From positions 1 to 64,000 of the forward strand of contig NZ_JAFLWW010000009.1 in the NCBI RefSeq assembly GCF_018555685.1: a stretch of 64,000 bases of DNA, written 5' to 3'. This document shows, in pieces, positions 1 to 64,000 of this stretch (its first letter is position 1; the number at the start of each line of letters is the position of its first letter). The translations under genes and the position numbers were made by a program. The notes beneath the pieces are model-generated. The model was not told the DNA's origin, did not search any database, and was given only the letters and a program-made list of their open reading frames with translations. The DNA is from Aminobacter anthyllidis. GTDB lineage: Bacteria > Pseudomonadota > Alphaproteobacteria > Rhizobiales > Rhizobiaceae.

Positions 1-121
1 GGTTCAAGCGCTCGACCTTGGCCGCATCGACATCGACGCAGACAACGTCATGCCCGACCTCGGCCAACACCGCTGCCTGAACCAGGCCAACATAGCCAAT
101 GCCAAAAACTGTCAGATTCAT
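1..121 (-). CDS. ugd: UDP-glucose 6-dehydrogenase, N-terminal fragment (runs off the window)
   Basis: Only the first 40 codons are present; the rest lies left of base 1. They read as a Rossmann fold start: a beta strand, the dinucleotide-binding motif GIGYVGLVQAAVLAE and an acidic VCVDVD strand end, which is the usual opening of UDP-glucose/GDP-mannose dehydrogenases. The enzyme oxidises UDP-glucose to UDP-glucuronate with two NAD+, supplying uronic acid for acidic polysaccharides, which fits its place beside exo genes. The start is the ATG at 119-121. GDP-mannose or UDP-ManNAc dehydrogenase cannot be excluded from 40 residues. Confidence 0.75.
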   Translation of the reverse strand, partial: MNLTVFGIGYVGLVQAAVLAEVGHDVVCVDVDAAKVERLN

Positions 122-185
122 CCGGTCAATTCCTGCTTCTTGATGATGTTGAAACGCGAGCGAAACGCGCGTTGGAGGCTGCCGG

Positions 186-1007
186 TCATTTCAGCGTGCA
201 AGCGACCGAGCGCTCGAACTGGCAGGGCTCGCCGAGTGCCGTGTAAGCCACCCTGTCGACCGCCATGGTCACGGCTTCAGTGGGTTCGGTAAACCGCCCC
301 ATCCATTCGCTGAGCGTGCCGGTGCCCCACAGGCTGAAGAATATCTTCTGCGGGTTGCTGGGCAGTTGCGAGGGTTCGGTCACCTCATGTACGAGCTGGC
401 CGTTGACGTACCAGCGCAGCCGTTCCTTCTCCCAGACGAAGGCGTAGTCGTTGAAGCCCTTGTCGGCGCCGCCGGGAACGTCGACGAGTTTCTCGTCGTT
501 GGATTTGCCGCCGACATAGGCGTTGACCTGCACCTTCGAGGGATCCTTGGTCAGCACCTCGAAGTCGATTTCGTCATGCGGCTTTTTGTGGACCGGGCCG
601 ATATAGGTGAAGAAGGCCGCGTTCAGGCCCGAGCCGGTGCCGGTCTTCATCCGCGCCTCGTAGGTGCCGTAGCCGAAGCGCTCCTTGGTCTGCACTTCGC
701 CGCAGGAATAGTCGCGGTTTTTCAACGGCTTCTTGTCGAAACTCAGCACCAGGTTGCCATCGGCGACCTTGACCTGTTCCTTCGACCAGGTGCAGTTCTG
801 GTGCTTGCCGTTGTCCCAGCCATCGGAGACAAACCAGCGCGAACCGCTCAGTTTGTCGAATGTCTCCACGAAGGACTTGCCGGTGGCATCCTGCGCCAGC
901 GCACCGCCCGAGGCAGCGAGCAGGCCGGCGAGTGCGGCCGCCAGGCGCAACGCCTTCGAGCGGCAGCGGCCATCGCCGGCTGCGTGATGTGTGACGTTTG
1001 CGTTCAT
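186..1007 (-). CDS. exoK: Secreted endo-beta-1,3-1,4-glycanase, GH16 family (ExoK-like)
   Basis: A 273-residue glycoside hydrolase family 16 protein. The GH16 catalytic signature DEIDFE lies at about residues 145-150, with Glu146 as expected nucleophile and Glu150 as acid/base. Residues 18-38 form a signal peptide ending ALA-QD, so the enzyme acts outside the cytoplasm. In Sinorhizobium meliloti ExoK cleaves nascent succinoglycan into shorter chains, and the neighbouring exo genes support the same role here. I chose the ATG at 1005-1007: the frame stays open to 1229, but the extra residues precede the signal peptide and look non-coding. It ends 65 bases from the start of the dehydrogenase on the same strand. 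Confidence 0.88.
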   Translation of the reverse strand: MNANVTHHAAGDGRCRSKALRLAAALAGLLAASGGALAQDATGKSFVETFDKLSGSRWFVSDGWDNGKHQNCTWSKEQVKVADGNLVLSFDKKPLKNRDYSCGEVQTKERFGYGTYEARMKTGTGSGLNAAFFTYIGPVHKKPHDEIDFEVLTKDPSKVQVNAYVGGKSNDEKLVDVPGGADKGFNDYAFVWEKERLRWYVNGQLVHEVTEPSQLPSNPQKIFFSLWGTGTLSEWMGRFTEPTEAVTMAVDRVAYTALGEPCQFERSVACTLK

Positions 1008-1122
1008 AGCCAAGTCATCCTTGTGCCTTCGCGCCTCCCGCCCGAGAACCGCATTGCAACAGCCGGCCAGGGTCAGCCCCAGCCGGATAAAACCTCCCAT
1101 CCTCCCAAGAAAAGCTGACCCG

Positions 1123-1524
1123 TCAGAGCCGGCGCCGAACCTCCTCCAGCGCCCCGGATGCCGATGATTCCTCGACGGTCTCGCGACCTTCATCGACAAA
1201 CGTGTCCAGCACATGACGAAGCTCGGCAACGAACTCGGTCTGACGCCCCAAGGCCTCGATGCGGCGCAGGCAGGTCTTGAGCGTTTCCGTCAGCTGGTCC
1301 ATTTCGGTTGCCCGCCGCTGCGAGACTTCGGAATTGTCCATCGCCTCGACGAGGAAGGCCGCATTGGCCGAGACCGCCTCGTAGCGCTTGCGGATGCCGG
1401 TTCTTTCCGCCGCGATCTCGGACGACAGCTGGTCGAGTGACCGCGCCAATTGATCGAAGCGGACCTTGTCCGTCGCCCGGTCTCGGTCGGGGCTGCGCGT
1501 GCGGAAAGCGAAGATTGATGCCAT
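1123..1524 (-). CDS. Hypothetical coiled-coil protein in the exo locus
   Basis: A 133-residue protein of unknown function. After a short basic start (MASIFAFRTRSPDRDR) nearly the whole chain is heptad-like, rich in Arg, Glu, Leu and Ala, and predicted alpha-helical; no signal peptide or membrane segment is visible. It sits between exoK and the exoU-like gene on the same strand, 115 bases upstream of exoK, so co-transcription is plausible. The long opposite-strand frames here have no such coherent composition. I do not recognise a named family; a cytoplasmic scaffold or regulatory role would be a guess. Confidence 0.7.
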   Translation of the reverse strand: MASIFAFRTRSPDRDRATDKVRFDQLARSLDQLSSEIAAERTGIRKRYEAVSANAAFLVEAMDNSEVSQRRATEMDQLTETLKTCLRRIEALGRQTEFVAELRHVLDTFVDEGRETVEESSASGALEEVRRRL

Positions 1525-1663
1525 GTGGTGCTACTCCGCCTTTGCTGCCGGGCGGTCATCTTCAATCGCTGGGCCGGAGCACGGTAGAGCAGGCAAAGGG
1601 CCCGAGGCGAGAATGTGCGTCATTGCGTGCGTGCTCCGTGGCTCGTTGCTCTTGGGGCGTTCA

Positions 1664-2680
1664 TCATGCGCTTCCGCCTGCGGATGCGGTGCCTGGCATC
1701 AGGTAGCGTGTGCTCGGCTCGCAGCCTTTCGGCGCCGACGAAAGCGCCAGGCGAAGAGGCTCGAGTTTGTCGAGTGTCACCCCTTTCGCCACGGCCCCTA
1801 GGTTGGCCGGCGAGGCGAAGGCAAAGGCCATGGCGCTGGAAAGCCCGTTGGCGGCCTTGAGATCCAGGAAATGCCGCAGGCGATACTTGTCGCGCACGTG
1901 GCGTTCATGGCGGCGCAGGATGGGCCGGTGGGCGGTCGCCAGCCCCGCCTGGGCCAGCAGGCGAAGATCGGCATCGGCCAGTCGCCGCAAATCCTCCGTG
2001 CGATGCTGGCCGCTGAGCGAGTTGGGCCGGACGATGGCGCAGTAGCCGCAGGAGCGGATCAGCTTGAAGCGCGCGCCCTTGAGCATCGCCTCGGCATAAA
2101 GCGCATAGTCTTCGCCAAGCCGCAGCTGCTCGTCATAATGCAAGCCGTGTGCTTCGAGCATCGCCCGCCGCATCACCGGCTTGAGGAAGCCGAGCTCGCC
2201 GCGCCTGGCGCCTCGGCTGGAAATGTTGCCTGCGATGAACTGGGTCACATCGAGATGAGTAGGATCGGCGTCGAAATGGGCAACGCGGCCCGACAGCACG
2301 TCGCGCACCGATGCGTGTTCGACGAAGACGATGTTGTCGGCGACGAGTTCCCAGTCATCGCTCGCAACGAGGCGCGCAAACCTTCCCGGCAGGAAAAAAT
2401 CGTCGGCATCGAGGATACTGATCAGCGGCGCCCTGGACTGGCGAATCGCCATGTTGCGGGCAAATGAGGGTCCCCGGTTGACGTCCAGCCGCAGCACCAG
2501 AAGCCTGCCGCTGCCATCGTCGGTAGCTCGTGCCATGGCTTCGGTCGCATCGGTCGAGGCATCGTCCACGACCACGATTTCGCTCACTTCGGGCTCCAGC
2601 AGCGCCGAGGTGATGGCCGTCGTGATCGTTTCCGCCGCGTTGCGCGCAGCGATGATGACACAGACGTTGGTTCCGCTCAC
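1664..2680 (-). CDS. exoU: Family 2 glycosyltransferase, ExoU-like
   Basis: A GT-A fold glycosyltransferase of about 338 residues. It has the N-terminal nucleotide-binding strand VCVIIAARNAA, the VVVDDASTD motif and the DADD metal-binding motif within about the first 110 residues; a later GEDYAL motif fits the acceptor region. In S. meliloti ExoU adds a glucose to the lipid-linked succinoglycan unit, and its gene flanks exoX-exoY as here, so the ExoU name rests on family plus order. ExoO or ExoW homology is the alternative. I prefer the GTG at 2678-2680, preceded by GGAAAGG at 7 bases; the frame is open to an ATG at 2770, which would add 30 residues without family character. Confidence 0.75.
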   Translation of the reverse strand: MSGTNVCVIIAARNAAETITTAITSALLEPEVSEIVVVDDASTDATEAMARATDDGSGRLLVLRLDVNRGPSFARNMAIRQSRAPLISILDADDFFLPGRFARLVASDDWELVADNIVFVEHASVRDVLSGRVAHFDADPTHLDVTQFIAGNISSRGARRGELGFLKPVMRRAMLEAHGLHYDEQLRLGEDYALYAEAMLKGARFKLIRSCGYCAIVRPNSLSGQHRTEDLRRLADADLRLLAQAGLATAHRPILRRHERHVRDKYRLRHFLDLKAANGLSSAMAFAFASPANLGAVAKGVTLDKLEPLRLALSSAPKGCEPSTRYLMPGTASAGGSA

Positions 2681-2982
2681 GTCGGTTGCCTTTCCGTCAT
2701 AGCCCGCCGACGCAAGAGCTATATTGCACCTGCTAACAAGGGAACCCCAACTTTTGTTACGACGATTCACGGTTGGGCCTGGACTGGTTTGCCGTCGACA
2801 GCATCCGGATGCGGCTTTCCAAGGGGTGCGGGCGCGTTGCGTCGATCACGCCGGTCGCCTCGACAAACATCGGCGACGGCGATGCTGTATCAGGTAAAGC
2901 AGGTGCCGCGGGGGTCCGGACCGTCAGGAAAGACAGGGCGATTCTGCCCGGACATACCGTCCGCGGCCATGCCTTGGCGACC

Positions 2983-3249
2983 TTAGTGCGCGCTGCCTTT
3001 CGGGGTCAGATCCTTGGCTGGAACGGTGGCAGTGCCGTCAGCCGCGGTCGCCTTGCCGGTTTCGGCCGGTTTCGGCGCGGCGCGCAGCACCATTGCCAGC
3101 ACGACAAGGAAGTATCCGACCTGAAGAACGACGGCGCAGATCAGCACGCGCAGCAAGATCGTGCCCCAGCCGGCAGCATCCAGATAGGACCACAGCGCCA
3201 CGACCGCGATGACCATTGCCATGCCGAACACGAACTTGGGTAAAGTCAT
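2983..3249 (-). CDS. exoX: Small inner-membrane exopolysaccharide regulator, ExoX-like
   Basis: An 88-residue protein with two close hydrophobic segments (about residues 5-23 and 30-53) and a polar, Ala/Lys-rich C-terminal tail. Size, topology and the position between the exoU-like gene and divergent exoY match ExoX (Psi in Rhizobium), a small membrane protein whose dose relative to ExoY controls exopolysaccharide output post-translationally. The match is from architecture and synteny; the sequence itself is too short and hydrophobic for certainty. The start is the ATG at 3247-3249. Confidence 0.72.
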   Translation of the reverse strand: MTLPKFVFGMAMVIAVVALWSYLDAAGWGTILLRVLICAVVLQVGYFLVVLAMVLRAAPKPAETGKATAADGTATVPAKDLTPKGSAH

Positions 3250-3862
3250 GTCAGCTGATCGTCAGGCCGGAGGCATCGGCACTGATTTCGTCGCCATGTT
3301 GCTTGCAACTCCCCTTGCCCTGAAAGCTTCCGCCCACGTCCGTTCCTTCGTTTTGTTTTGATACCGTCGCGGCCCCAGCCGGTCGGCCCGAAGAACGTCA
3401 TTCCACTATATTGGCCCGCCCAACTGTCAGCAAGCGGAGCCTCTTGGAAGGCGAGTCTAGATGCCGAAGATGAATGCTGCATTGCACCGTCAGACAATGC
3501 CCCAAGTCGAAACCATTTTTTGCTTAGATGGCGTTATTTCAGGACATTTTGGCAACGACCGGCTATTCAAGCAATATGTTCGTATCTTGCGACGCACATT
3601 GCTCACTTATCGGCAGAACGTCGAAGATATAATCTAAGGCATTTGCGCTTGATTGACGTCACCCATTCTGCCTACCCATTAATCCATTGGACATAAAACT
3701 GTCGCATTGAAATCTTTTTGTGCACGGCATGCATGGTTCTTGGACATCTACTGGCAGGAATATTTCAGGCGTCAAAAAAACGTGTGTTGCAGCGCAGCAT
3801 ACCAGCCGTATCCTGACACGGGGCGATTCTGGGGCGATTTATCGACCAATTGGAGTTGCAGC
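3250..3862. promoter_or_regulatory. Divergent exoX/exoY control region, 0.6 kb
   Basis: No credible gene. The 3' two thirds (about 3510-3850) are markedly more A/T-rich than the rest of the window, with runs such as CATTTTTTGC and ATCTTTTTGTG, as expected for a promoter region bound by nucleoid-type regulators. In rhizobia the exoY upstream region is a known target of MucR-type regulators; whether that applies here is inference. A TTGACG hexamer near 3654 could be a -35 element, but its -10 is poor. Confidence 0.5.
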
Positions 3863-4537
3863 ATGAGGGATCTAGCCAAGTCGGGCAGCTTGGAGTTTCC
3901 ACACTTGGCCGCCGATCTTCCTCCGCTCGGTGGCGTGGCCAAGCGCGGATTCGACATCGTCGGTGCAGGTCTCGGGATTATCGCGCTGAGCCCGCTGTTC
4001 CTGCTCATCGCCCTTCTGGTGAAGGTCTCCGATGGCGGTTCGGTGTTCTACGGCCATCGTCGCATCGGCCGTGGCGGCCGTATCTTCCAGTGCCTGAAGT
4101 TCCGCACGATGGTTCCGGACGGCGATGCGGCTCTCGCCGCACACTTTCGCGACGATCCGGAAGCCAGGGCCGAATGGGAAGCGACACGCAAGCTCAAGGA
4201 TGACCCGCGTGTCACCCGTGTCGGCTCCGTGCTGCGCAAGCTCAGCCTCGACGAGCTGCCGCAGATCGTCAACATTCTGTTGGGCGACATGAGCATCGTC
4301 GGCCCGCGTCCGGTGGTGCGCGACGAGCTCGAATATTACGGCAAGGCTGTCGTCTTCTACCTCAAGTCGCGGCCCGGCCTCACCGGGCTTTGGCAGGTCA
4401 GCGGACGGAACGACGTGTCCTACGACAGCCGTGTGGCGTTCGACCGGCACTATGTCGAGAACTGGTCGCTGGTCGAGGACATCCGCATCATCCTGAAGAC
4501 GGTTCCGGCCGTCTGCATGTCGCGCGGCAGCTACTGA
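3863..4537 (+). CDS. exoY: Undecaprenyl-phosphate galactose phosphotransferase ExoY
   Basis: A 224-residue initiating phosphoglycosyltransferase of the bacterial sugar transferase family. It transfers galactose-1-phosphate from UDP-galactose to undecaprenyl phosphate, the first step of succinoglycan assembly, at the inner membrane. Visible features are one N-terminal membrane segment (about 30-54), the KFRTM motif (79-83) and the C-terminal block RKLSLDELPQ...MSIVGPRP, ending in the ExoY-typical SRGSY. I chose the ATG at 3863, with TGGAG at 3851-3855, because the product then has the usual ExoY length of about 226; the frame is open back to 3707, but the added residues are unlike the family. 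First gene of exoY-exoF-exoQ. Confidence 0.93.
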   Translation: MRDLAKSGSLEFPHLAADLPPLGGVAKRGFDIVGAGLGIIALSPLFLLIALLVKVSDGGSVFYGHRRIGRGGRIFQCLKFRTMVPDGDAALAAHFRDDPEARAEWEATRKLKDDPRVTRVGSVLRKLSLDELPQIVNILLGDMSIVGPRPVVRDELEYYGKAVVFYLKSRPGLTGLWQVSGRNDVSYDSRVAFDRHYVENWSLVEDIRIILKTVPAVCMSRGSY

Positions 4538-4627
4538 GCCAGCCGCAATCGAGGCTGCGCCCGGCTGGCGCGCCGCCTCTCGTGCCCGCGGCGTCCAACG
4601 ACCGCGGCAAAGGAACGGACGACAACG

Positions 4628-5878
4628 TTGAACCCACATCCTGGCTTCCATCGCCATGCAAGACGCCTGCTCGGTGTGAGCGGCGCGCTTTGTCTTACCC
4701 TCGCCTTTTCGGCATCGACGGTTTTCGCCGACGACTACCATCTCGGCACCCAGGACAAGCTGACCATCCGCGTCGTCGAATGGCAGACGGTCGAGGGCGC
4801 CTTTCGCGATTGGTCGTCGGTAAGCGGCGACTACACGATCGGGCCGTCGGGCAATCTGTCCCTGCCCTTCGTTGGCGAGACGCCTGCCGCGGGCAAGACG
4901 ACCGCCGAGATCGCCGAAAAGATCGGCAAGACGTTGCAGGACAAGTTCGGCCTTTCCGACCGGCCGGAGGCTTCGGTCGAGGTGGCGCAGTACCGCCCCT
5001 TCTACATCTCCGGCGACATCCAGGCGCCGGGCCAGTATGCCTATGCCCCTGAACTGACGGTGCTCAAGGCCATCAGCATCGCCGGCGGCATGCGCCGCGG
5101 CGCGGACGGCGCCCGCACCGAACGCGAGCTGATCACCGCCGAAGGCAGCCATGCCGTCCTGTCCGACGAACAGCTTCGGCTGATGGTAACCCAGATCCGG
5201 ATTGAGGCCGAGCTTGCCGGCAAGACCGAGATCGCGGCACCCAAGGCGATCGCCGAGCTGCCTGCGGTGCCCGCCATGATCGCCAACGAAACCGCCATCA
5301 TGGCTTCGCGCCAGAAGAAGCTCACCTTGAGGCTGCAGGCCCTCGACAACCTCAAGGGTCTTCTCGAACGCGAGATCGTGTCGTTGGGCCAGAAATCCGA
5401 GACGCAGAAGCGTCAGATCGAACTTGCAAGGAAGGAACTCAGCGGCATCGGCACGCTGGCCCAGAAGGGCCTCGTGGTGAACACACGCGTACTGTCGGCT
5501 GAGCGCTCGATCGCCGAGATGGAGGGCAAGATACTCGATCTCGAGACGGCCATGCTGCGCGCCAAGCAGGACATCAGCAAGGCTGAGCAGGAGGCGATCG
5601 ACCTCAAGAACGACGCCGAATCCGAACTGGCGGTCGAGCGGCAGAAGATCGTCGCCGAGCTCAATGCGGTGACGCTGAAGCTTGGAACGCAAAAGGGGCT
5701 CATCGCAGAAGCCGGAGGCACGGCCCCCGCGATTGCCGGCAGCCAGGCGATCTCCTATGTACTCGTCCGCAAGAGCGGCGACGGCAAAGCCAAGGACATG
5801 GCGGCCTCCGAGGACACGCCCGTCCTGCCCGGCGACGTGCTCAAGGTCGAGCGGTCGGGCGCCCCGCTCATGCAGTAG
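4628..5878 (+). CDS. exoF: Polysaccharide export protein ExoF (OPX/Wza-like)
   Basis: A 416-residue periplasmic/outer-membrane export protein. A signal peptide (about 10-34, ending VFA-DD) is followed by a polysaccharide export domain (DYHLGTQDKLTIRV onward, to about 120), an SLBB-type beta-grasp stretch (FYISGDIQAPGQYAY, about 122-150) and a long coiled coil (about 205-370). In S. meliloti ExoF is needed for addition of the first sugar and for export of succinoglycan. The start is a TTG at 4628; AAAGGA lies upstream at a rather long spacing, and an internal GTG at 4676 would damage the signal peptide. It begins 90 bases after exoY and ends 18 bases before exoQ, so the three form one operon. 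Confidence 0.88.
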   Translation: MNPHPGFHRHARRLLGVSGALCLTLAFSASTVFADDYHLGTQDKLTIRVVEWQTVEGAFRDWSSVSGDYTIGPSGNLSLPFVGETPAAGKTTAEIAEKIGKTLQDKFGLSDRPEASVEVAQYRPFYISGDIQAPGQYAYAPELTVLKAISIAGGMRRGADGARTERELITAEGSHAVLSDEQLRLMVTQIRIEAELAGKTEIAAPKAIAELPAVPAMIANETAIMASRQKKLTLRLQALDNLKGLLEREIVSLGQKSETQKRQIELARKELSGIGTLAQKGLVVNTRVLSAERSIAEMEGKILDLETAMLRAKQDISKAEQEAIDLKNDAESELAVERQKIVAELNAVTLKLGTQKGLIAEAGGTAPAIAGSQAISYVLVRKSGDGKAKDMAASEDTPVLPGDVLKVERSGAPLMQ

Positions 5879-5896
5879 CGGGCGGCGGGCCGGAAG

Positions 5897-7192
5897 ATGC
5901 GGATCAGAAGATCGTCGCTGGTCGATCCCGACTGCAACACGCTTTACGGCGCGTTCGCTGTCGCCGTGTCCTTCGCTGTCTTTGCCTATTCGTTCCGGAT
6001 CGGCCAGGTGGCGATCCTGGCCTATTATGCGGTCTGGCTGCCGTTGATCCTCGTCGACTACCGCTTCACGCTCGGCCGCCTTGCCAGCTCGCCGCAGTTG
6101 CTCGCCTTCGCGCTGCTGGCGTGCCTGTCCTACTTCTGGTCCGACGCGCCTGACGTGACCATTCGGGCCGCAATGCAGTATCTGTCGCATGTGACCTGCG
6201 CCGTGATCGCTGCCCGGGTGATCAATGCGCGCACCCTGTCGATCGGCGCCATGACGGGCATCGCGTTCATCCTCGCCTATTCGATTCTTGTCGGCGGCTA
6301 TGTCTACGACGCGCTCGACGGCACCTACAGTTTCGTCGGCGCTTTCGGCTCCAAGAACCAGCTCGGCTTCTACGCGTCGCTGGGCGTGCTCTTCGGCTGC
6401 TACTTCGCGCTGTTTCTGACACGCGGACGCATCGCCCGGCTTCTCGCTCTCGGCGTGGTCCTGCTCTCGGCAGCGTCGCTGGTCATGTCACAATCGGCGA
6501 CCTCGATGCTCGCCACGCCAGCGGCCGTCGCATTGGTGATCGCGATCGCCGGACTGGAAGCGTTTTCGCCTGCTCATCGCAAGATCTTCTTCGTCGCGGG
6601 CACCATGCTTGCCGCAACGGCGGTGCTGGCCGCACTGAATGTCGGTGCCGTCGACATGGTGCTTGGCGCATTCGGCAAGGATTCGACACTGACCGGCCGC
6701 ACCTATCTCTGGCAGCAGGGCATCGACGCATCCGTCAACACGCCGTTGCTCGGGGTCGGCTACGCCGCCTATTGGGTGCAGGGTTTTTCCGAGGCTGAAA
6801 GGCTGTGGAACGAGTTCTACATCGCATCGCGAACGGGCTTCCATTTCCACAACACCTACATCGAAGCGCTGGTGGAACTTGGCTATGTCGGCGCCGCCAT
6901 GATCGTTCTGCCGCTGCTCGCCATCCTCAGGCTCTGCATCCTGCGCCTCCTCAATGAGGGCGACTGGACCGAGGCCCTGCTTCAGACGGGATTGCTCGCC
7001 CTGCTGATCATCCGCTCCTTCTTCGAGGTCGACATCCTCCAGCCCTACGTGATCGGCTCGTTCCTGCTCTATTATTGCTGGGCGCGCGCCAAGGAACCGG
7101 TGGTACGACGAAGGTCCAGATCGGCATCAGACTGGCGCCAGCATGCCACGACGACATCATCGAACAACGCTGTTTTAAGCATCCAGCGATAA
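5897..7192 (+). CDS. exoQ: Exopolysaccharide polymerase ExoQ
   Basis: A 431-residue integral membrane protein with about ten hydrophobic segments and a large periplasmic loop at about 245-320, in the O-antigen ligase/polymerase (Wzy) superfamily. The loop carries LTGRTYLWQQG and FHFHNTYIEALVELG, motifs typical of this family. In S. meliloti ExoQ polymerises succinoglycan repeat units into high-molecular-weight polymer. Length (about 434 in S. meliloti) and position after exoF agree. The last 30 residues are polar and Arg/Ser-rich, predicted cytoplasmic. Confidence 0.9.
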   Translation: MRIRRSSLVDPDCNTLYGAFAVAVSFAVFAYSFRIGQVAILAYYAVWLPLILVDYRFTLGRLASSPQLLAFALLACLSYFWSDAPDVTIRAAMQYLSHVTCAVIAARVINARTLSIGAMTGIAFILAYSILVGGYVYDALDGTYSFVGAFGSKNQLGFYASLGVLFGCYFALFLTRGRIARLLALGVVLLSAASLVMSQSATSMLATPAAVALVIAIAGLEAFSPAHRKIFFVAGTMLAATAVLAALNVGAVDMVLGAFGKDSTLTGRTYLWQQGIDASVNTPLLGVGYAAYWVQGFSEAERLWNEFYIASRTGFHFHNTYIEALVELGYVGAAMIVLPLLAILRLCILRLLNEGDWTEALLQTGLLALLIIRSFFEVDILQPYVIGSFLLYYCWARAKEPVVRRRSRSASDWRQHATTTSSNNAVLSIQR

Positions 7193-7315
7193 CGAAGCCG
7201 CCAGCATCAGGCTGCCCTGAAACCGGCATCAGCCCTCTGCCAATTCCTGAGCGACGTCATGGAACTGTCCGTCGTCTTGGGAATTGATTCAGCGAACATC
7301 GCTGGAGCCGACACA

Positions 7316-7465
7316 ATGCCGACGCCACTACAGCCACAGCGCCCCAGGAAGGGCGAGCAGCGGACAGAGTTGTATTTTGTCGCGGCCACGATGGCGGCGA
7401 TGGCAACAACGATGCTTCACACCAATGCGACCGCCTTCATCCTGGTTCTGCATCTGTTGCAGTGA
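7316..7465 (+). CDS. Possible small membrane protein (49 aa)
   Basis: ATG at 7316 with GGAG at 7304-7307, spacing 8. The product has a basic, Pro-rich N-terminus (MPTPLQPQRPRKGEQR) and one hydrophobic C-terminal helix ending ILVLHLLQ. I do not recognise it. The coherent topology and the ribosome site are the only support; a chance frame is quite possible. Confidence 0.3.
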   Translation: MPTPLQPQRPRKGEQRTELYFVAATMAAMATTMLHTNATAFILVLHLLQ

Positions 7466-7562
7466 TTGGTGTGCCGGTTGGCCGGCATCCGGCCGCCGCG
7501 ATTCGCAGCAGACACCGTTGGGCGGACCACCGCAGGTCATGCCCCTATCTCGGGAGTCACCG

Positions 7563-7640
7563 ATGGATTGGACAGACTGGTTTTATCTCGCCCTGGTGTT
7601 TGGAGCATCGAGCGCGGTGATCTGGATGATGGGCGCATGA
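7563..7640 (+). CDS. Possible 25-residue single-pass membrane peptide
   Basis: ATG at 7563 with CGGGAG about 6 bases upstream. The peptide starts MDWTDWFYLALVFG and is a short acidic start followed by one hydrophobic helix ending VIWMMGA. It resembles small inner-membrane proteins in general form but has no family I can name. Support is the ribosome binding site and composition only. Confidence 0.3.
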   Translation: MDWTDWFYLALVFGASSAVIWMMGA

Positions 7641-7807
7641 TTCGACTTCGGCTTCGCCAGGCATCGTCCCGCCGAACGCAGTGCGAAGCTCGCCTGTTGG
7701 ACCACAACGGAAGCAGGACTTTTGCCCACACCCGCATTTGGAACGGAACCGAAGCCGGTTCGGTCGATTAGTCATATGCGCGGGGACCAAAATTCGAGAG
7801 GAAGAAG

Positions 7808-8239
7808 ATGAGACATTCACTCGCATTCGCGATCCTGCTTGCAACTGCGATGGCGGCTGCGCCCGCAGTCGCCGAAGACGCCGCAAAGGCGGCAGCGCAG
7901 GTGGACACCTCCACCACGGCCAGCACCGGTGCCAAGGCCGACCTCGGTACCGTCATGTCGGCCATCGAGGCCAGCAGGAGCACCGCTACGGCCATCCAGG
8001 CGATGACGTCGGTCCGCAGTGTCCAGATCGTCAAGGTCTCCGAGATTGCCACGGGCGACGACAAGCAGGCGCTGGACAGTGCGGTCAGCGACAATCAGTC
8101 TGACATCACCGGCGTGCAGGCAGCGATCATGGCCAACGCCACGCTGAAAAAGCAGCTGGACGCCGAAACGGTCGACACTTCGTCTATCGTTGCCGCTGCC
8201 ATCAATGCCGACGGCTCCGTTACGGTCTTCGTCAGGTAG
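7808..8239 (+). CDS. Hypothetical periplasmic protein (143 aa)
   Basis: A secreted protein of unknown function. Residues 1-23 are a clear signal peptide (basic MRH, hydrophobic core, PAVA-ED cleavage region). The mature part is Ala/Asp/Ser/Thr-rich, mostly helical, and ends in a short strand-like stretch (DGSVTVFVR). GAGGAAGA precedes the ATG at about 5 bases. It is a lone gene between the exo operon and an MFS gene on the same strand. I do not recognise the family. Confidence 0.8.
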   Translation: MRHSLAFAILLATAMAAAPAVAEDAAKAAAQVDTSTTASTGAKADLGTVMSAIEASRSTATAIQAMTSVRSVQIVKVSEIATGDDKQALDSAVSDNQSDITGVQAAIMANATLKKQLDAETVDTSSIVAAAINADGSVTVFVR

Positions 8240-8430
8240 GAAGCCTTGCCAGGACCGCGCAGCATGGCCCGGGGGCTGAAAGCGCCGGGCCATGCTGGCC
8301 ACTCCGGCCGAAAAACTTTGATCCAGCCGCACAAAACCAACCACGGAGCCACAAACTGCGCTATGCCAGCGCCGGTCGGTCGATCCAACACTGGTGGCCG
8401 GCGCTGCAACAGGTGCATTCTCCCGTCCCG

Positions 8431-9672
8431 ATGACATCCCAGCCCGTCACAGCACCCGAGCAGCGCTTCGCCGCCTTTCGCCATGGCGCTTTCGCGCGTT
8501 TCTGGATCGCCCGCTTCCTCGCCACCTTCTCGACCCAGATCATCTCGGTCGGCGTCGGCTGGCAGGTCTATGACCTGACGCGCAATCCTTTCGACCTCGG
8601 CCTTGTCGGCGTCATCCAGTTCGCACCCGCCTTGCTCCTGGTCCTGGTCACCGGGGTCGTTGCCGACCGCTTCGGCCGAAGGCTGATCATGGGGCTCGCG
8701 GCGCTCGTCGAGACCGCCTGTGCCGCGGCCATGCTGGCACTGACTTTCCACGGCATGGCCAGTCCCTTGCCAATCTTCATCGTGCTTGGCGTCTTCGGCA
8801 TCGCGCGCGCTTTTTTTGGCCCGGCCTCGGCCTCGCTTGTCGCCAATCTCGTGCCCGCAGAAGATTTTGCCAACGCCGTCGCCTGGAACTCCTCGGCCTG
8901 GCAAACCGCCACCATCGTCGGCCCGGTCGCCGGCGGCCTGCTCTATGGCGTCTCGCCCGAAGCCGCATACGGCGCCGCCACCGTGCTGATGCTCGCCTCG
9001 GCGGTACTGATCTTTTCGATCCCCAGGCCCAACCAGCGCAGCGAGACCAACAAACCCTCGGTCGAGACGCTGTTCGCCGGCTTCCGCTACATCTGGGGCG
9101 AAAAGATCGTGCTCGGCGCCATCTCGCTCGACCTGTTCGCCGTGCTTTTGTCGGGCGCCGTCGCCTTGCTGCCGGTCTATGCCCGCGACATCCTCGAGCT
9201 TGGGCCATGGGGCCTCGGCCTGCTCCGCTCGGCCCCCGGGGTCGGTGCACTCGCCGTCGCGGTCTGGCTCGCCGGCCATCCGATCCGCGACCATGCCGGC
9301 CTGGTCATGTTCGTTTTCGTCGCTTTGTTCGGCGTCTTCACCACGATATTCGGCTTCTCGACAATTCCGTGGCTGTCGATCGTTGCCCTCGCCTTCATCG
9401 GCGCCACCGACATGGTCAGCGTCTATATCAGGGAGACGCTGATCCAGCTGTGGACGCCCGACCATGTCCGCGGCCGCGTCAATGCCGTCAACGGCGTCTT
9501 TGTCGGCGCCTCGAACGAGCTTGGCGAATTCCGCGCCGGCACCATGGCCGCCCTCATCGGCACGGCGCCCGCGGTGGTATTCGGCGGAATTGGTGCCATT
9601 GCCGTCGCCGGCATCTGGGCCTGGACGTTTCCTGCCCTGCGCAAGGTCAGGCGCCTCGACGGGCGCGTCTGA
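8431..9672 (+). CDS. MFS transporter, EntS/MFS_3-like exporter
   Basis: A 413-residue major facilitator with about 12 membrane helices. The signature loop between helices 2 and 3 reads GVVADRFGRRLIMG, and DHVRGRVNAVNGVF in the C-terminal half is typical of the EntS/MFS_3 branch, which includes enterobactin and drug exporters. The substrate cannot be deduced. An ATG at 8431 was chosen; an in-frame GTG at 8413 is the alternative and neither has a strong ribosome site. It stands alone, 190 bases after the preceding gene. Confidence 0.85.
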   Translation: MTSQPVTAPEQRFAAFRHGAFARFWIARFLATFSTQIISVGVGWQVYDLTRNPFDLGLVGVIQFAPALLLVLVTGVVADRFGRRLIMGLAALVETACAAAMLALTFHGMASPLPIFIVLGVFGIARAFFGPASASLVANLVPAEDFANAVAWNSSAWQTATIVGPVAGGLLYGVSPEAAYGAATVLMLASAVLIFSIPRPNQRSETNKPSVETLFAGFRYIWGEKIVLGAISLDLFAVLLSGAVALLPVYARDILELGPWGLGLLRSAPGVGALAVAVWLAGHPIRDHAGLVMFVFVALFGVFTTIFGFSTIPWLSIVALAFIGATDMVSVYIRETLIQLWTPDHVRGRVNAVNGVFVGASNELGEFRAGTMAALIGTAPAVVFGGIGAIAVAGIWAWTFPALRKVRRLDGRV

Positions 9673-9816
9673 ACTTTCCAGCCTTGGATGCTTTGCCGGC
9701 GTTGCAAACATCACAACGTATTCATACATTCTTCTACATCGATTGGGGGATTGCGATGCTTGCTCCGCCAGATCGCGGCAAAGACGAACACTGTGCGAGC
9801 ATCAGAATAGCGCGGA

Positions 9817-10278
9817 ATGACCATGGCTAACGCGAATGAAAACGACCTCGCCTTGATCAACAAGCTGATCTCCGAGGTCGAGCGATCGCAGAACGAGCGC
9901 TCCGCCGAGGATTTCCTCGCCTTGTTCCGGCCCGACGCCATCTGGGTCACGGCCTTCGGCCGGCGCTTTTCCAGCAAGGCCGAGATCGCCGACTTCACCC
10001 GCAAGGTGCTGACACCGGATCTTGGCGACCAGTACGCCCGCTACGATGTCGCCCATGTCACGATGCTGAGCCCCGAGGTCGCGGCGGTGAATGTCCGCCA
10101 GCGCCCGATCCACAAGGATGGCAGCCCGATCGAAGGCGAACTGGAAGGTTCGCCGCTCTACGTGCTTGTCAAGGAGAACGGCCACTGGATGATCGGCGCC
10201 GGCCAGAACACCAAGGTGCAGACGGTGGCGATTGACACGCAGCAAGGCGAAATCGACGCCCGCGATGGCAAGAAATAG
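9817..10278 (+). CDS. NTF2-like SnoaL/DUF4440-type protein
   Basis: A 153-residue soluble protein with the NTF2 cone fold: an N-terminal helix pair (DLALINKLISEVERSQNERSAEDFLALF), then DAIWVTAFGRR and several beta strands ending ENGHWMIGAGQNT. This is the pattern of the SgcJ/EcaC-DUF4440 group, small-molecule-binding or enzyme-like proteins of unassigned activity. The start could be the ATG at 9817 or the one at 9823. It runs convergently into the amidotransferase gene, 3 bases apart. Confidence 0.8.
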   Translation: MTMANANENDLALINKLISEVERSQNERSAEDFLALFRPDAIWVTAFGRRFSSKAEIADFTRKVLTPDLGDQYARYDVAHVTMLSPEVAAVNVRQRPIHKDGSPIEGELEGSPLYVLVKENGHWMIGAGQNTKVQTVAIDTQQGEIDARDGKK

Positions 10279-10281
10279 AAC

Positions 10282-10992
10282 TCAGCCCTGTGCCGGCTCG
10301 CCGAAGATTTTTATGAGGAATTCGTCGAGCCAGCGCTTGAGGTGCATGTCCCAGATCAGCCGGCCGCCGAGGTGGTCGCGGCCGGGCTGGGCGCCGGGCA
10401 ACACGAAACGCTCGGCCCCGCGCACCACCCAGCGCTGCATCATCACCCGCGTCAGCTCGGCGTGGAACTGGATGCCCCAGGCATTGTCGCCATAGCGGAA
10501 CGCCTGGTTGGGATAGGTGTCGGACGATGCCAGAAGCACCGCATCGCCAGGCAGTGAAAACCCCTCGCGGTGGAACTGGTAGACCATTTCGGGCCAGTGC
10601 ATCAGCTTGCGGCCCTCTTCGGTCGCCTTGATCGGATACCAGCCGATCTCGACAAGCCCCTCGCCATGGCCCTCGACCTTGCCGCCGAGATGGTTGACCA
10701 GCATCTGGGCACCGAGGCAGATGCCGAGAAACGGCCTGTTTTCCCTGAGCGGTACCGCCAGCCAGTCGGTCTCGCGGCGGACGAACTCGTCGTGGTCGTT
10801 GGCGCTCATCGGCCCGCCGAACACCACGGCACCGGCATGTCCGTCGAGTGTTTCGGGCAGATGATCGCCAAGCGGTGGCCGGCGGATGTCGAGATCGAAG
10901 CCGTTTTCGATCAGCACATGGCCGACGCGGCCGGCACTCGAATGCTCCTGATGCAGTATCACCAGGATCTTTGGTCGCGCCCCGCCCGGCAT
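10282..10992 (-). CDS. Class I glutamine amidotransferase-like protein
   Basis: A 236-residue stand-alone GATase-1 protein. The nucleophile elbow GICLGAQ (about 90-96) supplies the catalytic Cys and IQFHAE the catalytic His, as in GMP-synthase-type amidotransferases. Stand-alone members hydrolyse glutamine for, or act on, unidentified substrates, so the role is open. It is the last gene of the minus-strand run hemC-hemD-Mic60-hemY-TerB, 7 bases after the TerB-like gene, which implies co-transcription but not function. Confidence 0.85.
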   Translation of the reverse strand: MPGGARPKILVILHQEHSSAGRVGHVLIENGFDLDIRRPPLGDHLPETLDGHAGAVVFGGPMSANDHDEFVRRETDWLAVPLRENRPFLGICLGAQMLVNHLGGKVEGHGEGLVEIGWYPIKATEEGRKLMHWPEMVYQFHREGFSLPGDAVLLASSDTYPNQAFRYGDNAWGIQFHAELTRVMMQRWVVRGAERFVLPGAQPGRDHLGGRLIWDMHLKRWLDEFLIKIFGEPAQG

Positions 10993-10999
10993 CGGCCGC

Positions 11000-11479
11000 C
11001 TACTCGTCCGTTTCGGGTCCGACGAAGCGCTGCGCCTTCTGCGCCGCCTTGCGCTTGGCCTCGACGCGGTCGCGGCTTTCGACGCCGATCAGCTCGGCGA
11101 TGCGCCAGATGGTGTTGTCTTCCATCTCGTGCAGCTCGCCATCGGCGTAGACGATCTCCCACATCATGCCGATGAAGTCCTTGCGCGCCTGATCGTCGAG
11201 GCTGCGCTTCAGCACGCTGGTGAAGGCGTAGAGATCGACCGCCTCGTTGTCGGCCTGCTCGCCGGCCTTGATCAGCCTATCGAGTTCCGCGCCCGAAATG
11301 CCGTAGCTCTGGCTCAGCAGCTGCTTGACCCGCTCCCACTCGACGTCCTGCCGGTCGCCGTCGGCGTCCATGACATGGTACATCAGCGCCGCTGCCGCGA
11401 CGCGCGGATCGTCCTCGCGGCTGGCCTTGGACCCTGCCGCCGGCAGGTCCTTCAGAAACGAAATCATGCGTTCGAACAT
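11000..11479 (-). CDS. TerB-like (tellurite resistance protein B family) protein
   Basis: A 159-residue all-helical cytoplasmic protein. Acidic turns VMDADGDRQDVEW and IVYADGELHEMED match the metal-binding helical repeats of the TerB fold (COG4103 group). These proteins are widespread in rhizobia and usually not tied to actual tellurite resistance. It lies between hemY and the amidotransferase gene on the minus strand. A second, membrane-anchored protein with a TerB-like helical region is encoded at 34381-34908. Confidence 0.8.
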   Translation of the reverse strand: MFERMISFLKDLPAAGSKASREDDPRVAAAALMYHVMDADGDRQDVEWERVKQLLSQSYGISGAELDRLIKAGEQADNEAVDLYAFTSVLKRSLDDQARKDFIGMMWEIVYADGELHEMEDNTIWRIAELIGVESRDRVEAKRKAAQKAQRFVGPETDE

Positions 11480-11526
11480 CGTCGAATCCTGTTTGAACCA
11501 AGCCTAGACTTAGGGTCGGCGGGAAA

Positions 11527-13098
11527 TCAAAACAAACGGAACCGTTTCTGGGCGTTTTCCCGCTCTACTTCGGGATCGACGCCCGGATCGTCGGGCAGGC
11601 GGATCGGCTCCGCCTTGTCGTCGTCGACAAGGGCTTCGATCCCGTCGGGCGCGGGCGGCACTGCCTTCGACGGCTCGACTGCCTTTTCCGGTTCGGCATC
11701 GCTTTCGACGATCACGTCGACGATGTCGTCGCCAGCCGGCTGTGCGGCGGCAATGCTCGGGATCGACACGCGTTCGACGGGCTCCTCATCCTGCTCGATC
11801 AGATGTCCGAGCCGCTCCTCCGGCGCCTTCCACTCGAAGGCGTCGAGCCTGCCGGTGACCGGCGAAAACGGTGCCCAGCGCTCGGAGATCACGCCATCCG
11901 CCACCCAGGCCGGGTCGCGCGGCGCGCGCACGGCACGCGACAGCCACTGCCGCACCTTGCCCTGGTCGCCGCTCTGCGCTTCCTCGATGTCGGCGAGCAG
12001 AAGGTAAGCGCCTTCGCGCGGCTGCATCCGCGCCGCTGCCTCGGCCTCGGAACGCGCCAGCTTGTAGTCCTGCGCCTCCAGCGCGGCGCGCGCCACGGCG
12101 AGCGAGGATTCGGGATGGTTCTGCTTCAGCGACTGCAGCTTCTTTGCCCGCGCCAGCCGGTCGAGCACGGCATCGCCGGGACGGCCATGGACGTAGAGCT
12201 CGGCGATGTCGGGCAGCGGCTCGGCCTTCCACGCCGTTTCCAGCACCTTGGAGCCCTTGCGCACGTCGTTCTGGCGCAACAGCGCCTTGGCGGCAGCGAG
12301 CGCCGCCGGCCCGAACTCCGGCCGCAGCCGGGCGGCTTCCAGCGCCGCCGTCCGCGCCGCGTTGAAGTCGCTTTCAAACAGCGAGATCGCCTTGGCGGTC
12401 AACAGCACCGAGCGCTTGTTGTTGGCCACGTCGCGCTCGATCTGGCGCGTCGACTTCTGCGCATCGATGAGCGCCAGCGCACCATCCCAGTCGCCGCGCT
12501 CGGACTTTTCCTCGAGCGTCGAATCGGCGGCCCAACCGAGCTGCGGCGCAAGCCCGGCAGCGCGGCCGGCATAGTGGCGCGCCGCCGCGCGGTCGCCGAG
12601 CCGTTCGGCTTCGAGATAAAGGCCGCGCAGGCCGAGCAGGCGCATTTCGGGATCGTCGAGCATCGCCTCGAACTTCTGCCGCGCGCCGTCATGGTCGCCC
12701 TCGAGCAGCGAGGCCTGGGCGTCGAGCAGGTGGATCAGCGGCTCCTGGTCCGAGTTGATCAGCTTGGCGGCTTCCTTGTTCTTCTTGCGCGCAAGCACCG
12801 CATCGCCCGCACCGGCGGCGATCATGCCGGTCGACAGCGCCTGGTAGCCGCGGTCGCGCCGGCGGGCACGGAAATGCCGGGCAATGGTGAAAGGGCTGTT
12901 CCAAACCGCTTTGGTCAGCCACCAGGTCAGCATTGTCGCCGCAACGATGGCGGTGACCGCCACCGCCGCCACCATCAGGCTGACCTTGTACTGGTAGCCG
13001 CTGAAGGTCACGACCATGTCGCCCGGCCGGTCGGCCAGCCAGGCAAAGCCCAGTCCGAGTACAAAAATAAAGGCCAGATAAAACAGGATGCGGATCAT
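11527..13098 (-). CDS. hemY: HemY-like TPR membrane protein
   Basis: A 523-residue HemY family protein. Two N-terminal membrane helices (about 3-22 and 41-64) are followed by the conserved HemY N-domain (WNSPFTIARHFRARRRDRGY) and tetratricopeptide-like helical repeats to about 420, then an acidic low-complexity tail. The family is associated with late heme biosynthesis in operons with hemC and hemD, but no catalytic activity is established; a scaffold role is proposed. It starts 10 bases after the Mic60 gene, so translation is probably linked. Confidence 0.9.
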   Translation of the reverse strand: MIRILFYLAFIFVLGLGFAWLADRPGDMVVTFSGYQYKVSLMVAAVAVTAIVAATMLTWWLTKAVWNSPFTIARHFRARRRDRGYQALSTGMIAAGAGDAVLARKKNKEAAKLINSDQEPLIHLLDAQASLLEGDHDGARQKFEAMLDDPEMRLLGLRGLYLEAERLGDRAAARHYAGRAAGLAPQLGWAADSTLEEKSERGDWDGALALIDAQKSTRQIERDVANNKRSVLLTAKAISLFESDFNAARTAALEAARLRPEFGPAALAAAKALLRQNDVRKGSKVLETAWKAEPLPDIAELYVHGRPGDAVLDRLARAKKLQSLKQNHPESSLAVARAALEAQDYKLARSEAEAAARMQPREGAYLLLADIEEAQSGDQGKVRQWLSRAVRAPRDPAWVADGVISERWAPFSPVTGRLDAFEWKAPEERLGHLIEQDEEPVERVSIPSIAAAQPAGDDIVDVIVESDAEPEKAVEPSKAVPPAPDGIEALVDDDKAEPIRLPDDPGVDPEVERENAQKRFRLF

Positions 13099-13108
13099 CT
13101 GGCGTCCC

Positions 13109-14491
13109 TCATGCCTTCATCGCGCCGGCGACGAGCTTGTCGACCAGCGTTTCGACATCGAGCCGCGCCTTGAGCTTGGTTATGAAGTCGGCGCCAGCGG
13201 CCTTGGCCGTATCGGGCAGCGTGTCGTATTCGGCCAGCGCCTTGGCGAAATCGCCCTGGGTGACCGCCACTTCCATGCGCGCCACCGTCTCCGGCACGCC
13301 AGTGCCTTCGACGGCGCCGATCGGGCGCACCTGCACCAGCTGCTCGGCGCTCGAAACCAGGCGTTCGAGGATGCCGGCATCCTCGCTGACCGGCTTGGCC
13401 GCCGCGATCATCGCATTCGCTGCCGCATCGGTTTCCGCAATGATGTCGGCGCGCGTCGCCACGCCCTTTTCGGCATGCGCCCTGAGTGCCGCCAGTTCCG
13501 GCGCCTCGGGTGAAATGGCGGCGAAGGTTTCGAGCTCGGCGCCAAAGCCCGCGCCGCGGTCGACAGCCGCCTTGAGCGCCGAGGCGGCGATCGCCAGCGC
13601 GATCTTGGGTTGCGACGCCTGCGCCTCGACCTTGGAGGTGAGCGCGGAGACAGACTGCTCCAGCGTCGCGATCTTGCCGTCGTCGGCGGTCGCGGCCTCG
13701 CCAGCCGACTTCACCGCGGCATCTAGGCCCGCGACGCGTTCGTTCAGCGTTGCGATCTCGCTCGAAGCTCCGCTGTTCTGGCTGAGTGAGGTCACCGCCG
13801 TTTCGATCTGCTTGATGCGTCCGTCGAGCCCGGCGAGCACTTCGCTCGATCCGGCCTGGGCCGGTGCCGATTTCAGTGCTTCGATCTCGACCTTCACCTC
13901 GTTGACCGCCGATGTCAGGCCCTCGACCTGGCCCTTGAGTTCGCTGCCGCCACTGGCGGCAGCGCCGAGATCGGCAAGCTGCGACTTCAGCGAGGCGATT
14001 TCGGCTTGCGTTTGCTCGTCGCCCGCGGTCCCGGCGGCACCGCCCGCCGAGCCCAACACGCCGGCATATTGCAGCCCGCCCGCGACCAGCAGCGCGATCA
14101 ACCCGCCAGCCAGCCCCGGCAGCAAGCCGGACGTCGACTGGCGTGCCGGTGCGGTGGAAGTTGGCGCTGCGGAAGCCGCGCTTGCGGCACCCGAACCGGC
14201 ATTCGAGGAGGCCGTACTTGTCGATGCTTCGGCCTTGGGCTTTTCGGCCGCCTTTTCATTGTCGAAGCTGTAGTCGTAGGAGGCGTAGCCGCTTTCGGCC
14301 TTGGCCGCTGTCTCCGCCGAACGGGTCTCTGCCGCCGCCATGGCCTCGTCGCCTGTCGTCGCCGAAACCGCCTCGGCCTCAGCTTCAGGCTTGCCCGGTT
14401 CTTCGACGCGCGACACGGCACCGGGCTCCAGCTCGATCGTCACCGGCTCGCGATGCGTCTTTGAATGGCGCGTCTTCGGCGTCTTGACCAT
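13109..14491 (-). CDS. Alphaproteobacterial mitofilin/Mic60 homologue
   Basis: A 460-residue membrane-anchored coiled-coil protein. It has a charged, Ala/Glu-rich N-terminus (1-120), one membrane helix (about 123-146), a long coiled coil (about 155-330) and a C-terminal helical domain (QLVQVRPIG through LKARLDVETLVDKLV) that fits the mitofilin signature. Alphaproteobacterial Mic60 homologues are known to be encoded beside hemY in the heme operon and to be able to deform membranes, the ancestor of the mitochondrial crista-junction protein. The identification combines architecture and synteny. The start is the ATG at 14489-14491; upstream residues in the open frame look non-coding. Confidence 0.82.
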   Translation of the reverse strand: MVKTPKTRHSKTHREPVTIELEPGAVSRVEEPGKPEAEAEAVSATTGDEAMAAAETRSAETAAKAESGYASYDYSFDNEKAAEKPKAEASTSTASSNAGSGAASAASAAPTSTAPARQSTSGLLPGLAGGLIALLVAGGLQYAGVLGSAGGAAGTAGDEQTQAEIASLKSQLADLGAAASGGSELKGQVEGLTSAVNEVKVEIEALKSAPAQAGSSEVLAGLDGRIKQIETAVTSLSQNSGASSEIATLNERVAGLDAAVKSAGEAATADDGKIATLEQSVSALTSKVEAQASQPKIALAIAASALKAAVDRGAGFGAELETFAAISPEAPELAALRAHAEKGVATRADIIAETDAAANAMIAAAKPVSEDAGILERLVSSAEQLVQVRPIGAVEGTGVPETVARMEVAVTQGDFAKALAEYDTLPDTAKAAGADFITKLKARLDVETLVDKLVAGAMKA

Positions 14492-14613
14492 GCTTGGGGC
14501 TCCGCGATTTCGTTGGCGTAGATCCCGCGACAGATGCGGGGTTCGAAGATCAAAATCAGTAACACCCACCGTCCCGCGAAAAAAGGCCGGTTGATGGCAA
14601 GTAGCTGTTCCCC

Positions 14614-15330
14614 TCAGTCCGGATCGCCGAGAAGGGCAAGCAGCGCGTCCTCGTTGGGGTCGGGAGCGACCTCGACCCTCAACCCGTCGACCATGGATGC
14701 GGCGATGCGCCCCGACAGGCAAAAACACGTCGCTTCCCGCATCAGGAAATCCGCCTCGGCCTGCATTTGCATGAGCGAACCGAAGGCAGCGGCGGCACGT
14801 GCCGAATAAACGAGCACGGCATCGATTGGTTGCCCGCCAAGCTGCTGGCGCACAAAGGAAGGAGCCGGATTGAGCGCGACCGTGTCATAGGTTTCGATCG
14901 GCACCACCCGCAAGCCATTGACGCCAAGGCGGCGTTCGAACTCCGGCATCCGCACCCGCCCACAGAGATAAGCGAGCGTCGCCTTGCCGAGTTCGATGGA
15001 TATCATGTCGGCAAGGGCGGCAGCATCGCCAGGACCTTCGCTGACGGAGAAGAAGCCGGCTTTGCGGGCGCTTTCAGCTGTGCGCGCACCGACCGCATGG
15101 CAGGGCAGGCTTCGCAGCCGTTCGATCAGCCCGCTTGGGGCGTGCCGCAGCGCATTGGCGCTTGTCACCGCAATGGCAGTCGCATCGGCTGGAACGCTGT
15201 CGCGTGCCACCGGCAAAGCACGCGTTTCGGACAGCGGCAGCAGTACCGGTTCGAAGCCAAGCGCTTCAAGGCGCCGCGCGGTGCGGGTGGCGCCGGGTTC
15301 CGGCCTCGTCACCAGCACCCGCTGTGCCAT
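14614..15330 (-). CDS. hemD: Uroporphyrinogen-III synthase
   Basis: A 238-residue HemD, which cyclises hydroxymethylbilane with inversion of ring D to give uroporphyrinogen III. The fold's two alpha/beta domains are visible as VLVTRPEPGATRTARRLEALG at the N-terminus and VLVYSARAAAAFG in the C-terminal half, where the conserved Tyr/Ser active-site region lies. The start is the ATG at 15328-15330, which directly abuts the hemC stop. HemD sequences are divergent, but partner gene hemC makes the assignment firm. Confidence 0.92.
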   Translation of the reverse strand: MAQRVLVTRPEPGATRTARRLEALGFEPVLLPLSETRALPVARDSVPADATAIAVTSANALRHAPSGLIERLRSLPCHAVGARTAESARKAGFFSVSEGPGDAAALADMISIELGKATLAYLCGRVRMPEFERRLGVNGLRVVPIETYDTVALNPAPSFVRQQLGGQPIDAVLVYSARAAAAFGSLMQMQAEADFLMREATCFCLSGRIAASMVDGLRVEVAPDPNEDALLALLGDPD

Positions 15331-16260
15331 CTAGCTCCATCCCTCGAAGAACGTCGTGCCGGCCCGTGCCCGCACCTCATCGCCGGCATTCCGGCCGATG
15401 TCGGCGGCATCCGCCACCCGACCCTCGGCCTTGGCCTCGTGCCACAGCGTACCATCTGGCGTCAGGATAAGCCCGGAGAAAGACAGCCTGTCACCATCGA
15501 TCTCGGCATATCCGGCGATCGGCGTCCGGCACGAACCGTCGAGCGCCGCGAGAAACGCCCGTTCGCAGGCCAATGCCTGGCCGGTCGGCCTGTGGTCGAT
15601 GGCGGCCAGCATAGCGGTGACAGCAGTGTCTCCGATGCGGCTTTCGATGCAGATCGCGCCTTGCCCTGGCGCCGGCGGAAACACATCGAGCGGCATCAGG
15701 TCGGTGATGACATTCTCAAGCCCAAGCCGCCGCAGTCCGGCATTGGCGAGGATCGTACCTTGCGCCACGCCCTCGTCGAGCTTCCTCAGGCGCGTCTGCA
15801 CATTGCCGCGAAACATCACCACGTCAAGATCGGGGCGCATACGCCGGATCAGTGCCTGCCGCCTGAGGGAAGACGACCCGACAACGGCGCCTTGCGGCAG
15901 CTCCGATATGCTGGGTGCAGCTCGGCCGATGAACGCATCCCTTGGGTCCTCGCGTGGCAGAAACGCCGACAGTTCGAGCCCGTCGGGCAGTTGCGTCGGC
16001 ATGTCCTTGGACGAATGCACGGCGATATCAATCTCGCCGGCATACATCGCCTCTTCCAGTTCCTTGGTGAACAGCCCCTTGCCGCCGGCCATCGATAGCG
16101 GCCGGTCCTGGATGCGGTCGCCGCTGGTCGAAATCGCCACGATCTCGAACGCCTCTTCCGGCAGGCCATGCGCCGCCATCAGCCGCGCACGCGTCTCGTG
16201 CGCCTGGGCGAGCGCCAGCAGGCTGCCGCGGGTTCCGATTCTCAAGGCTCTAGTTTGCAT
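15331..16260 (-). CDS. hemC: Hydroxymethylbilane synthase (porphobilinogen deaminase)
   Basis: A 309-residue HemC that condenses four porphobilinogens into hydroxymethylbilane in the cytoplasm. It begins with the family-typical [15 protein letters not shown]; the middle has [14 protein letters not shown] with the catalytic Asp and [20 protein letters not shown] carries the Cys that binds the dipyrromethane cofactor. I chose the ATG at 16258-16260, which gives the usual length; the frame is open to 16335. First gene of the minus-strand heme operon, divergent from tsaD with a 77-base gap. Confidence 0.96.
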
Positions 16261-16337
16261 AGCGCTTGGTCCGTGATAACCCCGCGCTGGCGGGGCGGTC
16301 CCGTACCTCCTATCTAGGAAATTACCACCGGGCAATC

Positions 16338-17444
16338 ATGCAGGGTAGCGACCAATTGATCCGTGTTCTTGGCATCGAGACAAGCTGCGACGAAACCGCG
16401 GCCAGCGTCGTTGCGCTTGAACCCGGCCAGGCCCCGCGTATCCTGTCGAGCACCGTGTTCAGCCAGATCGAGGAGCATGCGGCCTTCGGCGGCGTCGTTC
16501 CGGAGATCGCCGCGCGTGCCCATGTCGAGGCGCTCGACGGCATCGTCGAGGCAGCACTAGAGGATTCCGGCGTTGGCTTTGAAGACATCGATGCCATCGC
16601 TGCCACCGCCGGTCCCGGCCTCGTCGGCGGGCTGATCGTCGGGCTGATGACGGCCAAGGCGATCGCCGCGTCAGTGGGCAAGCCGCTGATCGCCATCAAC
16701 CATCTTGAAGGCCATGCGCTGACGGCGCGGCTGACCGACAACCTGGCGTTTCCTTATCTGTTGCTGCTGGTTTCAGGCGGCCACACCCAGATCGTGCTGG
16801 TGCGCGGCGTCGGCGACTACCAGCGCTGGGCCACCACCATCGACGACGCGCTTGGCGAAGCCTTCGACAAGACCGCCAAGATGCTCGCCCTGCCCTATCC
16901 CGGCGGCCCCAATGTCGAAAAGGCGGCCCAGTCGGGCGATGCCACCCGTTTTGTCTTTCCCCGCCCGATGAAGGGTTCGGCCCAGCCCGATTTCTCCTTC
17001 TCCGGCCTCAAGACCTCGGTGCGCCAGGCGGCCACCGCCGTGGCCCCGTTGAGCGACCAGGATGTCGCCGACATCTGCGCCTCGTTCCAGGCGGCGGTCG
17101 CCGATACGCTCGGTGACCGCGTCAAGCGCGCGCTGGCCCGTTTCCGCGACGAGTTCCCCGACTGTGAAACGCCAGCGCTGGTTGTTGCCGGCGGCGTCGC
17201 CGCCAACAAACAGATCCGCGCCTTGCTCGAAAAGCTGTGCGCCAAAAATGGCTTCGCCTTCATCGCACCGCCCATGGCGCTGTGCACCGACAATGCCGCG
17301 ATGATCGCCTGGGCCGGCATCGAGCGGCTGCGCGCCGGCCTTGTCGAGCCCGATGCATTCGATTTCGTGCCGCGATCGCGCTGGCCGCTGGACAGCGTCT
17401 CAGCCCCGATCGTCGGCTCCGGCAGGCGGGGAGCCAAGGCATGA
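16338..17444 (+). CDS. tsaD: tRNA threonylcarbamoyladenosine biosynthesis protein TsaD
   Basis: A 368-residue TsaD/Kae1/Gcp protein, which transfers the threonylcarbamoyl group to A37 of ANN-decoding tRNAs. It starts [16 protein letters not shown], has the metal-binding NHLEGHA motif near residue 115 and the ASKHA-fold nucleotide site VSGGHTQ. The start ATG at 16338 fits the family length; the frame is open from 16266. It overlaps gpsA by 4 bases (ATGA), so the two are translationally coupled. Divergent to hemC. Confidence 0.96.
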
Positions 17445-18424
17445 GCGCATACAAGGTCACCGTTCTCGGCGGCGGCGCCTGGGGCACGGCCCTGGCGCTT
17501 GCGATGCTGCGCGCCGGCCATGCCGTCACGCTGTGGGCCCGCGACAGCGAGAGCGTCGACGCTATCCGTGCCGGCACCAACCCGCGCTATCTCCCCGGCA
17601 TCACCTTCGAAACCGGCATTGCCGCCACCACCGACCTTGCCCAGGCACTTGCCGGCACCGATTGCGTGCTGGTCGTCACCCCGGCGCAGGCGCTGCGCAG
17701 CGTGCTGACCGACGTCAAGCCGCATATCGCGGAGCACGTTCCACTTGTGCTCTGCGCCAAGGGCATCGAGCGTGACACCGGCAGGCTTCTGTCCGATATC
17801 TCCAGCGCCATCCTGCCCGACAATCCGGTGGCCGCACTGTCCGGACCGAGCTTCGCCACCGACGTTTCTCGTGGCCTGCCCACTGCCGTCGTCGTCGCAT
17901 CCGAGGACGAGGCGCTGGCCTCCGCGCTTGCGACGCGCTTCTCCGCCGCCAACCTGCGCTGCTATTCCAGCGACGATCTCATCGGCGTCGAAATCGGCGG
18001 CGCGCTGAAGAACGTCTTCGCCATCGCCGCCGGTGCCGTCACCGGTGCCGGCCTCGGCGCATCGGCCCAGGCAGCGCTTGTCACGCGCGGCTTCGTCGAG
18101 TTGCGCCGCATAGGCGCTGCCTTCGGCGCCCGGCCGGAAACGCTGATGGGCCTGTCCGGCCTCGGCGACCTGATGCTCACCTGCTCGTCGGTACAGTCGC
18201 GCAACTTCGCCTATGGCGTGGCACTCGGCAAAGGCGAGGAACTCGCCGGACGCCCGCTCGCTGAAGGTGTCGCCACGTCCTACATCGCCGCCCGCCTGAC
18301 CCGCGAGCGCGGCATAGAGGCGCCGATCATCGAGGCCGTCGCGGCCCTGCTCGACAACGCCATCACCATCAACGAGGCCGTCGCCGGGCTGATGACCCGT
18401 CCGCTGCGCGCCGAGGCCGACTGA
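17441..18424 (+). CDS. gpsA: Glycerol-3-phosphate dehydrogenase [NAD(P)+]
   Basis: A 327-residue GpsA that reduces dihydroxyacetone phosphate to sn-glycerol-3-phosphate for phospholipid synthesis. The Rossmann motif [14 protein letters not shown] is at the N-terminus, [11 protein letters not shown] follows, and the catalytic [15 protein letters not shown] lysine region is near residue 190. The ATG at 17441 overlaps the tsaD stop. Part of the plus-strand operon tsaD-gpsA-YciI-EVE-methyltransferase. Confidence 0.96.
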
Positions 18425-18446
18425 AGCCAAAGAGGATACGCAAAAG

Positions 18447-18743
18447 ATGCTTTTCGCACTGATCTGCAAGGACAAGCCGAACCATCTCCAGGTCCGCCTC
18501 GACGCGCGACCCGATCACGTCGCCTTCCTCAACGAGCTGAACGCCAAGGGCGCGCTGAAATTCGCCGGCCCCTTCCTCGACGCAGACGGCAAGCCGGATG
18601 GCTCGCTAGTCGTCATCGAAGCGGCTGATGCCGCTGCAGCCCAAGGGCTCGCCGCCACCGATCCCTACGCCAAGGCCGGCCTATTCGAGAGTGTCGACAT
18701 CCGGCCGTGGAACTGGGTGTTCAACAATCCGGCCAGCGCCTGA
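18447..18743 (+). CDS. YciI-like protein
   Basis: A 98-residue YciI/YCII family protein with the ferredoxin-like alpha/beta fold: MLFALICKDKP, DHVAFLNELNAKG, FAGPFLDADGKPDGSLVVIEA and DPYAKAGLFESVDIRPW. The conserved His and Asp (DHVAF) are the suspected active-site pair; no reaction is established for this subgroup. It lies 22 bases after gpsA, with AGAGGAT upstream, in the same operon. Confidence 0.88.
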   Translation: MLFALICKDKPNHLQVRLDARPDHVAFLNELNAKGALKFAGPFLDADGKPDGSLVVIEAADAAAAQGLAATDPYAKAGLFESVDIRPWNWVFNNPASA

Positions 18744-18766
18744 ACCGCCAGCCTAGAGGGGACGAC

Positions 18767-19201
18767 ATGAGCGAAAAGAATTACTGGCTGTTCAAATCCG
18801 AGCCGTTCAAATTCTCCTTCGAGATGCTGAAGGCCAAGGGCAAGGACGGCACGCAGTGGGACGGCGTGCGCAACTACCTCGCCCGCAACAACATGCGCGC
18901 CATGCAGATCGGCGACTTGGGCTTTTTCTACCACTCCAATGAAGGGCTCGAGGTCGTCGGCATCGCCGAGGTCTGCGCGCTCGCCCACCACGACACCACC
19001 ACCGAAGACCCGCGCTGGGAATGCGTCGACATCCGCTACCACAGCCCGGTCCCCAAGCCGGTCACCCTTGCCGACGTCAAGGCCAACCCGAAGCTCGAAA
19101 AGATGGCGCTGGTCACCTCGATGCGCCTGTCCGTCCAGCCGGTGACCCCTGACGAATGGCAGGAAGTCTGCCGCATGGCAGGACTCCCCAAGGCGCCGTG
19201 A
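18767..19201 (+). CDS. EVE domain protein
   Basis: A 144-residue EVE-domain protein, a PUA-like fold thought to bind modified bases. Typical motifs are YWLFKSEPFKFSFE at the N-terminus, WDGVRNYLARNNMRAMQIGD and FYHSNEG...VVGIAEV. The family is often next to gpsA and tsaD in alphaproteobacteria. GAGGGGACGAC precedes the ATG at 18767. Its stop overlaps the next gene's GTG start by 4 bases. Confidence 0.92.
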   Translation: MSEKNYWLFKSEPFKFSFEMLKAKGKDGTQWDGVRNYLARNNMRAMQIGDLGFFYHSNEGLEVVGIAEVCALAHHDTTTEDPRWECVDIRYHSPVPKPVTLADVKANPKLEKMALVTSMRLSVQPVTPDEWQEVCRMAGLPKAP

Positions 19202-19869
19202 CGACAGGTTCCGCGACAAGACTGACGCCCGAGCGCGCGGAAACCTTCATCCGCGCCAACACAACGCTGATGCGCCCGCCGCATGTGCCCGAGGTGGCGC
19301 TCCATCTCGCCGACGAAGCGCATGATCTTTGGCACCGCACCGAGGAGCAGCTCGCCGAGATCGGCCTGCCGCCGCCCTTCTGGGCCTTTGCCTGGGCCGG
19401 CGGCCAGGGCTTGGCTCGCTATGTGCTCGACAATCCCGAAACTGTTACCGGCCAGCGCGTGCTCGACTTCGCCTCCGGCTCCGGCCTTGTCGCCATATCA
19501 GCGATGCAGGCGGGCGCTGCTGCAGTCGTGGGCGCCGACATCGACCCGTTCTGCGAGGCGGCGATCCGCCTCAACGCCGCCGCCAATGCCGTAGATGTCG
19601 ATTTCACCGGCACCGACCAGGTCGGGCGCGATGACGGCTGGGACGTCGTGCTCGCCGGCGACGTCTTCTACGAAAAACCCTTTGCCGAGAGGCTCGTGCC
19701 CTGGTTCGAGGCGCTCAGGGCACGCGGCGCCGACGTGCTCGTCGGCGACCCCGGCCGCTCCTACCTGCCCAAGGAACGGCTTGAGAAACTCGCCACCTAC
19801 GAGGTGCCGGTCACTCGCGCGCTCGAAGACGCCGAGGTCAAGCGAACCACGGTCTGGCGCTTCGCCTGA
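19198..19869 (+). CDS. SAM-dependent methyltransferase, probable protein-lysine methyltransferase of the ETFB-KMT/METTL20 type
   Basis: A 223-residue class I methyltransferase. RANTTLMRPPHVPEVALHLADEA is the N-terminal extension typical of this group; PPFWAFAWAGGQGLARY and RVLDFASGSGLVAISA form the AdoMet site and AGDVFYEKP is the post-I DxFY-type motif. The bacterial homologue from Agrobacterium methylates electron transfer flavoprotein beta and ribosomal L7/L12 (family knowledge), so a similar target is likely. The start is a GTG at 19198 overlapping the EVE gene stop (GTGA), implying coupling. Confidence 0.82.
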   Translation: MTTGSATRLTPERAETFIRANTTLMRPPHVPEVALHLADEAHDLWHRTEEQLAEIGLPPPFWAFAWAGGQGLARYVLDNPETVTGQRVLDFASGSGLVAISAMQAGAAAVVGADIDPFCEAAIRLNAAANAVDVDFTGTDQVGRDDGWDVVLAGDVFYEKPFAERLVPWFEALRARGADVLVGDPGRSYLPKERLEKLATYEVPVTRALEDAEVKRTTVWRFA

Positions 19870-19880
19870 CCGGCGCTTGC

Positions 19881-20837
19881 CTATGACGGCTTGAAATCAT
19901 CCCAGCTTCGCCGGGTCGGATCGGCCTGCGGGTTGTGGACTTCGTTCAGCAGCCAGTCCTTGAAGGCCACGACCCGTGCATCGTTGGCAGATGCGATCGG
20001 ATAGACCAGGTGGTAGGCGAATTCGCGCGCCACCTTGATGCCCAGCTCGAACGGCCGCACCAGCCGCCCCTCGGACAGGTCGTTGGCCACCATGGCGAAG
20101 TCGGCTAGCGCCACCGCGCTGCCGTCGAGCGCCGCTTGCACCGCGTCCGATGAGGTGGTGAACACCACGGAGCGGCTGTCGTCGAAATCGTCGACGCCAG
20201 CGGCTGCCATCCACATGCGCCAGTTCGGCCACGTCACGCCTTGCTGCGACCATTCGATATGCACCAGCGTGTGGCGGAACAGGTCGCGTGGCACGCGCAG
20301 CGGCGGGCCAGATGCCAGCAGCGCCGGGCTGCACACCGGAATGATGATGTTGTCGAACAGCCTGTCGGCGACGAGCCCCGGATACTTGCCCGTGCCGAAG
20401 CGGATGCCGACATCGACGTCGTCGAGGTCGAAATCGCGCACCTCGTAGCTGATGTCGAACCTGAGATCGATGTCGGGATGCAGCTTGCGGAAAGCGTCGA
20501 TGCGTCGCATCAGCCACTTGGCCGCGAATTGCGCGTCGAGCGTCACCTTGAGCAAGGCCGTCCCGCGCGTCAGCTTGCGCGCCTTGGAAACAGCACGGTT
20601 GAGCAGGTCGAGTGCATCGACGGATGCATCCACCAATGCCGCGCCTGCTTCGGTCAGCCGGATGCTGCGGCTGGTGCGGGTGAACAGAACCACGCCCAAC
20701 TGCTCTTCGATTTCCTTGATCTGGTGGCTGACCGCAGCCGGTGTCAGGCCGAGCTCGTCGGCGGCGCGGGTGAAATTCAGGTGCCGGCCGGCAGCCTCCA
20801 GCGTCCGCAGTGCACGTGTTCCGGGTACGAAGCGCAT
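19881..20837 (-). CDS. LysR family transcriptional regulator, GcvA-like
   Basis: A 318-residue LysR regulator. The N-terminal helix-turn-helix (LNFTRAADELGLTPAAVSHQ, about 20-39) is followed by the linker helix and a periplasmic-binding-protein-like effector domain with DVGIRFGTGKYPG. The last part is of GcvA/AmpR type. The effector is unknown. Divergent from the small gene at 20972, with 134 bases between them, the likely regulated pair by the usual LysR layout. Confidence 0.9.
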   Translation of the reverse strand: MRFVPGTRALRTLEAAGRHLNFTRAADELGLTPAAVSHQIKEIEEQLGVVLFTRTSRSIRLTEAGAALVDASVDALDLLNRAVSKARKLTRGTALLKVTLDAQFAAKWLMRRIDAFRKLHPDIDLRFDISYEVRDFDLDDVDVGIRFGTGKYPGLVADRLFDNIIIPVCSPALLASGPPLRVPRDLFRHTLVHIEWSQQGVTWPNWRMWMAAAGVDDFDDSRSVVFTTSSDAVQAALDGSAVALADFAMVANDLSEGRLVRPFELGIKVAREFAYHLVYPIASANDARVVAFKDWLLNEVHNPQADPTRRSWDDFKPS

Positions 20838-20971
20838 CGCGTGATCTTCAAATTTGGTTTGATGATCGAGAAAGAACTACTCGTTTCTCTTTTGTCTTTC
20901 AAAGACGCATCATGAGCCCAGTTCAATCAATGTCAAACCGGATTTGATGTCCGGACGAAACGGAAACTGCC

Positions 20972-21220
20972 ATGTCTACCGATGTCCTGAAAGCCACCTT
21001 TGTCCAGCCGGCACGGCTGCAGCCGGTTTTCGATTGGTTTCGCCAGATGAGGGCAGCGCTCAACGTGCCGACGCAGGATGCAGCCGAGCTATCCGAACAC
21101 TATCGCCGCGACACCGGCATCGCCAGCAAGGATATCGCCAAGGCTGTCGACGCCGATCTCGGACGCCTCGGCCTTCTCGATATCGGCTGGCAGCAGCCGC
21201 GCCGGCGGAACCATCGCTGA
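20972..21220 (+). CDS. Small hypothetical protein (82 aa) divergent from the LysR gene
   Basis: A soluble 82-residue protein, Ala/Asp/Arg-rich, with predicted helices around VFDWFRQMRAALNVP and DTGIASKDIAKAVDADLGRLGLLDIGW and a basic end (QQPRRRNHR). The general build recalls short DUF1127-like rhizobial proteins, but I cannot confirm that. An ATG at 20972 was chosen. Its position makes it a candidate target of the LysR regulator. Confidence 0.65.
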   Translation: MSTDVLKATFVQPARLQPVFDWFRQMRAALNVPTQDAAELSEHYRRDTGIASKDIAKAVDADLGRLGLLDIGWQQPRRRNHR

Positions 21221-21313
21221 ACCCCATCTCCCAAGCTCACTCTGGGAGCACGCTCGGCCCGAGGATCATGTCTCCCGATCTTCGGGCCGCTTTCTTTTCG
21301 GCGCGGCGACGCG

Positions 21314-21844
21314 CTAGCGCACCACCTTCAAAACAGTGCGCCGCGACAGCTGCGGCAACAGCCGCGCCATCACGCGCGCCGTCACTGCCACGCAGCCTTG
21401 TGTCGGGGTAAAACCCGGCCGCGCCAGGTGGAAGAAGATCGCGCTGCCGCGCCCGCGCCGCCTGGGCCGGATGTTCCAGTCGAGCACCAGGCAAGCGTCA
21501 TAGAGCCGGTCGTCACGCTTCATGCGCTCGTGGCTGGCGCCGTAAGGGATTTTCACCGGCCTGTTGTAGTTGCGATCGTCTGGCACCTCGCACCAGCCGA
21601 GATCGGCGCCGATCGGGCGCATCGGCAAGCGGCTTTGCCCAACCACGAACTGGTCGCGCCGGAAATAGCCCGACAAAATACGCATCGCCGCCAGCGGCGT
21701 GCCGCCGTCGCCTTCGCGCTTGTTTGCGGTGATGCCGCCTCGCCCGAGCGCGCATGGGCACACCGTGCCCCCTATTTGCAGCAACCCCTTGCTCCGGTCA
21801 CCGGGCTTGGCCCGCACGACGATTGTCGAAATGCCATTTCGCAA
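21314..21844 (-). CDS. L,D-transpeptidase (YkuD) family protein
   Basis: A 176-residue protein of the YkuD catalytic fold without a visible signal peptide. The active-site motif appears as IFFHLARPGF...TQGCVAV, giving the conserved His and Cys; the N-terminus has GITANKREGDGGTPLA, typical of the rhizobial branch. L,D-transpeptidases make 3-3 crosslinks or attach proteins to peptidoglycan; this short group may instead be a carboxypeptidase-like relative. Lone minus-strand gene, divergent from the response regulator. Confidence 0.82.
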   Translation of the reverse strand: MRNGISTIVVRAKPGDRSKGLLQIGGTVCPCALGRGGITANKREGDGGTPLAAMRILSGYFRRDQFVVGQSRLPMRPIGADLGWCEVPDDRNYNRPVKIPYGASHERMKRDDRLYDACLVLDWNIRPRRRGRGSAIFFHLARPGFTPTQGCVAVTARVMARLLPQLSRRTVLKVVR

Positions 21845-21992
21845 AAATGCACCCGCCCCAATTACGCCTTTGATTTTTCTTGTATGATCGCCTTGCGGAA
21901 CAAATCACTACCGCTGAAAGTTGTGGCGATCAGCTTCCGCATTCGATTGCCGCGGTCAACTGAATACTGATTTTGAAACAACGGATTGATCC

Positions 21993-22676
21993 ATGACCTC
22001 ACGCACCATCCTCATCGTCGACGATGACGACGATCTGCGCAGCACGCTGGTCGAGCAGCTCGCGCTCTACGAGGAGTTCGAAGTCCTTGAGGAAGCAACC
22101 GCGGCCAAGGGCGTCAACGCGGCACGCGCCGGCCTCATCGACCTGCTGATCATGGATGTCGGCTTGCCCGACATGGATGGGCGCGAGGCGGTGAAGATCC
22201 TGCGCAAGGGCGGCTACAAGGCGCCGATCATCATGCTCACCGGCCACGACACCGATTCGGACACGATCCTCGGTCTCGAAGCCGGCGCCAACGACTACGT
22301 CACCAAGCCGTTCCGCTTCGCAGTCCTGCTCGCCCGCATCCGCGCCCAGTTGCGGCAGCACGAGCAGAGCGAGGACGCCACCTTCTCGGTTGGGCCCTAC
22401 ACCTTCAAGCCGAGCCAGAAGCTTCTCATCGACGCCCGCGGCGGCAAGGTCAGGCTGACCGAAAAGGAAGCCTCGATCATCAAATACCTCTACCGCGCCG
22501 ACCAGAAAGTGGTGACCCGAGACGTCCTTCTCGAGGAAGTCTGGGGCTATAATTCGGGGGTCACGACCCACACGCTGGAAACCCATGTCTACCGGCTGCG
22601 CCAGAAGATTGAGCGCGATCCTTCCAATGCGGAAATTCTTGTGACAGAAAGCGGCGGATACAAGCTGGTCCCCTGA
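21993..22676 (+). CDS. OmpR-type response regulator (CenR/OtpR-like)
   Basis: A 227-residue two-domain regulator. Receiver domain 1-120: acidic pocket DDDDD (10-14), phosphoacceptor Asp55 in LLIMDVGLP, Thr83 and Lys105. A C-terminal winged helix has KVRLTEKEASIIKYLYRA and VTTHTLETHVYRLRQKIE. No histidine kinase gene is adjacent, so it is an orphan locally. Followed by a cyclic-nucleotide-binding protein gene, it matches the Brucella OtpR neighbourhood, where the regulator affects cell envelope and beta-lactam tolerance; CenR of Caulobacter is another close name. The function by analogy is inference. Confidence 0.88.
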   Translation: MTSRTILIVDDDDDLRSTLVEQLALYEEFEVLEEATAAKGVNAARAGLIDLLIMDVGLPDMDGREAVKILRKGGYKAPIIMLTGHDTDSDTILGLEAGANDYVTKPFRFAVLLARIRAQLRQHEQSEDATFSVGPYTFKPSQKLLIDARGGKVRLTEKEASIIKYLYRADQKVVTRDVLLEEVWGYNSGVTTHTLETHVYRLRQKIERDPSNAEILVTESGGYKLVP

Positions 22677-22693
22677 CTGGTTTGCTGAATCGG

Positions 22694-22771
22694 CCCGAAA
22701 ATCAGCTTTGGTTTTCGGGGGGATAAGCGGAATATGTTGTTAGTTTGGAACGGGGAACCGGACTAACAACA
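22694..22771. repeat. Two inverted repeats between the regulator and the cyclic-nucleotide-binding gene
   Basis: First, CCGAAAATCA (22694-22703) pairs with a TTGGTTTTCGG arm ending at 22718 through a 3-base loop, one pair being U-G. Second, TGTTGTTAGT (22735-22744) and ACTAACAACA (22762-22771) are perfect 10-base arms 17 bases apart. They could attenuate or stabilise the mRNA between the two genes, or the second could be a binding site. Confidence 0.6.
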
Positions 22772-22805
22772 GGGAAGGGAGCCAGTCTGAGAAGTCGGGG
22801 ACATA

Positions 22806-23261
22806 ATGGCGCTGGATGACGACATCCGCATCCTGTCCGGCGTGAGGCTGTTTGAGGGCTTCACACAAGAGCAGCTGCGTTTGCTGGCTTTCGGTGCGGA
22901 GAATGTGAACCTCCCCGCCGATCGCAAGCTCTACCGCGAGGACGACGAGGCCGATTCGGCCTATGTCGTGATATCGGGACGTATAGCGCTTTATCGCGAG
23001 GTTGACGGCGTGCGCGCCGAAGTCGGCACCGCCGGCCCCGGCTCGATGCTTGGCGAACTCGCCCTCATCGCCGACACCAGGCGCCTGACCAGTGCGGCTG
23101 CGGCCATCGATTCGGAAATCATCCGGCTCAACCGCAAAATGTTCCATCGCATCCTCGAGGAATACCCCGAGGCCGCGGCCCGGCTGCACCAGCACATCCT
23201 CGAAGACCTCCAGGACATGCTCGCCCGCATCGAAAGCCTGGCGCCGAGATTCGGGAAGTAG
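22806..23261 (+). CDS. Cyclic-nucleotide-binding domain protein
   Basis: A 151-residue stand-alone cNMP-binding protein without a DNA-binding domain. The beta-roll starts LFEGFTQEQLRLL; the phosphate-binding cassette reads GSMLGELALIADTRRLTSA, retaining the Glu and Arg that hold the cyclic phosphate. A C-terminal helix follows (LEDLQDMLARIES). Such proteins were annotated as cAMP-dependent kinase regulatory subunits in Brucella, where one lies directly downstream of otpR as here. The ligand is unproven. It starts 129 bases after the response regulator gene. Confidence 0.85.
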   Translation: MALDDDIRILSGVRLFEGFTQEQLRLLAFGAENVNLPADRKLYREDDEADSAYVVISGRIALYREVDGVRAEVGTAGPGSMLGELALIADTRRLTSAAAAIDSEIIRLNRKMFHRILEEYPEAAARLHQHILEDLQDMLARIESLAPRFGK

Positions 23262-23307
23262 CTGCTGCCCGACCTGTCGATTCAATCCGGGCAGCTAGGC
23301 GCGGCCT

Positions 23308-23429
23308 GATTCAGGTCAGGCCGAGCCGAAAATGGTGGATTTCGAGAACCGGAGCGGAGCGGACATTCAGGTCCGTGAGCACCGGAAGCGCAGAAAGCCG
23401 CCATTTGCAGGGCGGCCTCACCTGAATCA
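23308..23429. repeat. Structured repeat element, copy 1 (between convergent genes)
   Basis: Outer arms at 23308-23324 and 23413-23429 are inverted repeats matching at 16 of 17 positions. Inside lies a core (23341-23395) shared with copy 2 at 24378-24488, beginning TTCGAGAACCGGAGCGGAGC and ending GTGAGCACCGGAAGCG. The core hairpin pairs CGGAC with GTCCG. A separate 8-base hairpin (23302-23309 with 23316-23323) overlaps the left arm. It ends 2 bases before the xth stop codon. Confidence 0.75.
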
Positions 23430-23430
23430 T

Positions 23431-24237
23431 TCAGTCCAGGTCGAAGCGCGCAATGACCGGCACGTGGTCCGACGGCCGCTCCCAGCCGCGCGCGGCGCTC
23501 AGGATGTCGATGCCGGTGAGCCGTGGCGCGAGATTCGCCGACGACCAGACATGGTCGAGCCGGCGGCCGCGGTTGGAGATCTCCCAGTCCTTCGCCCGGT
23601 AGCTCCACCAAGTGTAGATCTTCTGGTCGTCGGGCACGTTGAGCCGCATCAGGTCGACCCATTCGCCGGCCTTGCGCATCGCCTCGAAATTCTCGGTCTC
23701 CACCGGCGTATGACTGACGACGTTGAGCAGTTGCTTGTGCGACCACACGTCGTGCTCCAGCGGCGCGATGTTGAGATCGCCGACCAGCACCGAGGCCGAG
23801 TTCTCGTCATGGTCGGCGCGGATCGCGTTCATTTCCGAAACGAAGCCGAGCTTGTGGCGGAACTTCGGGTTGATCTCGACATCGGGTTCGTCGCCGCCGG
23901 CCGGAACGTAAAAATTGTGCAGCACGACCTTCTTGCCGCCGGCATCGAAGCGCACCGACAAATGCCGGCTGTCGTCGATCTCGCAAAAGCGGCGCTTCTC
24001 CACGATCTCCAGCGGCCGCCGCGCCACCGTTGCGACGCCATGATAGCCCTTCTGGCCATGGATCGCGATGTGCTCGTAGCCAATCTTGCGGAACGCCGCC
24101 GACGGGAACTGGTCGTCCGGACACTTGGTTTCCTGCAGGCACAGGACATCGGGCGCATATTCGGTGAGCAGCCGCTCGACCAGCGGCATGCGCAGGCGCA
24201 CGGAGTTGATGTTCCAGGTGGCGATGGAAAAGGACAT
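23431..24237 (-). CDS. xth: Exodeoxyribonuclease III (AP endonuclease family)
   Basis: A 268-residue Xth-type DNA repair enzyme that cuts 5' to abasic sites and degrades 3' ends. It shows the EEP-fold motifs ATWNINSVR, LCLQETKCPD (metal-binding Glu), VLVGDLNIAPLEHDVW and the C-terminal PSDHVPVIARF (catalytic Asp-His). I chose the ATG at 24235-24237, just before the conserved SIATWNINS; the frame is open to 24357. A repeat copy lies on each side of the gene. Confidence 0.94.
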   Translation of the reverse strand: MSFSIATWNINSVRLRMPLVERLLTEYAPDVLCLQETKCPDDQFPSAAFRKIGYEHIAIHGQKGYHGVATVARRPLEIVEKRRFCEIDDSRHLSVRFDAGGKKVVLHNFYVPAGGDEPDVEINPKFRHKLGFVSEMNAIRADHDENSASVLVGDLNIAPLEHDVWSHKQLLNVVSHTPVETENFEAMRKAGEWVDLMRLNVPDDQKIYTWWSYRAKDWEISNRGRRLDHVWSSANLAPRLTGIDILSAARGWERPSDHVPVIARFDLD

Positions 24238-24377
24238 GGCGGGTTCCAGCACGAAGTTCGCGGCGGAACCTGCCAGCCAAGACCTGCGATGACAAGGCGC
24301 GATGCCCGAAGCAGCGCCATGCGCGCCGCTGTCCACAACTAAGCCTTGCAGGCTCAACGCAAGAGGCTGCCCGATAA

Positions 24378-24488
24378 CTCGCCCTGCCGAGTCATATGGC
24401 GTGGTTTTCGAGAACCGGAGCGGAGCGTACTAAAGTACGTGAGCACCGGAAGCGGAGAGAACCGCGACAGATGGCCGGCAGGGTAGAG
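24378..24488. repeat. Structured repeat element, copy 2 (between lolA and xth)
   Basis: A core at 24407-24455 nearly identical to copy 1 except in its stem, where CGTAC pairs with GTACG across TAAA instead of CGGAC with GTCCG. The outer arms CTCGCCCTGCCG (24378-24389) and CGGCAGGGTAGAG (24476-24488) are unrelated in sequence to those of copy 1 but also complementary. It lies downstream of lolA and upstream of xth, both minus strand. Confidence 0.75.
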
Positions 24489-24503
24489 CTGGCAGGCGGC
24501 CTC

Positions 24504-25163
24504 TTAGTCGCTCTTCTTTTGCGCGTTCAGCTCGCGGTTGAGCTTGTAGTCGATCTTGAACGTATCGCCGGGGAAGGAGCCGCCCTGCTTGACGTTGAAC
24601 ACCATCACGGTGGTGTCCTTGCCCTGCGCGTCGGTGATCGTCCACTGGCGCAGTTCATAGGTCTTGGGGTCGAACATCATGGTGATGGTCGAGTTGCCGA
24701 ACACCTGCTTGTCGGACAGCTTGATCGTCGTCAGGTCGTCCTCTTCGGTGACGCTCCTGACCTTGTTGCCGCTGAGGTCGATCCGCTCGTCCAGCAACAG
24801 CTTCAGCGGCGTCTTCGACAGCGGATAGAGATCGGAGGTACGCATCTTGGAATTGAGGATGACCACCGACTGGCCGTCGGAGATGACCTTGAAGTTCGAC
24901 GGCGCCTCGTAGTTGAAGCGGATCTTGCCCGGGCGCTGCAGGAAGAACTTGCCGCCGGTCTGCTCGCCGCGCGGGCCGAACTGCACGAACTCGCCCGACA
25001 TCGAGCGCACGCTCGAGAAATGGTCGGCGATGCGCTGGGCGGCATCGGAGCCTTGTGCCTGGGCCGGGCCGTTGAAGGCGATCAGCGGCGTCGCGCTCAG
25101 CGCGATCGCGGCCACGAAGCCGAGCAGGCGTCGGCGGGTCGGGGTGCGGATGTCGTCGTTCAT
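24504..25163 (-). CDS. lolA: Outer-membrane lipoprotein carrier protein LolA
   Basis: A 219-residue periplasmic chaperone that moves lipoproteins from LolCDE towards the outer membrane. A signal region follows TRRRLLGF and ends at about AQAQG; the mature part has the LolA pattern FSSVRSMSGEFVQFGPRGEQ, GGKFFLQRPGKIRFNYEAP and MMFDPKTYELRQWTITD. The ATG at 25161-25163 gives a normal signal peptide; an upstream in-frame start at 25205 adds residues unlike the family. It lies 118 bases after ftsK on the same strand, the usual alphaproteobacterial order. Confidence 0.92.
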   Translation of the reverse strand: MNDDIRTPTRRRLLGFVAAIALSATPLIAFNGPAQAQGSDAAQRIADHFSSVRSMSGEFVQFGPRGEQTGGKFFLQRPGKIRFNYEAPSNFKVISDGQSVVILNSKMRTSDLYPLSKTPLKLLLDERIDLSGNKVRSVTEEDDLTTIKLSDKQVFGNSTITMMFDPKTYELRQWTITDAQGKDTTVMVFNVKQGGSFPGDTFKIDYKLNRELNAQKKSD

Positions 25164-25281
25164 GCCGGTTACTCTCTCATTCCAGTTCGACGGTTGTATC
25201 GGCACTTAGTAGGGCTGAAGTTTGACATGGTTCACGCCACGCGTCCCTGAACGCGAAAACGTGATCGCCGGTTCCCCTATC

Positions 25282-27939
25282 CTACATCTTGTCGTCTTCT
25301 GTCGGCACCAGAATTTCACGCTTGCCGGCATGGTTGGCAGCACCCACGATGCCTTCCTTCTCCATCCGCTCGATGATCGAGGCAGCACGGTTGTAGCCGA
25401 TGCCGAGCCGGCGCTGGATGTAGCTGGTCGACGCCTTGCCGTCGCGCAGCACCACGGCCACCGCCTGGTCATAGGGATCGTCCGAATCCTCGAAGTTCCC
25501 GCCGCCACCATTGCCACCGCCGCCCTTGCCCGACGGCTCGTCCTCGTCCTCGCCGTCGTCCTCGGTGATGGCGTCGAGATATTCCGGCACGCCCTGCAGT
25601 TTGAGGTGGGCGACGACCTTTTCGACCTCCTCGTCGGCGACGAACGGCCCGTGGACGCGCTGGATACGGCCGCCGCCGGCCATGTAGAGCATGTCGCCCA
25701 TGCCGAGCAGCTGCTCCGCGCCCTGCTCGCCCAGAATGGTGCGGCTGTCGATCTTCGACGTTACCTGGAACGAGATACGGGTCGGGAAGTTGGCCTTGAT
25801 CGTGCCGGTGATGACGTCGACCGAGGGACGCTGCGTCGCCATGATGACGTGGATGCCGGCGGCGCGGGCCATCTGCGCCAGGCGCTGGACGGCGCCTTCG
25901 ATGTCCTTGCCGGCGACCATCATCAGGTCGGCCATCTCGTCGATGATGACGACGATATAGGGCAGCGGCGCCAGGTCGAGATTTTCGGTCTCGTAGATCG
26001 CCTCGCCGGTCTGGCGGTCGAAGCCGGTCTGCACCGTGCGCGAGATCTGCTCGCCCTTCTTCTCCGCCTGGCTGACACGCGCGTTGAAGCCGTCGATGTT
26101 GCGCACGCCGACCTTGGACATCTTGCGGTAGCGGTCTTCCATCTCCCGCACCGTCCATTTCAGCGCCACCACCGCCTTCTTCGGGTCGGTGACGACAGGC
26201 GTCAGCAGGTGCGGAATGCCGTCATAGACCGACAATTCCAGCATCTTCGGATCGATCATGATCAGGCGGCATTCCTGCGGCGTCATGCGGTAGAGCAGCG
26301 ACAGGATCATGGTGTTGATCGCCACCGACTTGCCCGAGCCGGTGGTACCGGCAACGAGCACGTGCGGCATCTTGGCGATGTCGACGATGACGGCCTCGCC
26401 ATTGATAGTCTTGCCGAGCGCCAGCGCAAGCTTGGCCTTGGTCGTCTCGAAATCGCGGCTCGCCAAGATCTCGCGGAGATAGACGGTTTCGCGCTTGGCG
26501 TTGGGCAGCTCGATGCCGATGGCGTTGCGCCCCGGAACGACGGCGACGCGGGCGGCGATCGCGCTCATCGAGCGCGCGATGTCGTCGGCAAGGCCGATGA
26601 CACGCGACGACTTGATGCCGGGCGCCGGCTCGAGCTCGTACAGCGTGACGACCGGACCGGGCCGGACATGGATGATCTCGCCCTTGACGCCGAAATCCTC
26701 GAGCACGCCTTCGAGCAGGCGCGCGTTCTGTTCCAGCGCATCCTTGGACAGCGATGCGTCGCGCACCACGTTCTTGGGCTCGGCCAGGAAATGCAGCGAC
26801 GGCATCTCGAAGGTCTCGGCGCCGATCAGCGTGGTCTGCGCCTCGCGCTGGACGCGGGCACCTGGAGCGGGCCGAGGTGCGGGGGCTTCGACACGGGCGA
26901 CGGGTGCGCCATTGGCCGGCGAACGGAAATTCTGCACCTGGGCATTGGCGCCGTGGCGCGGTTCCGCCGGCATGTCCATGTCGTCGTCGCCAAAGACATC
27001 CTGGTCGTCCGGGTCGATCGAGACGGCGCGCTCCTGCGACACCATCTGGGCGAAGAATTCGGGCTCGACCCGGGCGCGGCCGCCTGTTGTAACGCGCTGT
27101 TCGGCGCGTTCGGCCGATTCAACGCGCTCGGCCGCCTGCCGCCAGGCGCTTTCGCGCTTGACCGGCGGCGCGTCGTAGCCTTCCAGCTCGCGGCGCTTGG
27201 CGGCGCGGCGGCGCATATAGGCCTTGGCCGACAGCCACCAATGGGTGATGGCGCCAAGCGCCAGCACACCCTCGTTTTCGTCCTCGTCCTCGTCGTCGAA
27301 GCTGGCGAAATCCTGCTCGCGCATATCCGGCTTGGGCTTGGGATTGACCACCGCAAAGCCATTCTCGCGGTTGAGCAGGCCTGCGCCGAAGGCAAACAGC
27401 CAGATCGCCGGCGCGATCAGCAGCACGCCGATGACGGTGGCGATCAGCCCGGTCGGATAACCGCCGATGAACAGTCCCGGCACCTTGAGCACCATGTCGC
27501 CAAACACGCCGCCAAGGCCGGTCGGCAGCGGCCAGGTGGGGGGCGCGCCGACACAGCCGGCAATCGCCGCGCCAAGAAGCGCCGAGCCGAACCAGACAAG
27601 GCCGCGCTTGGGCATGCGGTCGACGCCGCGCGCGGTGACGAACAGCACGCCCCAGATCACCGCTGGCATCAGGGCCGCGACCGAAGCCAGCCCGAAGAAC
27701 TGCATCGCGAGATCGGCAAACACTGCGCCGGGATAACCCATGGCGTTGGTGACCGGATTGTCGGTGGCGTGGCTGAAGCTTGGATCGGCGACGTTCCAGG
27801 TGCCGAGCGCCGCGAGCCCGAAGGCAACGAAGGCAAACAGGCCCAGACCCGCCGCGCGGCCTGCCTGCCGTCGCGCGAATGCCTGAATGCCGTGCCCCGT
27901 CTCGGTCAGCGCGAGCGGTGAGGAAACCCCAGAACGCAT
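25282..27939 (-). CDS. ftsK: DNA translocase FtsK
   Basis: An 885-residue FtsK that pumps DNA at the septum and activates XerCD at dif. About four N-terminal membrane helices (about 27-200) precede an acidic/Arg-rich linker and the motor. Walker A ([14 protein letters not shown]) lies near residue 531 and Walker B ([12 protein letters not shown]) near 667. The last 65 residues are the winged-helix gamma domain that reads KOPS ([20 protein letters not shown]). The linker is shorter than in E. coli. I chose the ATG at 27937-27939. A CtrA-type box lies 84 bases upstream of the start. Confidence 0.95.
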
Positions 27940-28022
27940 GCCTCGTCCCCGTCCATTGATGCCGTGGCCCACATGCGAACGCATCGCGGGCAGATTCGGC
28001 TGTCAGACTATCGGGGCGAAGG

Positions 28023-28037
28023 TTAAGGCGGCATTAA
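28023..28037. promoter_or_regulatory. CtrA-type box upstream of ftsK
   Basis: TTAA at 28023-28026, seven bases, then TTAA at 28034-28037: the exact TTAA-N7-TTAA CtrA consensus, with another TTAA 3 bases on (28040-28043). CtrA controls division and cell-cycle genes in alphaproteobacteria, which fits ftsK. Motif match only. Confidence 0.5.
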
Positions 28038-28193
28038 GGTTAAGCCATTGTTCACATGGCAGGCATGCGACCGCTTCGTCGAGCCTCGGGGAGGCCTCGC
28101 CGCCCCTCGTCCCGGCAGCAGCATTTTTGATGCAACCATCCCACCACTCTGACGTTTGGTTTGCCGGAAGGGACTCAAACCAGGAGAAACAGA

Positions 28194-28445
28194 ATGAGAA
28201 AGCTCATTTTGGCTTTGGGAACCGCCGCACTGATGGCAGGCGCAGCCTGGGCTGCTTCGGCCGATGGCGTGATCAAGGAGTTCAACAAGGACACCCGGGT
28301 CATCACGCTGGAAGACGGCAAGACCTACACCGTTCCCGCTGATGTCGCGCTGCCGGCCGATCTGGCCGCAGGCATGAAGGTATCGATCACGGTTGCCGAC
28401 GATGATGCCACCAAGGTCACTGCGGTGATGACATCGGCGATGTAA
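28194..28445 (+). CDS. DUF1344 family periplasmic protein
   Basis: An 83-residue secreted protein. A signal peptide (1-20, AWAAS) precedes a small beta domain: ADGVIKEFNKDTRVITLEDG, KTYTVPADVALPADL, GMKVSITVADDDATKVTAV. This is the DUF1344 pattern, common in rhizobia and of unknown role. CAGGAGAAACAGA precedes the ATG at 28194. A strong terminator follows. Confidence 0.85.
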   Translation: MRKLILALGTAALMAGAAWAASADGVIKEFNKDTRVITLEDGKTYTVPADVALPADLAAGMKVSITVADDDATKVTAVMTSAM

Positions 28446-28473
28446 CCGGCCATCTGCCCGGCATGAAAAAGGA

Positions 28474-28499
28474 CCCCGCCCACACAGGGCGGGGTTTTT
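28474..28499 (+). terminator. Rho-independent terminator after the DUF1344 gene
   Basis: Perfect 8-base arms CCCCGCCC (28474-28481) and GGGCGGGG (28487-28494), a 5-base loop and TTTTT at 28495-28499, 29 bases after the stop codon. Confidence 0.92.
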
Positions 28500-28581
28500 C
28501 CGTTCCGGGGCCAAAACAGGCTTGCCGCAGAGGCCGCGGCGCCATAGTTTTCAATATTAGACAAATCTAATGGAGGCAGCG

Positions 28582-29001
28582 ATGAAGCACCATAGCATCG
28601 AGCAACTGCAAGCCTTCGCCGACGTCCAGCCGCTCAGCCCATACCTGCCGATGACGCGCACCGAGCGTCTCGAGCGCTGGGCACGGCTGCTTGAGGACCA
28701 GCCGGACCGGCGCCTGGGCACGCTTTCCGGCACCGAGTATGCCCCGCGCGCCGAACGGCTTGCCATGCGCGTACCGGGCTCACCCATCACTGTGGCATTC
28801 GAGGATCCCGCCTTCCGGGCAGCGGGCCTCGGCGACGACAGCTACGGCGAGGCCAAGCGCTTCTTCGACCTGTCCGACCGGCAGTTGCACAACATCGTCT
28901 GCTACTGCCATTTCGGCGATGCGGTCAGGGGCGCAAGTGCCGCCCGCCGTGTCCGCTCGGCGATCGGCTTGTGGCCACGCATCCGGGCATTCTTTGCCTG
29001 A
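28582..29001 (+). CDS. Hypothetical protein (139 aa)
   Basis: A soluble protein of unknown function, with a helical N-terminus (HHSIEQLQAFADVQPL) and a centre reading DRRLGTLSGTEYAPRAERLA. A cysteine/histidine stretch, NIVCYCHFGDAVRG, could bind a metal, but this is a guess. The start is the ATG at 28582 with GGAGG at 28572-28576; an ATG at 28570 would precede that site. A lone gene between the DUF1344 terminator and the sulfotransferase. Confidence 0.75.
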   Translation: MKHHSIEQLQAFADVQPLSPYLPMTRTERLERWARLLEDQPDRRLGTLSGTEYAPRAERLAMRVPGSPITVAFEDPAFRAAGLGDDSYGEAKRFFDLSDRQLHNIVCYCHFGDAVRGASAARRVRSAIGLWPRIRAFFA

Positions 29002-29188
29002 AGGCGCAACGCTGTCGACCTGAACACCCCCTGCGTGGGCCCGGCTCGCCCGGGCCCCGATGCGGGTCGACGTCAAACGATAGACACATTAGAAACATTG
29101 AATGTTCGAATCGCTCTCCCGGCATCGTCCTGCCGGTACGGCAACGTCGCAATTCTTCTTCGCATCAAGCCACAGCGCCAGGAGCCAG

Positions 29189-29995
29189 ATGCCGACAGGA
29201 CTGAGATTTTTCAACGCCACCTATTATCCCGTGCCCAAGAGCGGCAGCAGCAGCGTCAAATACCTGCTCATGCAGGTCGCCGGCCAGCATGAAGCGCTCG
29301 ACAATCCCGACGACGACGTCCACCACCACCTCGGCACCACACTGGTCGATCCGTTTCGGCCGCTGCACAACGCCGATGCCAAGCCGTTCACCATCGTCAG
29401 GGATCCGGTCGAGCGGCTCCTGTCGGCCTATTTCGACCGCGTCGTCAAAGCCGGGCTTCTGAGCGGCGACGAAGCTGACGCCGGCATGGCGCGCCGGCTC
29501 GGCCTTTCGCTCGAGCCCGATCTTGAGACCTTCATCCTGAACGTCGAGCACTACTGCCGCATCTCAGCCGATGTCCGCTTCCACATCGCTTCGCCGCGCT
29601 ATTTCCTCGGCAGCAACCTGTTCTTGTTCGACAGAGTGTTCAAGCTGGAGAAGGTCGACCAGGTCGCCGCCTATATCAGCGAGATCGTCGGGCAGGCCGT
29701 CGAGATGCCGCATATCCACGTCTCGGGAGGCCGGACCAAACCGTCCGAACTGTCCTCGGCTGCACTCGCCAAGGCGCTGCGCTTCTGCCGCTACGATTAC
29801 GCCTTCCTCGTCGATCTCTACGATCCCAGTCGTTGGGGCACCATTCCGCGCGGCACGCGCCGCGATCCATCGACCCTCAGCGTCTACCGCGATCCGGCGA
29901 GATACGAGGGCCACAGCTATCCCCGCACGCCGCGCAACCTGCGCAACTTCTTGACCAAGCGCCCGCTCGATCCGGCATTGCCGAAGGCCGACTAG
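29189..29995 (+). CDS. Sulfotransferase family 2-like protein
   Basis: A 268-residue P-loop sulfotransferase relative. The 5'-phosphosulfate loop YPVPKSGSSSVKYLL lies near residues 11-25 and the 3'-phosphate-binding Arg/Ser motif FTIVRDPVERLLSAYFD near 68-84, both as in Sulfotransfer_2 proteins that use PAPS. The acceptor (carbohydrate or other) is unknown and no sulfate-activation genes are close. I prefer the ATG at 29189 with GGAG just upstream; an in-frame ATG at 29102 adds 29 residues of doubtful character. A 13-base palindrome (29094-29106) lies upstream. Confidence 0.72.
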   Translation: MPTGLRFFNATYYPVPKSGSSSVKYLLMQVAGQHEALDNPDDDVHHHLGTTLVDPFRPLHNADAKPFTIVRDPVERLLSAYFDRVVKAGLLSGDEADAGMARRLGLSLEPDLETFILNVEHYCRISADVRFHIASPRYFLGSNLFLFDRVFKLEKVDQVAAYISEIVGQAVEMPHIHVSGGRTKPSELSSAALAKALRFCRYDYAFLVDLYDPSRWGTIPRGTRRDPSTLSVYRDPARYEGHSYPRTPRNLRNFLTKRPLDPALPKAD

Positions 29996-30010
29996 AAACA
30001 TTTCCGGATA

Positions 30011-30039
30011 AAAAGGAGGCCCGGATTGCTCCGGGCCTC
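30011..30039 (-). terminator. Terminator of glnK-amtB
   Basis: Perfect 10-base arms at 30016-30025 and 30030-30039 around a tetraloop; on the minus strand the stem is followed by CTTTTT. It is 130 bases past the amtB stop. Confidence 0.85.
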
Positions 30040-30168
30040 AAAGCGCAGCTGCCTTTCGAGCGGCCACGACGGGATTTGGGAGGATGGTACGCGGCCGGTG
30101 ATCTGGCCGCGCGGCGCCGGAGCATGTCCCCCGGGGAGTGGGGAAGAGGGGTCACGCTCCAACAGGCA

Positions 30169-31554
30169 TCACGAGTGGTAGGCCACTTCGCCGTGCGAGG
30201 TCAGGTCGAGACCCTGGCGTTCGGCTTCGACTGTCGGGCGCAGGCCGACGATGAGATCCACCAGCTTGTAGAGCACCAGCGAGCCGATGCCGCACCAGAT
30301 GACCGTCACCGACACGGCGAGAAACTGCGTCCACACCTGGGCGCCGACCGACATGTCACCGTAGCCGATGCCACCGAGGCTCTCGGCATTGAAGACGCCG
30401 GTGAGGATGGCGCCGATAATGCCGCCGACGCCGTGGATACCGAACACGTCGAGCGAGTCGTCGTAACCAAGCTTGATCTTCACCACCGCCACGAAGAAGT
30501 AGCAGATCACCGAAGCGATCGCGCCGAGCGCAATCGCGCCAACAGGACCGACGAAGCCGGCTGCCGGCGTCACGGCAACGAGGCCGGCAACCATGCCCGA
30601 GGCAGCACCCAGCATCGAGGCCTTGCCGCGGGCAACCACTTCGATGATCACCCAGGCGAGGATCGCGCCTGCGGTCGCGGTGAAGGTGTTGATCATGGCA
30701 AGCGCTGCACCGCCATTGGCTTCAAGATTGGAGCCGGCGTTGAAGCCGAACCAGCCGACCCACAGGATCGAGGCGCCGACCATTGTCAGCGTCATCGAGT
30801 GCGGCGCCATGTTGTCCTTGCCGTAGCCGGTGCGCTTGCCGATCACCAGCGCGCCAACCAAGGCTGCGATGCCCGCATTGATGTGCACGACGGTGCCGCC
30901 GGCGAAGTCGAGCGCGCCCCAGCCATAGATCAGGCCGTCTGAATCCCAGACCATGTGGGCGATCGGGAAGTAGACGAAAGTCACCCACAGCGCGACAAAC
31001 AGCAGCACCGCCGAAAACTTGATGCGTTCGGCGAAAGCGCCGACGATCAGCGCCGGCGTGATGCAGGCAAAGGTCATCTGGAAGACGATGAAGACATATT
31101 CGGGAATGACCACGCCCTTGGTGAAGGTCGCTGACATGCTTTCAGGCGTCACGCCAGCAAGGAATGCCTTGCCGAGGCCGCCCCAATACGGGCTTGGCGC
31201 GTCGCCGAAGGCCATCGAGTAGCCCCAGAACGTCCAGATCACGATCACCAGCGCGACGATCATCGTGCACTGCATCAGCACCGACAGCATGTTCTTGGCA
31301 CGCACCAGGCCGCCATAAAACAGCGCCAGGCCCGGCAGGGCCATGAACAGCACCAGAAGCGACGAGGTCAGCATCCAGGCGACGTCGCCCTTCTCCATGA
31401 CGTCAGCCGGCGCGGGCGCCGCCGCTGCTGCGGCATCGACCGCAGCGGGTGCGGTTTCCTGGGCGAAGGCCGCGACCGTTCCCAGGGCGGCGAGCGCGAG
31501 CGTGCCGACAAGGGCCGAGCGCGCCGCCGTCTTCAATGAGGTTGGAATTTGCAT
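30169..31554 (-). CDS. amtB: Ammonium transporter AmtB
   Basis: A 461-residue ammonium channel with a signal peptide (to about AAFA-QE), an Ala/Pro linker and 11 membrane helices. Recognisable parts are FYGGLVRAKNMLSV, the pore region FAGGTVVHINAG with its conserved His, WVGWFGFNAGS and DVFGIHGVGGIIGAILTG with the second pore His. It is regulated by direct binding of GlnK in nitrogen-replete cells. The ATG at 31552-31554 has GGAG 7 bases upstream; one at 31566 is less good. It follows glnK by 30 bases. Confidence 0.95.
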   Translation of the reverse strand: MQIPTSLKTAARSALVGTLALAALGTVAAFAQETAPAAVDAAAAAAPAPADVMEKGDVAWMLTSSLLVLFMALPGLALFYGGLVRAKNMLSVLMQCTMIVALVIVIWTFWGYSMAFGDAPSPYWGGLGKAFLAGVTPESMSATFTKGVVIPEYVFIVFQMTFACITPALIVGAFAERIKFSAVLLFVALWVTFVYFPIAHMVWDSDGLIYGWGALDFAGGTVVHINAGIAALVGALVIGKRTGYGKDNMAPHSMTLTMVGASILWVGWFGFNAGSNLEANGGAALAMINTFTATAGAILAWVIIEVVARGKASMLGAASGMVAGLVAVTPAAGFVGPVGAIALGAIASVICYFFVAVVKIKLGYDDSLDVFGIHGVGGIIGAILTGVFNAESLGGIGYGDMSVGAQVWTQFLAVSVTVIWCGIGSLVLYKLVDLIVGLRPTVEAERQGLDLTSHGEVAYHS

Positions 31555-31584
31555 TGAGGTCTCCATGAGAATTGGTTGGCCTGC

Positions 31585-31929
<345 letters not shown>

Positions 31930-32009
31930 TCACCCCTTGCTGTTGCGGGTCCCCCGCGTTGCAGACGTCGCCAGCGGACCCGAAGACCACCGGTGAGTGA
32001 TCCAGGCCA

Positions 32010-32026
32010 TTCAAGCTCCGTGCCAG
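32010..32026 (-). promoter_or_regulatory. Sigma-54-type promoter of glnK-amtB
   Basis: On the minus strand the sequence reads CTGGCACGGAGCTTGAA, matching TGGCACG-N4-TTGCW except that the -12 GC is GA. Inverted TTTGCAC (32027-32033) and GTGCAAA (32125-32131) further upstream could be NtrC half-sites. The predicted leader is about 80 bases. Confidence 0.6.
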
Positions 32027-32144
32027 TTTGCACAGAGGCGATCTAAGTAACTGAAAATGAAAGGAAAAGCCTCGGAGGCAAGCAGCATTCTTCGCAGGCG
32101 CAGCAAAGCATCTGCTTACATAATGTGCAAAATATCCAGAATGC

Positions 32145-33017
32145 CTATTTCGTAGGCTTCGTGCGTAGGCGGATCAGGCCTTCCTGTGCCACCGAAGCGA
32201 TCAGCGTGCCGTCCTGGGCATAGAGCGCGCCGCGGGTGAAGCCGCGCGAACCCGATGTCGACGGGCTGTCCTGGGTGTAGAGCAGCCAGCCGTCGAGATC
32301 ATGCTCGCGGTGGAACCACATCGCGTGGTCGATGCTCGCCGCCTGGATGTCGGGATCGAAGATGCCGCGGCCATGGGCAAAGGTTGCCGTATCAAGCAGC
32401 GTCATGTCGGAAAGATAGGCAAGCACGGCGGAGCGCAGTGCCCGGTCGTTCGGCACCGGGCCGGTCAGGCGGATCCACACCTTCTGCAGCGGCGCCAGCT
32501 TGTCGCGGCTCGAATAATGCTCGGCATAGACAGGCCTGAGCTCCAGCGGCCGCTCCTTGGCCCAGAACAGCCGGATCTGCTCGGGAACATGGGTGGCTTC
32601 GGCCAAAAGCTCGCGCTGCGACTTCAGCTCTTCCGGCGGCGGCACGTCGAGCGGCATCGGCATCTGGTATTCGAGCCCGACCTCGTCGACCTGGAAAGAC
32701 GCTTCGAGCGAGAAGATCGCATGGCCGTGCTGGATCGCCACCACGCGCCGCGTGGTGAAGCTGCCGCCATCGCGGATGCGGTCGACCTCGTAGACGATCG
32801 GCACGGTGATGTCTCCCGGCCGCATGAAGTAGCCATGCAGCGAATGCACGTGCCGCTCCGGCTCGACGGTGCGCTGTGCCGCCACAAGCGCCTGGGCGAT
32901 GGTCTGGCCGCCGAAGACACGTTGCCAGGCAACCTGCGGGCTGCGACCACGATACAGGTTGTGTTCCAGCTTCTCGAGATTGAGAATGCTGAGAAGCTCT
33001 TGTATTCCGGCCGGCAT
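32145..33017 (-). CDS. tesB: Acyl-CoA thioesterase II
   Basis: A 290-residue TesB with two hot-dog domains. Typical stretches are VFGGQTIAQALVAAQRTV and HSLHGYFMRPGD in the first half and SIDHAMWFHREHDLDGWLLY with TRGALYAQDGTLIASVAQEG in the second, holding the Asp/Gln/Thr active-site set. It hydrolyses medium- and long-chain acyl-CoA. The start is the ATG at 33015-33017. Divergent from the UbiH-family gene. Confidence 0.94.
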   Translation of the reverse strand: MPAGIQELLSILNLEKLEHNLYRGRSPQVAWQRVFGGQTIAQALVAAQRTVEPERHVHSLHGYFMRPGDITVPIVYEVDRIRDGGSFTTRRVVAIQHGHAIFSLEASFQVDEVGLEYQMPMPLDVPPPEELKSQRELLAEATHVPEQIRLFWAKERPLELRPVYAEHYSSRDKLAPLQKVWIRLTGPVPNDRALRSAVLAYLSDMTLLDTATFAHGRGIFDPDIQAASIDHAMWFHREHDLDGWLLYTQDSPSTSGSRGFTRGALYAQDGTLIASVAQEGLIRLRTKPTK

Positions 33018-33110
33018 GCTTTCCCCTCTTCGGGACGAAGTATACCCCGGTTTCCAGCAGGAAGCCCCCGTCGAGTCAAGGCGGGAAGCCTAGCCGTAAA
33101 GGACGCCGCC

Positions 33111-34373
33111 ATGGTCACGCGCGAATCTGACGACAATAAATCGACGCCGCTCGACGTGCTGGTCGCCGGCGCCGGCTATGTCGGCCTCGCCACCGCCGTG
33201 TCGATCAAGCAGGCGCGGCCCAATCTGCACATCGCCATCGTCGACGCAGCGCCCGCCGAAGTCTGGCGCAAGGATGGCCGCGCCTCGGCAATTGCCGCCG
33301 CTGCCTGCCGCATGCTCGACCAGCTCGGCTGCTGGGCAGAGATCGCGCCCGAGGCGCAGGCGATCAACGACATGGTCATCACCGATTCGAAGAGCGCCGA
33401 CCCTGTCCGCCCGGTGTTCCTGACCTTCGATGGCGAACTCGACGCGGGCGAACCCTTCGCCCATATGGTCGAAAACAAGCTGCTCAACGGCGCCTTGCGC
33501 CGCCGTGCCGCCGAACTCGGCATCGACATCATCGAAGGCGTCGCCGTCCAGGCCTTCGAAGCCGGCGTCGCCGGCGCCAAGGTCCACCTCGCCGACGGCA
33601 TCAGCATTGACACGCGCCTCCTGATCGCCGCCGACGGCGTCAACTCGAAACTGCGCGACATGGCCGGCATCAAGACAGTGCGCTGGGAATACGGCCAGTC
33701 CGGCATCGTCTGCACCGTGGTGCACGAGCGCCCGCATGAGGGCCGCGCCGAGGAGCACTTCCTGCCCGCCGGCCCCTTCGCCACCTTGCCGCTCAAGCCG
33801 ACGAAGGATGGCGTCAACCGCTCGTCCATCGTCTGGACCGAACGCACCGAGGACGCCAACAAGCTGGTGGCGGGCGACCCGTTCGTCTTCGAGATCGAGC
33901 TCGAACAGCGCTTCGGCCTCAAGCTCGGCGAGATCCGCGTCGAGGGCAAGCCGCGCGCGTGGCCGCTCGGCCTGACGCTCGCCCGCGCCTTCGTCGCCCC
34001 GCGCTTCGCGCTTGCCGGCGACGCTGCCCACGGCATCCACCCGATCGCCGGGCAAGGCCTCAACCTCGGCTTCAAGGATGCGGCAGCCCTTGCCGAAACC
34101 ATCGTCGAGGCCGATCGGCTCGGCCAGGACATCGGCGCGATGGATGTGCTCGAACGCTACGAGAGCTGGCGCCGCTTCGACACGGTGCGCATGGGCATCA
34201 CCACCGATGTGCTCAACCGGCTGTTCTCCAACGACATCGCCCCCGTCCGCGCCATCCGCGACATCGGCCTCGGCCTCGTCGACCGCGTGCCCCGGCTCAA
34301 GGATTATTTCATCCGCCAGGCCTCCGGCCTGACAGGCGAAACCCCGCGCCTGCTCAAGGGCGAGGCGATATAG
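33111..34373 (+). CDS. UbiH/UbiF/COQ6-family FAD monooxygenase of ubiquinone biosynthesis
   Basis: A 420-residue flavoprotein hydroxylase. The FAD site VLVAGAGYVGLATAVSI is near the N-terminus and the second FAD motif FALAGDAAHGIHPIAGQGLN near 300. In Rhizobiales a single enzyme of this family may hydroxylate more than one ring carbon (UbiL-type), so I leave the symbol blank. The start is the ATG at 33111; the frame continues upstream through tesB, where it is only a shadow. A second copy of its last codons lies at 35067-35109. Confidence 0.88.
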   Translation: MVTRESDDNKSTPLDVLVAGAGYVGLATAVSIKQARPNLHIAIVDAAPAEVWRKDGRASAIAAAACRMLDQLGCWAEIAPEAQAINDMVITDSKSADPVRPVFLTFDGELDAGEPFAHMVENKLLNGALRRRAAELGIDIIEGVAVQAFEAGVAGAKVHLADGISIDTRLLIAADGVNSKLRDMAGIKTVRWEYGQSGIVCTVVHERPHEGRAEEHFLPAGPFATLPLKPTKDGVNRSSIVWTERTEDANKLVAGDPFVFEIELEQRFGLKLGEIRVEGKPRAWPLGLTLARAFVAPRFALAGDAAHGIHPIAGQGLNLGFKDAAALAETIVEADRLGQDIGAMDVLERYESWRRFDTVRMGITTDVLNRLFSNDIAPVRAIRDIGLGLVDRVPRLKDYFIRQASGLTGETPRLLKGEAI

Positions 34374-34380
34374 CCGAAGG

Positions 34381-34908
34381 TCAGTTGACCTGGAAGCCGA
34401 GCTTCTGGCGCAGGCGCTGCAGTCGCTGATCGTACAACGGCGGCAAGTCGCCTCCCGCCCTGACCACATCGCTTGTCATTTCCAGGAAATGATGGCGTTC
34501 GTTTTCGTCGAGGCGATCGCGGAGGAACGGCGTCAGCTTGTCGATCACGACATTTGCATCATCGATCTGGGATGCGGCCCATTTTCCGTAGATGACCGCT
34601 TCATCCGCCTTCTTCGCGTCGGCAATGCCCGAGATGGCGGCCCGGATGGCGTTTTCCCGGAGCGGCGTCATCGGCACACCTTCCGCGGCAACGGCGGAGA
34701 TCAGCGTTGCGGCTGCAACGACGGGATCATCGATGGCAGCCAAAGGCGAGAGTTCAGCCTGCTTGCGCAATTGCTTGCGCCGAAACGATCCGCGCACACG
34801 CCCAACCGCATCTGCGACTTCACTTGCAACTTCGCTCAAGTAACGAACCCGGTACCACCAGAACGCGGCACCGCCCAGAAGACCGAGCACAATAACCAGA
34901 ATATGCAT
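34381..34908 (-). CDS. Membrane-anchored protein with a TerB-like helical domain
   Basis: A 175-residue protein: one N-terminal membrane helix (2-21), a basic linker (GRVRGSFRRKQLRKQ) and a helical domain (DDPVVAAATLISAVAAEGVP to DENERHHFLEMTSDVVRAGG) that recalls TerB proteins; the family call is tentative. I chose the ATG at 34906-34908, with GGGGGCGGA upstream; the frame is open to 35028. Convergent with the UbiH-family gene, 7 bases apart, and bounded on the other side by a remnant of that gene's tail. Confidence 0.65.
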   Translation of the reverse strand: MHILVIVLGLLGGAAFWWYRVRYLSEVASEVADAVGRVRGSFRRKQLRKQAELSPLAAIDDPVVAAATLISAVAAEGVPMTPLRENAIRAAISGIADAKKADEAVIYGKWAASQIDDANVVIDKLTPFLRDRLDENERHHFLEMTSDVVRAGGDLPPLYDQRLQRLRQKLGFQVN

Positions 34909-35066
34909 TTCCGCCCCCATCGACATTTCAAGCATATGCAAAACTGATATCGACCTCAACACGCCGCAGTTGTTAACATCCGGCTTCGTCGTTCCTCCTG
35001 ATCGCCCAAATGAGCTAAAGCTAAACAAACTGAACGACGTGCGTTGTCCGCAATATTCGAGCCGCG

Positions 35067-35109
35067 AATGACCGGCGGACGCACCTGCTCAAGGGCAACG
35101 CGATATAGC
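35067..35109 (+). pseudogene. Duplicated 3' tail of the UbiH-family gene
   Basis: The stretch ending CCTGCTCAAGGGCAACGCG then ATATAGCC repeats the end of the hydroxylase gene at about 34330-34377. Translated, it gives MTGGRTLLKGNAI and a stop, against LTGETPRLLKGEAI in the intact gene. It has no upstream coding region. Confidence 0.65.
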
Positions 35110-35293
35110 CACGGCTTCATTCCGCCTCTGCCAGTCGCGATAGCAGAGATTGGCAGAAGCATCCCAACAGTCCGTCATTCCTCGTGAGCGAGCAAAGCGA
35201 GCGGAAGAGTGTCGGGAACCCATGCCGTAACGCCGGTGAAGCCAGAACCGGTCAAGAACTCGCCCACTCACCCCGCTATTGCGCAGCTGGTCT

Positions 35294-35412
35294 GTCGTGC
35301 GTCCTTCGACGGGCTCAGGATGAGGACAGTTGGCGCTATTGCTGCCTCGCCGAATCGTGTCGGCTGGCAGCGCTGAGGGTCCTCATCCTGAGCTTGTCGA
35401 AGGACGCACGAC
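35294..35412. repeat. Large rhizobial-type inverted repeat
   Basis: Arms of 34 bases at 35294-35327 and 35379-35412 match at 32 of 34 positions around a 51-base spacer. They contain GTCCTTCGAC and GCTCAGGATGAGGAC, a motif I know as a common intergenic palindrome in Rhizobiales and relatives. It lies in the 568-base gap 34909-35476, which otherwise holds only the remnant above and smaller hairpins. Confidence 0.85.
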
Positions 35413-35476
35413 CGGGCAGCCTCGCCTAAAGGTAAGGGCATCGGGTCGCCTCCGGAGCCAACGCCGGCCAGACGCC

Positions 35477-35833
35477 CTACGCCCCGGGAATATCGTAGAT
35501 CGCCCGCACCTCGACCTTGCCCATCGCGGCAAGCGGTATGTGCGACGCGATCTCCAGCGCCTCTTCCTCGCCCGCCGCCTCGATCATGACGAAGCCGATC
35601 AGCTGTTCCTTGGTCTCTGCGAACGGTCCGTCGGTAACAAGCCTCTTGCCGTTGCGCCGCATCACCGTCCTTGCCGTTTTCACCGACTGCAGCGCCTCGG
35701 CCGCGATCAGCTTGCCCTTGGCTTCCAGCTGCTGGTCATAGGCCAGCGAGTCGGTATCGAGTTTCTCCTTCTGCTCGGGCGACAGCGTTCCGAACAGGCC
35801 TTCTTCGAGATAGACCAGGCAGACATATTTCAC
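35477..35833 (-). CDS. YciI/DGPF-domain protein
   Basis: A 118-residue YCII-related protein with the signature TDGPFAETKEQLIGFVMIEA near residues 70-90, after KYVCLVYLEEGLFGTLSPEQ. DGPF proteins often sit beside ECF sigma factors, but none is here. The start is a GTG at 35831-35833 with AAAGGAGA upstream; the frame is open to 35995 without family character. Function unknown. Confidence 0.88.
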   Translation of the reverse strand: MKYVCLVYLEEGLFGTLSPEQKEKLDTDSLAYDQQLEAKGKLIAAEALQSVKTARTVMRRNGKRLVTDGPFAETKEQLIGFVMIEAAGEEEALEIASHIPLAAMGKVEVRAIYDIPGA

Positions 35834-36025
35834 CGATGCTCTCCTTTGGTTGACCCGTGCACGCCACAAGGACGCCGGCGGCGGCGACAAGCCGACATTT
35901 TGGCGAGAGAGTTTTTTCGCACGGCGTGGCTTTCCTGGCGACGGGACGCTGGCAGGCGCGCGAGGCAGCGCTATAGTCTCACCCGGTTGCCGCACCTGGC
36001 CCCGTCAGAAATCATGGAGAACATC

Positions 36026-36451
36026 ATGAACCACAGCGCCAACGCCGTCTGGAAAGGCAATCTGAAGGAAGGCTCGGGCACGCTCAATACCCAGAGCGGC
36101 GCGATCAAGGACCAGCCCTATTCGTTCAAGGCCCGCTTCGAGGACGAAACCGGCAAGTCGGGCACCAATCCCGAGGAGCTGATTGCCGCCGCCCATGCCG
36201 GCTGCTTCGCCATGCAGCTGTCGCACTTCCTCGCCGAGAACGGCACGCCCGCCGACAAGCTCGACGCCAAGGCCGTCGTAACGCTCGTCCCCGGCACCGG
36301 CATCACCGAGAGCGCGCTCACGCTGGTCGGCACCGTGCCGGGCATCGACGATGCCAAGTTCCAGGAACTCGCCGCCAAGGCCAAGGAAGGCTGCCCGGTG
36401 TCCAAGGCACTCGGCGCGATCAAGGTCTCGCTCAACGCCAGCCTGGCCTGA
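36026..36451 (+). CDS. osmC: OsmC family peroxiredoxin
   Basis: A 141-residue OsmC protein that reduces organic hydroperoxides. The two redox cysteines are in AAAHAGCFAMQLS (about 59) and KEGCPVSKAL (about 125); Arg and Glu partners of the active site are in SFKARFEDE and GTNPEELI. I chose the ATG at 36026 because GGAG (36016-36019) is well placed for it; an ATG at 36014 would overlap that site. A lone plus-strand gene. Confidence 0.92.
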   Translation: MNHSANAVWKGNLKEGSGTLNTQSGAIKDQPYSFKARFEDETGKSGTNPEELIAAAHAGCFAMQLSHFLAENGTPADKLDAKAVVTLVPGTGITESALTLVGTVPGIDDAKFQELAAKAKEGCPVSKALGAIKVSLNASLA

Positions 36452-36498
36452 CCAAGACTCGGTAGGGCGCCGGGCACACGCCGGCGCCCTTTGCCGCT

Positions 36499-37485
36499 TC
36501 ACGCAGCCAGTCCTTCGGCCCGCACCTCGGATGGGGTCGCGTCGAAGCGCCGGCGAAACACCCGGTTGAAATAAGACAGGTCGTTGAACCCGGCCTCATA
36601 AGCGATGTCGGTGATGCTGCGCTGTGCCCACATCGGGTCGGCCAGCATGCGGTGCGCCCGCTTGAGCTTCTGGCCGAGCGCGAACTCGGTGAATGACAGT
36701 CCCTCGCTCTCGAACAGCTTCCTGACATAGCGCGGCGACAGCTTGTGCTCGGCGGCGATCGCCTCGGCCGACAGTCCGCGCAGGTCGCCCCGCGCCGCGA
36801 TGTCAGACTTGATCGCCGCAAGCCTGGCGGCCCGCAGGCCGCGCCCGAGCGCCACCTGCTCGGCATCGCGTTCGGCCCCCAGCGTCAGCGCGGTCAGGTC
36901 GAGCAGGTGGCTTGCCACCATGCGCGCCATGTTACCCGGCAGCGGCTCATCCAGCTTCTGCAGTGCCGTTGCGTAGGTAATCAGGAGCTGCATCGGGCCG
37001 TGGCTGATCGGAATCGGCCGCATCATCATCTTAGAGACGTCGCCGAGCAGCGGCTGCAGCGCCTTCCTGTCGAAGCGCAGGTTCACATAGGTAAAGCCCG
37101 GCCGCGTGACGTTGGCGCCGACCCGTCCGCCGGGCACAAACATCGCGCAGCCGGGACGAATGCTCTCCTCCTGGCTGCCGACCTGCATGTGGCTGCCACC
37201 CGACAGCGCAGCCAGCAGGATCACGTCGTCATTGTCGATCATCGCCTTGCCGATGCCGACCTTGATCGGCGAGGCCGTGCCGGTGGCGATGCCCACGCCG
37301 GGCAGCAAGCGCACCCGCATGTCCATGTGGACAGGCGAATCATCGACCGGATCGAGATCGGCATTGAGGATGGTGCGGCCATAGACCTCGCGCAGAACGG
37401 CAAGCCGCTCCTGCGCCGGAAGGTCGTCTGTCAGCACGCGAAAGGAGGCATTCTGCCCGTCAGGATTCGTCATTGGTCTACTCAA
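36499..37485 (-). CDS. AraC family transcriptional regulator
   Basis: A 328-residue regulator with an AraC-binding-like N-terminal half and a C-terminal double helix-turn-helix: LSAEAIAAEHKLSPRYVRKL and ITDIAYEAGFNDLSYFNRVF, followed by RRRFDATPSEVRA. The pattern resembles the AraC/XylS regulators with an AraC_binding_2 domain. Effector and targets unknown; its promoter faces the gap before the amino-acid dehydrogenase gene. Confidence 0.9.
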   Translation of the reverse strand: MSRPMTNPDGQNASFRVLTDDLPAQERLAVLREVYGRTILNADLDPVDDSPVHMDMRVRLLPGVGIATGTASPIKVGIGKAMIDNDDVILLAALSGGSHMQVGSQEESIRPGCAMFVPGGRVGANVTRPGFTYVNLRFDRKALQPLLGDVSKMMMRPIPISHGPMQLLITYATALQKLDEPLPGNMARMVASHLLDLTALTLGAERDAEQVALGRGLRAARLAAIKSDIAARGDLRGLSAEAIAAEHKLSPRYVRKLFESEGLSFTEFALGQKLKRAHRMLADPMWAQRSITDIAYEAGFNDLSYFNRVFRRRFDATPSEVRAEGLAA

Positions 37486-37658
37486 CGATACACAACCAAG
37501 GCGGGCAGGAGCTCTTTCTATTTCGCGCGGATGAATAGGTCAAGCCCGTGCCGCCGAAACCCGAAGAAGGGGCCGCGCAGTCCAAGAACGGCATCGTCCG
37601 CCCGTCTAGTTTGCGCTCGCGAATCGAAGTGGTCAGTCCAGCGAACGAGGTAACGGAC

Positions 37659-37811
37659 ATGTACCGCCTGCAATTCTGGAAGACGTTCGCGGCGCTTGTC
37701 GCGGCCGGCTTCAACCCGCGCGCCTTCCTCGCCCCCATGGCGCTCGGCGGCAAGCTCCCCGAAGCGGCTGAGACGCGGCAGCCGAAGGAGAACAAGGAAC
37801 CGGAGGCCTGA
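37659..37811 (+). CDS. Probable small protein (50 aa)
   Basis: ATG at 37659 with GAGG at 9 bases. The product starts MYRLQFWKTFAALVAAGF, has a hydrophobic N-terminal half and a charged end (ETRQPKENKEPEA). A perfect 8-base hairpin follows (37834-37841 with 37847-37854). I do not recognise it. It lies in the 605-base gap 37486-38090, where I see nothing else credible. Confidence 0.45.
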   Translation: MYRLQFWKTFAALVAAGFNPRAFLAPMALGGKLPEAAETRQPKENKEPEA

Positions 37812-38090
37812 TCCGCAAGGACAGGCCCTGAAGCGCCGGCGTTCGACGCCGGCGGCTGACGGAGTCTGGCTGCAAGGAATGCCAGGGCAGTGGCATTCCG
37901 ACCAGCCGGCAGGCCGGGCGCGTGGGGGGCAGACCCGCGTCCGGCCACCTTTCGCTCGTCGGTTTTGCGTTTGTTGCGCGGCAAAGCGGCAGCGCGCAAT
38001 GCGCAGTCGCGCCGCGCCCCGTCTTCGAAACCAAAAATCGCCGGAAATGTTTAGCTTTCGGGGGGACCAGCGCACCCGGGAGGAACCCTC

Positions 38091-39209
<1,119 letters not shown>

Positions 39210-39218
39210 GGCCATTAG

Positions 39219-39275
39219 CTCCCTTCTCCCCGCCCGCGGGGAGAAGGTGCCGGCAAGCGGATGAGGGGCAGCGCC
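39219..39275. repeat. Rhizobial intergenic palindrome (CTTCTCCCCG type)
   Basis: CTTCTCCCCGC and GCGGGGAGAAG form a hairpin, followed by GTGCCGGCAAGCGGATGAGG. I recognise this as a family of short repeats common in Mesorhizobium genomes (from memory, not searched). Confidence 0.7.
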
Positions 39276-39300
39276 GCCTCCCCGGATAACCACCAAATGC

Positions 39301-39336
39301 AAAACGGCCTGGCTGCTTACGCAACCGGGCCGTTTT
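39301..39336. terminator. Bidirectional terminator after the amino-acid dehydrogenase
   Basis: AAAACGGCC (39301-39309) pairs with GGCCGTTTT (39328-39336), 92 bases after the dehydrogenase stop. Confidence 0.8.
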
Positions 39337-39360
39337 CATATCGGTAATGAAACTGCGCCC

Positions 39361-39627
39361 CGCCGTTCCATCACCTTCTTGAACTTGGCAATCGCCTTGG
39401 CGGTATTCAGACCCTTCGGCAGGCCTGGGCTCAGTTCATGATCGTGCAGCAGCGATAGATCTGAACGGATCCTCGACATTATTGAGGCGCCGCGCTTTGA
39501 CCTCGTCCCGACAGTCGATCAACCCAGAAATGCCTCTCGCGGCACCGCTGCCAACTGCCAGCCCGTCGCCCACAGGATCTCCATCCGCGCCTTCGTGAAA
39601 TCGTTCATATTTTCTCTGTCGCCACAT
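39361..39627 (-). pseudogene. Degenerate sdhB 3' fragment
   Basis: The minus strand aligns with the 3' third of intact sdhB (41407-42186). One frame still gives GLIDCRDEVKARRLNNVEDPFRS against [23 protein letters not shown] in SdhB. DNA similarity continues past a frameshift through the region encoding the last iron-sulfur cysteines and the C-terminus, and fades towards 39600. No start, and the frame is broken, so it is not functional as a succinate dehydrogenase subunit. Confidence 0.8.
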
Positions 39628-39692
39628 ATCTTGATTATAAAGATATTAGATTATAGAGGCAATTTCCCGCTTCCCTTCACAGAGGTTCAGCC

Positions 39693-40151
39693 ATGTTGTC
39701 ATTTCCGCTCATCTCAACCGGCCTAACCGCCGCGCTTGCTCTGATGTCCATCGGCGGCGGTCTTTATGAATTCTCGGTCGTCGATCCGGCCTGGCCCGAA
39801 CGCCGCGACCTGATCCAGCCGGAACTCGGCGGCCTGTCCCGCCGGCGCTTCTGGATCCCGGCGCATACCGCCTTTGAGCTCGCCCTGATCGTCACGCTGG
39901 TTGCCGCCTGGTCGATCCCCGACGCCCGCTTGTGGCTGCTCATCGCACTCGGGACGCACCTCGTGATGCGTGTCTGGTCGGCCTTCGATTTCATTCCCAA
40001 GGCGCTGGCCTTCGAAAGGCTGACATCGACGGCAATGGATCAGCGCGCTGCCCGGCGTTGGGCGCAGCGCAGCAGGCTGCGCCTGCCGCTCGATCTGGCG
40101 GTTGGCTTGTCGATGCTGCTGGCTTTCGCCGCCGCTATCCGCTCGCTATGA
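39693..40151 (+). CDS. Four-helix membrane protein (DUF1772-like)
   Basis: A 152-residue integral membrane protein with four hydrophobic segments (about 5-26, 58-76, 80-98 and 130-148). PERRDLIQPELGGLSRRRFWIP lies in the first loop. The build is similar to DUF1772 proteins but the family is not certain. It ends 7 bases before the MarR gene on the same strand, so the regulator may control this operon. Role unknown. Confidence 0.75.
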   Translation: MLSFPLISTGLTAALALMSIGGGLYEFSVVDPAWPERRDLIQPELGGLSRRRFWIPAHTAFELALIVTLVAAWSIPDARLWLLIALGTHLVMRVWSAFDFIPKALAFERLTSTAMDQRAARRWAQRSRLRLPLDLAVGLSMLLAFAAAIRSL

Positions 40152-40158
40152 GTATCGG

Positions 40159-40668
40159 ATGCAAAACGACGCATCCTCCCATCACGAACTCATCGCCGCA
40201 CTCGACCGTGAGGTGCGGCGCATGGGGGCGCAGAACATCGTCACCAGCCAGACGGTGGCCGAACGCTTCGGCCTGCACACCACCGATCTCGAATGCCTCG
40301 ACCTGTTGTTCATGCGCAAGGCGGCGACACCAGGCGAACTCGCTGCTGCCACCGGGTTGAGCTCGGGCGCCATGACAGCCCTGCTCGACCGCCTCGAACG
40401 CGCCGGTTATGTCGAGCGCCAGGCCGATCCGGGCGACCGCCGCCGTGTGCTGCTCCACATCAAGGCGGAAGCCATCAAGCCGATCGAGGCGGTCTACCGG
40501 CCGATGCAGGCGCGCATGCAGGAGCTGTGGTCCGGCTACAGCCAAGCCGAGCTAGCCACCATCGTCGATTTCATCAAGCGCAGCACCGACCTCGCGGTCA
40601 GCTGCGTTGCAGACATGCGCGGCGATGCAGCGCCGATGCCACCTAAGCGCAGCCGTTCCAAAGGCTAG
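40159..40668 (+). CDS. MarR family transcriptional regulator
   Basis: A 169-residue winged-helix regulator: TPGELAAATGLSSGAMTALL recognition helix, LERAGYVERQADPGDRRRVLL wing. It follows the membrane protein gene by 7 bases. The ATG at 40159 was chosen because the upstream in-frame residues overlap the previous gene. Ligand unknown. Confidence 0.9.
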   Translation: MQNDASSHHELIAALDREVRRMGAQNIVTSQTVAERFGLHTTDLECLDLLFMRKAATPGELAAATGLSSGAMTALLDRLERAGYVERQADPGDRRRVLLHIKAEAIKPIEAVYRPMQARMQELWSGYSQAELATIVDFIKRSTDLAVSCVADMRGDAAPMPPKRSRSKG

Positions 40669-40754
40669 AGACCTGCGCAGTACGAAAAACGCCGGGCATG
40701 CACCCGGCATTGCTGGCGTGAGGCGATGGCCCCACTTGCGCCAGAAGACGTAGC

Positions 40755-41393
40755 CTATCCGCCGACAGCGTCGAGCCGCGCCTTGAGTGCGGCCACTTCC
40801 TCTTCCAGCAAGCGGACGCGTTCCTCGAGTTCCGAGACAACGGGGGCAGTGGCGCTCGGCGCCCGGCTTGTGGCGATGGCTGCGGCATCGACATCGCCTG
40901 ACAAAAGATGCGCGAAGCGATCCTCGCGCTGGCCGGGCGCGCGGCCGATCTCCTTGACCAGCGCCGGCCTGCGGCCGATCAGCATGTCGAGTTCGCTGCG
41001 CAGTGCGTCGGCATCGGCGAAATTCGCCATGCGCTCGGCACGGGCTTGCAATTCGTAGACGGTCTGCGGTCCGCGCAGCAGAAGCAGGCCGATCAGCGTG
41101 CTCTGATTGCGCGTCAGCGAAAATTTCTGCGCCATCTGATGTTCGTAACGCTCGACGCGCGAGGCGAATTGCTGCTTCGCCAGCCCCTTCGCCTGCAACG
41201 TGCCGAGCGCCCGGCTGACGTCGACGACCTCAAGGGCCATCACCGGCTCGCGCGACGTCTTCTGGTTGGCGGCGGCAACCAGCGCATTCGACGTCATCGG
41301 ATAGACGTCGGGCGTCAGTTCCTTCTTCTCGATCAGGCAGCCGAGCACCCTTGCTTCGACCGGGGTCAGATGGGGAAGGTCCGTGTCCGTCAT
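40755..41393 (-). CDS. YceH family protein (DUF480)
   Basis: A 212-residue DUF480 protein of two winged-helix domains. The start HLTPVEARVLGCLIEKKELTPDVYPMT is diagnostic; SLTRNQSTLIGLLLLRGPQT begins the second domain, and a C-terminal coiled coil (LEERVRLLEEEVAALKARL) follows. Nucleic-acid binding is likely but the role is unknown. It lies 13 bases past the sdhB stop, on the same strand. Confidence 0.92.
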   Translation of the reverse strand: MTDTDLPHLTPVEARVLGCLIEKKELTPDVYPMTSNALVAAANQKTSREPVMALEVVDVSRALGTLQAKGLAKQQFASRVERYEHQMAQKFSLTRNQSTLIGLLLLRGPQTVYELQARAERMANFADADALRSELDMLIGRRPALVKEIGRAPGQREDRFAHLLSGDVDAAAIATSRAPSATAPVVSELEERVRLLEEEVAALKARLDAVGG

Positions 41394-41406
41394 ATGCGCT
41401 ATCGCC

Positions 41407-42186
41407 TCAGACTCGGCGCTCCACCATCATCTTCTTGATCTCGGCGATCGCCTTGGCCGGATTGAGACCTTTCGGGCAGGTCTGGGCGCAGTTCATGATC
41501 GTGTGGCAGCGATAGAGCCGGAACGGATCCTCGAGATTGTCGAGGCGTTCGCCCTTGGCTTCGTCGCGGGAGTCGATCAGCCAGCGATAGGCCTGCAGCA
41601 GCGTTGCCGGCCCGAGATAGCGGTCGCCATTCCACCAGTAGCTCGGGCATGACGTCGAGCAGCAGGCGCACAGGATGCACTCGTAGAGGCCGTCGAGCTT
41701 CTGGCGGTCCTCATGGCTCTGCAGCCATTCCTTCGCCGGCTCCGGCGACACCGTCTTCAGCCACGGCTCGATCGAGCGGTGCTGGGCGTAGAAATTGGTC
41801 AGGTCGGGCACCAGGTCCTTGACCACGGGCATGTGCGGCAGCGGGTAGATCTTCACTGCGCCCGAAATGTCGTCGCAGCCCTTGGTGCAGGCCAGCGTGT
41901 TCGAGCCGTCGATGTTCATCGCGCACGAACCGCAGATGCCTTCGCGGCACGAGCGGCGCAGCGTCAGCGTCGGGTCGATCTTGTTCTTGATGTAGAGCAG
42001 CGCGTCCAGCACCATCGGGCCGCAATCGTCGACGTCGACGAAATAGGTATCGATGCTCGGGTTCTCGCCATCGTCGGGCGACCAGCGGTAGATCCGGTAC
42101 TCGCGCAGGTTTGTGGCACCTTCCGGCTTCGGCCAGGTCTTGCCTTGCTTGATCTGCGAGTTCTTGGGGAGTGTTAGTTCGACCAC
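41407..42186 (-). CDS. sdhB: Succinate dehydrogenase iron-sulfur subunit
   Basis: A 259-residue SdhB that carries electrons from FAD to ubiquinone in complex II. The [2Fe-2S] ligands are in CREGICGSC and LACTKG; the [4Fe-4S] and [3Fe-4S] ligands are in [16 protein letters not shown] and [17 protein letters not shown]. The start is a GTG at 42184-42186 with GAGGAA at 6 bases. Two extra genes (DUF3052, GT25) separate it from sdhA. A decayed copy of its 3' end lies at 39361-39627. Confidence 0.96.
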
Positions 42187-42196
42187 GATCGGTTCC

Positions 42197-42649
42197 TCAC
42201 AGCTTGGCGCGCAGTTCCTTGCGGATGACGAGCTTGAGCCCGCTCCACACGGCATCCACGGCACAGACCTTTACGTCGACCAGCCCTTTAGGCAGCACGA
42301 CGTCGCGAATGACATCCTCGGTGATGTCGGTGGCGATCTTCGACGCCTTCTTGGGCCAGGAGATCCAGACAGCGCCATCGGGCGCGATCATCTTCTTGAA
42401 AGTCTCGACATTGCCTTCGAGATCGGCGCGCTTGCCGGTGAATGCATGAACGATGTCATGCCTCTCGCCCGCCGCGCCAAGTGCTGCCCACTCGGTCAGC
42501 GCCGTCGCCCCGAAGTCGCGCGCCGTTGCCAGTCCACCGAGATTGTCAGGCAGGTTCACGAACACCACGCTCTGGCCGTCCTTGAGGCCGAGCTTGGCCG
42601 CCAGCGGCGTCTCCGAATATCCGGCATCTGGCAAGGTCGCGGCCATCAT
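42197..42649 (-). CDS. DUF3052 family protein
   Basis: A 150-residue soluble alpha/beta protein: [20 protein letters not shown], then [39 protein letters not shown] and a C-terminal [19 protein letters not shown]. It matches DUF3052, of unknown function and with a methyltransferase-like layout. It overlaps the GT25 gene by 4 bases (ATGA) and ends 10 bases before the sdhB start, so it is translated within the sdh transcript. Confidence 0.82.
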
Positions 42650-43506
42650 GCTGCCGCTCCCGCCGCCAGCCGGCGCATCTGCTGGCTGACATCAGCCGGC
42701 GACCACGGCGCCGTGTAGACCTTAAGCAGCGACAGCGGCGAACCGTGCACGGCGTTGAGCCACAGCTTGAGCCTCAGCGTGCCGCGCACCAGGCCCTGCT
42801 GCAGGAAATGGAACGGGTCGCGCCGCTTGACGTGGCGGTGCGGCGTGCGCAGCTCGCCCATCGTCGTGTCGGCGCCGGCCTGGACGATCAGCCACGGCGA
42901 GGTGTGCATCACGTCGCAGCCATGCAGGCCCGGATTGGAAATGAAGTCGTCGACCGGCACGGCAAGCTTTCCGGCCCTGGCAAGCAGCTGTTCCGCCGCC
43001 TTGCGTGTCACCAGATAGCCAGCACCACCGGAGGACGGGCGCAGCGAGCGCACCAGCTTGGCAGCACCCAGGTCGGCCACCGGCACGGACAGCCTGCCGC
43101 CGCTCCGCACAAGCCCTTCCATCTTGACGATGTCGAAGGCCACGCCGCTGGCAAGAAGCCGCCGCATCGTCTCGGCATAGCCGTCGAGCGGCACCGCGTC
43201 GTCTTCCAGGATCACCGCATGATCGTGGCCGGATGCCAAAAACGCCCTTAGCGCCAGCATGTGGCTGGCAAAGCAGGCTTCCTCGACCAGCGCGAACATG
43301 CGGTGGCGCAGCGGGTTCCAGCCGATGCCGTTGGGCGGCATGGTCAGCGTCTGTCCGCGCACCGCAAGCACGTCGTCCGGCTTGCGCACATCGACGGCCT
43401 TGACGCGTTCGAGCGGCCACGGCATCGCGCCGAACAGCCGCTGGATTTCGGCCCAGCGATGCGGCGAGCGGTCGAGATTGATGGTGAAGAAGCCGAGCTC
43501 GCTCAT
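42646..43506 (-). CDS. Family 25 glycosyltransferase (LOS/LPS type)
   Basis: A 286-residue GT25 protein. The N-terminal FFTINLDRSPHRWAEIQRLF and the metal-site motif AVILEDDAVPLDG (about 106-118) are typical; SSGGAGYLVTRKAAEQLL follows. Such enzymes add sugars to lipooligosaccharide or other glycans; the acceptor is unknown. The ATG at 43504-43506 was chosen over upstream in-frame residues. It lies between sdhA and sdhB, an unusual place, 98 bases past the sdhA stop. Confidence 0.85.
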   Translation of the reverse strand: MSELGFFTINLDRSPHRWAEIQRLFGAMPWPLERVKAVDVRKPDDVLAVRGQTLTMPPNGIGWNPLRHRMFALVEEACFASHMLALRAFLASGHDHAVILEDDAVPLDGYAETMRRLLASGVAFDIVKMEGLVRSGGRLSVPVADLGAAKLVRSLRPSSGGAGYLVTRKAAEQLLARAGKLAVPVDDFISNPGLHGCDVMHTSPWLIVQAGADTTMGELRTPHRHVKRRDPFHFLQQGLVRGTLRLKLWLNAVHGSPLSLLKVYTAPWSPADVSQQMRRLAAGAAA

Positions 43507-43604
43507 CCCCGGCACTCCCGGCGATGACAGGCGCGCGCGCAAGCGAGGATGGCCGTTTCAGGCCTTCCAGCTTGCTTTGCGCTGCGCCGTGCCTCGGCCA
43601 TGGC

Positions 43605-45443
43605 TCAGTACACCCGCGCCTTGGGCGCGATCTTGGCCAGGGAGATGCCGCCGTCTTCTTCCTTGAGCAGCGGCTCGGTGTGCACAGGGCGATAGGTCAG
43701 CGTCACCTCGCCGTCCTCGGCGACATGGGCCAGCGTGTGCTGGCGCCAGTTGACGTCGTCGCGGGCCGAGAAGTCCTCGCGGGCATGGGCGCCGCGGCTT
43801 TCCTTGCGCGCTTCCGCACCGTAGACGGTGGCGATCGCGTTCGACATCAGGTTCTCGAGCTCCAGCGTCTCCACCAGGTCCGAGTTCCAGATCATCGAGC
43901 GGTCGAAGACCTTGACGTCCTTCATCTCGCCCCAGATCTTGGAGATACGCTTGCAGCCCTGCTCAAGAGAATCCTGGGTGCGGAAAACGGCAGCGTCTTC
44001 CTGCATCGCCTTCTGCATCTTCTCGCGCAGCACCGCAGTCGGCGTTCCGCCATTGGCGTGACGCAGGCGGTCGAAGCGGTCCATGATCTTTTCGACCGAG
44101 GCCGCGTTCGGCGACGGGATCGGCGCGTTGCGGTCGACCACTTCGCCGGCCCGGATCGCTGCCGCACGGCCGAACACCACCAGATCGATCAGCGAGTTGG
44201 AGCCGAGGCGATTGGCCCCGTGCACCGAGGCGCAGCCCGCCTCGCCGACGGCCATCAGGCCGGGCGAAACGCGGTCGGGATTACTCTTGGTCGGGTTCAG
44301 CACTTCGCCCCAGTAGTTGGTCGGGATGCCGCCCATGTTGTAGTGCACCGTCGGCAGCACCGGGATCGGCTCGCGGGTCACGTCGACGCCGGCGAAAATC
44401 TTCGCCGATTCCGAGATGCCGGGCAGCCGCTCGTGCAGCACCGCCGGATCGAGGTGATCCAGGTGCAGGAAGATGTGGTCCTTGTTCTTGCCGACGCCGC
44501 GGCCATCGCGGATCTCCAGCGTCATGCAGCGCGAAACCACATCGCGCGACGCCAGGTCCTTGGCCGACGGCGCGTAGCGCTCCATGAAGCGCTCGCCCTC
44601 GGAGTTGACGAGATAGCCGCCTTCGCCGCGCGCGCCTTCGGTGATCAGGCAGCCCGAGCCGTAGATGCCGGTCGGATGGAACTGCACGAATTCCATGTCC
44701 TGCAAGGGCAGGCCGGCGCGCGAGGCCATGCCGCCGCCGTCGCCGGTGCAGGTATGGGCCGAGGTCGCCGAGAAATAGGCACGGCCGTAGCCGCCGGTCG
44801 CCAGCACCACCATCTTCGCCGAGAAGCGATGGATTGTGCCGTCATCGAGGTTCCAGGCCACGACACCGGTGCAGGTGCCATCCGGCTCCATGATCAGGTC
44901 GAGGGCGAAGTACTCGATGAAGAACTGCGCGTTGTGCTTCAGCGACTGACCGTAGAGCGTGTGCAGGATGGCATGGCCGGTGCGGTCGGCGGCAGCACAG
45001 GTGCGCTGCACGGGCGGGCCGTCGCCATAGTTCATCATGTGGCCGCCGAACGGGCGCTGGTAGATCTTGCCTTCTTCGGTGCGCGAGAACGGCACGCCGT
45101 AATGTTCGAGCTCGTAGACCGCCGCCGGTGCTTCGCGCACCAGGTATTCCATGGCGTCGACATCGCCGAGCCAGTCCGAACCCTTGACGGTGTCGTACAT
45201 GTGCCACTGCCAGGAATCCGGGCCCATGTTCTGCAGCGAGGCGGCGATGCCGCCCTGCGCCGCGACAGTGTGCGAGCGGGTCGGGAACACCTTGGTGATG
45301 CAGGCGGTCTTCAGCCCCTGCTCGGCCATGCCGAGCGTGGCGCGCAGGCCGGCACCGCCGGCGCCAACGACGACGACGTCGAACTTGTGGTCGACATAGG
45401 TATAGGCGGAAGCTCCGCTGGTCTTGCCGTCCTTGGCCACCAT
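43605..45443 (-). CDS. sdhA: Succinate dehydrogenase flavoprotein subunit
   Basis: A 612-residue SdhA that oxidises succinate to fumarate. FAD site [16 protein letters not shown] near residue 20, [14 protein letters not shown] with the His that binds FAD covalently, and [21 protein letters not shown] with the active-site region are all present. The ATG at 45441-45443 directly follows sdhD, 1 base apart. Confidence 0.97.
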
Positions 45444-45444
45444 G

Positions 45445-45840
45445 TCAGCCTCCAAATGCCAGTTTGAGCAGGGCGAAGAGCGAGGCAACGCCGACCGCTA
45501 CGGTAAAGAAAGTGTTGAGCATGATGAGCGTCACCTTGAGCAGCTCGCCATGCACATAGTCCTCGATCACCACCTGCATGCCGAGGCGCATGTGGTAGAG
45601 GCCCGAGACCAGCACCAACGCCAGCACCAGCGACACCAGCGGGTTGGCCAGCGAGGCGCGCACCGTCGCGAAATCGGCGCCGTTGAGCGCGATCAGCAGG
45701 CCGACGAAGAAAAGCATCAGCGGGATGTTGGCGACGGCGGTCAGGCGCTGGCGCCAGAAATGCTCGGTGCCCTCGCGGGCCGAACCCAGGCCGCGGACCT
45801 TGCCGAGTGCCGTGCGCATGTCGTTGTTCGAGCCGCTCAT
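45445..45840 (-). CDS. sdhD: Succinate dehydrogenase membrane anchor subunit D
   Basis: A 131-residue three-helix anchor. [19 protein letters not shown] holds the heme-binding His and the quinone-site Asp-Tyr. The helices are at about 34-52, 62-82 and 105-126. It lies 1 base after sdhC and 1 base before sdhA. Confidence 0.93.
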
Positions 45841-45841
45841 C

Positions 45842-46258
45842 TTATGCTCCCCGCGCCAGGTAGCCGGCGATCCAGATCGCCGCCGTCAGCACCACCGAGG
45901 CGATGAGCGTCGCCCAGGCGAATTTCGAGGCGGTCTGCTTTTCAAGCGCCGCACCGGTGTCCCAGACCAGGTGGCGAAGGCCGCCCAGCATGTGCAGCAT
46001 CAAGGCCCAGGTGTAGCCGAGCAGGACCAGCTGGCCGATCCAGCTGCCGAACACCCAGCTGACGAATTCGAAATAGTGCTGCGACGTCGCCGCCGCGATC
46101 AGCCACCAGGCGACCAGCAGCGTGCCGAAGTAGAGCGCGCAGCCGGTGATGCGGTGCAGGATCGACGTCGTCATGGTGATTGGCGGGCGGTAGATGCTCA
46201 GATGCGGCGACAAAGGCCGCGCACGCGATGTGGCTTGGGTGGCTTGTGATTTGCTCAT
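45842..46258 (-). CDS. sdhC: Succinate dehydrogenase cytochrome b556 subunit C
   Basis: A 138-residue three-helix protein. [20 protein letters not shown] and LHRITGC are the quinone-site motif (Ser/Arg), and [12 protein letters not shown] contains the heme ligand His. The ATG at 46256-46258 was chosen. First gene of the sdhCDAB cluster. Confidence 0.94.
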
Positions 46259-46670
46259 GGCTCCCCCGGTCTGCATCCGAGCGTGGCTATGTTTGAATAC
46301 GGCGCCGTCGCACCGTTTTGCGACGTCGGACTGCGCGCTTTCTAAAGCTCTTTTTGCACCGCGTCAAAGTCAGAAAACCGTTCTGGCGCACCTATTTAGT
46401 CGCATCACGGCTTCAATCGATTGAACAAATGCCGCCGCTACCCGCATGGGTGAGTCGTCTCGAAACATGCCTGCGGAACAGGCAATGATGGCATCCCCCA
46501 TTGGGACGATGCCCGGCTACCCGTTCGTTGGCGCGGGCAAGACGTCGGGCGCGCCTGGCAACGGAAAATTAACCATGTTTGTTAATCTTTTGCGCCCAAA
46601 CAGGCGCCAAGCCTTAACAAAGATTAAGAAACGGTTAATCTCCGGTTCGATCGAACAGGGAGATTATCCG
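46259..46670. promoter_or_regulatory. Divergent sdhC / secreted-protein promoter region
   Basis: No credible gene in 412 bases. The sdhC-proximal part is unremarkable. From 46565 on it is A/T-rich with four TTAA tetrads; TTAA-GAAACGG-TTAA (46624-46638) is a CtrA-type box that ends 32 bases before the ATG at 46671. Confidence 0.5.
46624..46638. promoter_or_regulatory. CtrA-type box upstream of the secreted-protein gene
   Basis: TTAA (46624-46627), seven bases GAAACGG, TTAA (46635-46638), 32 bases before the ATG at 46671. A third TTAA lies at 46614-46617. Confidence 0.5.
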
Positions 46671-47024
46671 ATGCGCTCCATACTGGCTTTGACCGCAGCT
46701 GCGTCGCTGATGCTTGGCGCAGGCATGGCGCTCACCTCTCCGGCCGCCGCCGGCGGCAGCCATGATCGCGTCTATGCCGATTCTTTCGGCAACCTGATCG
46801 TCGAAAGCACCACCGGCTACAAGCGCATCATCGTTGGCGAAGGCGCTTCGGCCCGCAAGCTAGCCGCCTACACCGGCTCGACCGGGCCGAAGGTGATCTA
46901 TCTCGACGGGCCGGACCGCAAGGCAACGCACTGCTACCGTCCGCCCATGCTGCTCAAGGGGCGCAGCTACATGTATGGCTTCTCCGAAGGCGAAATCCCG
47001 CAGCCCGGGCTGGTTTGCCGCTGA
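46671..47024 (+). CDS. Hypothetical secreted protein (117 aa)
   Basis: A small periplasmic or secreted protein. Residues 1-27 are a signal peptide ending SPAAA-GG. The mature part has alternating strand-like stretches: DSFGNLIVESTTGYKRIIVG, PKVIYLDG and GRSYMYGFSEGEIPQP, with two cysteines that could form a disulfide. CAGGGAG precedes the ATG. A CtrA-type box lies in its promoter. I do not recognise the family. Confidence 0.8.
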   Translation: MRSILALTAAASLMLGAGMALTSPAAAGGSHDRVYADSFGNLIVESTTGYKRIIVGEGASARKLAAYTGSTGPKVIYLDGPDRKATHCYRPPMLLKGRSYMYGFSEGEIPQPGLVCR

Positions 47025-47027
47025 GCT

Positions 47028-48245
47028 TTACCTGCTCGTTGGCTTGATGCCGAACGGTACGACGGTCGAATCCGCAAACAGCGCGATCGAACCCCACACC
47101 CGGACGCAGTCGCGCCCATCCTTCTTTGCCTCGTAGAGCGCTGCGTCGGCCCGCACCATCAACTGGTCGATGCTTTCGCCGGCGACAAGCTCGGCGACGC
47201 CGAAACTTGCGGTGAAGCGGCAGTCACCCGGCAGGCCGTCGACCGGCATGCCCGAGAACGCCGAGCGCGCGCCTTCGGCGAACAGCCGCGCCGACGCGAG
47301 ATGCGCACCCGGCAGGATGATGGCGAATTCCTCGCCGCCGATTCGCCCCGCGACATGGTGCCCGGCCATCGATTCGCGGATGAACCGCGCGAAGGCTTCG
47401 ATGACCCGGTCGCCCGATGCATGGCCGTAGCTGTCGTTGATCGACTTGAAATGATCGAGGTCGGAGATGACCAGCGTGATCGGCAGCCCCTGGCGCGTCG
47501 CGTCGCGCATCGCGCTGGCCGCCCGCCGCTGGAACCCGCCGCGGTTGAGCAGGCCCGACAGCGCATCGGTTTCCGACTTCTGCGTCGCATCGAGCAGGAT
47601 ATCGCGCACCAGGATCACCAGCAGCATCAGCGCGATCGACAGCGCGAACACAGTGCCCAGCGCCTGCGAGATCATCGCATAGGTGCTCTGGAGGTAGTGA
47701 TGCGGATCGGAGCCCGGACCGCCGACGGCGAGCGCCAGGTAGGGTTTGGAGAAGAACTGCAGCGCGCTCGCCAAAAGTACGCCCGCAAGCACGTAGTCGA
47801 ACTGGCTGAGTTTCCGGCGCGAGCGCAGGATTGTCGCCGCGCCGACCGCTTGTGCCACCGCATAAGGCGTCTGGTAGGTCATCATGCGCAGCAGCGAATC
47901 GCGGAGCAATCCTTGCGTGGCAAAGACCGCGATCGTCGTCACGACGAGGAACGCCGCCATCAGCCGCCATGCCGGCTGCGCCTCGTAGCGGCTGGCCAGT
48001 CCAATGTTCATGATCAGCAGCGTCACGAGGAAGGCGACGAAATTGGCGGTGACGATGAACCGCGTGTCGTCGAACAACGGGATCAGGAATTCGGTGCCGA
48101 TGTAGACGATTCCGGTGAGATAGCAGAGCGCGAACCAGCGCGCCGAGATGCGCCTGTCGTCATAGATGGCGATCGACATGAACGCGCCGGCCAGGAGGCC
48201 GGCGACAAACACGTTGATTGCGAGAATGAACTCTGCACCGCTCAT
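47028..48245 (-). CDS. Membrane-bound diguanylate cyclase
   Basis: A 405-residue protein with about seven membrane helices in the first 210 residues and a C-terminal GGDEF domain. The active site reads RIGGEEFAIIL, a functional GGEEF variant; VISDLDHFKSINDSYGHASGD is the substrate-site block. The RxxD inhibitory site five residues upstream is absent (AGHH), so product inhibition of the usual kind is unlikely. It makes c-di-GMP. The start is the ATG at 48243-48245. Confidence 0.9.
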   Translation of the reverse strand: MSGAEFILAINVFVAGLLAGAFMSIAIYDDRRISARWFALCYLTGIVYIGTEFLIPLFDDTRFIVTANFVAFLVTLLIMNIGLASRYEAQPAWRLMAAFLVVTTIAVFATQGLLRDSLLRMMTYQTPYAVAQAVGAATILRSRRKLSQFDYVLAGVLLASALQFFSKPYLALAVGGPGSDPHHYLQSTYAMISQALGTVFALSIALMLLVILVRDILLDATQKSETDALSGLLNRGGFQRRAASAMRDATRQGLPITLVISDLDHFKSINDSYGHASGDRVIEAFARFIRESMAGHHVAGRIGGEEFAIILPGAHLASARLFAEGARSAFSGMPVDGLPGDCRFTASFGVAELVAGESIDQLMVRADAALYEAKKDGRDCVRVWGSIALFADSTVVPFGIKPTSR

Positions 48246-48350
48246 CGTTCGCTGCAATCTCCTTCGCGCGGATATCACCACAACCCAGCGAAAAAGACGT
48301 TAACGCGACGCTCAAAATGCGGGTTATCTCAGCCCATTCCCCCGTTACGA

Positions 48351-48383
48351 AAAAGGCGGCGGAACAGTTGCTCCGCCGCCTCG
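48351..48383 (-). terminator. Terminator of leuC
   Basis: GGCGGCGGA (48356-48364) and TCCGCCGCC (48373-48381) around an 8-base loop; on the minus strand it is followed by TTTTT, 40 bases past the leuC stop. Confidence 0.9.
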
Positions 48384-48420
48384 GTAATTTTGCAATCAGC
48401 CGGTTGTGCCGGCCTGGCCG

Positions 48421-49830
48421 TCAGTGCCAGTCGCGAATGTCGACGAAATGCCCGGCGATCGCCGCCGCTGCTGCCATGGCCGGCGACACCAGATGGGTGC
48501 GGCCCTTGAAGCCCTGGCGTCCCTCGAAGTTGCGGTTCGAGGTCGAAGCGCAGCGCTCATGCGGCTTGAGCCGGTCGTCGTTCATGGCCAGGCACATCGA
48601 GCAGCCCGGCTCGCGCCAGTCGAAGCCGGCGGCAACGAAGATCTTGTCGAGGCCCTCGGCTTCCGCCTGTTCCTTGACTAGGCCCGAGCCCGGCACGATC
48701 ATCGCACTGACCGTCGAGGCCACCTTGCGGCCCTCGACGACCTTGGCGACGGCGCGCAGGTCTTCGATGCGGCCATTGGTGCACGAGCCGATGAAGACGC
48801 GGTCGACCGAAATGTCGGTGATCTTGGTGCCGGCGGTCAGGCCCATATAGTCGAGCGCGCGCTTCTTGGAGTTGCGCTTGTTCTCGTCCTCGATGATCTC
48901 AGCGTCCGGCACGACGCCGGTGACGGCGACGACGTCCTCGGGCGACGAACCCCAGGTGACGATGGGCGGCAGCTTGGCGGCGTCGAGCACCACGACCTTG
49001 TCGAAATGCGCGCCTTCGTCCGAATGCAGCGTCTTCCAGTATTCGAGCGCCATGTCGAAGGCCTTGCCCTTCGGCGCGCGCGGCTTGTCCTGGACGTAGG
49101 CGTAGGTCTTCTCATCAGGCGCTATCAGGCCGGCACGGGCCCCGCCCTCGATCGACATGTTGCAGATCGTCATGCGGCCTTCCATCGACAGCGCGCGGAT
49201 CGCCTCGCCGGCATACTCGATGACGTAGCCGGTGCCGCCGGCGGTGCCGATCTCGCCGATGATGGCAAGCACGATGTCCTTGGCGGTGACGCCTTCCGGC
49301 AGCTGGCCGTCGACGCGCACCAGCATGTTCTTGGCCTTCTTCTGGATCAGCGTCTGGGTCGCCAGCACGTGCTCCACTTCCGACGTGCCGATGCCGTGCG
49401 CCAAGGCGCCGAACGCGCCATGCGTCGAGGTGTGGCTGTCGCCGCAGACAATCGTCATGCCGGGCAGCGTGAAGCCCTGTTCGGGGCCGACGATGTGGAC
49501 GATGCCCTGGCGCTTGTCGTTCTCGGAGTAGTACTCGACGCCGAAATCAGCCGAGTTCTTGGCCAGCGCCTCGACCTGGATGCGGCTTTCCTCGTTCTTG
49601 ATGCCGTTCTTGCGGTCCGGCGAGGTCGGCACGTTGTGGTCGACGACGGCCAGCGTCCTTTCGGGGTGGCGCACGGTACGGCCGGTCATGCGCAGGCCTT
49701 CGAACGCCTGCGGGCTCGTCACTTCGTGCACGAGATGGCGGTCGATGTAGAGCAGACAGGTGCCATCGTCCTGGCGGTCGACAATGTGGTCGTCAAATAT
49801 CTTGTCGTAGAGGGTGCGCGGTGCGCTCAT
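48421..49830 (-). CDS. leuC: 3-isopropylmalate dehydratase large subunit
   Basis: A 469-residue aconitase-family enzyme that isomerises 2- to 3-isopropylmalate with LeuD. It has [40 protein letters not shown] and the [4Fe-4S] cysteines in [14 protein letters not shown] and [11 protein letters not shown]. leuD is not in the window, common in rhizobia. The start is the ATG at 49828-49830. Confidence 0.96.
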
Positions 49831-50078
49831 GGCTTTGGATCCGTCGATGTGAACATGGGAAGGCTGCGGCGCCGAAAGCCCGTCGGCTCGGCGAAAACGA
49901 CTAGATAAGTCGGCTGGTCAACGCGCCTGAAATCCGGGCAAAGAAACGCGACGGCAGGCGCTTGTGGTCCTGCAGCACGAAACCCTTGTAGGCCGGATCT
50001 CCAAAGAGCTCTTCCATAAGCGGCTCAATACCAATCTTTTGACGTTCCGGCAATCGCAAGCTCCAACTGGCCCAGGCG

Positions 50079-50100
50079 CCGGCGGCGCAGTCGCCGCCGG
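50079..50100. other. GC hairpin after the dehalogenase pseudogene
   Basis: CCGGCGGCG (50079-50087) and CGCCGCCGG (50092-50100) with a 4-base loop, no T tract; a weak terminator candidate for the minus-strand gene ending at 50114. Confidence 0.45.
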
Positions 50101-50113
50101 GCTGGACAAAAGC

Positions 50114-51075
<962 letters not shown>

Positions 51076-51077
51076 CC

Positions 51078-51554
51078 TTGAAAGAAACAATTCCGGAAAA
51101 TCCGCCGCTCGGCCTTCTGCTGCGCCTCGTCCACCAGCATTGGACACAGGCCGTCGACAATGCGCTCGACGCCGCCGGCTTCGGCGACATCCGGCCACCC
51201 CATGCCAATGTCTTCACCTTCACCCCGGCCGAAGGCATCCAGGTCAGCGAACTCACCAAGCTTGCCCATGTGCGCAAGCAGACCATGACCCAGGCGGTCG
51301 AGGAGCTGGAGAAGCTTGGTTATGTCGAGCGCCGGCCCGATCCCAACGATCGCCGCGGCCGCCTCGTCTTCCTCACCGGGCGCGGCAAGGCCGTACGGCC
51401 GATCGCATCCGCCACCGGCCGCAAGGTCGACGAGCGCTGGGCCGAACTCACCAGCGCGGAGGAAATGGAAACGCTGCGCCAGGCACTGCGACTGCTGTTC
51501 GAAAAGGTACGCGACGACGTGCCGGCACGACCGGCGTCCGATACGGATGGCTGA
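51078..51554 (+). CDS. MarR family transcriptional regulator
   Basis: A 158-residue MarR protein: IQVSELTKLAHVRKQTMTQA recognition helix and LEKLGYVERRPDPNDRRGRLV wing. It begins with a TTG at 51078 by the best fit (AGGTGA about 10 bases upstream). Divergent from the dehalogenase, with direct repeats in between, so it probably regulates that gene and itself. Confidence 0.88.
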   Translation: MKETIPENPPLGLLLRLVHQHWTQAVDNALDAAGFGDIRPPHANVFTFTPAEGIQVSELTKLAHVRKQTMTQAVEELEKLGYVERRPDPNDRRGRLVFLTGRGKAVRPIASATGRKVDERWAELTSAEEMETLRQALRLLFEKVRDDVPARPASDTDG

Positions 51555-51619
51555 TCGTTGTCGCTAAGCAAATTCGACAAAAAGTGCGAAGCGGTTTTCC
51601 GTCCGGCGCCGGGACAACG

Positions 51620-52168
51620 CTAAGCGCGCTTGCCCTTGGCCTCTGCCTTGCGCGGCACCGGCTTTTCGTCGCGCTTGTCTTCGCTCAGGTCGAACTTCAC
51701 CTCGATCGAGTGCATCAGCCCGAGAACGACAAGCACCATGAAGGTGCCGAAGCCGGCGATCTGCCAGAAGCCGAGCCCGGCGGCGAGTCCGATGGCGCCG
51801 GCCAGCCACATGCCCGCACCTGTGGTCAGTCCCTGAACCTCGCCGCGCGCAAACAGGATAGTGCCCGCGGCGAGGAACGCGACGCCAGCAGTCACCGCCT
51901 CGACGGCGCGGATCGGATCGACCTTGACCATCTCCTTCATGCCGTCGGCCGCAAACATCGGCGCATGCACGATCTCGATGGTCAGGATGCCGAAGGTCGC
52001 GGCAGCCACGCACACCAGCACATGGGTTCTCAACCCCGCCGGCCGGTTGCGCCATTCACGTTCGAAGCCGATCACCGCGCCGAAGATCGTCGCCAAAAGC
52101 AGCCGGGCAACGATGACGGGAAACGAGGTGTAGGTCGGATGGCCGAATTCTTCGACGAGTTGTTCCAT
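51620..52168 (-). CDS. MgtC/SapB family membrane protein
   Basis: A 182-residue protein with about five membrane helices. The MgtC signature lies near the N-terminus: ATIFGAVIGFEREWRNRPAG and LRTHVLVCVAAATFG; VEAVTAGVAFLAAGTILFARG follows. The charged C-terminal tail (DKRDEKPVPRKAEAKGKRA) is short and lacks the MgtC C-terminal domain. MgtC proteins serve in Mg2+-limited or intracellular growth; the role here is unknown. Confidence 0.9.
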   Translation of the reverse strand: MEQLVEEFGHPTYTSFPVIVARLLLATIFGAVIGFEREWRNRPAGLRTHVLVCVAAATFGILTIEIVHAPMFAADGMKEMVKVDPIRAVEAVTAGVAFLAAGTILFARGEVQGLTTGAGMWLAGAIGLAAGLGFWQIAGFGTFMVLVVLGLMHSIEVKFDLSEDKRDEKPVPRKAEAKGKRA

Positions 52169-52306
52169 GAGGCCCTCATTCTGGTTCGGCCCCCAACGCG
52201 CCATGGCAAGGCTGGTTCCGCCGCGCCAGCCTGAAAGCGTGCCGCAACGCTGCATCGGCTCGCTCGGAACGAGCCCTAATCAGAAAGGCCCGTTCAAACG
52301 GCCCGT

Positions 52307-52723
52307 TCAAAACGGCTTGACGATCACCAGTCCGACGGTGCCGAGCAACAGCAGGCCAACCAGCCAATGCAGCTTCAGCACGATGGCCGCCGGCTTGGCC
52401 AGCCTGGCGCCGGCGAGCTGCCGCAACTGGCCCGACAGCACGCCGTGCAGCCCCGACATCGCCATCACGAGCGCAAGCTTGGCATGCAGCCAGGCATCGC
52501 CGAAGAAGCCGACGTCATAAGCGAGGTAGAGGCCGAGCCCCCACGTCGCCAGCATCGCTGGCGTCGCCAAGGTTGCAAATCCCGCCCGCAGCAGGGTCGC
52601 CTGCTTGGCATCGATGCCGCCGGCTACCGCCATGCGCGACAATGTCAGCGGCACGAAGATCATGCCCGACAGCCAGACCACCATCGCCACGACATGCAGC
52701 GACTTGATGACGAGATAGCTCAT
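52307..52723 (-). CDS. CopD/HemJ-like membrane protein
   Basis: A 138-residue protein of four membrane helices. YLVIKSLHVVAMVVWLSGMI and WLHAKLALVMAMSGLHGVLSGQ bear the conserved histidines of the CopD/HemJ superfamily. HemJ is protoporphyrinogen oxidase; CopD proteins are copper-linked. The sequence is shorter than usual HemJ and lies away from the hem operon, so I do not decide. It overlaps the DUF3817 gene by 4 bases. Confidence 0.75.
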   Translation of the reverse strand: MSYLVIKSLHVVAMVVWLSGMIFVPLTLSRMAVAGGIDAKQATLLRAGFATLATPAMLATWGLGLYLAYDVGFFGDAWLHAKLALVMAMSGLHGVLSGQLRQLAGARLAKPAAIVLKLHWLVGLLLLGTVGLVIVKPF

Positions 52724-53049
52724 AGGCCGGCCGTCTGGTTGGCCGCCCTGGCGACGAGGTAGCGATCGTTGATGAAGGTGCCGAAAGGCACAAGGCAGGC
52801 AAGGCCGGTGCGCAGCATCTCCCTGGGCGACCAGCCGCCGCCGGAAAAATTGTCGACCAGGCAAACGACGTAGAACACGAAGGCGAGGCCGTGGACCGGC
52901 CCGGCCGCGCTGACGATCGCGGGATAACCGGCCAGATGTTTCATCGGCACGGCGACCAGCACGAGGAAGAGCAGCGTGCTGCCTTCGAACAGGCCCGCGA
53001 GGCGCAGGCGGGAAAGTGGATCGGCGAGGGTCTTGCGAATGGTTTCCAT
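52720..53049 (-). CDS. DUF3817 membrane protein
   Basis: A 109-residue membrane protein with three helices: LSRLRLAGLFEGSTLLFLVL, GPVHGLAFVFYVVCLVDNF and LACLVPFGTFINDRYL. The GxxEG and GxxHGxxF motifs fit DUF3817. Function unknown. It overlaps the next gene by 4 bases (ATGA), so they are coupled. Confidence 0.82.
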   Translation of the reverse strand: METIRKTLADPLSRLRLAGLFEGSTLLFLVLVAVPMKHLAGYPAIVSAAGPVHGLAFVFYVVCLVDNFSGGGWSPREMLRTGLACLVPFGTFINDRYLVARAANQTAGL

Positions 53050-53124
53050 GGCGCGAGATTTGTCCGCGACCGGGCCATCCGCAATCGTCCATCCGGTCGC
53101 AGAGGCCGAATGACGCGCGACATA

Positions 53125-53760
53125 TCAGACAACCCTGAATATGTAGGCCTTCACCAGCACATCCGGTTCGCCGACCGCAAAGGCACGGAAAGGCGGGCTT
53201 GCCTCTACCGGCAGCCATTTGCCTGCCGCCTCGAGCGCGGCGAACTTCTCCTGGAAGCCGCCTGCCTCCAGCACGGTGTCTCGCACGGTGAATATGGCAT
53301 GGCCGCCACTGGCGGTGACCCGCACCAATTCATCGAGGCTCGATGCCGGTGCATGCCCTGACGTGAACACGCCGGTCGACAGGAATGCGCGGAAATGCCC
53401 GTCCGGCCACGGCAGCGGCCCGCCAAGCGCTGCCAGTTTCAGCTCGCCATAACACTGGCGGCTCCCGGCGATGTCGAGCATCTCCTGCGACAGGTCGAGG
53501 CCAGTGAGGTCGTCATAACCGAGCGCCTTGAGCGAAGGTCCCGAAAGCCCGGTGCCGCAACCGGCGTCGAGCAGTGGCCCTTCTCCCTTGGGCACATGTC
53601 GCGCCACCCAGGCCGCGATCAGGAAGGGCAGCAGGTAGCCAAGTGCCGCCGTCTCGCTGTCATAGGCCGCCGCCCATGCCGCATAGGCGTCGGCCAGCTC
53701 CGTTTCCGTCTCCGCCGCATAGACCATGTCGAGGGCGGTCTTGCCGGCGTCGTGGGTCAT
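53125..53760 (-). CDS. SAM-dependent methyltransferase
   Basis: A 211-residue class I methyltransferase, with PLLDAGCGTGLSGPSLKALG (motif I), LTGLDLSQEMLDIA (motif II) and ELVRVTASGGHAIFTVRD (motif post). The sequence resembles the UbiE/WBSCR27-like methyltransferases. Its start overlaps the permease stop by 4 bases, so it is co-translated with the ABC genes. Substrate unknown. Confidence 0.85.
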   Translation of the reverse strand: MTHDAGKTALDMVYAAETETELADAYAAWAAAYDSETAALGYLLPFLIAAWVARHVPKGEGPLLDAGCGTGLSGPSLKALGYDDLTGLDLSQEMLDIAGSRQCYGELKLAALGGPLPWPDGHFRAFLSTGVFTSGHAPASSLDELVRVTASGGHAIFTVRDTVLEAGGFQEKFAALEAAGKWLPVEASPPFRAFAVGEPDVLVKAYIFRVV

Positions 53761-54563
53761 GGCGTGAAGTCCCTGCGCAGTCGCCTCTCCAGCGCGCGCA
53801 GGACCAGCGACAGCCCCAGCGTCAGGATCAGGTAGACATAGGCCACGATGGAATAGGTCTCGAAGAAGCGGAACGAGCCCGAGGCATAGACCTTGGCCAT
53901 CTGGGTGATGTCGGCGACGCCGAGCACCGAGACCAGCGAGGAATCCTTCACCATGGCGATGAAGTCGTTGCTGTAGGGCGGCAGGATGGTCCTGAACGCC
54001 TGCGGCCAGACGATAAGTCGGAACCGCTGGGTGCGGGAAAGCCCCAGCGCCTTCGCCGCCTCGATCTGGCCGACGTCGACGGCCTGGATGCCGGCCCGGA
54101 AGATCTCGGCGATGAAGGACGAATAGGCGATCATCAAGGCGATGATCGCCCGCCACAGCAGCGAGAAGTCGCGCACCTGCATCGGCTCGACCAGTCCGGC
54201 GGACTGCAACGGGATGGTTGCCCAGTTCCATGCCACGACGAAGGCCGGCGCGCCGACGAAGGCGATCCAGAACAGCAGTACCAGGATCGGCAGCCCGCGA
54301 ATGATCTCGACATAGAAGCGCGAGACCTGGCGCAGCACTTTTGAATTCGACAGCCCGAGCAGTGCGATGAACAGGCCGAGTGCCGACGCCATGGCGAAGG
54401 CGACGATGGTGACGAAAAGCGTCACCCAAAGCCCTTTGGCCAGCGTCGACAGGATCTGGCCGTAGACGTCGCTGGCCGCGATCGTCACCGCCGAAACAAC
54501 CCCGATCGCCACGGCGGCCACCAGCCACCACGGAAAATCGTCCTTCTTGACCCGGGGGCTCAT
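53757..54563 (-). CDS. Polar amino acid ABC transporter permease
   Basis: A 268-residue HisM/GlnP-type permease with about five helices. LGLFIALLGLSN and FYVEIIRGLPILVLLFWI carry the N-terminal signature; the EAA loop reads VGQIEAAKALGLSRTQRFRLIVWPQ, which docks the ATPase. It works with the binding protein 123 bases upstream; no ATPase gene is adjacent. Confidence 0.92.
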   Translation of the reverse strand: MSPRVKKDDFPWWLVAAVAIGVVSAVTIAASDVYGQILSTLAKGLWVTLFVTIVAFAMASALGLFIALLGLSNSKVLRQVSRFYVEIIRGLPILVLLFWIAFVGAPAFVVAWNWATIPLQSAGLVEPMQVRDFSLLWRAIIALMIAYSSFIAEIFRAGIQAVDVGQIEAAKALGLSRTQRFRLIVWPQAFRTILPPYSNDFIAMVKDSSLVSVLGVADITQMAKVYASGSFRFFETYSIVAYVYLILTLGLSLVLRALERRLRRDFTP

Positions 54564-54603
54564 GCTGCGGCTGGCATCTGTCGCGCGAAAACCGAGCGGC
54601 CGG

Positions 54604-54660
54604 CCTGATCTCCCCCCTTGTGGGGGAGATGGGCGGCAGCCCAGAGCGGGGCAACGTGGA
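54604..54660. repeat. Rhizobial intergenic palindrome (CTCCCCC type)
   Basis: ATCTCCCCC (54607-54615) and GGGGGAGAT (54621-54629) pair, followed by GGGCGGCAGCCCAGAGCGGGG. A repeat of this form is common in rhizobial genomes (memory, not searched). It lies between the binding protein and permease genes. Confidence 0.7.
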
Positions 54661-54686
54661 GCACGGACACCGAAGAGTATCCCAGG

Positions 54687-55484
54687 CTACTGGCCCATCT
54701 TGTAGTCGAGGAACCACTTCTTGTTCAGCTTGTCGAAGGTGCCGTCCGCCTTCAGCGCAGCGATCGCCGCGTTGATCGGGTCGACGAGGTCCGAGCCCTT
54801 CTTGAAGATGAAGCCGAAATCCTCGCTGCCCAGCGGCTCGCCCACCACCTTGAGCTTGCCTTCAGAGGCGTCGACATAGCCTTGCGCGGCAACGCTGTCG
54901 GTCAGCACCAGGTCGACGTCGCCGGCCTTGAGCGCCTGCACGGTGGCGCCGAACGTCTCGAAAAGCTTGATGCGCGGGTTCTGCTCGTTGCCGTCGAGGA
55001 TCTCGTAGACGGCGGTGTAGAAGGGCGAGGTACCCGGCTGCGCCGCGATCAGGCCGTCCTTGAGTGCACCGAAGCTCTTGGCGTCAGTGAAGCGGCTCTC
55101 GTCGGCGCGCACCAGCATGAACTGCTGCGAACGCATGTAGGGATCGGAGAAGTCGACCTTCTCCTTGCGCTCGTCCTTGATGGTGATGCCGGTCATGCCG
55201 ACCTGATACTGGCCGTCCGAGACCGCCTGGATCATCGCGTCCCAGCTGGTGTTCTGGTACTCGATCTTGAAGTTCAGCCGCTTGGCGATCTCATCCATGG
55301 CGTCATATTCCCAGCCGATCTGCTTGCCGGTCTTGGGGTCGATGAACTGCAATGGCGGATAGGCGTTCTCGGTCACCACGACGACCGACTTGCCGCCGAG
55401 ATCCGGCAGGCTCTGGGCCATGGCGGCAAAGGGCAGAAGCACGACAGCCAGCGCGCCGGCCAGCGACAGTTTGAAATTCGACAT
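54687..55484 (-). CDS. Polar amino acid ABC transporter substrate-binding protein
   Basis: A 265-residue periplasmic protein. A signal peptide (to about AMA-QS) precedes the family 3 solute-binding fold: VVVTENAYPPLQFIDPKTGK, GWEYDAMDEIAKRLNFK and YQVGMTGITIKDERKEKVDFS. The pattern is of glutamine/histidine/arginine binding proteins; the exact ligand is not readable. First gene of the cluster with the permease and methyltransferase. Confidence 0.93.
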   Translation of the reverse strand: MSNFKLSLAGALAVVLLPFAAMAQSLPDLGGKSVVVVTENAYPPLQFIDPKTGKQIGWEYDAMDEIAKRLNFKIEYQNTSWDAMIQAVSDGQYQVGMTGITIKDERKEKVDFSDPYMRSQQFMLVRADESRFTDAKSFGALKDGLIAAQPGTSPFYTAVYEILDGNEQNPRIKLFETFGATVQALKAGDVDLVLTDSVAAQGYVDASEGKLKVVGEPLGSEDFGFIFKKGSDLVDPINAAIAALKADGTFDKLNKKWFLDYKMGQ

Positions 55485-55641
55485 GATGCGTTCCCCGAAA
55501 ACACAAGACCGGCGGCGCCGGTCGATTTGCGCCAGACTTTAGCCGTCCCAAGCGTGCTTGCAAGCATGGACGATGCGCCAGCACAGCTGAATGCACTGTA
55601 TCTGTTTCGCTTTTGGCGCGTTTGCGAAACAAACTCGGGCG

Positions 55642-56151
55642 TCAGCCGCCCCGCTGGTAGATCAGCAGCTGCTCATCGTAAAACACCCCGTCGACCAGCA
55701 GCGCTCTCGGCTCCACGCCATAGCTGACGAAGCCGAGACTGAGATAAAGCCTGAGGGCCGGCGCATTGTCGGCGATCACATGGGCATGCACCGCAAGGCC
55801 ATGCTCGCTGGCGTGGTCGATGACCTGCCGCACCAGCGCTTGGGCGGCACCCGTGCCACGCCATTCGGGATCGACATAAACGCCATACATCGCGCCCTTG
55901 TGCCGCGTCTTGCGCCGCTTTTCAGCAATGAACGTCGCCACGCCGACGAGTTCGGCGCCGCCAAACACGCCAAACACCGCATCGGGCTCTGCCAGGCTTA
56001 TCCGCGCCTCGAAATCGGCATCGCCCAGATGCGCCTCGTCTTCCGGGCTCGAGCTGAAAGCGAGCGGCGCGTTTTCAAGTGCCGCAAGCCGCAGCCTGCG
56101 ATAGGCAGCGCCCTCGCCCGGCACCAGCTTGCGAACGACGAAATCCCGCAT
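55642..56151 (-). CDS. GNAT family N-acetyltransferase
   Basis: A 169-residue acetyltransferase. Acetyl-CoA site GVYVDPEWRGTGAAQALVRQ in motif A; the earlier AFSSSPEDEAHL and ALRLYLSLGFVSYG (motif B) fit the fold. The substrate is unknown. The ATG at 56149-56151 follows the rplS terminator on the same strand. Confidence 0.9.
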   Translation of the reverse strand: MRDFVVRKLVPGEGAAYRRLRLAALENAPLAFSSSPEDEAHLGDADFEARISLAEPDAVFGVFGGAELVGVATFIAEKRRKTRHKGAMYGVYVDPEWRGTGAAQALVRQVIDHASEHGLAVHAHVIADNAPALRLYLSLGFVSYGVEPRALLVDGVFYDEQLLIYQRGG

Positions 56152-56172
56152 GAAAACCCTCCCCCAAAACGC

Positions 56173-56197
56173 AAAAGGGCGGCCGAAGCCGCCCTTT
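56173..56197 (-). terminator. Terminator of rplS
   Basis: AAAGGGCGGC (56174-56183) and GCCGCCCTTT (56188-56197) around CGAA, with a T tract on the minus strand, 22 bases after the rplS stop. Confidence 0.9.
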
Positions 56198-56218
56198 CGA
56201 AAACCAGTGTGCCAGAAA

Positions 56219-56767
56219 TTACTCGGCTGCAGTCTCAGCGGCTGCTTCAGCTGCCTTGGCGGCCTCGGCTGCTGCCTTCTTCTCGGCGGCTTCCTGGGCG
56301 GCCTTCTCGGCGGCCAGCGCCTGGGCTGCGGCAACCTTCTCGGCTTCGATACGGGCCTTCTCGGCGACCAGCGCAGCGCGCTCGGCGTCGTTCAGCTTGC
56401 GGGCGCGCACGCCGGTGTTCTCGACGATACGAGCCGACTTACCGCGACGATCGCGCAGGTAGTACAGCTTGGCGCGACGCACCTTGCCGCGACGGACGAT
56501 CTCGACGCCCTCGATCATCGGCGAGTAGACCGGGAACACGCGTTCCACGCCTTCGCCATAGGAGATCTTGCGGACGGTGAAGTTTTCCTGGAAGCCCGAG
56601 CCGGCGCGGGCGATCACGACGCCTTCATAGGCCTGGACGCGGGTACGCGTGCCTTCGGTGACGCGCACCTGGACACGCACGGTGTCACCGGGCTGGAATT
56701 CAGGCAGGGTGCGCTTGGCTTCGATCTTGGCGGCCTGTTCGGCCTCGAGCTGGCGGATGATATCCAT
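56219..56767 (-). CDS. rplS: 50S ribosomal protein L19 with a long acidic/Ala-rich tail
   Basis: A 182-residue L19 from the ATG at 56765-56767. The body (1-125) is standard: [40 protein letters not shown] and [20 protein letters not shown]. The remaining 55 or so residues are a Glu/Lys/Ala helix, compared with about 115-130 in most bacteria; similar tails occur in Rhizobiales. L19 is at the subunit interface. It is separated from trmD-rimM, its usual partners, by the convergent TauE gene. Confidence 0.95.
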
Positions 56768-57126
56768 CTCAAAAATCCACTTCTTGTTCTTCCGACAGCC
56801 AGAGCGCCCAACGCTCGCCTTGCAGTTCAAATGACCGCTCGGTTATGCCTTCTTCCCTCGCGGGTCTTCTGGCAGGGGCGACTACACCGTCACTGTTGAC
56901 GGGTCCGGTCGATTATTCTTCCGGTTCGGGCGGGCACATACCGCTATTTCGGCCATTTGTCACGCCTTTGCCGCTTCTTTTTTACGGCCACGGCTTGCTG
57001 GCAGGACTTTCCATGCTGCCGACAAGACCTTGGACCACATGGCGGGCAACGGCAAGCCATGGCTTGCATCGTTCGTTCGGGCTTCCTACAGACCAGACTA
57101 ACGTACCAGCAAGGCAGGCAGCCATC

Positions 57127-57882
57127 GTGTCCCTCCTCACAGCCGGCATTCTTTTTCTCGCAGGCTTCCTGTCGGGCGTCGTCAACGCCATTGCCGGGGG
57201 CGGCACCTTCCTGACCTTCGGCGCCATGACCATGCTCGGCGTCCCGCCGATCTCGGCCAACGCCACCTCCTCCATCGCCCAGTTCCCCGGCTACATCACC
57301 TCGACCTGGGCTTACATCGACGACATCAGGCTGATGTGGCGCGGCGCCATCGCCTTCGCCGTCATCTCGGCGTTGGGCGCGCTGGCCGGCGCGCTGATCC
57401 TGCTTTCGCTCGACAACGTCGCCTTCGGCGCCCTCGTCCCCTGGCTGCTGCTGGCTGCGACAGCCCTCTTCGCCGCCAGTCCCTGGCTGCGCCCCAAAAA
57501 GCTGGCCGAACGCGCCCCGGACGCGCCGGCCTCGCTCGCCGGGCGCCTCGTCCAGCTCTTCACCTCGATCTATGGCGGCTTCTTCGGCGCCGGCATGGGC
57601 GTGATGATGCTGGCCACCCTCGGCCTCACCGAAGGCGGCGACTACCACCGCCTCAACGCGCTGAAGAACCTGCTGTCGATCGTCATCGCAGCCGTCGCCA
57701 TCGTCATCTTCGCTTCCGGCGGCGTCGTCGCCTGGACCCATGCCGCGATCATGGTGCCGGGCGTAGCCCTCGGCGGTTATGCCGGCGTCTGGACCGCGCG
57801 CCGCGGGCCGCAAGCCATCGTCCGCGCGCTGGTCGTCGCGGTTGGGCTGTTTTTGGCGTTTTACTATTTCACCAAAAGTTGA
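57127..57882 (+). CDS. TauE/SafE family sulfite exporter-like protein
   Basis: A 251-residue protein with about eight membrane helices. FLSGVVNAIAGGGTFLTFG and the second repeat YGGFFGAGMGVMMLATLGLT are the two family motifs. It exports sulfite or related anions by family analogy; substrate unproven. The start is a GTG at 57127; the open frame reaches back to 56845 without family character. Inserted between rplS and trmD and convergent with trmD, 9 bases apart. Confidence 0.88.
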   Translation: MSLLTAGILFLAGFLSGVVNAIAGGGTFLTFGAMTMLGVPPISANATSSIAQFPGYITSTWAYIDDIRLMWRGAIAFAVISALGALAGALILLSLDNVAFGALVPWLLLAATALFAASPWLRPKKLAERAPDAPASLAGRLVQLFTSIYGGFFGAGMGVMMLATLGLTEGGDYHRLNALKNLLSIVIAAVAIVIFASGGVVAWTHAAIMVPGVALGGYAGVWTARRGPQAIVRALVVAVGLFLAFYYFTKS

Positions 57883-57884
57883 GC

Positions 57885-57898
57885 GGCATGATCATGCC
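57885..57898. other. 14-base perfect palindrome at the end of the TrmD-DUF4279 gene
   Basis: GGCATGATCATGCC covers the stop codon of the minus-strand fusion gene and lies 2 bases past the TauE stop; it may be part of a terminator but lacks a T tract. Confidence 0.5.
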
Positions 57899-58989
57899 AA
57901 CAGCTCGTCATGATAGATATCAAAGTCGATCGATATTCTTCGCTGTGACAGCAACTTCAGCGTTTCCTTGCCAAGGTTGAAACCTTGGTTGTAGCCGGAA
58001 AGCCAAAGGCCACATGAGACCTGCACAGTGCATCTATCGGCAAGTGCAAGCCAGTCGACATCAGGGAGCAGCTTATCAAAAAGAGCGACGATAGCATGCT
58101 CGATGTCTTCGGCTGCTTCTACCGAGATGTGCCAGTGACCGGTCTTACTTTTGGTCGGCGTGAGCTTTTCCGAAATCCTGACGTTCTCACCTTTCTTCCA
58201 AGCTACCTTAGGCTCACAACCGAGCAGTGATGTGATCTCCTTGGGATCAAAGTCGCCACGGACGGTCAAACTCACTCGTGAGTGAATGTGACCGACATAG
58301 GTGTCGGATATGCCGCGCATCAAATCCGGCCGCCGCGCCTGGGTCAGCTTCTCCGCTTCGGTCCGACGCCATTTGGCGATCTTGCCGTGGTTGCCCGAGG
58401 TCAGAACTTCGGGGATAGCGAGACCCTCGAACTCCTGCGGCCGCGTGTAGTGCGGGTGCTCCAGCAACCCGCCTTCAAAACTCTCTTCCTCGCCCGACAC
58501 CTCGTTGCCCATCACCCCGGGCAGAAGCCTGACGACGGCATCGAGCAACACCAGTGCTGCCGGCTCGCCGCCCGACAGGATGAAGTCGCCGACGGAAATC
58601 TCTTCCAGCTCGCGCGTATCGATGACGCGCTGGTCGACGCCTTCGAAACGCCCGCACAAGATCACCGCGCCCGGGCCTGCCGCCAGCTCGCGCACACGCT
58701 CCTGCGTCAGCGGCTTGCCGCGCGGGCTCATCAGGATGCGCGGGCGCGTATCGCCCTCGGGCGAAGCATTGTCGATCGCCTTCGCCAAAATGTCGGCGCG
58801 CATCACCATGCCGGCGCCGCCGCCTGCCGGCGTGTCATCGACGGTGCGGTGCTTGTCGGTGGCAAAGTCGCGAATCTGCACCGCCTCCAGCGCCCAGTCG
58901 CCGCGCTCCATCGCCCGTCCCGCCAGGGATACTCCCAGCGCGCCCGGAAACATCTCCGGATAGAGCGTGAGCACGGTTGCGCGGAACAT
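57892..58989 (-). CDS. trmD: tRNA (guanine-N1-)-methyltransferase fused to a DUF4279 domain
   Basis: A 365-residue protein. Residues 1-226 are TrmD, which methylates G37 of t[33 protein letters not shown], the knot region [33 protein letters not shown] and [12 protein letters not shown]...ARRPDLM. A normal TrmD ends soon after that motif. Here the frame runs on for about 135 residues: [35 protein letters not shown] and [16 protein letters not shown] match the DUF4279 pattern (tentative). The extension is visibly more A/T-rich than the TrmD part. The start overlaps the rimM stop by one base. Confidence 0.88.
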
Positions 58990-59585
58990 CAGCGATTGCC
59001 CCCGGCATCCTTCGGTCCGCGCGGACGCGTGTCGAATTCGCCGTCGGAGGGCGCGTCATCGTCGTCTTCGTTCTCGACAAGCCCGGCCGCGACCGTGTCG
59101 ATGCCGACGAAGCCACCTGGTACATCGACAACCGGCACCGCGGCCTGCGTGAACGGGATCAGCACGCCCTTGCGCCCCTGGTACTGGATTTCCAATATGT
59201 CGCCGCCGCCGAAATTCTGCACGGCAAACACCTTGCCGACCGGCTCGCCATTTTCGTCACGCACCGCAAGGCCGACGAGATCGGCGTGATAGAACTCGCC
59301 CTCGTCGCCATCGTCGGGCAGCGCCGAGCGGTCGACGAACAGCTCGGTCCCCGTCAGCGCCTCGGCCGCGTTGCGGTCGGCAACACCCTTGAAGCGCACC
59401 ACAACAACCTCGTTGGCCGGCCGGATCGCGGCGATCTCGAAGGCGCGCCCGTCCTTGGCGTAAAGCGGGCCGTAGTCGGCCAGCGCCAGCGGGTCGCCGG
59501 TAAAGGTCTTGACGCGCAATTCGCCCTTGATGCCGTGGGCGGCGCCGATCACGGCCATCTGGATAGGATTTTGGGGTTTGGCCAT
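58989..59585 (-). CDS. rimM: 16S rRNA processing protein RimM
   Basis: A 198-residue RimM, which assists 30S maturation by binding S19. N-terminal [20 protein letters not shown] and the PRC-barrel part [18 protein letters not shown] and [14 protein letters not shown] are typical. The acidic C-terminal tail ([13 protein letters not shown]) is a rhizobial feature. The ATG at 59583-59585 was chosen; one at 59597 is possible. Followed by trmD. Confidence 0.94.
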
Positions 59586-59654
59586 CGCCTGCTTCACTGC
59601 TTGCTAACTTCACTCGTTCAACACTGCCATATTCCAATCGGACACCCGCTGCCA

Positions 59655-60593
59655 ATGCAGGAATTCCTCATCGCCGCAAAACCCGACCTGCAGTCGGCCC
59701 GCGAGGGCTGGCTGAAGTCGCTTGCCGGCGAGCGTCGCCTCTCTGCGTCGACGGTGGATGCCTATGAGCGCGACACGCGCCAGTTCCTGCAGTTCCTCAC
59801 CGGCCATAACGGCGGTCCGCCCGGCATTTCGGACATACGTGACCTGCGCCCCGCCGATCTGCGTGGCTTCCTTGCTTCGCGCCGCGCCGACGGCGCCGGT
59901 GCCCGCACGCTGGGACGCGGCCTTGCCGGCGTGCGCTCGCTGCTGCGCTTTCTCGAACGCCAGGGCCTGGTCAATGCCGCCGGCTCGTCAGCGCTCAGGG
60001 CGCCAAAACAGCCGAAGTCGCTGCCCAAGCCGCTCACAGCTGTCGATGCCAAGCGTGTCGTCTCGGCGGGCGAGCAGCTCGCCGAAGAGCCATGGATCGC
60101 CGCGCGCAACGCCGCCGTCCTGACCCTGCTCTACGGCTCGGGCCTGCGCATTTCCGAAGCGCTCAACCTGTCCGGCGCGGAACTGGCGTCGCCAGGTGAC
60201 ACCGTACTGCGCATTTCGGGCAAGGGCGGCAAGACCCGCCTGGTGCCAGTCCTGCCGGTGGCGCTCGCCGCAGTCGCCGAATACCGCAAGCTCTGTCCCT
60301 ACCATCTCGACGCCAAAGGCGCCTTGTTTCGCGGCGCCCGCGGCGGCCAGCTCGACCCGGCGATCATCCAGCGCGAGATGCGCAAGATGCGTTCGGTCCT
60401 GAACCTGCCCGACACGGCGACGCCGCACGCCCTGCGCCATTCCTTCGCCACCCACCTGCTTGGGCGTGGCGGCGACCTGCGCACCATCCAGGAATTGCTC
60501 GGCCACGCCAGCCTGTCGACGACCCAGATCTACACCGGCGTCGACACCGCGCGGCTGCTCGAGATCTACGAGGCGGCTCACCCGCGCGCCTAG
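59655..60593 (+). CDS. xerC: Tyrosine recombinase XerC
   Basis: A 312-residue chromosome-dimer resolvase. N-terminal SAM-like domain (ERRLSASTVDAYERDTRQFL) and the catalytic core: Arg in GSGLRISEAL, Lys in GKGGKTR, His-x-x-Arg in HALRHSFATHL, His in LLGHASLSTTQIY with the nucleophile Tyr. It acts with XerD and FtsK at dif. XerC rather than XerD is inferred from general resemblance and lack of the XerD context. The ATG at 59655 was chosen. Confidence 0.88.
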   Translation: MQEFLIAAKPDLQSAREGWLKSLAGERRLSASTVDAYERDTRQFLQFLTGHNGGPPGISDIRDLRPADLRGFLASRRADGAGARTLGRGLAGVRSLLRFLERQGLVNAAGSSALRAPKQPKSLPKPLTAVDAKRVVSAGEQLAEEPWIAARNAAVLTLLYGSGLRISEALNLSGAELASPGDTVLRISGKGGKTRLVPVLPVALAAVAEYRKLCPYHLDAKGALFRGARGGQLDPAIIQREMRKMRSVLNLPDTATPHALRHSFATHLLGRGGDLRTIQELLGHASLSTTQIYTGVDTARLLEIYEAAHPRA

Positions 60594-60662
60594 CATCTGC
60601 GACCCGACAATTGTCACCACGGCATTAACCGTTTTGCCGCTTTTGGCCGCTACACCAAGGCC

Positions 60663-61733
60663 ATGACACGTCTCGTTGCCTTTGCCGATCGCGCCTCGCT
60701 ATTGTCGCTGAAGCTGCTTGCAGCGCTCAACGTGCTGTTCTTCATCCTGTTTTTCGCTGCCGCCTTCCTGCTCGCCTCCAAGGCGCATGCAGAAGCGCCT
60801 GTGTGCACCGGCTCCGACATGCTGGCCGAACTGCAAAAGAGCGATCCCACGCTGCTCGGCAAGATCGAGGCCGAGGCCAAGAACACACTCAACGGCCAGG
60901 GCCTGTTGTGGAAACTGGAGAAGGCCGGCCAGAAGCCGTTCTGGCTTTACGGCACCATGCATGTCACCGACCCGCGCGTCACCAGCCTTCAACCCGCGGC
61001 GCAAAAGGCTTTCGACGGTTCGCACACACTGGTCATCGAAACCACCGATGTGCTCGACCAGCAGGCGATGGTCGCCAGCCTGATGAAGCAGCCCGAACTG
61101 ATGATGTTCACCGATGCCACCACGCTGCCATCGCTGCTGTCGCCGGAAGACGCCAAGGTCGTCAACGCCGCGCTCGAAGCGCGCGGCATCCCACCTGCCA
61201 GCGTCACCAAGATGAAGCCGTGGATGCTGTCGGCGATGGTCGCACTGCCGGCCTGCGAACTCGCCCGCAAGTCGGGCGGCGCACCGGTGCTCGACATCCT
61301 GCTTGCACAGCAGGCCAAGGCTGCAGGCAAGGAGGTCAAGGGCCTCGAAAGCGCTGCCGACCAGCTCTCGGCCATGGCTTCGCTGCCGCTCGAATTCCAC
61401 ATCAAGGGTCTTGTCGAAACCCTCAAGCTCGGCGACCGCATGGACGACGTCATCGAAACGATGGTGGTGCTCTACCAGCGCGGCGACACCGGCATGTTCT
61501 GGCCGCTGTTCCGCAATGCGCTGCCCAGTGCCGCGGGCGACGAATCGAGCTACGCCGCCTTTGAAGAAGCGATGGTGACGACGCGCAACAAGACCATGGT
61601 CGAGCGTGCCGAAGCGCTCGTTGGTGCCGGCGACGCCTTCATGGCCGTCGGCGCGCTGCACCTGCCCGGCCCCGCCGGGCTGGTAGAGCTGTTCCGCAAG
61701 GCCGGCTACACCGTGACAGTGGCCGACCGCTGA
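60663..61733 (+). CDS. TraB/GumN family protein
   Basis: A 356-residue membrane-anchored protein. An N-terminal hydrophobic segment (about 17-40, ending SKAHAEA) may be a signal or anchor; the TraB/GumN domain follows, with FWLYGTMHVTDPRV, HTLVIETTDV and the C-terminal AVGALHLPGPAGLVELFRKAG. Relatives include TIKI metalloproteases, and the conserved GTxH/GxxHxxG motifs are present here. Substrate unknown. Confidence 0.88.
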   Translation: MTRLVAFADRASLLSLKLLAALNVLFFILFFAAAFLLASKAHAEAPVCTGSDMLAELQKSDPTLLGKIEAEAKNTLNGQGLLWKLEKAGQKPFWLYGTMHVTDPRVTSLQPAAQKAFDGSHTLVIETTDVLDQQAMVASLMKQPELMMFTDATTLPSLLSPEDAKVVNAALEARGIPPASVTKMKPWMLSAMVALPACELARKSGGAPVLDILLAQQAKAAGKEVKGLESAADQLSAMASLPLEFHIKGLVETLKLGDRMDDVIETMVVLYQRGDTGMFWPLFRNALPSAAGDESSYAAFEEAMVTTRNKTMVERAEALVGAGDAFMAVGALHLPGPAGLVELFRKAGYTVTVADR

Positions 61734-61739
61734 CTGCAT

Positions 61740-62213
61740 CTACGGCTTGGCGGCCCGCGCCAGCATCGCCGGCACGATGATCTTGTGGAACGGCATCACG
61801 GCGCAGAGATAGGCCCGCCCCAGCATATTGTGCGGCCTGACCAGCGTCGTTGCGCTCACCTCCTGCCGGCCCCCGCCAAGTTCCTTCAGTTCGACAAGCA
61901 GGCGGAAATCGAGATGGCGGTCGTCCAGCCCGAGCACCATCTGCCGCTCCGACTGGCTCAGCACCGGGAACATTCCCTTCCGCTCCAGCTCCGGCGCAAG
62001 GTCTTCGTCGCGCGTCTTCAGCCCGAACGGCCTGACCAAAAGGTTGCGCAGCGCCATCAGGGCGCCGATCCAGCTCGGCCGATGACGGAACACCCGTTCG
62101 GCCGCGGTCCCCACGTCGAGGCGTTCACCACTGACCACCACGGCGAATCTGTCGGTGAAACTCGCGCCCGGCAGAATTTGCTCGGCATTGGAAACGACAG
62201 GCACCACGGGCAT
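61740..62213 (-). CDS. DUF2867 family protein
   Basis: A 157-residue soluble protein. ASFTDRFAVVVSGERLDVGT and VFRHRPSWIGALMALRNLLV are followed by DDRHLDFRLLVEL and a C-terminal LVRPHNMLGRAYLCAVMPFH, the DUF2867 pattern (StAR-like fold) of unknown role. The start is the ATG at 62211-62213 with GAGG upstream. Convergent with the TraB gene, 6 bases apart. Confidence 0.85.
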   Translation of the reverse strand: MPVVPVVSNAEQILPGASFTDRFAVVVSGERLDVGTAAERVFRHRPSWIGALMALRNLLVRPFGLKTRDEDLAPELERKGMFPVLSQSERQMVLGLDDRHLDFRLLVELKELGGGRQEVSATTLVRPHNMLGRAYLCAVMPFHKIIVPAMLARAAKP

Positions 62214-62401
62214 GTTCTTGGCCTCGGCTCGTTGCAACCTTGCCGAGCCTATTCCTCTTTCTTGGCCTTGGCGGCGTGGCGAAACGCCGCCGCTGGACGT
62301 TCGTTTCGAAAATTTCACGTCAATGTGAAACCGAAACGCCCTTCGCGCGTTGATTGCGATGTTCACGCAATGATTGCGGAGCGCAGCTGAGGGAGATCTC
62401 A

Positions 62402-62752
62402 ATGGTGAACAATCCAGATCCAGGACGCCCAGCCGGCCAGTCGAGCATGGGCAGCACGTGGCTGATAGCCATCATCGTCGTGCTGCTCGCAGCGGTGGCC
62501 TACTACATCTTCGGTCCCAGGACCGCGGAAGCCCCGGCACCGGCAGAACCGCCGGCAGCAACAGAACCGGCCCCGGCACCCGCTCCGGCCGAGCCTGCCC
62601 CGGCACCTTCGGGTACGATGGCGCCTGCACCTGCCGAGCCCGCGCCCGCACCAGCTCCGGCTGAGCCCGCACCCGCCACTCCGGCTCCGGCCGAACCCGC
62701 GCCTTCGGGCGGCGGCACCACGGCCCCGGCACCGGCACCTTCCGGCGGCTAA
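62402..62752 (+). CDS. Membrane-anchored Pro/Ala/Glu-rich repeat protein
   Basis: A 116-residue protein: a polar start (1-15), one membrane helix (about 17-38) and a periplasmic tail built of APAPAEPAPA-like units to the end. The tail is low complexity and probably extended, perhaps spanning towards the peptidoglycan. GGGAG precedes the ATG at 62402. No family assigned; similar small proteins occur in rhizobia. Confidence 0.75.
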   Translation: MVNNPDPGRPAGQSSMGSTWLIAIIVVLLAAVAYYIFGPRTAEAPAPAEPPAATEPAPAPAPAEPAPAPSGTMAPAPAEPAPAPAPAEPAPATPAPAEPAPSGGGTTAPAPAPSGG

Positions 62753-62770
62753 CGGCGACAGCTGAAAAGC

Positions 62771-62799
62771 AAACGGCCCGCTCATCGAGCGGGCCGTTT
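62771..62799 (+). terminator. Terminator after the Pro/Ala-rich gene
   Basis: Perfect 12-base arms AAACGGCCCGCT (62771-62782) and AGCGGGCCGTTT (62788-62799), 18 bases after the stop codon. Confidence 0.85.
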
Positions 62800-62814
62800 C
62801 ACTTTGGTTCGAAG

Positions 62815-62841
62815 CGAAAAGCGGATCGAAACGATCCGCTT
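62815..62841 (-). terminator. Terminator of lpd
   Basis: AAGCGGATCG (62819-62828) and CGATCCGCTT (62832-62841) with an AAA loop; on the minus strand it runs into TTTTCG, directly after the lpd stop. Confidence 0.8.
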
Positions 62842-62843
62842 GC

Positions 62844-64000
62844 TCACATGTGGATCGGCTTGAAGAAGGTGGCGAGTGCTGCTTCCTTCACCGCTTCCGA
62901 CATCGTCGGGTGCGCATGGCAGGTGCGGCCGAGGTCTTCCGACGAACCGCCGAACTCCATCAGCACCGCCGCCTCGTGGATCATCTCGCCGGCGCCGAAG
63001 CCGACGATGTGCACGCCCAGCACCTTGTCGCTGTCCTTGTCGGCCAGAACCTTGACGAAGCCGTCGGTGTGCAGCATGGCGCGTGCCCGCCCGTTGGCCG
63101 TGAACGGGAACTTGCCGGCCTTGTAGGCGATGCCGGCCTTCTTGAGCTCTTCCTCGGTCTTGCCGACCGAAGCGACCTCGGGGCTGGTGTAGACCACGCC
63201 GGGGATGACGTCGTAATTCACATGTCCGGCCTGGCCGGCGATGATCTCGGCAACCGCCACGCCCTCGTCCTCGGCCTTGTGCGCCAGCATCGGACCGACG
63301 ACGACGTCGCCGATGGCATAGATACCGGCAACGTTGGTGCGCAGGTGGCCGTCGGTTTTGACCCGGCCGCGCTCGTCCATCTCGACGCCAGCTTCCTTGA
63401 GGCCGAGGCCGTCAGTGTAGGGCCTGCGGCCGGTGGCGACCAAAACGACGTCAGCCTCGATGGTCTCGGCGGCACCGCCCTTCACCGGCTCGAAGGTCAC
63501 TGTCGCGCCCTTCTTGGCCTTGGCGACGCCCGTCACCTTGGAGCCGAGCTTGAACTCGAAGCCTTGCTTGGCCAGCATGCGCTGGAACTGCTTGGCGACG
63601 TCGCCATCCATGCCGCCCAGGATGGTGTCGAGATACTCGACGACGGTCACCTTGGCGCCGAGGCGCGCCCACACCGAGCCAAGCTCGAGGCCGATGACGC
63701 CGCCGCCGACAACCACCAGGTGGCCCGGCACCTTCTCCAGCGACAGGCCGCCGGTCGACGAGATGATCACCTTCTCGTCGAAGGCGACGTCGACTCCCGG
63801 AATGCCGGCAACGTCCGAGCCGGTGGCGATGACAATGTTCTTGGACTCGATTTCCTGCGTCTTGCCATCCGCGCCCACGACGCCGACCTTGCCGGCGCCG
63901 AGCACCTTGCCGGTGCCCTGGAAGCTGTCGATCTTGTTCTTCTTGAACAGGAACGACACGCCGTTGACGTTGGCGGCAACCGTCGCGTCCTTGTGCGCCA
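62844..64000 (-). CDS. lpdA: Dihydrolipoyl dehydrogenase, C-terminal part (5' end beyond the window)
   Basis: The last 385 residues of the E3 flavoprotein of 2-oxo acid dehydrogenase complexes. The coding frame stays open to the window end, so the N-terminal FAD loop and redox disulfide are not seen. Present are [20 protein letters not shown] (NAD site), [22 protein letters not shown] (FAD contact) and the C-terminal [17 protein letters not shown] with the catalytic His-Glu. It may belong to the 2-oxoglutarate or pyruvate dehydrogenase operon; the partner genes are outside. Confidence 0.95.

Follow-up and report, generated by a model that had tools for sequence, protein, structure and literature searches.

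A DUF4279 domain fused in frame to the tRNA methyltransferase TrmD in one Aminobacter strain, and related genes that recur behind trmD

How did the TrmD of one Aminobacter strain come to end in a DUF4279 domain, and what might that domain do there? Within the window, by which we mean the whole stretch of 64,000 nucleotides analysed (Aminobacter anthyllidis, contig NZ_JAFLWW010000009.1, positions 1 to 64,000), a minus-strand open reading frame at 57892-58989 with an ATG start encodes a complete TrmD followed by a complete DUF4279 domain in a single frame of 365 residues, as the original prediction had proposed. The TrmD part, native to Aminobacter, occupies residues 1-223 (58321..58989, minus strand), the junction with a probable flexible linker residues 224-234 (58288..58320, minus strand), and the DUF4279 domain residues 246-356 (57922..58254, minus strand); the stop codon of the fused gene lies at 57892..57894 (minus strand). 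Its conserved upstream neighbour is rimM (58989..59597, minus strand; Pfam RimM). On its 3' side lies a convergent membrane-protein ORF (56845..57882, plus strand), a conserved neighbour in many relatives that encodes a putative TSUP protein, and beyond it rplS for ribosomal protein L19, the next gene of the trmD operon (56219..56830, minus strand; Pfam Ribosomal_L19).

Both domains scored above their cut-offs, DUF4279 well above. In Pfam, tRNA_m1G_MT (PF01746) matched residues 24-221 at 177.5 bits, and the product exceeded two NCBIfam TrmD equivalogs (TIGR00088, 260.3 bits with a cut-off of 195; NF000648, 303.8 with a cut-off of 220). DUF4279 (PF14106) matched with 57 bits, its cut-off being 25, over profile positions 4-116 of 116, and the tail searched alone against Pfam reached 60.1 bits. 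The tail had no match in NCBIfam, PADLOC or PHROGs, the last two of which hold no DUF4279 model. Pfam found no PF09936 (Tm1570) domain in the product at E values up to 1. A 436-residue TrmD chain in the PDB, 8b1n, is presumably a TrmD-Tm1570 fusion. In the 6.7 Mb genome, the 365-residue frame is the only TrmD match.

The catalytic residues of TrmD in H. influenzae numbering are Arg154 and Asp169 (PMC5372735, excerpt), and the enzyme has an SG(H/N)H motif (PMC11187310, excerpt). Alignment to 4mcb showed that Arg154 and the motif are kept in the TrmD part (R154, S198-G199-N200-H201), with Glu169 (58483-58485) at the position of Asp169. Glu169 is invariant in all 26 TrmD rows of an alignment with relatives and is thus a lineage trait of rhizobial TrmD. 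The AlphaFold2 model of residues 225-365 was compact (mean pLDDT 86.4, pTM 0.81) with a disordered start (model residues 1-5, or 225-229 of the product; pLDDT below 50), and comparison of this model with solved structures gave no clear match.

We compared the fused gene with its relatives. In nine other Aminobacter genomes, TrmD is 91-96% identical to the TrmD part, matches it up to residues 224-233, and ends no more than about 12 residues past RRPDL. All nine lacked a match to the window's DUF4279 domain, and the fusion is present in one of ten Aminobacter genomes. In 80 named relatives, TrmD measures 222-240 residues from the start of the match, with a tail variable in length and sequence. 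Counting once the five contigs common to both sets, we found no C-terminal domain on TrmD in 84 distinct relatives; in these the protein stops at most about 30 residues from the RRPDL position. We also made a profile of 22 DUF4279 proteins, which found nothing in the 1.5 or 3 kb flanks of 99 trmD loci of such relatives, at least five contigs being counted twice. The possibility that the extension is an ordinary TrmD tail, raised alongside the original prediction, is ruled out by the 84 relatives. The same fusion was thus seen in none of the nine Aminobacter genomes and 80 named relatives, although a fusion of the same type occurs in a second genus.

The DNA around the junction shows how the two parts were joined. 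Homology with relatives ends at GATTTG (58321, codon L223) and returns where the TSUP-like ORF ends, near 57883; the sequence directly 3' of GATTTG, from 58320 (M224) to about 57884, is foreign. This acquired segment (57884..58320, minus strand; edges set by blastn breakpoints and accurate to about 10 bases) stands where relatives have the final codons of trmD and the spacer to the TSUP-like ORF. A boundary near 58310 had been predicted, which was approximately right but missed the exact edge. The interval measures 434-453 bp in the window versus 41-149 bp in seven of the nine Aminobacter relatives (104-107 bp in four of these). Loss of the trmD stop codon, the originally proposed route, and a single base error removing that stop, proposed as an artefact, are both ruled out by these breakpoints, which show a replacement by about 440 bp of other sequence: the native sequence, about 105 bp in four relatives, is gone, and the GATTTG before the junction is itself native.

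In the remaining two Aminobacter relatives (L006, L009), further genes occupy the interval between trmD and the TSUP-like ORF, a slot that takes different small genes. One Aminobacter locus (L025:3803-4539) holds a HigB-type toxin with an HTH partner there, by Pfam, and another (L027:3698-4138) an HTH-like ORF that is similar by eye. A 10-nt inverted repeat (9/10; 57880-57889 and 58310-58319), one of 11 pairs listed, falls at both edges of the acquired segment; it may be due to chance or have been left by a small mobile element.

The tail is more A/T-rich than the TrmD part, as predicted (50.9% versus 67.1% GC), and horizontal acquisition had been argued from this difference. The segment is indeed foreign to the Aminobacter trmD, but its composition gives no date for the event, because all 13 DUF4279 relatives measured, among them overlapping copies that are under purifying selection, have a GC content of 0.52-0.58 where their surroundings have 0.58-0.68. 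Low GC marks the DUF4279 gene family, and we dropped it as proof of recent transfer. Elsewhere in the window, only 3271-3970 has GC as low as the tail (in 430-bp windows); its right part overlaps an ORF at 3707-4537 that is sugar transferase-like by eye.

The fusion is not a one-off event: a second genus also carries one, and nine further loci have a DUF4279 gene, intact, truncated or interrupted, directly 3' of trmD. A draw of 394 family genomes contained PF14106 in 19, and a draw of 146 from the genus of genome G398, overlapping the first, in 14; from its place in the trmD tree, that genus is probably Mesorhizobium. We collected 33 DUF4279 loci in the family, and at 11 of them trmD lies no more than 1.5 kb away; these comprise two fusions, seven overlapping pairs, one pair in frame behind a stop, and one split by an insertion sequence. 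The G398 fusion is one frame of 373 codons whose TrmD and DUF4279 parts are 82% and 33% identical, respectively, to those of the window. At the seven overlapping loci (L111, L125, L131, L151, L153, L154, L155), the genes lie in separate frames and share an 8-nt overlap, ATGSCTGA, that places the DUF4279 start over the trmD stop; the L131 DUF4279 is truncated. At L107, trmD and DUF4279 are in the same frame, separated by a TAG, after which nine bases precede a TTG start; at L110 (genome G273) the DUF4279 start is split by an insertion sequence that is flanked on each side by CTAG and whose transposase was recognized by eye.

Outside the family, none of 27 DUF4279 loci (three of them below the Pfam cut-off) was linked to trmD. 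When 385 genomes of the class were searched with a fused profile, only the window, among the matches listed, covered both domains in one frame; all six of the other matches running through stop codons that we retrieved proved to be rplS behind trmD. In a donor search that used the tail as query, no relative was confirmed in genome contigs, plasmids gave three distant matches and phage records none, and a plasmid search with an overlapping DUF4279 copy as query gave four matches.

We then built trees of both partners. In a tree of 41 DUF4279 proteins (excluding L117, L122, L130, L131, L139, L140, L142, L143, L148, L149 and L150 for being short, weak or odd), eight trmD-linked proteins group together with support of 85/76, which is not strong. 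A long branch leads to the window's DUF4279, whose place beside the linked set is not firm, and the place of L107's is no firmer; uniting all ten linked rows in one clade was not rejected (p 0.35). The fused DUF4279 of G398 is sister to five overlapping copies of its own genus (100/93), followed by L110 and the overlapping L111, a position that suggests derivation of the G398 fusion from an overlapping pair. Forcing the two fusions to be sisters was 7.1 log units worse (p 0.053), and the fusions in Aminobacter and G398 probably arose separately. In a quick tree of 93 trmD genes, from which L029, L110 and five duplicate contigs were left out, the window's trmD falls inside Aminobacter among nine rows that have no DUF4279 domain. 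The linked state needs seven changes on this tree, against an average of 9.7 in shuffles, of which 3 of 500 were as low, and well supported branches force at least four of them. Because the eight linked DUF4279s group together, if weakly, and their trmDs are scattered, we infer from these trees that the trmD slot gained or lost related DUF4279 genes several times.

Are these genes maintained? Among five intact overlapping copies of G398's genus, dN/dS in DUF4279 was 0.08-0.29 in all ten pairs, so that by this sequence measure the five are under purifying selection. The synonymous distance in the same pairs was in every case higher for DUF4279 (0.64-1.84) than for trmD (0.49-0.67), a pattern consistent with allele replacement, though part of the difference may come from stronger codon bias in trmD. 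The fused G398 copy gave a dN/dS of 0.17-0.27 in four of five pairs, with synonymous sites saturated in the fifth and nearly so in the others. All of these figures describe the overlapping and G398 copies, the window's fusion being known from one strain.

The settings of other DUF4279 genes offer clues to what the domain is. Free copies of the same subfamily lie behind lipA (L114, and L115 by eye) and behind a MiaB-type gene, and more distant ones behind pth and behind a kinase-receiver (sensor kinase) protein; at L152 the DUF4279 gene, given its likely start, overlaps the end of AcnX. The loci behind lipA, the MiaB-type gene and pth are L114, L115, L133 and L104. Other free copies had no clear upstream partner. 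The three annotated plasmid relatives lie, respectively, in an Imm53/Imm8 immunity array with a transposase, among metabolic genes and among transposases; the fourth plasmid record carries no annotation. Six viral contigs carry DUF4279 relatives, and the five tested (L160-L164) all have phage structural genes nearby, namely terminase, tape-measure, baseplate or tail-terminator genes.

A DUF4279 protein has been proposed as the immunity partner of an Rhs-Ntox33 effector of a Salmonella T6SS (PMC13304343, excerpt), and in a Campylobacter table the nearest genes given for one locus are those of a DUF4279 protein and a RelE family toxin (PMC4615327, excerpt). No toxin gene lies beside the fusion, whose neighbours are rimM, the TSUP-like ORF and rplS, and Ntox33 was matched in none of the 11 genomes with a trmD-linked DUF4279, in a search whose positive controls also matched nowhere. 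Judged by genomic context, DUF4279 is probably a small mobile binding protein, probably of the immunity type.

We lean towards the explanation that the tail of TrmD began as a small mobile gene, probably immunity-like, of a kind carried behind housekeeping genes. This explanation starts from what was observed directly: the fusion, the replacement, the single TrmD match, the recurrence in the slot, purifying selection on five copies, and the phage and plasmid settings. Against it, two of the three annotated plasmid relatives lie outside immunity arrays. A free-standing DUF4279 gene would have entered the slot behind trmD. Such genes, which often follow the 3' end of a housekeeping gene, would probably be read by run-on or coupled translation, the common form at trmD being the 8-nt overlap with its stop. 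In Aminobacter, and probably separately in the second genus, two frames would then have become one, and every TrmD chain, if expressed at full length, would carry DUF4279 on a short flexible linker behind a complete methyltransferase.

TrmD would meanwhile keep methylating tRNA G37. Since both domains are complete and the genome has only one TrmD match, the fused copy has to be functional in a cell that requires TrmD, and as the sole match its TrmD part presumably forms m1G37. R154 and SGNH are kept, and the domain was added past RRPDL, in a region of variable length among relatives, so the enzyme is presumably active; the SPOUT knots TrmL and RlmH tolerated artificial C-terminal fusion (PMC5372735, excerpt). 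DUF4279 would be carried along at TrmD's level of expression, gaining a constant supply and keeping its own binding job, likely as orphan immunity against toxins of competing bacteria. A bolder version, which we consider unlikely, holds that the 3' end of trmD in the rhizobial family is a docking slot for mobile anti-toxin genes that couple and finally fuse, so that the immunity domain could not be lost without damage to TrmD, and TrmD would either patrol as a toxin binder or itself be protected.

A serious rival to a passenger gene, albeit one we rate as somewhat unlikely, is that DUF4279 is a true functional partner that binds tRNA, the ribosome or TrmD, or guards TrmD, with overlap and fusion tying the two together as proposed for TrmD-Tm1570. 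Such a partnership would account for the presence of 11 of 33 family loci in one slot, for the overlap kept in seven of them, for two probably separate fusions, and for the free copies behind other translation genes (MiaB-type, pth). It sits less well with the free copies behind lipA, AcnX and the kinase, with the lack of any trmD neighbour at 27 loci outside the family, and with the lack of DUF4279 in most family genomes (19 of 394 have one); moreover, one linked copy is truncated and another is split by an insertion sequence.

These decayed copies (L110, L131) would also be expected if DUF4279 had merely landed behind trmD and persisted as a functionless, harmless tail, a tolerated accident that would suit a fusion confined to one in ten genomes of the genus and a TrmD tail that varies in length and sequence among relatives. 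We regard this as quite unlikely, because the domain is complete and modelled with good confidence, the overlapping relatives are under purifying selection, and the fused G398 copy shows low dN/dS in four of five pairs, subject to the saturation noted above. An assembly or sequencing artefact is very improbable: the fusion comes from one assembly of 30 contigs with an estimated contamination of 4.42%, but within one 222 kb contig the sequence is again homologous to Aminobacter at matching points to either side, and the same type of fusion occurs in a second genus.

What the locus adds is best seen beside known systems. The event behind TrmD-DUF4279 is of a known kind and the architecture is new; it is the second case, after TrmD-Tm1570, in which TrmD gains a C-terminal domain through such a series of states, and the two partners are unrelated. 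In some related bacteria a DUF4279-type gene lies right behind or overlaps trmD, perhaps so that it is always made, which suggests a route for cargo genes to secure expression by riding on an essential gene; and DUF4279, a family of unknown function, gains relatives in defined operons for testing its role. Compared with ordinary rhizobial TrmD, residues 1-223 are typical at 91-96% identity to other Aminobacter, and it is the extension far beyond the RRPDL position that sets the protein apart from 84 relatives. The DUF4279 protein of the Salmonella SPI-19 T6SS belongs to the same Pfam family and is listed without a transmembrane region or signal peptide (PMC13304343, excerpt); that protein is encoded beside its toxin gene, whereas here the domain is the tail of TrmD with no adjacent toxin gene. 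Polyimmunity loci collect immunity genes apart from toxins, some near recombinases (PMC3482391, excerpt), and one DUF4279 relative likewise lies among annotated immunity genes, but the window's is a single copy joined to a housekeeping enzyme and not to other immunity domains.

The closest parallel is TrmD-Tm1570. The original prediction knew of no such fusion, and in the accessible portions of the literature on DUF4279, TrmD C-terminal extension or gene fusion we found no TrmD-DUF4279 protein; TrmD with another C-terminal domain, however, has been described. There the partner gene is separate, adjacent, overlapping by 7 nt, or fused, and the PF01746-PF09936 fusion of Calditerrivibrio nitroreducens is an active tRNA methyltransferase (PMC11187310, excerpt). 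The two cases share a second domain at the C-terminus of TrmD and a series of separate, adjacent, overlapping and fused genes; they differ in that Tm1570 is a knotted methyltransferase, whereas DUF4279 has no clear structural match and its settings suggest immunity cargo.
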